A DNA stretch of 46,159 nt from Chloroflexota bacterium (GTDB lineage Bacteria; Chloroflexota; Dehalococcoidia; Lucifugimonadales; Lucifugimonadaceae), in assembly GCA_018649665.1 (NCBI GenBank), contig JABIHL010000073.1, positions 1-46,159 on the forward strand. Reading direction: 5' to 3'. Each line of letters begins with the position of its first letter. Position 1 is the stretch's first letter. The position numbers and the translations under genes were made by a program. This document shows, piece after piece, positions 1-46,159 of this stretch. The notes beneath the pieces were generated by a model. That model searched no databases and was not told where the DNA came from. It worked only from the letters and a program-made list of their open reading frames with translations.

Positions 1-624
1 TAGGGCAAGTCCTATTTCATCCCCGAGTTCTTCTTTCATAGCAATCACTGAATCAACCGTGATGTTGAACCCTTTTTCGGTCATCACGCCACGGTTGCCA
101 TATTTTTCGTCAGGTATGTAGTCACCGTAGTGGAAATCAGGCATGTCTTTCAGCGTGGGCGATCCATGAAAAGCAACGCCCTGTTTGATGATCGAGAAGT
201 TCTGGGGAAGTTCTTTCATCGCCTTCACGTTGGCGGCGAAATCTTCGGGTTGGTAACCGGCTACCGGTTCGCGATATCCGCCGTTGTAGACCTGCACTTT
301 GTCTCGAATTTTACCGCCCATCAGCTTGTAGATGGGTGCGCCTAGCGCTTTTCCTGCGATGTCCCATAGGGCGATTTCAATTGCGCTAACACCCGATCCC
401 CACGGCTTGAATCCACCAGTGCGTCGAATCCTGAGCAGCACTCGCTCCACGTCGGTCGGATCGAGTCCTACGATCATGTTCCTGTAGTACTCGATCTGCG
501 GACCGAAGAACGGCTCGTTACGTGATCGCTCGGCGCCACCGATTCCGTCGATTCCCTCGTCGGTAGTAATCCGAATAACAGGATTGTCACCGATTACGGC
601 GTACTTGATATCAGTGATCTTCAT
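1..624 (-). CDS. Enolase-superfamily (mandelate racemase/muconate lactonizing) protein, partial, C-terminus off the left edge
   Basis: Manual translation from ATG at 624: MKITDIKYAVIGDNPVIRITTDEGIDGIG...PWGSGVSAIEIALWDIAGKA...GGKIRDKVQVYNG; open to position 1; close paralog of the next two genes; absent from the ORF track because it has no stop in the window. Confidence 0.9.
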   Translation of the reverse strand, partial: MKITDIKYAVIGDNPVIRITTDEGIDGIGGAERSRNEPFFGPQIEYYRNMIVGLDPTDVERVLLRIRRTGGFKPWGSGVSAIEIALWDIAGKALGAPIYKLMGGKIRDKVQVYNGGYREPVAGYQPEDFAANVKAMKELPQNFSIIKQGVAFHGSPTLKDMPDFHYGDYIPDEKYGNRGVMTEKGFNITVDSVIAMKEELGDEIGLAL

Positions 625-679
625 TTCAACTCAACTCCGAGTTCCTAGCCAACGTGGTTATTTTCTGCCGCGGCATTCT

Positions 680-728
680 ACGCTCGAATCATTCGAGAGG
701 TTCGATTATTTTCAAATGATTCGAGCGT
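680..728 (-). repeat. 14-bp perfect inverted repeat between tandem enolase paralogs
   Basis: acgctcgaatcatt (680-693) and aatgattcgagcgt (715-728), 21-nt spacer. Confidence 0.85.
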
Positions 729-737
729 GGCTACGGT

Positions 738-1937
738 CTAGTCGCCGAAGAATCCGGCGTCTTCATCTCGGAGGTACTTCTTGGCCTCTTCTGGGATGAA
801 GGTGATTCCAAGACCGGGCTTGTCGTTCACAGCGATGTGGCTATTCTCGACCCCATAACTATCGAGACCATCGAGAATGTCGTACCACCAACTCGGTTCG
901 GCAGTCGGCAACTCGAACGCAATGTAGTTCTCTGGAAGAACTGCTGCGAGATGTACGTGAGCAGCAAGTCCGATCGCACCATCAACCGTTCCGTGCGGTG
1001 CGAACAGGATGCCGTGAAGATCAGCGTATTCGGCGATGAACTTCATCTCTTGTAGTCCGCCGACATCGGCTGGATCTGGACCCAGAACGTTCACAGCGTT
1101 TCGTTCGATCAGTTCAACGAAGTTCTGTCGCAAGTAAATCTGCTCGCCGGTGTGAATCGGAGTCGATGTGTAAGGCGTGACCTGCGTGTAGAGATCGGCG
1201 AGAACGTACGGCGTGTAGTCGCCCGTCAGCATGTCTTCGAGCCACATCACGTTCATACCCTCGACCGCTTTCGCAAGCTTCAAGGCGTCGACAACGGTGA
1301 ATCCTGGTCCACAATCCAGGGCAAGTCCCACATCATCGCCCAGCACATCGGCCATGGCCTCGATGCACTTGATCATGTGGTTGAAGCCTTTGGGAGTCAT
1401 CAGACCACGATTGGGATGTCGTCCACCTAGACCGGTCGAAGGAGTTCCGTAGTAGAAATCTTTGACGTCAGTCGCCATATTGCCGTGGAAGGCGATTCCT
1501 TGCTTGATGATGGAGAAATTCTCTGGCGAATCCTTCATCTTCTGCATGATGTCGGCGTAGTGCTCAGGTTCTGTGCCCTGAAGCTTGAACCGAACGTTTC
1601 CGTTGTAAACCTGAACCTTGTCTCGAATCTTGCCGCCGAGCAGCTTGTAGATAGGAAGATTCGCTGCTTTGCCCGCGATGTCCCAAAGTGCAAATTCGAT
1701 CGCACTTACGGCAGCGCCCCACGGCTTGAATGAACCCATTCGGCGAATTCCGAGCATTACCCGCTCGACGTCCGTTGGATCCTTACCAATGACCATGTCT
1801 CGGTAGAACTCGATCATGGGTTTGAGATAAGGCTTGGCGAGTTCGGCGGCACCAATACCGTCGATGCCTTCGTCAGTAGTGACGCGCACCACCGGGTGTC
1901 CCCCGATTATTGCGACTTTCAGGTCGGTAATTTTCAT
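738..1937 (-). CDS. Enolase-superfamily dehydratase/racemase-like protein (mandelate racemase-like)
   Basis: 399 aa; ALWDIAGKA, ALDCGPG, MWLED, HTGEQ, PDPADVGG and FAPHG motifs match metal ligands and the Asp-His dyad of the superfamily. Confidence 0.92.
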   Translation of the reverse strand: MKITDLKVAIIGGHPVVRVTTDEGIDGIGAAELAKPYLKPMIEFYRDMVIGKDPTDVERVMLGIRRMGSFKPWGAAVSAIEFALWDIAGKAANLPIYKLLGGKIRDKVQVYNGNVRFKLQGTEPEHYADIMQKMKDSPENFSIIKQGIAFHGNMATDVKDFYYGTPSTGLGGRHPNRGLMTPKGFNHMIKCIEAMADVLGDDVGLALDCGPGFTVVDALKLAKAVEGMNVMWLEDMLTGDYTPYVLADLYTQVTPYTSTPIHTGEQIYLRQNFVELIERNAVNVLGPDPADVGGLQEMKFIAEYADLHGILFAPHGTVDGAIGLAAHVHLAAVLPENYIAFELPTAEPSWWYDILDGLDSYGVENSHIAVNDKPGLGITFIPEEAKKYLRDEDAGFFGD

Positions 1938-1975
1938 TTCAGCTCCGTGCCACGGTGTGGCGTTTTCTTGATAGC

Positions 1976-1991
1976 GGCGAATTTCTTCGCC
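1976..1991 (-). repeat. Short intergenic hairpin between tandem enolase paralogs
   Basis: ggcgaa-tttc-ttcgcc perfect 6-bp stem. Confidence 0.5.
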
Positions 1992-2044
1992 TGAGTCAAA
2001 GTTGGTTTACTTGGTAAATAGTGATGTCTTGGAGACGGCTGAAC

Positions 2045-3241
2045 TTAGTTGTCGAAGAAGTCGGCGTCTTCTTCACGTAGGTACTTTTTCGCTTCTTCTG
2101 GGATGAACGTGAGTCCGAGCCCTGGCGTGCTAGGCACATCGATGTGGCTGTCGGTTACAGCGAACTGGTCGCCACCTTCCATGATGTCGAGCCACCATTC
2201 GGGCTTGGCTTGTGGAAGTTCGAACGCAATGTAGTTCTCGGGAAGCACCGCTGCTAGATGAGTCTGTGCTGCAAGCCCGATAAGTCCGTCGAACGTGCCG
2301 TGTGGTGCAAAGAGTATTCCGTGGAGATCTGCGTACTCAGCGATGAACTTCATCTCGGCGATACCACCAACGTCGGCGACGTCGGGTCCGAGAACATTCA
2401 CTGCATTTCGTTCGATTAGCTCTACGAAATTCTGGCGAAGGTATATCTGCTCGCCAGTGTGGATTGGAGTGCTCGTGTATGGCGTAATTTGCGTGTACAG
2501 ATCGGCGAGAACGAACGGTGAGTAGTCGCCTGTCACCATGTCTTCTAGCCACATGATGTTCGAACCTTCAAGTTCTTTTGCCAGCTTCAAAGCATCGGGA
2601 ACGGTCATGCCGGGACCGCAGTCGAGTGCAAGCCCTACATCATCACCGAGCACATCAAGCATCGCCTCTACAACCGAAACGAGGTACTTGAAACCCTTGC
2701 CTGTAATTGTTCCTCGGTTCGGGTAACGATTAGTCGTTACTGGTGTGCCGTAGTAGAAGCCTTCTCGGTTCTGCATACCGCCGTGGAACGAGACAGCCTG
2801 TTTGATGATTGAGAAGTTGTAAGGGTGATCCTTCATCTTCTGCATGTTTATGGCGAAATCTTCTGGCTCTCTTCCGTCGCCCTCCATCTCGTAGCGCACG
2901 TTGCCGTTGTAGACCTGAACCTTGTCGCGAATCTTGCCACCGAGCAGTTTGTAGGTTGGAACACCGGCTGCTTTGCCTGCTATGTCCCAAAGCGCCATTT
3001 CTATCGCACTGACCGCTGTGCCCCAAGGCTTGAACGACCCCATGCGACGAATACCGAGCATGACCCGTTCGACATCCGTTGGGTCTTTGCCAACAATCAT
3101 GTCTCGGTAGAACTCGACCATCGGCTTGAGGTAAGGCTTGGCGGTTTCACCAGCCCCGACACCGTCGATGCCCTCGTCGGTCGTGACTCGGACAACGGGT
3201 GCATTGCCGATGATGGCGACTTTCAGGTCAGTGATCTTCAT
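2045..3241 (-). CDS. Enolase-superfamily dehydratase/racemase-like protein (mandelate racemase-like)
   Basis: 398 aa; strongly similar along its length to 738..1937; same motifs. Confidence 0.92.
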   Translation of the reverse strand: MKITDLKVAIIGNAPVVRVTTDEGIDGVGAGETAKPYLKPMVEFYRDMIVGKDPTDVERVMLGIRRMGSFKPWGTAVSAIEMALWDIAGKAAGVPTYKLLGGKIRDKVQVYNGNVRYEMEGDGREPEDFAINMQKMKDHPYNFSIIKQAVSFHGGMQNREGFYYGTPVTTNRYPNRGTITGKGFKYLVSVVEAMLDVLGDDVGLALDCGPGMTVPDALKLAKELEGSNIMWLEDMVTGDYSPFVLADLYTQITPYTSTPIHTGEQIYLRQNFVELIERNAVNVLGPDVADVGGIAEMKFIAEYADLHGILFAPHGTFDGLIGLAAQTHLAAVLPENYIAFELPQAKPEWWLDIMEGGDQFAVTDSHIDVPSTPGLGLTFIPEEAKKYLREEDADFFDN

Positions 3242-3551
3242 TATCTAGCTCCGGGTAAGAATCTCTAGCGGCGATGTTGGCTGAAAAATACGACCGAAAT
3301 TCTATGCCCGGATCATGACGAACGGACTGTAATTCGCATGAATATCGTTGAAATGATTGTTTTGGTGCAAATTCCGCTAAATATCCGGGAACCTTTTCCA
3401 AGAACCCGTGTCTTGTACTTGTGAGGCCGATGAAAGCACGGGAGTATTTCGTTTAACGCCCTTGATCGGGTTTCGATTGTGAGGACTTCGGAATAAGATT
3501 TGTCGCATTGAAATCGATCTGCTGCCTCAATGGCAACCCAACGGAGACAAA

Positions 3552-4553
3552 ATGCGAGTAGCGACTTGGCGTGGTGGTACAGAAATAACAATTGACGAAG
3601 TTCCGACTCCGAAGGCGGGTCCGAGCGAGTTGGTGATGAAGGTTCTTTCATCGGGAATTTGCGGAACTGACATTCACAAGACTCAGGGTTTATTTCCTGC
3701 TACGCCGCCCGACATTCTCGGTCACGAGTTCGTTGGTCCTGTTATTGAAGTCGGAGAAGGCGTCGATGAGTCGCTTATGGGCAAGATCATCGGCTGTACT
3801 CTGAATCCTGCATGTGGTGAATGTCAGGGCTGTCTCACATGGTCGGCAATGCACTGCGAGCGAAACAAGCGCTACTCAGGCGGATTCGCCGAGTACGTTC
3901 TTGTTGATCACCGACAGGCGCACATCGTTCCTGACGGACTCGACCACGAAACTGCCTCGATGGCAGAACCGTTGGCATGTGTTATCTCGACTTTGAACAT
4001 GATCGATGTCGAAGATGGCTGCGATGCGCTTGTGGTCGGTGGAGGGCTGCTGGGATTGCTGACAGTTGGAATGCTCAAGCTGCGCGGCGCAAAGAACATC
4101 ATCCTCTCTGAACCAAACGCACAGCGGCTCGGGATGGGCAAGCAATTTGGCGCAACTCATCTGAATGACCCAACTAAAGACGATCTCGCCGAACTGGTGA
4201 AAGAAGTCACCGGCGGCTACGGCGTGAAGATCGGTGCTGAGGCAGTTGGAGTACCGGCATTAGTAGCCAATGTTTCGAAGCTGATCCGACCCCGTGGGAA
4301 TCTGGTCTTGGTTGGCGTGTCGCCACAAGGTTCAGCGTTGCCGGTCGATCTTTACGATCTGCACTACAAAGAGATCACCATGAGCGGTGCGTTCGGTGCA
4401 GGTGACGCCTTTGGTGAAGCTCTTGAAACGCTGTCAAAGTTGAATCTTGAAGGTGTCGTGAGTGGGCGATTCCCTCTAGAAGAAACGTCGAAGGCGTTGG
4501 AGATATCGGCAAAGGGCGGTGGTGTGAAGTACATGATCGCCCCACACGACTAA
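3552..4553 (+). CDS. Zinc-dependent alcohol dehydrogenase (MDR family, threonine/sorbitol dehydrogenase-like)
   Basis: SSGICGTDIHK, GHEFVG, structural-zinc cysteines CGECQGCLTWSAMHC, Rossmann VVGGGLLG. Confidence 0.9.
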   Translation: MRVATWRGGTEITIDEVPTPKAGPSELVMKVLSSGICGTDIHKTQGLFPATPPDILGHEFVGPVIEVGEGVDESLMGKIIGCTLNPACGECQGCLTWSAMHCERNKRYSGGFAEYVLVDHRQAHIVPDGLDHETASMAEPLACVISTLNMIDVEDGCDALVVGGGLLGLLTVGMLKLRGAKNIILSEPNAQRLGMGKQFGATHLNDPTKDDLAELVKEVTGGYGVKIGAEAVGVPALVANVSKLIRPRGNLVLVGVSPQGSALPVDLYDLHYKEITMSGAFGAGDAFGEALETLSKLNLEGVVSGRFPLEETSKALEISAKGGGVKYMIAPHD

Positions 4554-4667
4554 TCGCAATATAGATCACTTAATGCTGGCACACCGACCAATACAGCGGT
4601 AGTCTGCGTTCGCTTGCAACATTCAGAAAATAAATTCGCACCATCGGTGCTGCGGTAGAGGTAATAC

Positions 4668-6323
4668 ATGGCAAAGCTCTCGGGTGGAGAAGCCCTCATC
4701 AAATCTTTGGTTCGTGAGGGAGTCGAAGTCATTTTCGGTCTGCCAGGAGTTCAGATGTACGGCATAGTCGCTGCATTGCGAGATGAACCGAGCATCAAGT
4801 TCGTTGTTACTCGAAACGAAACATCTACTACCTACATGGCAGATGGCTACGCTCGAACCACAGGCAGAGCCGGTGTTGCGATGGTTGTGCCAGGACCCGG
4901 AATCTACAACGCTGGTGGTGGACTTTCAACCGCCTTTTCACGATCGTCTCCGGTTGTGTTGATTGCGGGCCAGATTCCTCGAGACGGTATTGGCAAGAAT
5001 TTTGGTGGACTTCATGAAGTGAATGACCAGAAGGAAATCACTAATCCGGTAACCAAATGGCAGAAGCAGGTTCTTCGTCCCCACGAGGTTCCTGAAGGCA
5101 TCCACGAAGCATTCAAACAGGCACAGTCGGATCGACCTTCGCCAGTTCACTTCGAACTTCCTCCAGAGACTATGGTCGAACGGGAAGAAGTTGAACTTCT
5201 AGAGCCTGCAAAGATCGAACGTAAAGTTCCTGTCGACTCGATTATCGAACAGGCTGCAAAGGAAATCGCAGCCGCTCGTAAGCCGGTTATTTACGCAGGT
5301 GGCGGTATCGCTCGATCTGACGCCGAAGCCGAACTCGTAGCGTTCGCAGAAGCTCATCAGATTGCTGTGTTAACTTCCGCAGGCGGTAAAGGAACGATGT
5401 CGGAGCGACACACTCTGGCCCTAGGTGGATCGCTCGGACCAACGGGGCAACTGAAGGACTACATCGAGGATGCTGATGTTGTTATCGGTATCGGAACTCG
5501 GTTCTCGATGCGTAATCAGGCAGCAGCCGAAGCTCGACTTATACATGTTGATGTCGACCCTGAAATGATCGGTCACGTGCACCAGAACTCTCTTGGTGTA
5601 ATCGGCGATGTGAAGGTGTCGCTGCCGAAACTCAGTACTGCGATAACTGCCGCCGGTGGCGGAAAGTGGAACTCACCAGCTGCGGAAGTTGCCAAAATTC
5701 AAGAGAATCTCACTAACAGCGATGAAGAGATCAACCAGCCGCAAGAGGACTACCTTCGAGCGTTACAAGAGGGTGCTCCCGACGATGCGATCATGATCTT
5801 CGGCATGACTCAGCTTGGCTACTACTCACGTCCTCGCTGGATCACTGAGAACCCGAAGTCGTACATCGATTCTGGGTACTCGGGAAACCTCGGATTTGCG
5901 TTCCCGACTGCATTGGGAGCCAAGGTCGGAAACCCCGACAAGCCGGTTATTTGTGTTTCAGGTGATGGTGGATTCATGTACAACTCATCGGAGATTTCGA
6001 CGGCTGTGAAGTACGGAATCAACCTTGTAACCGTGATCTACAACGATGGTCACTACGGGAACGTGGCTCGTGACATGGACGACGACTTTGGTGGCACATA
6101 CGAGACAGATTTTGTGAACCCCGACTTCGTAAAACTTGCCGAAGCCTACGGCGCTGTTGGTATCCGGGCTGAAGGTCCGCTCGACGTGAAGAACGTACTG
6201 CCTAAGGCGCTAGCGATGAACAAGCCAGTATTCATCGACGTACCAGTCTCACGAGTACCACGACCGAAGCAGTGGTCAGCCCGTGCTCCATGGACAACCC
6301 CGCAGGATGGCCTGTTGGATTAG
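4668..6323 (+). CDS. Thiamine pyrophosphate-dependent enzyme (acetolactate synthase / benzoylformate decarboxylase-like)
   Basis: 551 aa; RNETSTTYMADGYAR, PGPGIYNAGGGL, TPP-binding GDGGFMYNSSEISTAVKYGINLVTVIYND. Confidence 0.92.
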   Translation: MAKLSGGEALIKSLVREGVEVIFGLPGVQMYGIVAALRDEPSIKFVVTRNETSTTYMADGYARTTGRAGVAMVVPGPGIYNAGGGLSTAFSRSSPVVLIAGQIPRDGIGKNFGGLHEVNDQKEITNPVTKWQKQVLRPHEVPEGIHEAFKQAQSDRPSPVHFELPPETMVEREEVELLEPAKIERKVPVDSIIEQAAKEIAAARKPVIYAGGGIARSDAEAELVAFAEAHQIAVLTSAGGKGTMSERHTLALGGSLGPTGQLKDYIEDADVVIGIGTRFSMRNQAAAEARLIHVDVDPEMIGHVHQNSLGVIGDVKVSLPKLSTAITAAGGGKWNSPAAEVAKIQENLTNSDEEINQPQEDYLRALQEGAPDDAIMIFGMTQLGYYSRPRWITENPKSYIDSGYSGNLGFAFPTALGAKVGNPDKPVICVSGDGGFMYNSSEISTAVKYGINLVTVIYNDGHYGNVARDMDDDFGGTYETDFVNPDFVKLAEAYGAVGIRAEGPLDVKNVLPKALAMNKPVFIDVPVSRVPRPKQWSARAPWTTPQDGLLD

Positions 6324-6336
6324 GTTTGTTATCAAT

Positions 6337-7158
6337 ATGGATGAGCTAACTTCGAACGTACTTGATTGGCTAAACAAGTCTGGATTTCCCACGGAATACA
6401 GGGTTGCCCAAACGTTGATTAACAATTCATTTATCACGCGGCAAGGCGATATTTATGAAGATTTAGAGTCAGGATCTAAGCGGGAAATCGACATCGTCGG
6501 CACGCGGTTGTTCAATGCGTCAGAAAATTCGTTGCTGTCGTTGACACTTGTCGTTGAATGTAAATCGTCCGCAGATAAACCTTGGGTACTGTTTCAATCG
6601 CCAAAATCAGACTCTGATTTTTCTGATGTATTTCATAACATATTCTGGCAACAGACCTCAGGCTCTGATTCGGCGATTCGGTTCCTCAATGATGTAAAGG
6701 AGAAAATCCTTAAAGTCGAAGGACGCAATTCTTCCAAGATCTACTCGGAAGTACCACATGCTTTTTCAGTGGTACAGGGGCTGAGAAAACCAAAAACTCC
6801 AGACGCATCATACGCGGCGAGTACAGGAGTTACTAAAGCGGCCGTTTCGCAGCGCCTCAGAGCAAATGGTTACTCAGAATATGAATCCCCACACGTGGAG
6901 TTTATTTGGCCACTAATCGTGTTGGATGCGCCATTGTTTGTCGCTACACCAGACGATTCAGGCGAATTTGAGCTGACGCGATGCGACAACGCTGTTTTGG
7001 AGTGGCAAAGCACCGTTGGAGAAGTTGACAGAATCGACATCAGAATTGTCACGCCCGAGGGTCTGCCAGAATTTCTTTATTGGGCCATCGGAGCATTGAA
7101 TACGGTTGTTGAACACGCAGGCAGCGAATTGGACTCGATGTTCAACGAATGGAAGTAG
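6337..7158 (+). CDS. Hypothetical protein with PD-(D/E)XK restriction-endonuclease-like motif
   Basis: Start at MDELTSNVLDWL (6337) rather than 6283, which lies inside the upstream gene; KREIDIVG...LTLVVECKSS resembles a D...ExK nuclease core. Confidence 0.65.
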   Translation: MDELTSNVLDWLNKSGFPTEYRVAQTLINNSFITRQGDIYEDLESGSKREIDIVGTRLFNASENSLLSLTLVVECKSSADKPWVLFQSPKSDSDFSDVFHNIFWQQTSGSDSAIRFLNDVKEKILKVEGRNSSKIYSEVPHAFSVVQGLRKPKTPDASYAASTGVTKAAVSQRLRANGYSEYESPHVEFIWPLIVLDAPLFVATPDDSGEFELTRCDNAVLEWQSTVGEVDRIDIRIVTPEGLPEFLYWAIGALNTVVEHAGSELDSMFNEWK

Positions 7159-7181
7159 CCTACCGCAGGTCCGATTTCTAT

Positions 7182-8141
7182 TCACTTGACCCCGCCCTCG
7201 TGCGGCCTGAGGGCTGCTTCTATTGCGAAGTTGGCTGGGGTTGGGATGCCTAGTTCTTTGCCCATTTCGACTACTCGGGCGTTGAGGAGTCCGATTTCGA
7301 TGGGATTGCCAGCGATTAGATCGTGTCCCATTGAACCGATGATGAACGGCTCGCGACCCTGCGTCGTCTTCAGCGTTGTGTCCACAAGTTCCTGCGTAAT
7401 CTCTATGCCTTTTGCTCTTGCGATCGCTGCGACTTCAGAAAGCACCTGACGATACATTTCGGTCGTCGTTTCCTGAGCGAATATGTCGCCAATCGGCTTG
7501 CGAGTTAGAGCTGTCATTCCACTCAGAGCGCAGATGAAAGTGAACTTCATCCACAGCGCCATTTCGATATTGTCGTGTGCTTCAGCAGCTAGCCCGGCAG
7601 CGACGCAGCGTTCAACGAGTGCAGTTACTCGTTCCGAGGTCGTGCCTCCGGCGTGTTGCGAGGCGGCCATATCGCCAATGACCAGCGAACCGGGACCACC
7701 AGCTTGCTTCACGACTCCCGGCTCCGATATCAATGCTGAAACAGTAGCTGTACATCCGAGAACATGCTCGGCTCCGAACACCTTACTTAGGAGAGGTTCG
7801 CTGTCGATACCGTTCTGCATCGAAATAATAAGCGTGCCTTCGCCGACCATTCCGCCGGAAGCCATTGCTTCGATAGCGGCATCAGTACCCCAGCTCTTCA
7901 CGGCGAATATCACCAGATCGACTCTGTCTACGGTCGACATATCGTCGGTCGCTGCACACTCGACTTCGAAATCGCCAAGTAGGACTGACTGCAACTGAAG
8001 TCCGTTCTTGTTGATGGCGTCCAAATGCGGTCCTCGGGCGATCATCGTCACCTGTGCTCCGGCTCTTGCTAGAGCTCCGCCGTAGTACGCACCGGTGCCG
8101 CCTGCACCCACAACTGCCACTCTGAAATCGTTATCGCTCAA
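7182..8141 (-). CDS. 2-dehydropantoate 2-reductase family protein
   Basis: FRVAVVGAGGTGAYYGGALARAG Rossmann N-terminus; likely TTG start at 8141 (LSDNDFRVAVVG); the ORF-track extension to 8258 runs into the divergent gene. Confidence 0.88.
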   Translation of the reverse strand: MSDNDFRVAVVGAGGTGAYYGGALARAGAQVTMIARGPHLDAINKNGLQLQSVLLGDFEVECAATDDMSTVDRVDLVIFAVKSWGTDAAIEAMASGGMVGEGTLIISMQNGIDSEPLLSKVFGAEHVLGCTATVSALISEPGVVKQAGGPGSLVIGDMAASQHAGGTTSERVTALVERCVAAGLAAEAHDNIEMALWMKFTFICALSGMTALTRKPIGDIFAQETTTEMYRQVLSEVAAIARAKGIEITQELVDTTLKTTQGREPFIIGSMGHDLIAGNPIEIGLLNARVVEMGKELGIPTPANFAIEAALRPHEGGVK

Positions 8142-8249
8142 CTGCTTTTCTTTCTTTGTGCTGTCATGAAACGTCGATTCATTGATACTGGCGCCAATCT
8201 TAGGGTAGATAGGACGGCGAGTGAACAGCAATCGTCTATCATCTGGCGC

Positions 8250-9833
8250 ATGCTGCAACTACTCATTCACAACGCCAAAATTATTGATGGCACAGGCTCC
8301 CCTTGGTTTAGGGGCGCTGTGCTGGTCGAAAACAACACGATATCGATCAAGCGTGGGGCGTTCGATCCTGCTGAATACGAGTCGGAACGTGTGATCGATG
8401 CTGAAGACAAAGTGGTCTGCCCTGGTTTTGTCGATCTTCACTCGCACGCCGGTCTCACAATTCTTGGCGAGCCACATCACGATCCAAAAGTACGACAAGG
8501 CGTCACCACCGAACTGGTGGGTATCGACGGTATCTCTCACGCTCCGTTCAAAACACGCGATGAGCTAGAACGATACATCTGGATGGATGCAGGTTTGAAT
8601 TGGTATCCGCCTGATCCTGATTGGCTCACGACTCAAGAGTTGCTGAACAAATACGATGGCACTGTAGCTGTGAACATCGCATACATTCTGGGCAACTCGC
8701 CGGTCCGGATCTGGGCGACTGGTTGGGACGATCGACCTGCCACACAGCCCGAGATAGAGAACATGAAAGCCGTCATTCGCGAGTCGATGGAAGAGGGCGC
8801 ATGGGGGATTTCGACCGGACTCGACTATCCGCCCGGTGCGTTTGCGTCCACGGAAGAATTGATTGCGATCTCGGAACAAGCCGCCGCTATGGGTGGTTTC
8901 TATCACACTCACGCACGCGCTTCGTTGAAGTCTCAAGGTACATACGCACCTTGGGAGGAGGCAGTCGAGATTGGTCGTAAGTCGGGCATACCGATTCACT
9001 TGACGCACTATCGACAACCGAAGCAGGGCGAAGGCTCGCATCACGATTATCTTGGCTTGGTCGAAGATGCTCGTGCAGAAGGTATCGACGTTACGTTCGA
9101 TTGCTATACGTATCCGTATTCAGGAACCTCGGTAACGATTCAACTGCCGTTTTGGGCGAAAGATGGCGGTCCTGAGCGAACAATGGCTGCACTCGCTGAT
9201 CCGGATGATCGAGCAAAGATGAAACGTGAGTTGAATTCACGCTCGGATATTCAGTCGATCTGGCGAGAACGTTGGTTGCACAATTTCAGGCAACCGCAAA
9301 ATGAAAAATATGATGGCAAGTCGATCTTGAACATTTCCGAGATGAGGGAACAAGATCCCGCGGACGCTTTGTTCGATCTCCTATTGGAAGAACGTCTCGG
9401 CATTAGCGAGGTTGGAACGGGGACCAACACTCACACACTGCCAGCGTTTGTGTCGCATCCGTTTGGGATGATCGCTTCGGACGCTATTCTTTTTGGTGAA
9501 TATCCGAATCCTCGAACTTACGGTTGTTTCCCGGTCGTTTTGGCTGAGTTCGTTCGAGCGGAAAAGCATCTCAAACTCCCAGAGGCGATTCGCAAAATGA
9601 CATCGTTCCCGGCGCAGAGGCTCGGACTCACGGATCGGGGAGTACTTCGTGATGGTTTCAGAGCCGATATCGTAATATTCGATCCCGACACGGTACGAAC
9701 GGATGCCACAAAGGATGACCCGAAACACTATCCGGTTGGAATCGATTACGTGATCGTTAATGGTGAAGTGGTCATCGAGAACGGAACAAATACAGGGGCT
9801 ACCCCGGGTCGTGCGTTACGACGGGGGCACTAA
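8250..9833 (+). CDS. N-acyl-D-amino-acid deacylase / D-aminoacylase family amidohydrolase
   Basis: MLQLLIHNAKIIDGTGSPWF..., CPGFVDLHSHAGL, THARA, IHLTHYR, C-terminal ADIVIFDPDTV; start at internal ATG 8250. Confidence 0.9.
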   Translation: MLQLLIHNAKIIDGTGSPWFRGAVLVENNTISIKRGAFDPAEYESERVIDAEDKVVCPGFVDLHSHAGLTILGEPHHDPKVRQGVTTELVGIDGISHAPFKTRDELERYIWMDAGLNWYPPDPDWLTTQELLNKYDGTVAVNIAYILGNSPVRIWATGWDDRPATQPEIENMKAVIRESMEEGAWGISTGLDYPPGAFASTEELIAISEQAAAMGGFYHTHARASLKSQGTYAPWEEAVEIGRKSGIPIHLTHYRQPKQGEGSHHDYLGLVEDARAEGIDVTFDCYTYPYSGTSVTIQLPFWAKDGGPERTMAALADPDDRAKMKRELNSRSDIQSIWRERWLHNFRQPQNEKYDGKSILNISEMREQDPADALFDLLLEERLGISEVGTGTNTHTLPAFVSHPFGMIASDAILFGEYPNPRTYGCFPVVLAEFVRAEKHLKLPEAIRKMTSFPAQRLGLTDRGVLRDGFRADIVIFDPDTVRTDATKDDPKHYPVGIDYVIVNGEVVIENGTNTGATPGRALRRGH

Positions 9834-9888
9834 TTCCGGTTGAATTAGTCTTTACGATCTCTTGATGCTCTCAACTTGGACTGAACTG

Positions 9889-9905
9889 CCTTGTTCAACA
9901 CAAGG
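9889..9905 (+). terminator. Possible weak intrinsic terminator or operator-like hairpin
   Basis: ccttgt-tcaac-acaagg perfect 6-bp stem followed by tatttt, between the amidohydrolase and lepA. Confidence 0.35.
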
Positions 9906-9937
9906 TATTTTCGTGATTAACCACTACTATTGAATAC

Positions 9938-11773
9938 ATGTCGCAAGATAACGTCCGTAATTTCTGCATAATCGCCCATATCGATCACGGCAAGTCAACG
10001 CTTGCCGATCGCCTGATCGAACTCACTGGGGCCGTGTCAGAACGAAAAATGACCGCACAGCACCTCGATACGATGGAGCTGGAGCAGGAACGCGGCATCA
10101 CTATCAAGGCGCAGGCAGTTCGCCTTCAGTATCAGGCAAATGACGGGGTTGAGTATCAGTTCAATCTGATCGACACTCCCGGTCACGTCGATTTCGCCTA
10201 CGAGGTATCTCGGTCACTCGCCGCCTGTGAAGGCGCTGTGCTATTAGTCGACGCTACTCAGGGTATTCAAGCGCAGACGATTGCTAACGTCTATCTGGCG
10301 CTGGAAAACGATCTTGAGATCATCCCGGTCCTCAATAAACTCGATATGCCGGCTGCTCAGCCTGAACGGGTGATGACCGAGCTCGAACAAACATTCGGCT
10401 ACGGTGAAGATGAAGTCCTGAAGATCTCGGCAAAAACCGGAGACGGTGTCGACAAGTTGCTAGAGCAGATCGTTAGCCAAATCGCTCCTCCGGTTGGTCG
10501 GGTTGACGATAAGTTCCGCGCACTAATATTTGACTCGAAATACGACCAATTCAAAGGTGTGATCGCCTATATTCGTGCGATGCACGGCTCGCTCAAATCT
10601 TCGGATCGCGTAAGGCTCATGGGCACTGGTGTTGAGGCAGAGGTTCTCGAAACGGGTTTCTTCAGTCCGGTCTTAGAAAAAACCAAGGGCCTTGAAACTG
10701 GTGAAGTCGGATACGTAGCTACCGGTCTAAAAGATGTGAAGGCCGTACGCGTTGGCGATACGATGACAGTGTCGACAGATCCTGCTGACGAACCTCTTCC
10801 GGGCTACGCTCCACAGAGTCCGATGGTGTTCACAGGGATATTCCCCACTGAGGGTGAAGACTACCCAGAACTACGTGATGCTCTCGATAAGTTACAGCTC
10901 AACGACGCCGCACTCGTGTTCGAGCCTGAATCATCGGCTGCTCTCGGCTTCGGCTTCCGCTGTGGCTTTTTAGGCTTACTGCACATGGACATCGTGCAGG
11001 AGCGACTAGAACGTGAGTATGGGCTTGGTCTGATCGCAACGGCACCGAGCGTGAGTTACGAAGTTCTGCTTAAGAGCGGTGATTCGATCACAATAGACAA
11101 CCCGTCTAAACTCCCCGACCACAACCAGCTCGCCGACATTCTTGAACCATGGGTGAATATCACCATCGTGACGCCGGGACGCTACATTGGCAACATCATG
11201 GAATTGGTTACGACCAAGCGTGGTGAGTACAAGAAGATGGAGTATTTAGAACCGGCTTCGAATGATGCTGACGGGGGTACTATTCGTGATGCTCGGGTAC
11301 TGCTCGAATACGATATTCCGCTCTCAGAAATCCTCGTTGATTTTCACGACAAGCTGAAGTCCGGTACTCAGGGCTACGCGTCGATGGACTATTCGAGGAT
11401 TGACAACCGGTCGGCTGATCTAGTGAAGTTGGACGTTCTCGTAAACCACGAGCCGGTCGACGCACTTTCGATGATTACTCACCGAGACAATGCTGCTCCG
11501 TTTGGACGTGCCTTGACGTCGAAATTGAAAGACCTTATTCCTCGACAGATGTTCGCAGTGCCAATTCAGGCTGCTATCGGCGGCAAGATCGTCGCTCGTA
11601 CCAACGTGAAAGCGCTCCGCAAGAACGTTTTGGCAAAGTGTTACGGAGGTGACATCACTCGTAAACGCAAGCTGCTTGAGCAGCAGAAAAAAGGCAAGAA
11701 ACGTCGAATGAAGATGGTTGGTTCGATCGAAGTGCCACAAGAAGCGTTTATGGCAGTTCTGACTCTCGACTAA
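9938..11773 (+). CDS. lepA: Elongation factor 4 (LepA GTPase)
   Basis: [54 protein letters not shown], LepA C-terminal [29 protein letters not shown]-type motif. Confidence 0.98.
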
Positions 11774-11806
11774 TTGCGATAGTGTGCTCAGAATGACGGG
11801 CAGATC

Positions 11807-13048
11807 ATGACCTCAAGCCCGACAAGTTCTACATTCTCTCGCCCGCGTGGTCCACTAGCCGCGTTCGCGTTCCCTAAGTTTCGACGTATCTGGTTGGCTT
11901 CAGTCATATTCTCTCTAGGTAACTGGGGAGAACGTCTGGCGACAGGCTGGGTTGTTCTCAACGAAACCGATGATGTCTTTCTCGCGGCCGCAACGTTCGC
12001 TGTACGCCAGGCACCGCAACTAATTTTTGCGCCGATCGGTGGAGCCGTCGCCGATAGATTCTCACGCGGGAAAATCGTGCTTGTAGTCGGCATTTACAAA
12101 GCGTTGATCCTCACAGCGCTGGCGATAATCGCTGCGAACGGCCTTGAACCGCTCTGGTTGGTGTTTGTAATACTTGGATTTTCGGGAGTAGGTCTTTCGT
12201 TCGAGTTGCCAGCGATACAGGGCATGGTCACAAGCTCGGTACCCAGAGCATTTCGGATGAACGCTGTGGCTGTGCAATCAACCGGAATGCGTGCCGTTGG
12301 GGCACTTGGAGCGTTGGCAGCCGGATTTGCAATCAGTTCGCTAGGCGTTCCGTTTACATTCTTGGCATCAGGAAGCACGTTTGTAGCCGGAGGAGTCCTC
12401 TCACTATTTGCGAATAGAGGACTTCAGACTCGATCACTAGTGAAAACAGAGTCAGTTGTGCGAGACGTTATTGACGGCCTGAAGTTGATGTCGACGTTAC
12501 CCATCGTGAGAATGATTCTGATCACCGCTGTTTTGGTCGAGATATTTGGGTTCGCCTATGGCGCTGTCATGCCCGCAGTTGCGAAAAACGCGCTGAACGT
12601 CGATTCGGAGGGACTGGGCACTCTCACCATGATGGCGGGATTTGGATCGGTAATTGGATCGGTATTTTTGATGATTCTCGGCAATTATCGTCGTAAAGGC
12701 TTGTTGCTAATTGGTATTGCGATTACCTACGGAACGTTCTTGGCAACGTTCTCGGCACCCGGCTCATATGCAGCAGCGTTAGTGCTGATTATGGGAGTCG
12801 GAGCATCGGCGGCAGCGTTCGATGCGATGCAATGGACTCTGCTTCAACTGAACGTTCCAGATGAAATGCGCGGCCGAGCTGTTGGCGCTTGGGTGTTCGC
12901 TATCGGCTTCGGCTGGATCGGACATCTCGGCATGGGAGCGGTTGGAGAAGCAGTTGGCGTTCAAACGGCACTAGCCGGAGCCGGAATTTTCGTCGTGCTC
13001 ACCGGTATTGCGGTGTACTTATTCTCGCCATCGATGAGACGAATCTAG
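11807..13048 (+). CDS. Major facilitator superfamily transporter
   Basis: 413 aa, about 10-12 hydrophobic segments, FRRIWLASVIFSLGNWGERLATGWVVL N-terminus typical of MFS efflux proteins. Confidence 0.85.
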   Translation: MTSSPTSSTFSRPRGPLAAFAFPKFRRIWLASVIFSLGNWGERLATGWVVLNETDDVFLAAATFAVRQAPQLIFAPIGGAVADRFSRGKIVLVVGIYKALILTALAIIAANGLEPLWLVFVILGFSGVGLSFELPAIQGMVTSSVPRAFRMNAVAVQSTGMRAVGALGALAAGFAISSLGVPFTFLASGSTFVAGGVLSLFANRGLQTRSLVKTESVVRDVIDGLKLMSTLPIVRMILITAVLVEIFGFAYGAVMPAVAKNALNVDSEGLGTLTMMAGFGSVIGSVFLMILGNYRRKGLLLIGIAITYGTFLATFSAPGSYAAALVLIMGVGASAAAFDAMQWTLLQLNVPDEMRGRAVGAWVFAIGFGWIGHLGMGAVGEAVGVQTALAGAGIFVVLTGIAVYLFSPSMRRI

Positions 13049-13059
13049 CGTCTCTCTCG

Positions 13060-13950
13060 TTAGTCGGCGAGAGCCTGCTTCACGATTTCGGCTAATTCAG
13101 GATCCTGCTTAGCAACGTGAATAGCCGCCTGGAGCATTCCTCCGGGATTGCCCGTGTCGGCATGGAAGCCACTAATTTCTCTCGCATGAATCGGATTGTT
13201 TCCGAGTAACGACGCGATAGCGTCGGTTATCTGCACTTCGCCTCCGACACCTTCATGTTCCTCTGAGAGATAGTCGAATACTGCGTTGTCGAGTAGGTAA
13301 CGGGCGACTATCGCGAGATTGCTCGGAGCGTCTTTTAGCGCAGGTTTCTCGACTAGAACATCGACTTTGTGAACACCGTCTCCAACAGATTTTCCGCCAA
13401 TAACGCCTTTGGTGTGAATAATCTCGCCGGCCGTCTCGCTCACAGCGATTACCGAGCCACCGTGCTCTCGATACACCTGCATAAGTTGCTCGGTCGCGGA
13501 AACATCGTTGATGATGACATCGTCGGGGAAAATCGTTACGAACGGCTCTCCGTCGCAGAATTCACGTGCCTGCAGTATGGCGTGGCCCGGACCCTTTGGA
13601 TCGTGCTGATAAACAGTCGTCACGTTCACAAGTGATGCGATCTCTATCTGCTTTTCTAATAGATCGTCACGTCCTCGTGACTTGAGCTCACGTTCAAGTA
13701 CTTCCTGACTGCCGAAGTAATCTGCAACCGATTCCATGCCCGGCGACATAACGATGGCGATGTCGGTCACTCCAGCTTCGGCAGCTTCACGAACGGCGTA
13801 TTCGATCACCGGAACGTTCAGTACGGGGAGCAGTGGCTTAGGCACTGTGCGGGTTGCAGGAAGGAACCGAGTACCAAGCCCACCAACGGGAATGACCGCT
13901 TTGGTTATAGCCGGGGGTTTGCTTGAAAGATTGGGCGACTGATTAGACAT
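13060..13950 (-). CDS. galU: UTP--glucose-1-phosphate uridylyltransferase
   Basis: KAVIPVGGLGTRFLPATRTVPKPLLPVLNVPVIEYAVREA; GHAILQAREF; LVEKP. Confidence 0.95.
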   Translation of the reverse strand: MSNQSPNLSSKPPAITKAVIPVGGLGTRFLPATRTVPKPLLPVLNVPVIEYAVREAAEAGVTDIAIVMSPGMESVADYFGSQEVLERELKSRGRDDLLEKQIEIASLVNVTTVYQHDPKGPGHAILQAREFCDGEPFVTIFPDDVIINDVSATEQLMQVYREHGGSVIAVSETAGEIIHTKGVIGGKSVGDGVHKVDVLVEKPALKDAPSNLAIVARYLLDNAVFDYLSEEHEGVGGEVQITDAIASLLGNNPIHAREISGFHADTGNPGGMLQAAIHVAKQDPELAEIVKQALAD

Positions 13951-14032
13951 ATTGGGATTCTATCGGGAATCGCAGCCGTTTTCGTGTTGCATTTCAGCGA
14001 CTATTTGCCGGGTGGGTAGTACGATTAAGGTG

Positions 14033-14300
14033 ATCGTGCTAGGTGGGGCGTTAGCGGTGCCCTGTACTCGTAATCCGCTTTAGCGAGACTGAATGCTCTG
14101 TCGAGATTGTTCGCATGTGGCCTCTGGTGTCAGTATTTAGATATTGAGAGCCTGGTCCTGCGCGGCGAGACCTCGTGAACTCCGTCAGGACCGGAAGGTA
14201 GCAGCGGTAAGCGATAAATCTCGGGTGCCGTGGGAATGCCGGGTTTGAGTCGATATTGGCACTTATGCTTCAAGCAGCAACCGACACGGAGATGCACGGT
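14033..14300 (+). ncRNA. ffs: Signal recognition particle RNA, long (Alu-domain-containing) bacterial form
   Basis: S-domain core gtgaactccgtcaggaccggaaggtagcagcggtaag (about 14174-14211); 5' Alu-like ggtggggcgttagcggtgccctgtactcgtaatccgctttagcgag; ends pair atcgtgc (14033-14039) with gcacggt (14294-14300); U-rich tatttttcttt follows. Confidence 0.92.
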
Positions 14301-14339
14301 CATATTTTTCTTTCTGCACTGCACGCCACAAGATGTATC

Positions 14340-14360
14340 ACCGATCACTCGATGATCGGT
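14340..14360 (+). other. Intergenic 8-bp hairpin between SRP RNA and ksgA
   Basis: accgatca-ctcga-tgatcggt perfect inverted repeat. Confidence 0.5.
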
Positions 14361-14387
14361 GGTAACAATCCCGGGTTGGAATAGCCT

Positions 14388-15242
14388 GTGTCTGCACAAC
14401 GGCTGGGTCAGCATTTTCTCGAAGACACAGACGTAATTAACTCGATTATCGCCGCGGCTGATCTGAGCAGCGACGATACCGTTGTCGAGGTCGGACCGGG
14501 TCGAGGCGCACTCACCGGTCATCTTGTTGAGCAAGCTGGACGTGTACTTCTCTTAGAGTTCGACGAAGACCTTGCCGACCGGTTGGCCCAGAAGTACGAA
14601 TCTAACGAAAACGTACGGGTGTTGAACGCAGATGCCAGAGATTTCGGATCAGATGTTGATCCGTGGACGCGCGAGGGTGACTACAAGGTAATTGCGAATC
14701 TTCCCTACTACGCTGCGAACCCGATTACTCGGAACTTCCTAGAATCGACACGCCAGCCGACCGCAATGGTCATCATGATCCAACGTGAGGTTGCCAACGA
14801 CATGGCAGCGAAACCGGGCGACATGAGCCTGCTTTCATTAGCGATACAGATCTACGCGACGGCGGAGCACGTCGTTGACGCGCCACCCGAGTGTTTCAAC
14901 CCGCCTCCAAAAGTTCACTCCACCGTCATCAAACTGACTCCGACGAATGAAACTCAGATCACTTTTGAGTCAGAGGATGATTTCTTTAAACTGGCGCGTA
15001 GCGGGTTTAAAAGTCCTCGTAAGCAACTTCACAATTCGCTGTCGGACGGTCTATTTATTCCTCTTGACGATGCACGGGAGCTAGTTGAGAAAACTGGATT
15101 CGAGTCTTCACGTCGTCCTTCTACTCTTTCACTTTCCGACTGGCAGATTCTCTACGATGTCTGGGTAGAAGCCGGACGACCGCTTCAAGTCAAAGGGTCG
15201 GTACGTCGAAAACGTCAAAACCGCCAGAACAATGCGCCGTAG
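14388..15242 (+). CDS. rsmA: 16S rRNA (adenine(1518)-N(6)/adenine(1519)-N(6))-dimethyltransferase
   Basis: AQRLGQHFLEDTDVINSI, VEVGPGRGALTGHL, VIANLPYYAANPI; GTG start; also called ksgA. Confidence 0.96.
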   Translation: MSAQRLGQHFLEDTDVINSIIAAADLSSDDTVVEVGPGRGALTGHLVEQAGRVLLLEFDEDLADRLAQKYESNENVRVLNADARDFGSDVDPWTREGDYKVIANLPYYAANPITRNFLESTRQPTAMVIMIQREVANDMAAKPGDMSLLSLAIQIYATAEHVVDAPPECFNPPPKVHSTVIKLTPTNETQITFESEDDFFKLARSGFKSPRKQLHNSLSDGLFIPLDDARELVEKTGFESSRRPSTLSLSDWQILYDVWVEAGRPLQVKGSVRRKRQNRQNNAP

Positions 15243-15264
15243 TTCGAGAACGAACGAGCTTTTA

Positions 15265-16161
15265 GTGAGCAATCAGATTTCAATTACAGAAAAAGCATTC
15301 GCCAAGGTCAATCTCACTCTTGAGATTCTCGGGAGGCGCCGCGATGGCTTTCACAACCTGGCCTCAGTAATGCAGACCGTAGATCTGTTCGACACGATCG
15401 AATTCTCCGAGTCTGAAGAAGTAATCGTGACTTGCGATGATAAAGAAATCACCCCCGAGATAAATCTCGCATCCAAAGCAGCATCTGTACTTCAGCAGCA
15501 GGCTGGAATTGCAGATGGCGCGACGATTTCAATCAAGAAGAACATCCCGGTTTCGGCAGGTCTTGGTGGCGGATCGACCGATGCTGCAGCTGCTCTTAGA
15601 GGGCTTAACAAGCTTTGGAAGCTCGGCCTTTCTCTAGACGAACTCACCGAGATCGGGGCCGAAATCGGATCTGACGTACCGTTTATAGTGCGCGGTGGAA
15701 CGTCGTTAGTTCAAGGTAGGGGAGAGGATGTGACTCCGATTACCCCCGCCGAAGTGCCGAAATTTCTGATTCTGACTCCTGAAGTTGATCTGGAAAATCC
15801 GACTGCGAAGACGGCGTCAGTTTTCTCTCATGTGAATGAATCGATGTTCACCCGAGGGAATCTCACTCACAAGCTCGCTGCCCGAATCCGAGCCGGTGGC
15901 GACTGCCCACCGGAGTTCTTCTTTAACCAGTTTGGAACTATCACCGAAGAGCTCTTCCCCGGCTGGAGCAACGATCGTGATCTGATTATGTCGTTTGGCG
16001 CTCGGGACGTGATGCTGTGTGGTGCTGGACCATCGATGTTTACGGTTCCGCCATCCAAAGAACTCGGCACAGCGTGGCATCTGTTGCTGTCGACCGTTCA
16101 CCGCAAACGTTCGTTCTTGGTCGACCCTGCCCCGGCTATTTCTGATGGAACGGTAGCGTAG
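15265..16161 (+). CDS. ispE: 4-diphosphocytidyl-2-C-methyl-D-erythritol kinase
   Basis: KAFAKVNLTLEILGRRRDGFHNLASVMQTVDLFD; GHMP motif PVSAGLGGGSTDAAAALRGLN; GTG start at 15265 preferred over 15232. Confidence 0.93.
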   Translation: MSNQISITEKAFAKVNLTLEILGRRRDGFHNLASVMQTVDLFDTIEFSESEEVIVTCDDKEITPEINLASKAASVLQQQAGIADGATISIKKNIPVSAGLGGGSTDAAAALRGLNKLWKLGLSLDELTEIGAEIGSDVPFIVRGGTSLVQGRGEDVTPITPAEVPKFLILTPEVDLENPTAKTASVFSHVNESMFTRGNLTHKLAARIRAGGDCPPEFFFNQFGTITEELFPGWSNDRDLIMSFGARDVMLCGAGPSMFTVPPSKELGTAWHLLLSTVHRKRSFLVDPAPAISDGTVA

Positions 16162-16599
16162 ATGGAAGAGCCACTACGCACTGTAATCGCCGGCATGATC
16201 GGCGGAGCGCTGATGGGAATGATATTTGTCACCCATCTGGCGTTGTTGCTCGTCTACAACCCACCCAAGGCATTGGCGGAACGAGCTATCGAGTCGAGCG
16301 TGTCGAATCTGATCACGATTTCCGCGTTGGTCACGTTTTTGGGCTGGAACTTACTTGCCATCGTCATGGCGTTCGCCGCTCAGGCCACTCGATCTAGTGA
16401 AAGCACACAAATTTCGATTGCTCCTTCTCCGGTGTATCTATTCGTGGTCTTATTTGTAGTTCTGTTCATTTCGATTCCAGCATTTATATTCTTCAGAGAT
16501 CGAAAACAGCACCTTCTGGGCGAAATATTGGTTTTCATCGGAATATTCGGATTTCTGATTCCAAATTTGGTTGTAGCTATACAACGTTCGCAGATATAA
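16162..16599 (+). CDS. Hypothetical small membrane protein
   Basis: 145 aa with about four hydrophobic segments; ATG abuts the ispE stop codon. Confidence 0.7.
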   Translation: MEEPLRTVIAGMIGGALMGMIFVTHLALLLVYNPPKALAERAIESSVSNLITISALVTFLGWNLLAIVMAFAAQATRSSESTQISIAPSPVYLFVVLFVVLFISIPAFIFFRDRKQHLLGEILVFIGIFGFLIPNLVVAIQRSQI

Positions 16600-16712
16600 C
16601 CAATTCTCACTGCCTATTGCGTTCTGATGGGGCTAAACTTGCCGGGCTTATTTGAGCGGTAGCGAACAACTGAAGCTGCCATGAAGTTTGGTTCACAAAG
16701 GTCTACTACGAA

Positions 16713-17540
16713 ATGTCCATGCGATTCGCCAACCGGTTCGACGGTCAAGTTGCTCTACTCACCGGGTCCGCTGCTACCAATAAAGACGAGTTGATGGGGT
16801 TTGGGGGAGCTACAGTTTGGCGTTTTCTTGAAGAGGGCGGCAAAGGCGTTGTTATCACCGACGTTCAAGACGAGATCGGCGAGAAGTCGGCTCAGCAACT
16901 CCGTGATGCTGGACACGACGCTATCTACTTGCACCTTGATGTAACGGTAGAAGAAGAGTGGAAAACCGTGGTTGAGGCGACCATGGAGCACTTTGGGCGA
17001 CTCGATATTTTGGTAAACATCGCCGGCATTCTTGATCCCAAGTCGATTCTCGAAATCGAGACAGCCGTGTGGAAGAAGACGATGGAAATAAGCACCGTCG
17101 GAATCTTCTTAGGCACTCGTGCTGTTGCGCCTTCAATGGAGAAGTCGGGCGGTGGATCGATCGTCAACCTAGCATCTATGGCTGCCAAACAGGGCTCAGG
17201 ATCCTACGGATCGGCGTATTCGTTCTCACGAGGCGGGATGCACAACTTCACGATGTCGTCTGCGCTTCAGCTTTCGCAACTTGGTATTCGAGTCAACACG
17301 ATCATGCCGGGTTGGGTGCACACTCCGTTCACTGACTATCTGTACAGCGACCCTGAGCAGAGCAAGTACCGAACTGACCGCGTTCCGCTGCGACGTTGGG
17401 GTAAGCCTGACGATATCGCAGGTGGCATATTGTTCTTAGCTTCAGAAGATGCGTCATACATGACCGGTGCCGAGCTTCTAATGGACGGCGGCGTGAGCGC
17501 AGGATCAGTACGTCCTGCGAACCCGAAGGCGTCTGAATAG
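16713..17540 (+). CDS. Atypical SDR-family oxidoreductase
   Basis: VALLTGSAATNKDELMGFGGATVWRFLEEG, NIAGI, SIVNLAS, AYSFSRGG, INTIMPGWVHT-like C-terminal region. Confidence 0.88.
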   Translation: MSMRFANRFDGQVALLTGSAATNKDELMGFGGATVWRFLEEGGKGVVITDVQDEIGEKSAQQLRDAGHDAIYLHLDVTVEEEWKTVVEATMEHFGRLDILVNIAGILDPKSILEIETAVWKKTMEISTVGIFLGTRAVAPSMEKSGGGSIVNLASMAAKQGSGSYGSAYSFSRGGMHNFTMSSALQLSQLGIRVNTIMPGWVHTPFTDYLYSDPEQSKYRTDRVPLRRWGKPDDIAGGILFLASEDASYMTGAELLMDGGVSAGSVRPANPKASE

Positions 17541-17549
17541 CACTCGATT

Positions 17550-17592
17550 TATTCCGAAGAATCGTACTTATTCGTGGCGATACTTCGGAATA
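17550..17592. terminator. Bidirectional terminator-like hairpin between convergent genes
   Basis: tattccgaag (17550-17559) pairs with cttcggaata (17583-17592), one mismatch, then aatcg/cgat continuation. Confidence 0.65.
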
Positions 17593-17609
17593 TTCACGAC
17601 TCGTGCTAA

Positions 17610-20174
17610 TTAGTGCGTGTGAGTCGTGCCGTCGGCATGGGTGTGCGGCATCTTCTGTTCTACCGACCCGATGGCATCTGTAAATACTTTTCGGATAGTC
17701 GCATGCCTAGCCGCATCGGCACGAGTCGCAAGTGTGTCGAGCCATTCGACACCTCCCTGCATGGTCGTTATCAGGTACTCGCCCAGAGCAGCGTCGAACA
17801 CGTCGGTCGCCCCAGCCTTCACGTAAACGGCCGAAGTATGTGCCGCAAAGTTGACCGGCCAAACGTGCCAAGCCACGTGATCACTAACCGCCCGAGCGGC
17901 AATCCAACCGCTTCCCGGTAGATCGAGTTGTTCCTCGATAACCAGCGTTTTGCTGCCTTCTCGTGAGATTGCCTGCGCGATAACTTTGCCATTGAAAACT
18001 ATCTCTAGTTTGTTGATGGGCATAGCGCACGTCGCCGTGGCAGTCACCTGTACCGAACCGCCTGATTCAGGAAGGTTTAGTTCGTCACCGGGCCTAAGCC
18101 CTTCAACGGTGAAGTCCATGAGAGGACCGCTAGTCGTGTAAGTTCGACCTGCTCGAACTGCATCGCTCCACGAGTCGTGCGACAGCTCACGATCACCAAT
18201 GTAAGCGTACGTACGCACTCCACCGACCGGCATTCCTGCCGACATTTTGTCGGTTCCGCCAACAGCAGGCACACGGTAGCCACAGCTCATTAAGCGGTAC
18301 CACTCGTGAACGGCGAAAGTGTCCATGCTTGGAACGTGGAAGTCTCGGATTTCGAGACCATCGACCTTGCCGAGTACAACCTCGGCGATCACTTCAGAGT
18401 GCGGGAATGGGAAGTGAGGAACGATGGCGAGTCCGCCCTTTTCGTGCGCTTCGTCCGCCCATTCGCTCATCGCCCGAACTGTCGGATCACCGATGTAGCC
18501 CTCGGTAGGTCCGCTCGTCGACATAGGGAAGATAGGCGATCCGGTCGCTCCCATGAGACTGATGTGGCCCATGAAATGCTGCCGATTTTCGCTACCGACC
18601 CAGACGATTGTTTCTTCAGATGAAGAGCCGGAGACTTCGCCTGTGATATCACCTACGTTCGTGTACAGATCACCCCATTGAGCGGCGAGTAGATTGATGA
18701 TGTTGATATCTTCCGCAGCGGCTTCGAGGTGTGCGGTTTCCGGAGTGAGAAAGTGAGTGTGAGTATCGGCGGTAACCCAACCTGACTTACGTAGATTCGA
18801 GTTTCGATCGATCGTTATCTCAAGCTCTCGCTGGCCCGATTTGATATTAATCTTTTGCCGGATAGGCTCGAATTCGAATCCTTTGGAGACTTCGACATAA
18901 ACATCGCCAACCGGCAATTCACCTTGGAAAGTGCCATCGATGTAGGCGTACGGAGTGTCACCGAGGAGAAGGTCGGCGCCATAATCCTCGAACCAGTTGT
19001 CGTTCACTTCGTGGGTGTGACCGTATGGCGGGAAGTAACGACCGTCGGGCGAACGGAAATGAACACGAGCTGCGGTTGGCTTCCCGGTGCTGGAATCAAT
19101 TATCTTTCCGTGCACCCACGTGCGTTCTGAAGTCAGAATTTTCGCACTGACATCGCCATTGGCGCTCTCTGCTTCCCCTTTGTTGAGTAGTTGGCGAACA
19201 TCGATCTCGTTGCCGTCTACGGTCAACGTGGCGTCGGTGGATGCTGTTAGGTCGACCGATGCGACGGTAGTAGGCGAATCGTCAGACTCACCCCAACCTC
19301 GAACAGGGCTATCTAGCCACCCATCGCTATCGAAGTTTTGTATGTCTTGCTGACGTGCGATTACGCCTAAGTCGATTGAAACATCGATGTCATCAGCCGA
19401 TTTGCCGCCACTTTCGATCTGAACAGATTCGAGCGGTTCGTGGCGAAGCGGGTTCTCGACTCCATCGAACATAGTGATACCGCCGATAGCGAATGTCGCT
19501 GCCCCGGTGGATTCGATCCGAACAGAAGCAACGGTTGCAGTCGAATCCGGGAGTTCGAGGGCATAGATCGTCCAAGAACCAGACGGGTTCGATCGGCCTG
19601 CCTTATCGGCACTGGCTGGCGTGCGACCCGATGCTGGAGGATCGCCAACCATTACGCCTGTTTGCCAGCGACCCCAAGCGTTGTCGGGGTAAGGGCCACG
19701 TTTGGGTAGGCTACTTATTCCCTGATGCTGGCGAGATGCGAATCCGCTCTGCATTCGAGTTTGCACTTGATTGATCTCAAAACGCCGTCGAATCGACTGC
19801 CGGTGCTCTGTTCCATTTTCGTAAACGATCACATAATCGGCGATGTGCTCTCCGGGCGCAGTAACCACAGGGTTTAGATAGTCGGATGACTGCCCGGCGA
19901 CGGTCTTCGAAGCGTTCTCATCACAAAAATGAGCGAATGTCAGGTGGGAACCAGAGGATTCGACTTTGACTACGACTTCAGATTTTTCATTGAGAACGAG
20001 AAGCCCATTTTCGGCTGAACCGGTGTCACGAATATCGAACGGAACACCCCAGAACGTCTGGTTTCCAACCGGTAGCGTCGAAATCGCAGCCGCTGTCTTT
20101 TTACCCCAATACTTCGAGTCATTCGTTGAGCCATTGAGAGAGGCTGCAAGAGAAATTTGAGTGAACTTAGGCAT
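17610..20174 (-). CDS. CehA/McbA-family metallohydrolase (PHP domain) with large N-terminal beta-rich region
   Basis: 854 aa; GWVTADTHTHFLTPETAHLEAAAEDINIINLLAAQWGD, VPHFPFPHSE, VDGLEIRDFHV, VPAVGGTDK. Confidence 0.82.
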   Translation of the reverse strand: MPKFTQISLAASLNGSTNDSKYWGKKTAAAISTLPVGNQTFWGVPFDIRDTGSAENGLLVLNEKSEVVVKVESSGSHLTFAHFCDENASKTVAGQSSDYLNPVVTAPGEHIADYVIVYENGTEHRQSIRRRFEINQVQTRMQSGFASRQHQGISSLPKRGPYPDNAWGRWQTGVMVGDPPASGRTPASADKAGRSNPSGSWTIYALELPDSTATVASVRIESTGAATFAIGGITMFDGVENPLRHEPLESVQIESGGKSADDIDVSIDLGVIARQQDIQNFDSDGWLDSPVRGWGESDDSPTTVASVDLTASTDATLTVDGNEIDVRQLLNKGEAESANGDVSAKILTSERTWVHGKIIDSSTGKPTAARVHFRSPDGRYFPPYGHTHEVNDNWFEDYGADLLLGDTPYAYIDGTFQGELPVGDVYVEVSKGFEFEPIRQKINIKSGQRELEITIDRNSNLRKSGWVTADTHTHFLTPETAHLEAAAEDINIINLLAAQWGDLYTNVGDITGEVSGSSSEETIVWVGSENRQHFMGHISLMGATGSPIFPMSTSGPTEGYIGDPTVRAMSEWADEAHEKGGLAIVPHFPFPHSEVIAEVVLGKVDGLEIRDFHVPSMDTFAVHEWYRLMSCGYRVPAVGGTDKMSAGMPVGGVRTYAYIGDRELSHDSWSDAVRAGRTYTTSGPLMDFTVEGLRPGDELNLPESGGSVQVTATATCAMPINKLEIVFNGKVIAQAISREGSKTLVIEEQLDLPGSGWIAARAVSDHVAWHVWPVNFAAHTSAVYVKAGATDVFDAALGEYLITTMQGGVEWLDTLATRADAARHATIRKVFTDAIGSVEQKMPHTHADGTTHTH

Positions 20175-20241
20175 TGGCTATGATCCGGTTTGCAGTGTGA
20201 ATATCTAGTTAGATCGCATGATGCGCTAGACGGTTAAAGCA

Positions 20242-20271
20242 AACAAGCCCCGGATTACTCCGAGGCTTGTT
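20242..20271 (-). terminator. Intrinsic terminator downstream of the peroxiredoxin gene
   Basis: acaagcc-c-cgga-ttac-tccg-a-ggcttgt stem with one mismatch; T-rich tgtttgcttt on the minus-strand 3' side. Confidence 0.65.
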
Positions 20272-20296
20272 GTGATTTCGTAAATTCGTCGTGCGG

Positions 20297-20770
20297 CTAG
20301 TTAGCTGCTTCGACCGCTGACTGCACGTCGGCGATTGTCGGTAGATCGGAAGGAACGTCCGAAAGCCATTTCCATGCGATCTTGCCGTCTGTGCCAATAA
20401 CGAACACAGATCGTCGAGCAGTCGTGTAGCCGACCATTCCAGCGAAGTCAGGCCATACAACGTCGTAGTCGGCGATTGCGGTCTGCTTGAAGTCGCTGAG
20501 AATCGGGAACGGTAGGTTATTGGCGTCGCGGAACGCACCGTTCGCGAATCGCCCATCAATCGAAATGCCGAGAACTTCAGCATCAACTGACGTGAAGTCA
20601 GCGAGTGCGTCTCGGAATGAACAAAGTTCTTCAGCACAAACACCGCTGAATGCAGCAGGGAAGAAAGCAATGACTGTCTTCTTACCTGCCAGATTGCTCG
20701 AGTTGTACTCGTTGCCATCTGTATCCAATAGTGCGAACGCTGGTGCTTGTGATCCTACATCGCCAGACAT
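20297..20770 (-). CDS. Peroxiredoxin (AhpC/TSA, BCP-like)
   Basis: FFPAAFSGVCAEELCSFRD active-site region; 157 aa. Confidence 0.93.
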   Translation of the reverse strand: MSGDVGSQAPAFALLDTDGNEYNSSNLAGKKTVIAFFPAAFSGVCAEELCSFRDALADFTSVDAEVLGISIDGRFANGAFRDANNLPFPILSDFKQTAIADYDVVWPDFAGMVGYTTARRSVFVIGTDGKIAWKWLSDVPSDLPTIADVQSAVEAAN

Positions 20771-20839
20771 ATAAAACTCCTAATTAAGCGTAAAAACAAA
20801 AATAATTGGTTATCGAGAACGATTATGCCATCGGTTGGG

Positions 20840-21829
20840 CTAGATAGACATAGCTACCTTGATGACCCCATCCTGACGCAGACGGTACATCTCGAAGGCA
20901 TCTTGCGCTTCCTCGAACGTTGTGTCGTGCGTTTTGAGTACACCGGGGTCGATCCAGCCGCGCTCTTTCAGCGCCACGATGTCTCTAATTTCCTGAATAG
21001 GCTCGTGAGTTGCGGCTATCACCGTCGCATTCATTTGAATGTTCTTGCCCATCCATTTCCGGTGATCGAAGGAAACCGTCGTTGGATCGACAAGACTGAA
21101 CGAGATGATCTGACCTTCGTTTTTCACAAGATCAATCGCAATCCCAAGACCCTCCGGATTACCGCTAGCGTCGACGACAACGTCGTACATATCTCCACCG
21201 GTAATTTCGGTCGAAGCTTCAATTGTGTTTTCGTTCGAGGCGTTGATCGTATGAGTTGCGCCAAGCTCAGATGATTTTCGGCAGCGATATTCTTCAAGGT
21301 CGATTCCAACGATCTGTTGTGCACCTTGGCGTTCAGCGATCATTGTGAACGTGAGCCCAATGCCACCTTGACCGATCACAGCAATCTTTTTCCCCATAGG
21401 GTTGCCCCAGCGTCGGGCGGAGAAAAGCGCAGTTCCGGAGTGCTGACACATCACCCATTCTGAGAGATCACCCCATTCAGGAAGCTTGATCAATTTGTCG
21501 GCTGTTTGAACGACTTGTTCCTGCATTCCTGCTACATCACGAGGAATAACGATTACTCGCTGGCCCTCTTTGTAATCAGGGTCACGACTGTCGACAACGA
21601 CACCAGCGCACTCGTGCATTGGCGCACCGGGTGCAAATGGATAATCCTCTTCAGGAAGATCAGCGTCGTATTCGAGGTAGATGTCACTTCCACAAATCGA
21701 AAGAGATTCGAGCTTCACTTGAACTTCGCCATTTTCGAGCGGACCCGGTTCGGGAACGTCGAGGAATTCGATTTTGCGACGGGCTACTACTCTGGCTGCT
21801 TTCAATTCATTCCTCTTGTCGTGTGCCAA
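20840..21829 (-). CDS. Zinc-binding alcohol dehydrogenase (MDR family)
   Basis: SICGSDIYLEY, MHECAGVV, VIGQGGIGLTFTMIAERQGAQQIVGIDL. Confidence 0.88.
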   Translation of the reverse strand: MAHDKRNELKAARVVARRKIEFLDVPEPGPLENGEVQVKLESLSICGSDIYLEYDADLPEEDYPFAPGAPMHECAGVVVDSRDPDYKEGQRVIVIPRDVAGMQEQVVQTADKLIKLPEWGDLSEWVMCQHSGTALFSARRWGNPMGKKIAVIGQGGIGLTFTMIAERQGAQQIVGIDLEEYRCRKSSELGATHTINASNENTIEASTEITGGDMYDVVVDASGNPEGLGIAIDLVKNEGQIISFSLVDPTTVSFDHRKWMGKNIQMNATVIAATHEPIQEIRDIVALKERGWIDPGVLKTHDTTFEEAQDAFEMYRLRQDGVIKVAMSI

Positions 21830-21941
21830 TGAATGGCTTCAGTATTTTGCTTCGCCGGCGAATTCTAACCCTGTTCGGCGTATACTCGGCGACCTCTGCA
21901 GTCCGAATTTTGTTCGGGAACAATCAGGATGACTATTTAGT

Positions 21942-23204
21942 TTGAAAATCTCACATATAGAAACCGTTCGAGTAAGTGATCCGGCCGATGTCATTTGGGT
22001 TCGGGTACATACCGACACTGGTTTGATAGGGCTTGGAGAGACTTGGTACGCCTCTAAGACCGTTGAATCGGCTGTGCACGACCACTTCGCTCCGTTGATC
22101 GTAGGGCGTGATCCGTTCGCCATCGAACGACACTGGTTGAACATGTTTCGTCTTTCCGATCATGCCGGATACGGTGGTGCCGAACTCAGGGCAATCTCAG
22201 CAATCGATATGGCGTTGTGGGATATAAAAGGGCAAGCCGCTGGGGTACCTGTCTACGAACTTCTCGGTGGAGCCGTTCGAAAGAAAATCCGTGTTTATGC
22301 CACAGGAGCTCCGTACCTCGGTGCCGGGGAACTAGCGAAAGAATTGATCGACGACGGAATTATCGCCATGAAGATGGGCCCGACCATTCCGGTTGCAACT
22401 CCAACTGAAGGGCAGTATTTGGCTCCAAAAGACCTAGATCATGTGCTGCAACCGTTTCGAGATGTACGTGATGCCGTTGGTGATGGGATAAAGATTGCCA
22501 ATGACGGTCACGGCAAGTGGGCGCTTCCAGTCGCTATACAAATCGCTAAGGAAATGGAGCCGCTCGACATCATGTGGCAGGAAGATTTGATGCCGCTGTT
22601 GAACCCTGACGCACTACGCCAACTACAAGACGCTACCAGCACTCCAGTGTGTATTTCAGAGCGTCTTTTGACTCGATGGCAACTTCGAGAGTTCATCGAA
22701 AACGGATCTGCGCAGATCGTGATGCCTGACCTCATATGGACCGGTGGGATCAGCGAAACACATCGAATAGCGGTTATGGCATCGGCACACCAGGTTCCAG
22801 TGGCTCCTCACGATGCAACCGGACCTGTGAATATTTTTGCCTGCGCTCATATTTGCATGAACTCTCCGAACGCCATGCTCATGGAGCACGTACGACCGTA
22901 TTTGTACGGCTGGTACGGAGAATTTGTCGATCCGTTGCCTCCTATCGAGCATGGTTGGCTCCATGCCCCACAAAATCCTGGCATTGGCACAAGGCTTCGC
23001 CCCGAAGTGTTCGATCACCCTGATGTACAACTTCGTGTCAGCGACGAATCAGTAATGATTGGCGGTATGAACGACGAAGGTTGGGAAGGCGGCCCTGTCT
23101 TCCCTGAAAAAATGTGGAAAGAGATGGAAGAAATTACCGACTTCCGAGCGCAAGGAACTCCGATATCTGAACGAGGGTTTTCTGACGAAGGAGACGAACA
23201 ATGA
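21942..23204 (+). CDS. Enolase-superfamily dehydratase-like protein (galactonate/gluconate dehydratase-like)
   Basis: TTG start; DTGLIGLGETWY, GGAELRAISAIDMALWDIKGQA, NDGHGKW, MWQED, CISER, MPDLIWTGGISE, APHDATGP. Confidence 0.92.
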   Translation: MKISHIETVRVSDPADVIWVRVHTDTGLIGLGETWYASKTVESAVHDHFAPLIVGRDPFAIERHWLNMFRLSDHAGYGGAELRAISAIDMALWDIKGQAAGVPVYELLGGAVRKKIRVYATGAPYLGAGELAKELIDDGIIAMKMGPTIPVATPTEGQYLAPKDLDHVLQPFRDVRDAVGDGIKIANDGHGKWALPVAIQIAKEMEPLDIMWQEDLMPLLNPDALRQLQDATSTPVCISERLLTRWQLREFIENGSAQIVMPDLIWTGGISETHRIAVMASAHQVPVAPHDATGPVNIFACAHICMNSPNAMLMEHVRPYLYGWYGEFVDPLPPIEHGWLHAPQNPGIGTRLRPEVFDHPDVQLRVSDESVMIGGMNDEGWEGGPVFPEKMWKEMEEITDFRAQGTPISERGFSDEGDEQ

Positions 23205-24460
23205 TCATCTCCAAAATTGAGACTATTCGAGTTGGACAATTACCTGATCTAATTTTCGTTCAAATTCACACCGATACTGGTCTGATTGGACTAGGTGAGA
23301 CTTGGTACGGGGCTTCAACTGTTGAAGCGGCGATTCACGATCACTTTGGGCCTCTGCTGATAGGTCGTGATCCCGCTGAGATCGAGCGTCACTGGCAGAC
23401 GATGTTCCGTCTTTCCGATCATGCCGGATACGGCGGCGCTGAGATGCGCGCTATATCTGCTATCGATGTCGCCCTTTGGGATATCAAGGGACAGGCGTTG
23501 CAGATGCCTATCTTTGAGATCCTTGGCGGAGGCACGAGACATCGAATCAAGGTCTACAACACGCTCGGTGTGTATGGAGATATCACCGATGGATACGACG
23601 TGTGGACCGACCCTATCGGAGTAGCGCAACGGCTTCTCGATCAGGGCATAACCGGAATGAAAATGTCGCCAACTGACTTCATTGCTCGCGAGTCCGATGG
23701 ACAACTCCTTTTCAACGACGATCTCGATTGGGCACTACGACCTTTGCGGGAAATTCGCGACAAGCTCGGTATGGAAATCGAGGTAGCCAACGACGGTCAT
23801 GCGAAGTGGAATCTTCCGAATGCTCTGAAGATCGTACGAGAAATGGAACCGCTTCGGCCAATGTGGCATGAAGAACTAATTTCACCACTGAACGAAGAAG
23901 CACACGTGCGTCTGCAAGCCGCAACAACGACTCCGATCGCAGCTGCAGAACGACTGATGACTCGCTACCAACATCGTAGATTCATCGAATCAGCGGCAGC
24001 GAGGATTAGCATGCCTGATCTCACTTGGACCGGTGGAATCTCGGAAGTGAAGAAGATTGCCATTCTTGCTTCGGTTCATCAAATGCCGATTGCACCTCAC
24101 GATTGCGTTGGTCCTGTGAACATGTTTGCGTGTGCTCATATCGCTATGGCGACTCCGAACGTGATGATTATGGAGTACAACCGTGCAATGCATTTGGGTT
24201 GGTATCGAGACTTTATCGAACCCGATTTCGTTATTGAAGACGGATACCTTATGGCTCCAACCGAGCCTGGACTGGGTACTCATCTGAAGAAGTCGGTTAG
24301 AGACCGACCGGATGTAACTATCCGTACTAGCAACGAGAAGAGCGAACCGTGGTTGATGTCGCCAAAACGCTACACGTATCCGCCTCCTGAATTACAAGAC
24401 GAATTCATCAATAGTTCGGAGCGTCGCAACGCAGGTTCCGAATCTGTCTACTACGATTAA
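23201..24460 (+). CDS. Enolase-superfamily dehydratase-like protein (galactonate/gluconate dehydratase-like)
   Basis: Tandem paralog of the preceding gene, 4-bp ATGA overlap; same motifs NDGHAKW, MPDLTWTGGISE, APHD. Confidence 0.92.
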   Translation: MIISKIETIRVGQLPDLIFVQIHTDTGLIGLGETWYGASTVEAAIHDHFGPLLIGRDPAEIERHWQTMFRLSDHAGYGGAEMRAISAIDVALWDIKGQALQMPIFEILGGGTRHRIKVYNTLGVYGDITDGYDVWTDPIGVAQRLLDQGITGMKMSPTDFIARESDGQLLFNDDLDWALRPLREIRDKLGMEIEVANDGHAKWNLPNALKIVREMEPLRPMWHEELISPLNEEAHVRLQAATTTPIAAAERLMTRYQHRRFIESAAARISMPDLTWTGGISEVKKIAILASVHQMPIAPHDCVGPVNMFACAHIAMATPNVMIMEYNRAMHLGWYRDFIEPDFVIEDGYLMAPTEPGLGTHLKKSVRDRPDVTIRTSNEKSEPWLMSPKRYTYPPPELQDEFINSSERRNAGSESVYYD

Positions 24461-24508
24461 TATCGACCGAATATCCAATATGTAGTCCGACCGCTGGAAC
24501 GAGAAAAT

Positions 24509-25582
24509 ATGCCGACAAATTCAAAAAGTAAGCGAATCATCTTCATTGGAGCCGGGGCGGTTGGCTCGTACTTGGGTGGATGGCTTTCGCATACAGGTCA
24601 CGACGTGACGCTCGTCGATTTGTGGGATGAGCAAGTGGAAACGATTCGCGAGCATGGCCTTCAAGTCGATGGCCCGCACGATTCGTTTATCGCACGTCCG
24701 ACCATGTACCACCTTCACGAAAACGAACTGCTAGCTCGTGAAGATAAATTCGATATCGGATTCGTCGCTGTGAAGGCGTACGACACTCTGTGGGCAGCCA
24801 CATTTATCGACAAGTTTGTGAAGCCCGACGGATACATCGTTTCATCGCAGAACACGTGGACCGACCCAGCGATCGCAGCAGCGGTTGGGGCTGACCGGGC
24901 TGTTGGACTCGTAATGTCGAGCATATCCGTCGCCATGTGGGAGGCAGGGAAGGTCGAGCGACCCGGAGACACACGTCGGCGCGATCACGGTCATATCGTA
25001 TTTCGGGCTGGTAATCACGATGGAAGCGACTCGCCGAGACTGCACGAACTAATCGAAATTCTTGATCCGATCGACGGTGGCAAGATCACTACGAATCTGT
25101 GGGGCGAACGCTGGGCAAAGCTTGGGCAGAACTCGATGGGGAATCCGGTATCTGCGTCGAGTGATATGGGTATGGCAGATCTGAATAAACACGCTCGCGG
25201 TCGGGAGCTACAGATTCGACTGGCTCAAGAAGTTGCTGCGGTTGGGATTGCGCTTGGTCACGATGTCGAAAACTTTGGCGGCAAAAAGGCTAGCGAATGG
25301 GCCGACGCCTCCAAGGGCGATGTGTACGAAGTTCTCGATGGCGAACTGGCTGCGAAATCGTCAGGAGCCAACTGGCGTCCATCGATGGCGCAGGACGTAG
25401 TCAAAGGGCGACCAACCGAGATTTACCAGATGAACGGATTCGTGTGTGAGCAGGGCGCTACTGTTGGAATCGCCACACCTGTTAATGCTGCGATGGCCGA
25501 CGTTATTCGGGCAATCGATGCAAACGAACTGGAAGCTGGGTTCGAAAACGTTGAACGGGTGCTGAAGGCCTCCGGACACTAA
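24509..25582 (+). CDS. Ketopantoate reductase family protein
   Basis: RIIFIGAGAVGSYLGGWLSHTGHDVTLVDLW; MGNPVSASSDM region. Confidence 0.88.
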   Translation: MPTNSKSKRIIFIGAGAVGSYLGGWLSHTGHDVTLVDLWDEQVETIREHGLQVDGPHDSFIARPTMYHLHENELLAREDKFDIGFVAVKAYDTLWAATFIDKFVKPDGYIVSSQNTWTDPAIAAAVGADRAVGLVMSSISVAMWEAGKVERPGDTRRRDHGHIVFRAGNHDGSDSPRLHELIEILDPIDGGKITTNLWGERWAKLGQNSMGNPVSASSDMGMADLNKHARGRELQIRLAQEVAAVGIALGHDVENFGGKKASEWADASKGDVYEVLDGELAAKSSGANWRPSMAQDVVKGRPTEIYQMNGFVCEQGATVGIATPVNAAMADVIRAIDANELEAGFENVERVLKASGH

Positions 25583-25707
25583 TTGCGGTGGATCGCTTCG
25601 ACTTTCGAGGTTTAGGCGATATTCATCTGCCGGGATTCCGTTAGAGTCGATGCATTACTTTCAGCAGTGCGTACGCGCATCAACAGACCCTCGGAAAACG
25701 TAAATAA

Positions 25708-28518
25708 TTGCCCGGCATTCACGAAGATATTCTTATAGCACTCGATTTGGAAACGACCGGAATCAACTCCAGCACCGACCACATCATTGAAGTTGGAGCG
25801 GTGAAGTTCAAAGGCGATGAGCAGGTCGACACGCTTAGCCTTTTGGTGAATCCCCAGAGGAAACTTTCGAGCTTCATCATCGGACTGACCGGGATTACGC
25901 AGAGCGATGTCGACTCTGCGCCTGACTGGGATGACGTGAAGGCGGAAGTCGCTGACTTCATATCGGGTGTACCGATCATCGGTCATAACGTCGGTTTCGA
26001 TGCTTCATTCTTGCGTTCGCATGGCGTGAAACCAGACGGCCTATACGACACGATGTCGATGTCAGAAATCGCCTTGCCAGCCGGACCCGAATATAGTTTG
26101 GGTCGGCTATCGCAGAGGTTTGGGTTTATTCACGACAATCCGCACCGTGCATTGTCGGATGCACTCGCTACTCGGGACCTGTTCCTTCATTTGCTCGGAA
26201 TTATCGAAGGCTTCGACCGTGCTGTAATCGCGCAAATCAAATTGCTTGGAGAAAAAGCGAATACTCCGCTAGGAGCACTGGCTGCGCGGATAATCGCCGG
26301 TGATGACTCGCCATTTCTACCGACCAGCGACAGCTTGACTGGTATCGACCCGAAAGAACTGGGATTACGCCTTCGTTCAGCTTCCAAAATACCGTCTGTC
26401 GAACCACATAAATACGACCAAGATGAAACGGATGCCCAAAAGGTTTCCGACGCGGTCGACGATATTTTTGGAATCGGCGGTTCATTAGAAAAGTCACTGC
26501 CGGGATTCGAATCGAGACCTGAGCAGGGCGAAATGGCAAAAGCTGTTTCGGATGCCATTGAATCTGGCGAACATCTGATCGTTGAAGCTGGCACGGGTGT
26601 CGGCAAGTCATTGGCGTATCTAGTGCCCTCGGTTCTCACTGCGATCAGGTCGGGCAAGAAAGTTGTTATCTCTACTAATACGATTAATCTGCAAGAACAG
26701 CTCATTGGTAAAGATGTTGCTATCACCTCGGCGGCTTTGTCGGAGTACGGCGAGGCTGCCGACAAAATGCGAGCTACGCAGTTGAAGGGACGAGCGAACT
26801 ACGTTTGTTTCAAACGATGGCAAAATGCTGTTCTCACCACCGACCCCAACGATCTCGAATCGAAGCTGCTGTCTAAGTTGCTCGTGTGGATGCAAAAAAC
26901 CGAGACCGGTGACCGAAGCGAACTGGCACTAGGACGACTCACATCTTTGTTCGGTCGTTTTTCTGCCCAAGGCGCAGTTATGTGCCCGTCGAACGAAGGA
27001 CCTTGTTTCTTGCGTAAAGCTCGGAATCAAGCGAACGCTTCGAATGTAGTAATAATAAATCACGCACTTCTAATGTCGGATATTGCGATGGGCGGAGGAT
27101 TACTCCCGGATCACGACGTATTGGTTGTGGATGAAGCTCATCATCTTGAATCGGCGGCGACGAATCATCTTGGATTTTCTGTCAACCAATTCCAACTTGA
27201 GAACGAGCTTCGTCAACTGACTGGTAACCGCGGCATTCTGGCAAAACTTGCTTCGTCGATTACCAAAGGGGTAGTGAACGCACTCGACGCCTCGACAAAC
27301 GTTGCGGCACAAGCGACTGAAGCCGTAGAAGCGGCTGTTCAAAATTCGTCAATAATGTTCGATATGGCGGCGAAAATTGCTGCCGAAATGGCAACCGGCT
27401 CCCAACAGCAGCCAGAACTACGAATTACCGATTATGTTCGCCGCCAACCTTCTTGGAGTGATCTCGAGATTGCGTGGGAGAACGCCAATACTCGATTGCT
27501 GGAAGTATCGGCGTATCTAGCCGAACTGTGCGAACAAGCGTCAGCGACTAAGGACAGTTCAGCTGAAGGACTCGTTCTTGATGCCTACGCTGTGAAAGAC
27601 ACGATCGAATCGTCGGCTACCTCGCTTCGCGAAGCAATTCCTGAACCTCAAGACGACAGCGTTTATTGGCTGCGCGGTCAGTCAGGCAATCGCGGGACAA
27701 ATATCAACGGCGCCCCGCTAGATGTTTCGAAAAAGCTGAACCAGGCTTTGTTCGAGGGCGACAAATCGGTGATTCTCACCGGCGCGACTATTGCCTACGA
27801 AAAGTCGTTCGAGCGCTACCGAAATTCGATTGGTCTAGAGACTGGCAACGATCTTGTGCTGGGATCTCCATACGATTACAAAAAGAACACGCTAATTGCA
27901 GTTCCTGAAGACATGCCATCCCCTGGTGAGCCTGGATTCGCGAATGCGACTGCCGATGTGTTGATCGACATTGCGCGCTCTAGTGCTGGTCGGGTGCTCG
28001 TATTGTTCACTTCGATATCGGCCCTTGATAACGCCAGAAAAGCAATCGCTTCGGTATTAGGCAAAGAAGGCATTCGAGTGATCGCTCAGGGGGCGGACGG
28101 CTCGCCTGCACGAATAATGCGAATGCTGGCCGAAGAAGGTCAGACTATCGCATTGGGAACAAGTAGCCTCTGGGAAGGTGTTGACCTTCAGGGAGCATCA
28201 TTAGATGCGCTGGTGATGGCAAGATTGCCATTCCCAGTACCATCGGACCCGATCGTGGCGGCTCGTAGTGAGCTGTTCGAAGATGGGTTCAGTGAATACA
28301 GTATTCCTGAAGCAGTACAGCGATTCCGGCAGGGTTTTGGTCGCCTTATTCGGTCTCGCACCGACCGCGGCGTGTTTGTGATCCTCGACAATAGAATTGT
28401 GACCAAGCAATACGGTGTGAAATTCCAACGATCATTACCAAGATGTACTGTTCGTCGGGTTAGTACAGAGCGCTTATTTCCTTTATTGGAGAGCTGGCGC
28501 GATGGGACATTTGAGTGA
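25708..28518 (+). CDS. dinG: DinG-family ATP-dependent helicase with N-terminal 3'-5' exonuclease domain
   Basis: TTG start; DEDDh exonuclease ALDLETTGINSSTDHIIEVGAVKF; helicase EAGTGVGKSLAYLVP, VDEAHHLE, Fe-S type cysteines, QRFRQGFGRLIRS. Confidence 0.92.
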   Translation: MPGIHEDILIALDLETTGINSSTDHIIEVGAVKFKGDEQVDTLSLLVNPQRKLSSFIIGLTGITQSDVDSAPDWDDVKAEVADFISGVPIIGHNVGFDASFLRSHGVKPDGLYDTMSMSEIALPAGPEYSLGRLSQRFGFIHDNPHRALSDALATRDLFLHLLGIIEGFDRAVIAQIKLLGEKANTPLGALAARIIAGDDSPFLPTSDSLTGIDPKELGLRLRSASKIPSVEPHKYDQDETDAQKVSDAVDDIFGIGGSLEKSLPGFESRPEQGEMAKAVSDAIESGEHLIVEAGTGVGKSLAYLVPSVLTAIRSGKKVVISTNTINLQEQLIGKDVAITSAALSEYGEAADKMRATQLKGRANYVCFKRWQNAVLTTDPNDLESKLLSKLLVWMQKTETGDRSELALGRLTSLFGRFSAQGAVMCPSNEGPCFLRKARNQANASNVVIINHALLMSDIAMGGGLLPDHDVLVVDEAHHLESAATNHLGFSVNQFQLENELRQLTGNRGILAKLASSITKGVVNALDASTNVAAQATEAVEAAVQNSSIMFDMAAKIAAEMATGSQQQPELRITDYVRRQPSWSDLEIAWENANTRLLEVSAYLAELCEQASATKDSSAEGLVLDAYAVKDTIESSATSLREAIPEPQDDSVYWLRGQSGNRGTNINGAPLDVSKKLNQALFEGDKSVILTGATIAYEKSFERYRNSIGLETGNDLVLGSPYDYKKNTLIAVPEDMPSPGEPGFANATADVLIDIARSSAGRVLVLFTSISALDNARKAIASVLGKEGIRVIAQGADGSPARIMRMLAEEGQTIALGTSSLWEGVDLQGASLDALVMARLPFPVPSDPIVAARSELFEDGFSEYSIPEAVQRFRQGFGRLIRSRTDRGVFVILDNRIVTKQYGVKFQRSLPRCTVRRVSTERLFPLLESWRDGTFE

Positions 28519-29450
28519 CGATAACTGACAACGCTTCGACAACTACGAACTCGGTGCAACTGCCCGTAGGCTACGTCGATATTTCGGCGACTCTCGACGG
28601 TGGTCAAGCTTTTCGATGGTGGCCGGAAGAATCAGGCGGATATCGAGGCGTTGTTGGGCGTCGTACAGTGAACGTCAGCGAGATCGACGGTGGAGTGGTC
28701 GTCACACCTCGTGATGGCAAAGGGGTCGAAGGACTTGAGCACACTATGCTCGAATATCTTGGTCACGATCAAGACATCGAAGGATTTCGTACCCGATTTG
28801 CCGATGACCCATGCTTAGGACCTGCACTGCGTGGTTATTCAGGTCTTCGAGTACTCCGCCAAGATCCGTGGGAAGCCTTATTTGGCTTCATCACCTCAAG
28901 TACATCGAATATTCCGAGAATCAAACTCAACGTTGGATCGGCAGCCGAACGGCTTGGGTACTCAGTAGGACCGGAAGCCAGAGACGTTACATTCCCCGAA
29001 CCTGAAGTGGTAGCCGAAGCCGGTGAACAATTCCTGCGTGATCTGGGTTTTGGATTCCGAGCCAAATATATTGCACCGGCTGCAGAAGCCGTCGCATCGG
29101 GTCAGTTGCGGTTAGCCGATCTCAGAGAGGCATCATATTCGGATGCCCGAGAGGCGCTTGTTGCCCTTCACGGCGTTGGCGAGAAAGTAGCCGACTGCGT
29201 ACTGGCGTTCTCGTTAGATAAGCCGGAGTCGTTCATTGTCGATCGACACATTCTGCGTGCATTGCACAAGTGGTACGACCTGCCTGAAAAGGCATCGCTG
29301 AGTTATGCCGCTGATTGGGCACGTGATTTCTTTGGAGAGCACTCAGCACTAGCGAATCAGTACATGTTCCATCGCGAGCGTCTTGCACGTCGTGCTTCGG
29401 AGTGGGGCGGCACACACGTCGAGCGTGCATTGCCTGAGGACGAGGTTTAG
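28515..29450 (+). CDS. OGG1/AlkA-like HhH-GPD DNA glycosylase (8-oxoguanine type)
   Basis: DGGQAFRWWPEESGGYRGVV; LHGVGEKVADCVLAFSLDKPESFIVDRHI with Lys and Asp catalytic residues; GTG start overlapping the dinG stop. Confidence 0.9.
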   Translation: MTITDNASTTTNSVQLPVGYVDISATLDGGQAFRWWPEESGGYRGVVGRRTVNVSEIDGGVVVTPRDGKGVEGLEHTMLEYLGHDQDIEGFRTRFADDPCLGPALRGYSGLRVLRQDPWEALFGFITSSTSNIPRIKLNVGSAAERLGYSVGPEARDVTFPEPEVVAEAGEQFLRDLGFGFRAKYIAPAAEAVASGQLRLADLREASYSDAREALVALHGVGEKVADCVLAFSLDKPESFIVDRHILRALHKWYDLPEKASLSYAADWARDFFGEHSALANQYMFHRERLARRASEWGGTHVERALPEDEV

Positions 29451-30725
29451 TTACTTCGTCAGGAAGCCGGGAAGTCGACTCTTTGCGAGATCGATCTCTT
29501 CTTGCTTAGTGCTGACTTTGCCGTCGAGTTTTGCCCTGCGCACAATGTCGATTAACTGACCGATTATTGGTCCTTGCGGGATACCGATCTCCAAAAGATC
29601 ATCACCGGTGATTTCTGGCTTGATGAACCGGATTTTCTCAACGTATTCAACCAGCTTGTCGCGGCGAGGCAAAGGTGGTCCGGCAAGTATGTAGGCGCTG
29701 ATCGAAGCTAGCGGAATCGCTCGTAGTAAATCCGAAACTTCACTTGGAGCGAGGTTTGGCTGATCCAAAACTGCCACATGCTTGGCAAGTTGTGCGTTAC
29801 CTGTGATTGATTCACCCCATGCCGGGGGGGCGTCGAATCTTTGCACAACCTGTTTCGATTCGTCTTCGTTTAGGCCGAACGTAGTGATAGCCAAAAGATC
29901 GGGAAGTTCAGTTGAAGCCACTTCCTGTTCCGATTGATCGGATAACACCTGGAGAGCTTTGGTTCCGATTCGAAGCCCTGGGCTAATTGCGGCGAGTAGT
30001 CCGATTTCCTCGGACATTCGCAACATTTCGACTCGATTCGGTTCTGATAGCACTAGTTCAAATTCGTTCCGTACCCGCGTTCCGCTTAGCCGATCGATGT
30101 TTGGCAGAGATTTAGATATAAGTTCGTTCGTGCGGGAATCGAGGTTGAACCCAAGACGAACTGCGTATCGCACTGCTCGGAAAATTCGAGTGGGATCATC
30201 GACGAAACTAGCGTCGTGTAGCACTTTGATCCGCTTGCGCATCACATCGCCGAATCCGTTCTTTGGATCAACGAGAGTTCCCCAGTCAGATCCTGCCAAC
30301 GAGATCGCCATCGCGTTTACCGTGAAGTCTCGTCGTTTCAGATCGTCATCTATCGACGAAACCGAGACATCAGGAAGTGCGGCTGAGTCGGCGTAGGATT
30401 CAGCTCGGGCTGTTACTACGTCGATCGATGAAACATCGGAAAATATTCCTGAAGTTCTGATTTTGAATGTAAGAAACTGCGATTCATCGGGCGTGGCAGC
30501 TCCGATTCGAGAAGCAAGCTCCTGAGAGAACGTTTTGGCATTACCGACCACAGATAGGTCAATATCGCCAGGCGTTCGGTCGAGGATCAGATCGCGAACG
30601 ATTCCACCGACGACGTAAACGCCATCGACGCTGTCGAGTTCACTCGATATATCGCGACAGAGTTCGAACACGCGTCTGTATTCGGCAGAGGATTTTGATG
30701 TGAGAAGCTGGGAAAGGTTGGGCAT
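29451..30725 (-). CDS. cca: CCA tRNA nucleotidyltransferase / poly(A) polymerase family
   Basis: YVVGGIVRDLILDRTPGDIDLSVVG; RRDFTVNAMAI; DPTRIFRAVRYAVRLGF. Confidence 0.92.
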   Translation of the reverse strand: MPNLSQLLTSKSSAEYRRVFELCRDISSELDSVDGVYVVGGIVRDLILDRTPGDIDLSVVGNAKTFSQELASRIGAATPDESQFLTFKIRTSGIFSDVSSIDVVTARAESYADSAALPDVSVSSIDDDLKRRDFTVNAMAISLAGSDWGTLVDPKNGFGDVMRKRIKVLHDASFVDDPTRIFRAVRYAVRLGFNLDSRTNELISKSLPNIDRLSGTRVRNEFELVLSEPNRVEMLRMSEEIGLLAAISPGLRIGTKALQVLSDQSEQEVASTELPDLLAITTFGLNEDESKQVVQRFDAPPAWGESITGNAQLAKHVAVLDQPNLAPSEVSDLLRAIPLASISAYILAGPPLPRRDKLVEYVEKIRFIKPEITGDDLLEIGIPQGPIIGQLIDIVRRAKLDGKVSTKQEEIDLAKSRLPGFLTK

Positions 30726-30855
30726 TTACGCTGATTATGGTGCTTGATATCAAATACTAAGCGTTAAACCCAAATCTTTGCCTGAATGATTTGATGTAGC
30801 GTTGCTAGACTTTGTCGGAATGCGCGAGAGACTAGCGAAAGAATAGTTGTTAGCA

Positions 30856-31491
30856 ATGTCAGAAAATACGACAGTCAAGATCGATGTATTCATCGACTAC
30901 ACCTGACCATGGGTTCGACAGGCCGGCATTTGGCTGGCCAGGGTGAAAGAAGAACTTGGGGATGACCTCGAGATCAACTGGCGAAGTTTTGCTTTGGAGC
31001 AGGTTAACTCCAAAGAAGGCGAAGACTGGAAAGCATGGGATCAGGGCGCCGACTACGTGAGTCGAGGTCTCTGGTCGCTCCGAGGCGGTATCGCTGCACG
31101 CGCACAGGGAACTGCAGCACACAACGACTATATGGAAAAGATTCTTCACGCCAAGCACGTCGAACGCGAAGACGTGCGCACTCGTGAATCGGTCATAGCT
31201 ATTGCTGCTTCTGCTGACCTAAATATCGATGAGTTCACGGCTGTTCTTGACGATCCTGAATCTCTCGCGCAGATTGGGATAGATCATGAAGAGGCGCTTA
31301 CGCATGGTGTGTTCGGTACTCCGACTTTCGTATTCGAGGATGGAACAGCCGCTTTCTTGAAAATGTTCACTCCTCCTGAAGATGAATCGATGAGTGCGTT
31401 CAAAGACTTCATGGGTATTGCTAGTGGTCGTAAATACTTTGGTGAACTAAAACGTCCGCAACCACCTTGGCCTCGCGGCGTTCAGGATTAA
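30856..31491 (+). CDS. DsbA/FrnE-family thioredoxin-fold oxidoreductase, candidate selenoprotein with in-frame TGA at 30904-30906
   Basis: ATG at 30856: MSENTTVKIDVFIDYT[TGA]PWVRQAGIWLARVKEELGDDLEINWRSFALEQVN...GVFGTPTFVFEDG; the family active-site Cys aligns with the TGA; downstream frame continues to TAA. Confidence 0.82.
30921..30939 (+). promoter_or_regulatory. Candidate bacterial SECIS hairpin
   Basis: ggccggc-atttg-gctggcc, 7 bp with one G-U pair; apical loop begins 22 nt after the TGA. Confidence 0.5.
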
Positions 31492-31503
31492 GACTGCACC
31501 CCA

Positions 31504-32226
31504 TTGCCGACATCACCGCTTGAAATAGACGATCTCATTGCGATCGAAAGTGCGCTGGACGTCACGTTCATTGATCGTGATCTTCTCATGCTGGCGCTCA
31601 CTCATCAGTCATATATAAACGAACATCCCGACGAGCTTCCAGTTTCTAACGAAAGATTAGAGTTCCTAGGCGATTCGATCGTGGGAATGATTGTTGCCGA
31701 TCGGTTGTACGTAGGTGCTCCCAATCTGCCAGAAGGCGATCTCACGGTTCGGCGTTCGCAGGTCGTTCGAAGGGAAACATTGGCTGCTGCTGCCAGATCG
31801 ATCGGCTTAAGCGAGTGGTTAGTGATGGGACGGGGCGAATCTGCGGCTGGCGGGGCGGATCGAACATCTAACCTTGCCGATTCGTTTGAAGCTATCGTTG
31901 GAGCGGTTTTCATAGATCAGGGATACGAACAGGCTTATTCGTTCGTTAACCAGTGGTTGGGTCCATATGTCGACGACGCACTCCGAACCGAAACTCAAAA
32001 GGATCCGAAGTCGCTATTGCAGGAACATTTACAAGGGAACGGCAGCAAGCCTCCTCGTTATCGTCTAGTCTCGGAATCGGGCTTACCAAGCGAAACTGTT
32101 TTTACGATGGAAGTCGTTATCGACGGCGAAGCCATTGCGTCAGGCATAGGATCGAGAAAAATTGATGCAGAACGGGAAGCCGCTGCACGAGCACTAAACA
32201 TACTTGAGTCCAACTCAAACGAATAA
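31504..32226 (+). CDS. rnc: Ribonuclease III
   Basis: NERLEFLGDSIVGMIVADRLY signature; C-terminal dsRBD; TTG start. Confidence 0.95.
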   Translation: MPTSPLEIDDLIAIESALDVTFIDRDLLMLALTHQSYINEHPDELPVSNERLEFLGDSIVGMIVADRLYVGAPNLPEGDLTVRRSQVVRRETLAAAARSIGLSEWLVMGRGESAAGGADRTSNLADSFEAIVGAVFIDQGYEQAYSFVNQWLGPYVDDALRTETQKDPKSLLQEHLQGNGSKPPRYRLVSESGLPSETVFTMEVVIDGEAIASGIGSRKIDAEREAAARALNILESNSNE

Positions 32227-32273
32227 CGTTAGATTCGCAAAAACGGCTAGATCACTGAAAAGAGGAACCGACA

Positions 32274-33206
32274 CTGTTCGGCGTATTTAAAAAGAAAGAA
32301 AAAACTGCTGAAAGTTCGGCGAAGACAGGATCTGCCTGGCGAGGTCGACTTGGTGGGATTTTCAGTCGTTCGAAAATAGATGACGACTTTTGGGATGAAC
32401 TCGAAGAAGCACTCGTTGTCTCTGACGTTGGCGTGAATACCACGATGAGTTTGATCGACGATCTCCGAGACGTCGTCAAAGACGAATCGATCAAAGAGCC
32501 AGATCAGGTTCGAGTGCGAATGCGCGACCTGATCGCCGAGATGCTCACCGATTCCACTAACGTTGATCCGATTCCTGATGACGAACCAGTGGTATTACTG
32601 GTCGTTGGCGTGAACGGTGCAGGAAAAACAACTTCGATTGCAAAAATCGTTGATGTGGCTAAGACTGAAGGCAAGAACATAATGCTCGCCGCGGCAGATA
32701 CGTTTCGCGCCGGAGCAATTGAGCAGATTAAGATATGGGGCGACCGCCTCGATGTCCCAGTGATCGCGCAATCTGCTGGTAGCGACCCCGGGGCCGTTGC
32801 GTTCGATGCTCTAAATGCCGCAAGAGCACGGAATGTTGATCTATTGATTATCGATACGGCTGGCAGGCTGCACACTACGCACAACCTGATGGAAGAACTT
32901 CGTAAGGTTCGAGGAATCGTAGAGAAGAATGGTTCAGGATTTACCGAACGAATTATGCTTGTTATCGACGGCACCACCGGACAAAACGGAATGATTCAGG
33001 CTAAATCGTTCACCGAAGCCGTTAACTGCAATGGCGTATTTCTTACGAAGCTGGACGGCACGGCTAAGGGTGGGGTAGCGCTCGCTATCGCAGGGGAATT
33101 AGGATTGCCGATCTGGTTCATTGGAACCGGAGAGAAATCATCTGACATGTCTGCATTCGATTCAGACGCTTTCGCATCAGCCTTGCTTCCGGAGCCAAAT
33201 AGCTAG
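32274..33206 (+). CDS. ftsY: Signal recognition particle receptor FtsY
   Basis: Frame open upstream of the tracked start; [CTG]FGVFKKKEKTAESSAKTGSAWRGRLGGIFSRSKIDDDFWDELEEALVVSDVGVNTT then VVGVNGAGKTTSIAKI, DTAGRLHT, TKLDGTAKGG; agagga SD-like sequence before CTG. Confidence 0.9.
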   Translation: MFGVFKKKEKTAESSAKTGSAWRGRLGGIFSRSKIDDDFWDELEEALVVSDVGVNTTMSLIDDLRDVVKDESIKEPDQVRVRMRDLIAEMLTDSTNVDPIPDDEPVVLLVVGVNGAGKTTSIAKIVDVAKTEGKNIMLAAADTFRAGAIEQIKIWGDRLDVPVIAQSAGSDPGAVAFDALNAARARNVDLLIIDTAGRLHTTHNLMEELRKVRGIVEKNGSGFTERIMLVIDGTTGQNGMIQAKSFTEAVNCNGVFLTKLDGTAKGGVALAIAGELGLPIWFIGTGEKSSDMSAFDSDAFASALLPEPNS

Positions 33207-33243
33207 ACAGGAACTGGCTTTGAAGTACTACTTCCCCAACTAA

Positions 33244-35622
33244 ATGCTGCAAGCAATCGCAACACTACTCACGGTCGAGCTTCTCGGGCTCGCTGCATTC
33301 CCAGTTGTTGCACGTGCGTTCCCGATTTTGGCAGATCGCGGTTGGGCGATTTCGAAGCCAATCGGAATGTTGCTCATTGCCACAGCCGTGTGGTTGCTGT
33401 CCTATACCAAGCTAGTGCCTAACGATCCGCTGAGTTGGTGGTTGGTATTGGCAGTGCTTGCTCTGGTGAGTATTTGGCTACTTCGGACCGATTTGCCGCA
33501 ATTACGACGAGCTGTCGCCAGACGCTGGCGAATAATCGTTGCCGTCGAGATCGTTTTCATTCTGTTCTTCGTAATGTTTCTTTCGATGCGGGCATTCGAC
33601 CCTGCTGCATCGGGTACTGAAAAACCGATGGATCTGATGATGCTTACAGCGGTGACAACCGCAGATCACGCTCCACCTGAAGATCTATGGCTCGCCGGCG
33701 AACCGATTGCTTACTACTATTTCGGATACTGGATATACGGCGGCGTGAACGCCATGGCAGGGAGTTCGGTGTCGATAGCTTTCAATGTCGGCATGGCTCT
33801 CGTAGCCGCACTGGGGGCTAGCGTCGCGTTCTCGCTTGCAGTGACATTCGTGAGGCGAGATGGCGGCGCACTCAAACCTTCGCTCATTGCCGGAAGCGTG
33901 TCGGCATCGCTTTTGCTGCTCGTATCGAATTTGTCGGGTTTGTGGACGCTTCTCGATATCACCAAGATCTCTCCAGTGTGGTTGTTGAACTGGTATCACG
34001 GCAATGGATACGAGCGGATAGACAGAATCGCTATTTGGCGACCTGACGATTTTTGGTGGTGGTGGAAGAGTTCGAGAATCACTAACACGTTCGATGACGC
34101 TGGGAACGGACTCGATTTTACGATCACAGAATTTCCGTTTTTCAGCTTCCTATTGGGAGACTTTCACCCGCATCTAATGTCGATTCCGTTTGTGCTCACA
34201 GGGCTCACTGTCCTCACTGCATTGTTCATGATGCACAAATTGATTTCATTCAGAACTCTTCGAAAGAACGTGCCCGCTGCTGTGATAGCGGCATTGGTGA
34301 TCGGGGCATCAGGTTTCATCAATTTTTGGGACGTTGGGCTACTGCTTTTGTTGTCGATGGGGCTGGTTGTCGCTGGATGGGTTTCGCAACGTAAATCAGG
34401 CATGAAATCGATACTGGCAGCCGGGTTACCGATGATGTTTCTTTGGATCATTGGCATATTGGTTTATTCACCGTTCTACTTCGGCACAGCGGAGAGCCAA
34501 GTTCAATGGCCGCCTCTGGCTCCAGTGAAATTCGGGAGCCGACCTGTTCACTTTTTGTCGATCTGGGCTCTCCTAATAGTTGTCGCGGCACCGACCGCAA
34601 TGCTTCTTGCTAGTCGCTACACGAACATAGTTGTTCGAATGTTGACTGGTAAGAAACCTCTCGATGCCCGGGAAACTCATTTGTTTTGGCGTCCAGCTTG
34701 GATTACAGCTGGGGCACTGACCGTGGTGCCGTGGCTAATTTGGGCGGTTACGCATTTGGCGTTCAACGAGACAGCTAATGCGTCTGACATCGTGTCCAGA
34801 CTTCCAGTAACTGCCGCCTTAGGCGTGGCGGCTTCGACACTTATTGCCGTGCTATTGACTCGTGCAAGACGTGGTGCCGATGACGGTAGTCATTTTGTAA
34901 CAATGCTCGGTGCGCTTACGCTCTATCTGTTTTTCGCCGCCGAACTGTTCTTCGTTCACGATTTGTTCGCCAATCGAATGAATACGGTGTTCAAGTTCTA
35001 CTATCAAGCTTGGATCGTTCTTTCGGTGGTAGGTGGGTACGGAGCCTACGTATGGCTGAAGCACCATTCATATTTTGTTGGGAGAAAGAAGCTTTTAAGT
35101 AGAACCGCGCTAGCTATAGTCGCCGTACTAGCACTCAGTTCGGTTTATTTCCCGATAGCGGCAGCGGTTGCTAAAACGACGTCATCGGGACTGGGACCGA
35201 ATCTCGACAGTTTGAGCTACATGGAATCTCGAGACCTCAATGAGTTGAATGTAATCAACGACCTCAGGGAAATTGCCGATTCAGACGATGTGCTGGTCGA
35301 AGCCGTCGGGGATAGTTATTCCGAGTACGCTCGAATATCTGGTTCGTCGGGTGTTCCTGCGGTTATCGGTTGGGTGTTTCACGAAAGGCAATGGCGCGGC
35401 ACTGACGAACTGTTTGCCGATCGTGAAGAAGATGTCCGAACGATCTACACGACTAGAGATACTGAAGAACTTCAAGCATTGATCGATAAATACGGCATCA
35501 CAATGGTGGTCGTTGGTCCTCGGGAAAGATCAACCTACGGCAACATTGTGACCGGAATGTTCGATACGATTGGTGACCGAGTTATCGAACATGGTTTGTA
35601 CACCGTGTTCAGTATCGATTAA
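33244..35622 (+). CDS. DUF2298 / Chlor_Arch_YYY-domain multi-pass membrane protein
   Basis: 792 aa polytopic; GEPIAYYYFGYWIYGG, GNGLDFTITEFPFFSFLLGDFHPHLMSIPF. Confidence 0.85.
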   Translation: MLQAIATLLTVELLGLAAFPVVARAFPILADRGWAISKPIGMLLIATAVWLLSYTKLVPNDPLSWWLVLAVLALVSIWLLRTDLPQLRRAVARRWRIIVAVEIVFILFFVMFLSMRAFDPAASGTEKPMDLMMLTAVTTADHAPPEDLWLAGEPIAYYYFGYWIYGGVNAMAGSSVSIAFNVGMALVAALGASVAFSLAVTFVRRDGGALKPSLIAGSVSASLLLLVSNLSGLWTLLDITKISPVWLLNWYHGNGYERIDRIAIWRPDDFWWWWKSSRITNTFDDAGNGLDFTITEFPFFSFLLGDFHPHLMSIPFVLTGLTVLTALFMMHKLISFRTLRKNVPAAVIAALVIGASGFINFWDVGLLLLLSMGLVVAGWVSQRKSGMKSILAAGLPMMFLWIIGILVYSPFYFGTAESQVQWPPLAPVKFGSRPVHFLSIWALLIVVAAPTAMLLASRYTNIVVRMLTGKKPLDARETHLFWRPAWITAGALTVVPWLIWAVTHLAFNETANASDIVSRLPVTAALGVAASTLIAVLLTRARRGADDGSHFVTMLGALTLYLFFAAELFFVHDLFANRMNTVFKFYYQAWIVLSVVGGYGAYVWLKHHSYFVGRKKLLSRTALAIVAVLALSSVYFPIAAAVAKTTSSGLGPNLDSLSYMESRDLNELNVINDLREIADSDDVLVEAVGDSYSEYARISGSSGVPAVIGWVFHERQWRGTDELFADREEDVRTIYTTRDTEELQALIDKYGITMVVVGPRERSTYGNIVTGMFDTIGDRVIEHGLYTVFSID

Positions 35623-35628
35623 CCACTT

Positions 35629-38004
35629 TTGACGACAGATAATCCTTCAACTGAATCTTCAGCTAATGTCTTGCCTCACGTCGGAAGTTGGGTCGATGGT
35701 CGGTGGGTGAACGAGGGTGATCCTCGTGCCGCCCCGAAACGACCTGTTGCATCCGACCCAACTCTGGATCAATCTAAATCCCGTAGAGGGTTCACGATTC
35801 CGTTTCGGGTCGAATTCTCGATCTACACAGGATTGGTTCTAATTGCTCTCGCCATGCGGCTTTACGACCTTGGCGGTCGAGCTGTTCATCACGATGAGAG
35901 TCTCCATGGTTATTTCGCATATCAAATATTCAATGGCAGTGGATACGACCATAATCCGCTAATGCATGGAATGTTCCTGTTTCATTCCATCGCCACCTCG
36001 TTCTTCCTAGTCGGTGACAGTGATTTCTCTCTTCGACTTCCAATGGCTCTATTCGGGACTGGCCTTGTCCTTGTGCCACTGCTCCTAAAGCCTCGAATAG
36101 GTCAATTTGGGGCTTTGGCAGCCGGCGTTATGCTCGCGTTTTCGCCATCGATTCTTTACTACAGTCGATTCGCTCGAAACGACATCTTCATGGCTGTGTT
36201 CACACTGGCTCTGGTCGGGGTCATGTGGCGATACATTGACGAGCGTAAAAATCGTTGGCTCTACATCGGCGCTGGACTGGTTGCCATAGGATTCGCCACT
36301 AAAGAGACCCAGTACATCGTAATAGCGTTGCTTGGCGCGTTTCTCATTACTCAAGTATGGAAGGAACTGCGTGATTGGTTGTACGCCCGCCGGTCACTCG
36401 CCGAATTCAGTCCTGAAGCATCTTTCTTAGTACTGCTCGCCGCTTTGAGTCTGCCGCTTTTGGCGGCTGGTGTTGCTGTATTCCAGGGTGTTCTAGGCGT
36501 AACGCTGGCTGCAGAGGATGGCACGCCGGGAGTTCCCACTGGAAGTCCTAACGGAGCGGGCTGGAACGTTGCTATTGGTATTAGCGCAGCGTTCATTGCA
36601 GCGTCGTTAGCTGCTGGTTGGTATTGGAACAAACGGGTGTTCCTAGGCGCGTTCGCTGTATTTGCGATTGTATTTGTTTTGTTGTTCTCAAATTTCGGTT
36701 CCAATCCTGGCGGAATCGGCAGTGGAGCGTGGCAGTCGCTTGGCTATTGGATTGCCCAACATGATGTGGCTCGTGGGAATCAGCCTTGGTACTACTACTT
36801 CACTATTAGCTCGATCTACGAGTTCATGCCATTCGCAGTGGCGACCGGTGCTGCCATGTACTACGGGTTCAAATCGGGTCTTCGTCCATGGATTTTCATT
36901 GCACTGATCGCTGGTGCAATGTTGGTTCTGGCAAATGACAGTTTGAGTTTCCAAAAAGGAATCGTTCAGGGCGCTGAACAAGACGTTCTGAACTACGTCG
37001 GTCAACTAGCGTTGCTGACGGTATACGGATCTGCAATTGCGCTGACACTTGTAATACGAACTAACAAGTTCAACAAATTCCTGTTCTTCTGGACCGTCGG
37101 AACCTTCATTGCCTACACCCACGCTGGAGAGAAGATGCCGTGGTTGATCGTGAACATCGCTGTACCAGCAGTGATACTCGCAGCTAGCACGCTCAATGAC
37201 ATCGTCATGTCGATCGATTGGCGTAACGCTTGGCGAAACCGTGCGGGGCTCACGATCGTCGGTGTTCCGGTGTTCTATCTGATGCTTTGGAAAATTGTGT
37301 TCCATGATCTTGGGGAAGGAGCCGGTCAATTCGCAGCAGCTTGGGCGATCCTAGCTGTACTTGGGCTGCTTCTGCTCGGACTTCAAGTCTTAGGCTCAAG
37401 AATCGGTCGCTCACAGGCCCTCGGCATAGTTGGGCTCCTAACTGTAGTAATAATGTTTGGATTCACATTTAGAGCAGGATGGATCGCCAGCTTCGAGAAC
37501 GGCGACATTCCAGTCGAAATGCTTGTGTACACCCAGACTTCGCCTGACATACACAACTTGGCTAAAGAGATCGAACAGACTGCAAATCTCACTGGCGATC
37601 GTTACGAAATCAAACTCGCAATAGATATTCGTGACGCCTACTCTTGGCCTTGGCAGTGGTACCTCCGGCGGTACAACGAAGTCTCCTTCAGCGATCACAC
37701 ATCAGATGCCGTCGAAGTGGCTGACGACCGGTTGATCGCGGTAATTAACGCTAACAATCAGGCAACAGCCATAACGAAAATGCCAGATGGCTTTTCTGAA
37801 GGTCGAAAACTGGTTCACCGTTGGTGGTTCCCTGAACGGTATCGAGACGTAACTCCAAAAACGTTCTTTGATACGTTGTTGGATCGAAACCGCTGGGAAG
37901 GGTCGGTAGACTATTTCCTCTACAGAAAACTCTCAAACCCCTTGGGCACAATCGATTCCTACGTCTATTTCTCTGACGAAGTACCGCTAGTCCCTGCTAA
38001 GTAG
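35629..38004 (+). CDS. TIGR03663-family membrane protein (GT-C-like, Agl23-related)
   Basis: 791 aa; RLYDLGGRAVHHDESLHGYFAYQIFNGSGYDHNPLMHGMFLFH; ARNDIFMAVF; TTG start. Confidence 0.85.
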   Translation: MTTDNPSTESSANVLPHVGSWVDGRWVNEGDPRAAPKRPVASDPTLDQSKSRRGFTIPFRVEFSIYTGLVLIALAMRLYDLGGRAVHHDESLHGYFAYQIFNGSGYDHNPLMHGMFLFHSIATSFFLVGDSDFSLRLPMALFGTGLVLVPLLLKPRIGQFGALAAGVMLAFSPSILYYSRFARNDIFMAVFTLALVGVMWRYIDERKNRWLYIGAGLVAIGFATKETQYIVIALLGAFLITQVWKELRDWLYARRSLAEFSPEASFLVLLAALSLPLLAAGVAVFQGVLGVTLAAEDGTPGVPTGSPNGAGWNVAIGISAAFIAASLAAGWYWNKRVFLGAFAVFAIVFVLLFSNFGSNPGGIGSGAWQSLGYWIAQHDVARGNQPWYYYFTISSIYEFMPFAVATGAAMYYGFKSGLRPWIFIALIAGAMLVLANDSLSFQKGIVQGAEQDVLNYVGQLALLTVYGSAIALTLVIRTNKFNKFLFFWTVGTFIAYTHAGEKMPWLIVNIAVPAVILAASTLNDIVMSIDWRNAWRNRAGLTIVGVPVFYLMLWKIVFHDLGEGAGQFAAAWAILAVLGLLLLGLQVLGSRIGRSQALGIVGLLTVVIMFGFTFRAGWIASFENGDIPVEMLVYTQTSPDIHNLAKEIEQTANLTGDRYEIKLAIDIRDAYSWPWQWYLRRYNEVSFSDHTSDAVEVADDRLIAVINANNQATAITKMPDGFSEGRKLVHRWWFPERYRDVTPKTFFDTLLDRNRWEGSVDYFLYRKLSNPLGTIDSYVYFSDEVPLVPAK

Positions 38005-38047
38005 AACGTTTCTTCACACCAGAGTTCAAGGACACCGATAACTACGC

Positions 38048-39130
38048 ATGTTTTTTGGGAATAAAGCCTTTTGGCTCGGCGCTATTGGAAGCGCAGCGTT
38101 CCTTGCTGTGTTCGTTTGGTTGTTTGTCGACTTCGACATGATCGGCGATGTCCTGTCTGACGCCAACTACGTCTACATTGTTCCGTCTTTGGCGTTCTAC
38201 TTTGTAGCGGTGTGGTTCCGATCCCAACGCTGGAAATTCCTACTTCGTCCACTCATCGGCAAGCCTCAGAAAAGCATCTATTCGGTCGTTGTAGTCGGCT
38301 ACATGGCGAACAATCTAATTCCGGTTCGAATCGGTGAAGTTGTTCGTTCGTACTACCTGAGCCTTCGTGAATCATGCTCCGCTCCTGCGGCGTTCGGAAC
38401 GGTAGCCGTTGAACGAGCCACTGACGTACTAGCGTTATTGTTTTTCCTGGCAGCGGCTGGGCTGATGGGAACGGTTGGAGTAGAACGTGCAGTCGGCGAT
38501 ATTTCTTCTGACGTTCCTGGCGGGGCACCGATGCTCGCCGCCGTGGCTCTGTTGCCGTTCTTAGCAGTATTCAGCGTTGTATTGGTAATTTCCACTGCCA
38601 GCAGGACAACGGTTCTCGGGTGGCTCGACCGTTCTATGTTCATGCTCGGACGTGGCTTACGCGATCGTCTACTAGGCATTGCAGATCGACTACTTGAAGG
38701 GCTAACCGTTGTTAGTTCTACTGCTGATCTGGCCAAGGTGTTTGCGTGGTCGCTGCCGGTTTGGGCCTCAGAAGCTGCGATGTACTACCTGATTGCTATT
38801 GGCTTCGATCTTCGACCAATATTCGACAGCCAAGTCGAGTTTATCGCTGCGATACTTGTGTTCACCGCAGCAGCAAACCTCGCCGGTGTATTGCCGTCAA
38901 CAGCTGGTAGCTGGGGACCTTTCGACTTCTTCGGTGCCGCCGCATTGGTGGCACTTGGAGTAGGGCAGGAAGTCGCAGCTGCCTACGCTTTAACGGTTCA
39001 CGTGGTGCTTTGGGTACCGCCGACAGTTGTGGGAGCCGTGCTGTTGGTCATGGACGGCAATTCGCTTTCCAGCCTGATGAAGGGTGCGAATGAGTCGCAA
39101 CAGCCGATCGCAGGAGATATTTCGTCCTAA
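38048..39130 (+). CDS. Flippase-like / lysylphosphatidylglycerol synthase TM-region family membrane protein
   Basis: RSQRWKFLLRPL, GYMANNLIPVRIGEVVRSYYLSLRE, AAANLAGVLPSTAGSWGPFDFFGAAAL. Confidence 0.85.
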   Translation: MFFGNKAFWLGAIGSAAFLAVFVWLFVDFDMIGDVLSDANYVYIVPSLAFYFVAVWFRSQRWKFLLRPLIGKPQKSIYSVVVVGYMANNLIPVRIGEVVRSYYLSLRESCSAPAAFGTVAVERATDVLALLFFLAAAGLMGTVGVERAVGDISSDVPGGAPMLAAVALLPFLAVFSVVLVISTASRTTVLGWLDRSMFMLGRGLRDRLLGIADRLLEGLTVVSSTADLAKVFAWSLPVWASEAAMYYLIAIGFDLRPIFDSQVEFIAAILVFTAAANLAGVLPSTAGSWGPFDFFGAAALVALGVGQEVAAAYALTVHVVLWVPPTVVGAVLLVMDGNSLSSLMKGANESQQPIAGDISS

Positions 39131-40467
39131 TGAAAATTGGAATCATCGGTGCCGGTGCGGCAGGACTTTCCGCAGCGTTTGATCTTTCTGCCAAAGGGCA
39201 CAAAGTAGTCGTGTACGAATCAGCACCGTTCATTGGAGGGCAGGCTTCGACCATTCCGGTAGGTGGGAGTCCGTTAGAGCGCGGTTATCACCACCTGTTC
39301 ACCAACGATCAGGCTATTCTCGATTTGATGGCTGATCTCGGCGTTGCCGAGGCAATGAAGTGGTATCCGTCCCGGGTAGGCACGTACACATCTGGCAAGG
39401 TCTACAAAACGACTACTGCACTAGATCTTCTTCGCTTTGGAGCGATTCCGTTCTTCGATCGAATCAAGCTCGGATTATTTGCACTGAAGGTCGGTCGCAT
39501 CAAGGAATGGCGTGACCTTGAAGATCAGACAGCCGACTATTGGCTAAGAGAACGTCTTGGCGGCAAAGCGTATGAGAAGGTTTGGGCGCCGCTTCTCAAG
39601 GGCAAGTTCGGCGATTTTTATGATCAGATCGGTATGCCGTGGTTTTGGTCGAAGATTCAAACAAGATTCGCTTCCCGGCAAGGTATACGTGGTCGAGAGA
39701 TGCTCGGTTACCCAGATGGCAGCTTCGACACTATCTTCGACAAACTAACTGCCGCGATTAAATCCCGTGGCGGCGAAATTCATATTTCTACACCTGTCGA
39801 GAGAGTTGAAGTTGTCGATGGAGTTGCGAAGGCATTGATTGCTAAGTCACCATCGGGCGAGCAAATTCGTGAAGAGTTCGACACCATTTTGTCGACGGTT
39901 CCTTCATTCTCTTTCCCTGACCTAGTCGATCTGCCAGATGACTACAAACAACGCCTAACCGATGTTCACTATCTTGCAGCTGTGGTCGTGGTTCTTGAGA
40001 TGGATCGACCTCTCACTAAGTACTACTGGATGAACATCGCTGATTCCGAGGTTCCATTCTTAGGCTTGATCGAGCACACGAACATGCTTCCGAAAGAGTG
40101 GTACGACGGCAGAAATATTCTTTATCTGACGAACTATCTCGACCGGACCGACCCGGTGTACAGCATGTCGCAGGACGAATTACTCGACTTGTACTTGCCG
40201 CATCTGACGAAGTTCAATCCTGAATTCGACCGGTCATGGGTCAAAAAGGTTCATTACAACGCACTTAGCGCGGCGCAACCAATTATCGGCACCAACTATT
40301 CCAAAGCGATTGCCGATCATCGAACGCCGGTGAAGAAGCTTTATCTGGCGAACACTACTCAGATCTACCCTGAAGACCGTGGGACAAACTATTCGATCAA
40401 GATGGGTAGAGAACTCGCCGAGATGATCGTCGAAGATGAACAACGCGGTTGGAACAGCTGGAAGTAA
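39130..40467 (+). CDS. NAD(P)/FAD-dependent oxidoreductase (amine oxidase/protoporphyrinogen oxidase-like)
   Basis: MKIGIIGAGAAGLSAAFDLSAKGHKVVVYES dinucleotide fold; C-terminal LANTTQIYPEDRGTNYSIKMGRELA; TAATG overlap with upstream gene. Confidence 0.88.
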   Translation: MKIGIIGAGAAGLSAAFDLSAKGHKVVVYESAPFIGGQASTIPVGGSPLERGYHHLFTNDQAILDLMADLGVAEAMKWYPSRVGTYTSGKVYKTTTALDLLRFGAIPFFDRIKLGLFALKVGRIKEWRDLEDQTADYWLRERLGGKAYEKVWAPLLKGKFGDFYDQIGMPWFWSKIQTRFASRQGIRGREMLGYPDGSFDTIFDKLTAAIKSRGGEIHISTPVERVEVVDGVAKALIAKSPSGEQIREEFDTILSTVPSFSFPDLVDLPDDYKQRLTDVHYLAAVVVVLEMDRPLTKYYWMNIADSEVPFLGLIEHTNMLPKEWYDGRNILYLTNYLDRTDPVYSMSQDELLDLYLPHLTKFNPEFDRSWVKKVHYNALSAAQPIIGTNYSKAIADHRTPVKKLYLANTTQIYPEDRGTNYSIKMGRELAEMIVEDEQRGWNSWK

Positions 40468-40522
40468 ACTTCCTCGATCTCAATAGCACGAAGTAACAAG
40501 AACAGACTGGAAATACGGAACT

Positions 40523-41305
40523 ATGGGACAACTCGAAGGTCAAGTAGCGATCATCACTGGCGCTGGAACGGGAATCGGCCGAGAAGCCGCGTTGATGTTC
40601 GCCGATCAAGGGGCGAAACTGGTTCTTGCCGGACGTCGAATTGAACCGCTGAACGAAGTTGTCGCGCTAATCGAAGCCAAAGGCGGATCAGCAGTCGCCA
40701 AGTCAGTCGATTTGGAAGATGGCGATGCCGCCGCCGCTCTCGGTACTTGGACCATTGCCGAGTTTGGACAAGTTGATGTTCTTGTGAACAATGCGGGCCA
40801 CAGCTCTCATGTGCGATCGATTCAGTACGTGGGCCCTGAAGAATGGGCGAGCGTGTTCAGAGTGAACGTCGAAGGCGTTTACCGTCTAACTCAGTCAGTC
40901 GTTGCTTCGATGATCGAAAACGGTGGCGGAACTGTAGTGACGACATCGTCTTACGCAGCACTCCACCCCGGATTGCTTGGCGGAGCGGCTTACAGTGCTG
41001 CGAAGTCGGCTTCGTACAACATGATGCGTGGAATCAATTCCGAGCTAAACGCTAAAGGCATTCGGGCTTCGACGATCCTGCCGGCTGAGGTTGATACGCC
41101 TATTCTCAATAACAGACCTCATAATCCAGATGCCGACGCTCGTGCAACGATGATGATGCCGGAAGACGTTGCCGCGGCTATTTTGCTGTGTGCGACTCTA
41201 CCCGGGCGAACGGTTATCGAAGAGATCGTAATGTCGCCGACTCAGCCTCGTGATCGATCCATCGACATGGAAGTTGCCGCTAAAGCGGGATCCCCCGACG
41301 AATAG
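40523..41305 (+). CDS. SDR-family oxidoreductase
   Basis: AIITGAGTGIGREAALMFADQG; NNAGHSS; YSAAKSA. Confidence 0.93.
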   Translation: MGQLEGQVAIITGAGTGIGREAALMFADQGAKLVLAGRRIEPLNEVVALIEAKGGSAVAKSVDLEDGDAAAALGTWTIAEFGQVDVLVNNAGHSSHVRSIQYVGPEEWASVFRVNVEGVYRLTQSVVASMIENGGGTVVTTSSYAALHPGLLGGAAYSAAKSASYNMMRGINSELNAKGIRASTILPAEVDTPILNNRPHNPDADARATMMMPEDVAAAILLCATLPGRTVIEEIVMSPTQPRDRSIDMEVAAKAGSPDE

Positions 41306-41311
41306 GGCGAT

Positions 41312-41713
41312 CTATTCACTCGCACCGTTCGAGAAGTAGTCGATCATTGGCGTGAAGTAGAAATCTTGCCATCCAGACTCATAGCCGTCGGCTTGATCGT
41401 CGGGAATGTTCCAGTGGCGAAGCGTTAACTTGGTTCCGGTATCGATCCGCTCAAGAGTGATTTCGATAGAAGAATCGGGGTCACTGCCCTCGAACTCTGT
41501 CGTGCGCCAGGTTTGAAGGATTCGCTTGCCATCGTCGAGTTCTAAATTGATCCCGTTAATATAACCGTCATGAGCTGTGAATATTCCGGCGATCTCATTC
41601 GTTGCGGTTGCTGGCGATTGAGTCATTGCACCGTGCTGTTTGCCATCTAACCACGCGTCGAATATTTTCTTAGGCGATGTCGGAATTTCAGTTGTAATTG
41701 TGAATTTGTTCAT
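41312..41713 (-). CDS. SRPBCC / AHSA1-like START-domain protein
   Basis: FTITTEIPTSPKKIFDAWLDGKQHGAMT...; C-terminal SGWQDFYFTPMIDYF. Confidence 0.82.
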   Translation of the reverse strand: MNKFTITTEIPTSPKKIFDAWLDGKQHGAMTQSPATATNEIAGIFTAHDGYINGINLELDDGKRILQTWRTTEFEGSDPDSSIEITLERIDTGTKLTLRHWNIPDDQADGYESGWQDFYFTPMIDYFSNGASE

Positions 41714-41753
41714 TACGGCTTGTACTGCTAACAGCAGAACTGTGTGGTGCTAA

Positions 41754-43037
41754 CTAACGATCGAAAGCATCGGAGATCATATCTGGGTCATAGCCAGTCC
41801 ACGTATCTCGATACTGTACGCGACGTTCGCCTCGTTCACCAACAACCTCGAATACAGGAGACTCGTGTCCACCCCAATGGAAGTGTTGTCCCGGTTCGTC
41901 AGTGACTTCGACAGAGATGTCTGGTCTGTCGAACAAATCCTTTCGAAGCCGAGTACCTAGACCGGGGCCTTCTGGAGCGAGCATGTAGCCATCAACAACT
42001 TTGATGTTTGTTTCGAGAACTTTCTCGTACCAGCCGCCTTTACCGTAGAAAGCTCGGCAGCTTTCCATCAAAAACACGTTCGGGGCATTCATTGAGATAT
42101 GTGCGCACGCAAACACGTTTACTGGGCCTGTCATATCGTGGGGAGCTACCGGACGCTGCTCGGCTTCTGCCATCGTGCAAATTTTCTTTGTTTCTGTGAT
42201 GCCGCCCGTCCAAATCAAGTCGGGCATAACGACTTCGGCTGCTCCTGCCTTTAGATACTCTCTGAACTGATATTTACTGATTAGTCGTTCAGAAACACAA
42301 ACAGGAGCTTCGATTTCGTCGGCAAGTCGCAGGTGGCTTTCGACGTTAGTTGGCTGAATGAGCTCCTCTTGCCACATCATGTCGAGGTGATCCATCGCCT
42401 TGCCGATCTTGATCGCTGAGTTGAGGTTCCAGCGTCCGTGCCCATCATTGGCTACTTCGATCTGATCACCCACGGCGGCTCGGATGTCCTCGACTGGCTT
42501 TATCAGCAGCTTCATATCTTCATTTGAGATGTGGGTGCCACGGTTGATGTCAGCAAACTGGTCGGTGAACGCCCATTTCATCGCTGTGATGCCATCGTCG
42601 AGAAGGCTCTTTGCAAGCGTGCCCGCGTCGACGATCGCCATCTCCATATCTTTGTTGTCACCGTACTGGCCGGTGGTGTTGTACGTTCGAACTTTGTCTC
42701 GGCATGCGCCACCGAGCATGTTGTAGATGGGTTGCCCTGCGACTTGCCCTGCGATGTCCCACAAAGCGATATCAATAGCGGAAATTGCCCGCGCCTCTGC
42801 TCCTGCATATCCGAAAGCGTTCGCCATATCGAACATGTCTCGCCAGTGACGTTCAATCGCCAAGGGATCCTTTCCGATTAGCATCGGCGCAAACATTTCG
42901 TGGATGCATCCAGTCACTGCTCTTGGTCCGAAGAAGGTTTCGCCTAGTCCAACGTGTTCCGAATCAGTTTTAACTTGAACCCACGTAACCATTGGGAATT
43001 CTTCTACCAGGATTGTTTCAATTGACGTGATTTTCAC
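41754..43037 (-). CDS. Enolase-superfamily dehydratase-like protein (galactonate/gluconate dehydratase-like)
   Basis: GTG start at 43037 (VKITSIETILVEEF) matches paralog N-termini; NDGHGRWN, MPDLIWTGGITE, APHDMTGP. Confidence 0.9.
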   Translation of the reverse strand: MKITSIETILVEEFPMVTWVQVKTDSEHVGLGETFFGPRAVTGCIHEMFAPMLIGKDPLAIERHWRDMFDMANAFGYAGAEARAISAIDIALWDIAGQVAGQPIYNMLGGACRDKVRTYNTTGQYGDNKDMEMAIVDAGTLAKSLLDDGITAMKWAFTDQFADINRGTHISNEDMKLLIKPVEDIRAAVGDQIEVANDGHGRWNLNSAIKIGKAMDHLDMMWQEELIQPTNVESHLRLADEIEAPVCVSERLISKYQFREYLKAGAAEVVMPDLIWTGGITETKKICTMAEAEQRPVAPHDMTGPVNVFACAHISMNAPNVFLMESCRAFYGKGGWYEKVLETNIKVVDGYMLAPEGPGLGTRLRKDLFDRPDISVEVTDEPGQHFHWGGHESPVFEVVGERGERRVQYRDTWTGYDPDMISDAFDR

Positions 43038-43120
43038 GTTCTGACTCCGCTCGATAGTGTCTGTGATCGGTTGATCGACGTATTCTATTGCGCATATTAG
43101 ATTGTTGAGAGGAATTTGCG

Positions 43121-43771
43121 TTGCCAAAAGACATCACGGAACGACTGGCGGCTTGCTACACCGGAGCCGTTTATGACGTAATGCGAGAGATGGGACACCC
43201 CGATTGCGTGTTGCCGCACGAAATTCGTCCGCTCGACGACACTCAGACTCTTGCCGGACCCATTTGGACGTGCAGTGGTCGTATCGACGAAACAATTTCT
43301 AACGACGATTCATTGATGAGTTGGACCGGATTGCTCAGTAAAGCGCCTTCAGGTTCAGTGCTGGTTTGCCAGCCAAATGACTCGACCATCGCTCACATGG
43401 GTGAACTTTCAGCGGAGACTTTGAATCATCGTGGCGTGCTCGGATATGTCGTTGATGGTGGAAACCGAGACTCAGATTTCATCAAGAAACTCGGTTGGCC
43501 TGTGTTCTTTCGCTACTTCACTCCTAAGGACGTAGTAGGCAAGTGGGCAGTGGAATCGATGGGTGAACCGATCGTAATCGGTGATGTTGAAATCACGTCA
43601 GGTGATTGGATTCTTGCTGATATCGACGGTGTTGTGGTTATTCCCCAGTCGATGATCGAGTCGGTTCTCGATAAGACCGAAGAGATCATGTCGACCGAGA
43701 GTGAGCTTAGGACGATGATTCTGAACGGCATGGATCCACAGGAAGCGTATAAAAAGTACCGACTCTTCTGA
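43121..43771 (+). CDS. RraA-like family protein (4-hydroxy-4-methyl-2-oxoglutarate aldolase/dimethylmenaquinone methyltransferase family)
   Basis: AACYTGAVYDVMREMG, LAGPIWTC, GVLGYVVDGGNRDSDFIKKLGWPVFFRY, DWILADIDGVVVIP; TTG start with gagagga upstream. Confidence 0.88.
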   Translation: MPKDITERLAACYTGAVYDVMREMGHPDCVLPHEIRPLDDTQTLAGPIWTCSGRIDETISNDDSLMSWTGLLSKAPSGSVLVCQPNDSTIAHMGELSAETLNHRGVLGYVVDGGNRDSDFIKKLGWPVFFRYFTPKDVVGKWAVESMGEPIVIGDVEITSGDWILADIDGVVVIPQSMIESVLDKTEEIMSTESELRTMILNGMDPQEAYKKYRLF

Positions 43772-43875
43772 GTCTTAAAGATTCGCTCAAATTACGTTGT
43801 CTCGCATATTGGGCTCTGCTAGGATTGTGATTCAATTCTCGAAGTCGAATATTCCACTTTTTCGTTGAGGCTAAA

Positions 43876-44370
43876 TTGACCACTGCTGAGACAGCGCAGA
43901 GCTCGAAATTACGTGAACAAATCAGGCAAGTGCTGAACGCTCAGCCACAGCCGACGGTAACAGTCCTTTCATCGTTAATCGCGATACAGGATTCGATTCA
44001 CTATCTTCCTGACGAAGCCATCAAAGAGACGGCTACGTTCTGCGGCTCTACCATCAACGAGGTGTGGAGCGTTGCGTCGTTCTACACGAACTTCCGTTTC
44101 ACAGAACCTGGCGATAAGACGCTCGATGTGTGCTGGGGGCCTGCCTGCCACGTTGTTGGGGCGCAAGCAATTCTCGATTCGGTGCACACCGCTCTCGAAA
44201 TCAAAGAAGAGGGCGAAAGTCCCGACCGCAAAGTGACTCTCAAGTACAACACCTGTTTGGGTGCTTGTGCGCAGGGTCCGGTTATCGCAATTAATCATCA
44301 TCTAATCGGCAAACAGACTCCGGAGTCCGCAGCGAAGATCGCTCGAGAGCTTCGAGGCCAGAGCAGCTAG
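43876..44370 (+). CDS. nuoE: NADH-quinone oxidoreductase subunit E (24 kDa-like, 2Fe-2S)
   Basis: VWSVASFYTNFRF; CWGPACHVVGAQAI; CLGACAQGP; TTG start. Confidence 0.93.
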   Translation: MTTAETAQSSKLREQIRQVLNAQPQPTVTVLSSLIAIQDSIHYLPDEAIKETATFCGSTINEVWSVASFYTNFRFTEPGDKTLDVCWGPACHVVGAQAILDSVHTALEIKEEGESPDRKVTLKYNTCLGACAQGPVIAINHHLIGKQTPESAAKIARELRGQSS

Positions 44371-44414
44371 CTAACAAGCTAGTCGATCAAGAGCACCAGA
44401 GGACCAGATAACCG

Positions 44415-46136
44415 ATGTCAACGCCGTTCGAAGAACTCCAAGCCCGCGCTAAAAAACGCTGGGAGGAGCTGACCTCAGGCGATAGCGCATGGATCAGAGT
44501 CGGCGGCGGCACTTCAGGTCAAGCTGCCGGTGCAGATGCAGTGCTCGACGCATTTAAATCTTCTGTTGAATCATCTGGGGTAAACGCCAACGTTTCTATG
44601 GTCAGCGCAATGGGGTTGATGTACCTAGAACCGCAAGTCGACATTCTTATGCCAAACGGCGCAAGGGTTTACTACGGAAACGTCGAACCTGAAGAAGCTC
44701 AGAAGATTGTTGAGCAACATGTAAAGAACGGCGAACCGCTTACTGAACGGGCGTTCGCTTACTCGGGCGGCGATGGAAACGGTGTTGGAAATCTTCCTGA
44801 ACTGAACAGCTTGCCAATGGTGGCTCTTCAACAGCGAATCGCCACCCGTAACTTCGGCGATACCGATCCTCACGATTTGCTTCAGTATGTTGCAAACGGC
44901 GGTTACACAGCCCTGAACCGTGCTCTAACGGAATTGACTCCCGAAGAGATCGTCAATGAGATCAAAGCTGCCGGGCTACGAGGTCGTGGCGGTGCTGCGT
45001 TCCCAGCGGGAGTGAAGTGGAGCTTCCTGGCTCCATCTAAAGCTCCAGTGAAGTACGTTCTCTGCAACTGCGAAGAAGGCGACCCCGGTGCGTTCAACGA
45101 CAAGGGAATTATTGAGAACGATCCTCACACGCTAGTCGAAGGTCTGATCATCAACGGTTACGCCACTCGATCAACTCACGGATACATATTCATTCGTACT
45201 GGTCACGAGTTGCCAATCGAATCGGCTCGCAAAGCTATCGCTGCTGCCTACGAGGCGGGATTGCTAGGCAAGAATATTCTGGGATCCGACTTCTCATTCG
45301 ATATGGAAGTTTCGCTAACGGGTGATTCTTACGTTGCGGGCGAAGAAACAGCCTTGATGGAAGCGATCGAGGGTAAACGCTCGACTCCACGGTTCAAGCC
45401 TCCGTTCCCGGCTGCTGCGGGTCTTTGGCAGAAGCCGACAAATATCAACAACGTCAAGACGCTCGCTTACGTTCCAGAAATCGTCCGAAATGGATCGGAC
45501 TGGTTCAAGAGCATCGGAACAGAGACCACTTCCGGTACAGCTATCGTTTGTCTTTCAGGGCACATCACTTACCCAGGCATGTATGAAGTGCCGATGGGAA
45601 TGACCATCCGCGAGGTACTTGAAAAAATTGGCGGCGGTGTTTCGGTAGGTGAGCGAATCAAAGTGCTTCAGGCAGGTGGCCCGTTGAACGGCCTGCTTGG
45701 CGAAGACGCATTCGACACCATGATCGACTTCGATGCTATGTCGGCGGCTGGTGCGTCTATCGGATCTGGTGGAATCATCGTCGGAAACGAGACCACGAAC
45801 GTTGTCGACCTATTGCGTTCTCTCATCGCATTCAACCAGTTCGAGTCTTGTGGAAAATGCTTCCCTTGCCGACTTGGCAACACTCATATGCTCGAAATTC
45901 TGGACCGAATGTGCCAGAACAAAGCCAAATCTGCCGACCTTGCTCTTCTTGAGCGCGTTGGCACAAGCATGAAAGCCGGTTCGCTTTGCGGACACGGTCA
46001 ACTTGGCTTCAACCCGATCGCATCAGCTCTGAAGTATTTCGGAGATGAGATCAAATCTTGCTTAGCTGGAGAAATCGCCCCTGGCGGTGTTTTCGGTGAT
46101 GGCACGATGATTCTTCCTACTCGTACACGTCCTTAG
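44415..46136 (+). CDS. nuoF: NADH-quinone oxidoreductase subunit F (51 kDa-like)
   Basis: GLRGRGGAAFPAGVKW, CNCEEGDPGAFNDKGI, ESCGKCFPCRLGNTHMLEIL, GSLCGHGQLG. Confidence 0.95.
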   Translation: MSTPFEELQARAKKRWEELTSGDSAWIRVGGGTSGQAAGADAVLDAFKSSVESSGVNANVSMVSAMGLMYLEPQVDILMPNGARVYYGNVEPEEAQKIVEQHVKNGEPLTERAFAYSGGDGNGVGNLPELNSLPMVALQQRIATRNFGDTDPHDLLQYVANGGYTALNRALTELTPEEIVNEIKAAGLRGRGGAAFPAGVKWSFLAPSKAPVKYVLCNCEEGDPGAFNDKGIIENDPHTLVEGLIINGYATRSTHGYIFIRTGHELPIESARKAIAAAYEAGLLGKNILGSDFSFDMEVSLTGDSYVAGEETALMEAIEGKRSTPRFKPPFPAAAGLWQKPTNINNVKTLAYVPEIVRNGSDWFKSIGTETTSGTAIVCLSGHITYPGMYEVPMGMTIREVLEKIGGGVSVGERIKVLQAGGPLNGLLGEDAFDTMIDFDAMSAAGASIGSGGIIVGNETTNVVDLLRSLIAFNQFESCGKCFPCRLGNTHMLEILDRMCQNKAKSADLALLERVGTSMKAGSLCGHGQLGFNPIASALKYFGDEIKSCLAGEIAPGGVFGDGTMILPTRTRP

Positions 46137-46159
46137 TCTAGAGCCCCACCAAAAGCCCA

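Follow-up and report, generated by a model that had tools for sequence, protein, structure and literature searches.

The locus and its reading frame

Within the window, by which we mean the whole 46,159-nt stretch of DNA that was analysed, the forward strand carries at positions 30856-31491 a gene that, translated with TGA as selenocysteine (Sec, U), encodes a protein of 211 residues with a DsbA-like fold, one Sec and no cysteine. The frame runs from an ATG at 30856 to a TAA stop, and its sole interruption is the TGA at 30904-30906 (forward strand), read as Sec at residue 17 in the catalytic position, where the codon of the relatives is either TGA or Cys and nothing else. In the translation the active site reads DYT-U-PWV, and Val occupies position +3. 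A profile search matched PF01323 (DSBA) over residues 9-163, a span that includes the TGA (E 1.7e-15, 57.8 bits against a cut-off of 25.6), and in the alignment the differences among close relatives 5' of the TGA fall mainly at third codon positions, i.e., they show coding-type evolution. Further downstream on the same strand lie the cis-Pro loop GVFGTPTF (residues 151-158, 31306-31329), of which F153, G154 and P156 are invariant in 29 sequences, and the C-terminal stretch GELKRPQPPWP (residues 196-206, 31441-31473), of which E197, K199 and P201-P206 are invariant in the same set. The first-pass annotation had placed and described this gene correctly: the frame from the ATG with a single TGA, the TGA in place of the catalytic Cys (Cys homologues align there), the intact cis-Pro loop, and a lone Sec without a UxxC motif were all borne out.

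The RNase III gene rnc, identified by Pfam, lies directly 3' (31504-32226, forward strand) and is a conserved neighbour, with an RNase III match in 85 of 114 related loci. In relatives, rnc is often followed by a gene for an SRP54-type GTPase (FtsY-like), and the 5' neighbour is often a divergent poly(A)-polymerase-type gene. We read the position before rnc as a mark of orthology and vertical descent; as a neighbour, rnc offers no redox hint and no clear functional clue. Elsewhere in the window, at 14034-14299 (forward strand), a bacterial large SRP RNA was found (169 bits).

Distribution of Sec and Cys forms and the Sec machinery

The source organism belongs to SAR202 (Chloroflexota). Among 60 related genomes, a TGA homologue was present in 36, a Cys homologue in five (G023, G024, G033, G034 and G044) and only weak matches in two, so that TGA accounts for 36 of the 41 genomes with a readable codon and Cys for the other five. 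The TGA form is spread over several families. Counted by locus, in a set in which some genomes are counted twice, TGA occurs in 104 of the 119 loci with a readable motif and Cys in 15, with no other residue at this position. A scan of GTDB genomes returned 80 loci, all with titles naming Chloroflexota, Dehalococcoidia or SAR202 bacteria, while across the phylum a match was found in 45 of 399 Chloroflexota genomes, and those that were read carry Sec or Cys. The loci of two long open frames in other members of the phylum (G448 and G272) carry Cys-form domains. The search of IMG/VR for relatives found none. The closed genome of the cultured strain Ca. Lucifugimonas marina JH1073 (CP046147), which is a PacBio assembly (PMC10444878), encodes a homologue of 86% identity with the same TGA. 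The first-pass annotation had proposed looking for Cys homologues and further TGA homologues, and both are found, the TGA homologues across the clade.

In a tree of 109 distinct proteins, built with the catalytic residue masked and with some long branches unsurely placed, the Sec/Cys state changes at least eight times, and five of these changes are forced by well-supported branches. Switching between the two residues therefore appears to have been repeated, as far as it can be read from the protein tree.

The machinery for Sec insertion, which the first-pass annotation had also proposed to look for, is complete in the genome of the window: a tRNA-Sec (66.4 bits, anticodon TCA) is accompanied by SelB, SelA and SelD (320, 529 and 366 bits, respectively, in profile searches). 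A TGA in the catalytic site of this SelD (TCAGUAGK; L060:1228-2538, contig C168) makes it a selenoprotein in its own right. Every one of the 36 TGA-form genomes has SelB. Three of the five Cys-form genomes (G023, G024 and G033) are without SelA, SelB and tRNA-Sec; G034 and G044 keep all three. The genome of the window also holds a thioredoxin gene (WCGPCK; L001:1-290) just 5' of the tRNA-Sec gene, and a thioredoxin-reductase-like gene whose score lies below the family cut-off. Stop codon use in the 33 long ORFs of the window (TAA 15, TAG 14, TGA 4) is marked by rare TGA and unusually common TAG. The RF2 gene prfB (L162, contig C70) contains a classical programmed frameshift site, AGGAGACTTTGACC, and RF2 would accordingly be autoregulated at UGA in the same genome that inserts Sec at UGA. 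The presence of RF2 with this site, together with the few genes in the window that stop at UGA, shows that UGA is not reassigned in general and still terminates translation elsewhere.

A predicted SECIS hairpin and the reading of the TGA

A bacterial SECIS hairpin is predicted on the forward strand at 30921-30939, in which 30921-30927 pair with 30933-30939 to form a 7-bp stem with a 5-nt loop, 15-33 nt 3' of the UGA; synonymous shuffles and wobble covariation support it. The most stable hairpin at this position averaged -9.70 kcal/mol over 23 non-redundant Sec forms, compared to -6.41 kcal/mol in synonymous-codon shuffles (z -7.5, reached by 0 of 400), the null model being applied to the hairpin position only and to the pooled non-redundant sequences. 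The same test gave no signal in the Cys forms (n=8, z -0.11), nor at six downstream control offsets. In the clade of the window, 91% of cells pair, and one pair, which joins the wobble positions of an Ala codon and a Leu codon, is seen as CG, UG, GC, GU and UA. Of 500 shuffles, one reached the covariation score, and no slid register came near it; this shuffle test can be inflated by relatedness, whereas the codon-shuffle test with its Cys and offset controls is independent of it. The minimum free energy of the whole stretch against synonymous shuffles was uninformative for individual sequences, because much of the stem is held in place by the encoded amino acids.

The bSECIS model describes a stem-loop just 3' of the UGA, with its apical loop 16-37 nt away and a G in the first two loop bases. 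The hairpin, its position and its covariation agree with this description. The loop of the window, AUUUG, fits the rule on G only with the top two pairs open, while in more distant members the register is shifted by one and the loop is GUGU, in which the rule holds, consistent with the published model. In the genus of the window, SelB mostly matches the family model over no more than the first 350 of 581 positions, in a frame of more than 600 aa (in the genome itself, contig C159:4250-5353). The SECIS-binding end of SelB would thus be diverged in this genus, perhaps in connection with the unusual hairpin loop.

Two explanations would dispense with Sec altogether. The TGA could be a sequencing error or a nonsense mutation, with a working protein that either has Cys or starts at the GTG at 30943, as in the ORF track. 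The window comes from a 180-contig assembly, and a start at 30943 does give an open frame of 182 aa; against this, the same TGA recurs in the 36 genomes from several families and in the closed PacBio genome, coding constraint persists 5' of it, and translation from 30943 would leave out the first strand together with the catalytic residue. The conservation of the TGA refutes this explanation in practice, and we consider it extremely improbable. A reading of UGA as Cys or Trp, through an altered genetic code or a suppressor tRNA, could draw on the rarity of UGA as a stop in the window, but it conflicts with the tRNA of tRNA-Sec type with anticodon TCA and the accompanying SelA, SelB and SelD, with an RF2 that has a UGA frameshift site, and with a SECIS signal 3' of the codon that is seen in TGA forms only; it is very improbable as well, if slightly less so. 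It is almost certain that an internal stop codon of the SAR202 gene is read as Sec, and the small protein so made is probably a redox protein. Standard ORF calling truncates this selenoprotein at the TGA, and the active site is lost.

Fold, proposed chemistry and relation to known systems

The invariant residues in 29 aligned members are D14, U/C17, P18, W26, L47, F153, G154, P156, K169, P173, E197, K199 and the tail PQPPWP. The subfamily is marked by its conserved C-terminus, GExKRPQPPWP. An AlphaFold2 model with Cys substituted for Sec (mean pLDDT 92.7, the tail being less certain) has residue 17 immediately ahead of the helix 18-37, the first of the fold, and Sec17 is predicted to share a face with the cis-Pro loop. 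In the PDB, Foldseek ranked DR2335 of D. radiodurans first (TM 0.82), ahead of YjbH and Rv2466c (0.65-0.70 for the latter), with kappa GST and 2-hydroxychromene-2-carboxylate isomerase at about 0.6; DR2335 was also the top match in a sequence-profile search (E 5e-22). The protein is probably cytoplasmic, since there is no N-terminal extension ahead of the first strand. NCBIfam contained no model for the one-Sec DsbA family, and its Rcas_1661 selenolipoprotein was rejected as the family identity (21 bits against a cut-off of 190).

We propose that at codon 17 the UGA is decoded by SelB and Sec-tRNA-Sec, which would use the hairpin just 3' to insert Sec; the machinery and the hairpin come from the sequence, and insertion would follow from them. 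As the protein has no Cys, Sec17 would act alone: its selenolate would attack a disulfide, a mixed disulfide or a peroxide, and an external thiol, either thioredoxin or a low-molecular-weight thiol, would resolve the product, with the Cys relatives performing the same chemistry with sulfur. The Sec/Cys-only column, the full Sec machinery with a SelD that has its own Sec, the presence of SelB in every TGA-form genome and the lack of the machinery in three Cys-form genomes, the SECIS signal, the DsbA fold, the single-Cys DR2335 as nearest fold, and the thioredoxin and thioredoxin-reductase-like genes in the same genome all count in favour of this scheme. Against it count the loop of the window, which obeys the bSECIS rule only with the top two pairs open, and the conserved neighbour rnc, which suggests no redox role. 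Its functional part is drawn from anatomy, because DR2335, the closest single-Cys relative, has no reported function (PMC8945050), and the literature reports no activity for any single-Cys member of the subfamily; a one-Sec thiol oxidoreductase working with an external thiol is the likely reading. Alternatively, the selenoprotein might be a transferase or an isomerase of the GST-kappa or 2-hydroxychromene-2-carboxylate isomerase type, whose lone nucleophile would activate or bind a thiol cofactor. The lack of a second Cys and of CxxC, together with the occurrence of both enzymes among the fold matches, would suit such a role, although their TM values are lower than those of DR2335 and Rv2466c, and the strict alternation of Sec and Cys without Ser points to redox chemistry. 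We regard the transferase or isomerase role as unlikely, while the explanation as a whole, a DsbA-fold and probably cytoplasmic selenoprotein with a one-Sec thiol oxidoreductase or peroxidase cycle, has a good chance of being right.

SAR202 ranks among the major clades of the sea. Of the relatives of the window that use selenium, most have retained this protein, which ties the physiology of SAR202 to selenium. More tentatively, a distinct one-Sec DsbA subfamily (GExKRPQPPWP, beside rnc in SAR202) might catalyse a selenium-dependent reaction that has yet to be described and that matters generally to this deep-ocean clade, in which Sec and Cys were exchanged repeatedly as the Sec system was lost or relaxed. 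As the TGA is shared by Ca. Lucifugimonas marina, the protein can be studied in a cultured strain, while the natural Sec/Cys pairs with one catalytic residue offer a clean setting for what Sec adds.

The designation as DsbA/FrnE-like stood only for the DsbA fold. FrnE, Rv2466c and other DsbA-family oxidoreductases with CPWC share with the SAR202 protein the fold, the position of the first catalytic residue and the cis-Pro loop, but they have a second Cys where it has U-P-W-V and no Cys at all. It groups instead with proteins of the DR2335 type, which have one catalytic chalcogen residue and no CxxC, and among which it finds its top match by both fold and profile. DR2335 (PDB 7dk9, 7dka) carries a single catalytic Cys in the place of Sec17; identity is about 21%, and the PQPPWP end is described here for the present subfamily.

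Selenoproteins of this type are already known from ocean metagenomes, and of the novelty first proposed for both lineage and subfamily, that of the lineage stands, together with that of the details. In Table 2 of the Global Ocean Sampling selenoproteome of 2008, DsbA 3 (pfam01323, five Sec sequences and 72 Cys homologues) shares the Pfam domain, the unusual UxxV motif, the marine origin and the Cys homologues (PMC2398784); its row gives no host, function or structure, and the likeness is by domain and motif only. A 2026 review tabulates a DsbA-like protein form 2 (MDP6049977.1) with PF01323 and the motif DxxUP, here DYTUP, again matched by domain and motif only; that entry is catalogued under a crotonase/enoyl-CoA hydratase name (PMC13188914), and no crotonase fusion was seen in the window. 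Among the papers searched, none combines selenoproteins and SAR202, and the host lineage, the conserved position before rnc, the repeated changes between Sec and Cys and the connection with DR2335 therefore appear to be new, as does the SECIS covariation. An owner is thereby given to a family that had figured mostly as a row of motifs in tables from metagenomes. Like other bacterial selenoproteins, it has a UGA that aligns with Cys homologues and is conserved in relatives, in a genome that contains the machinery.
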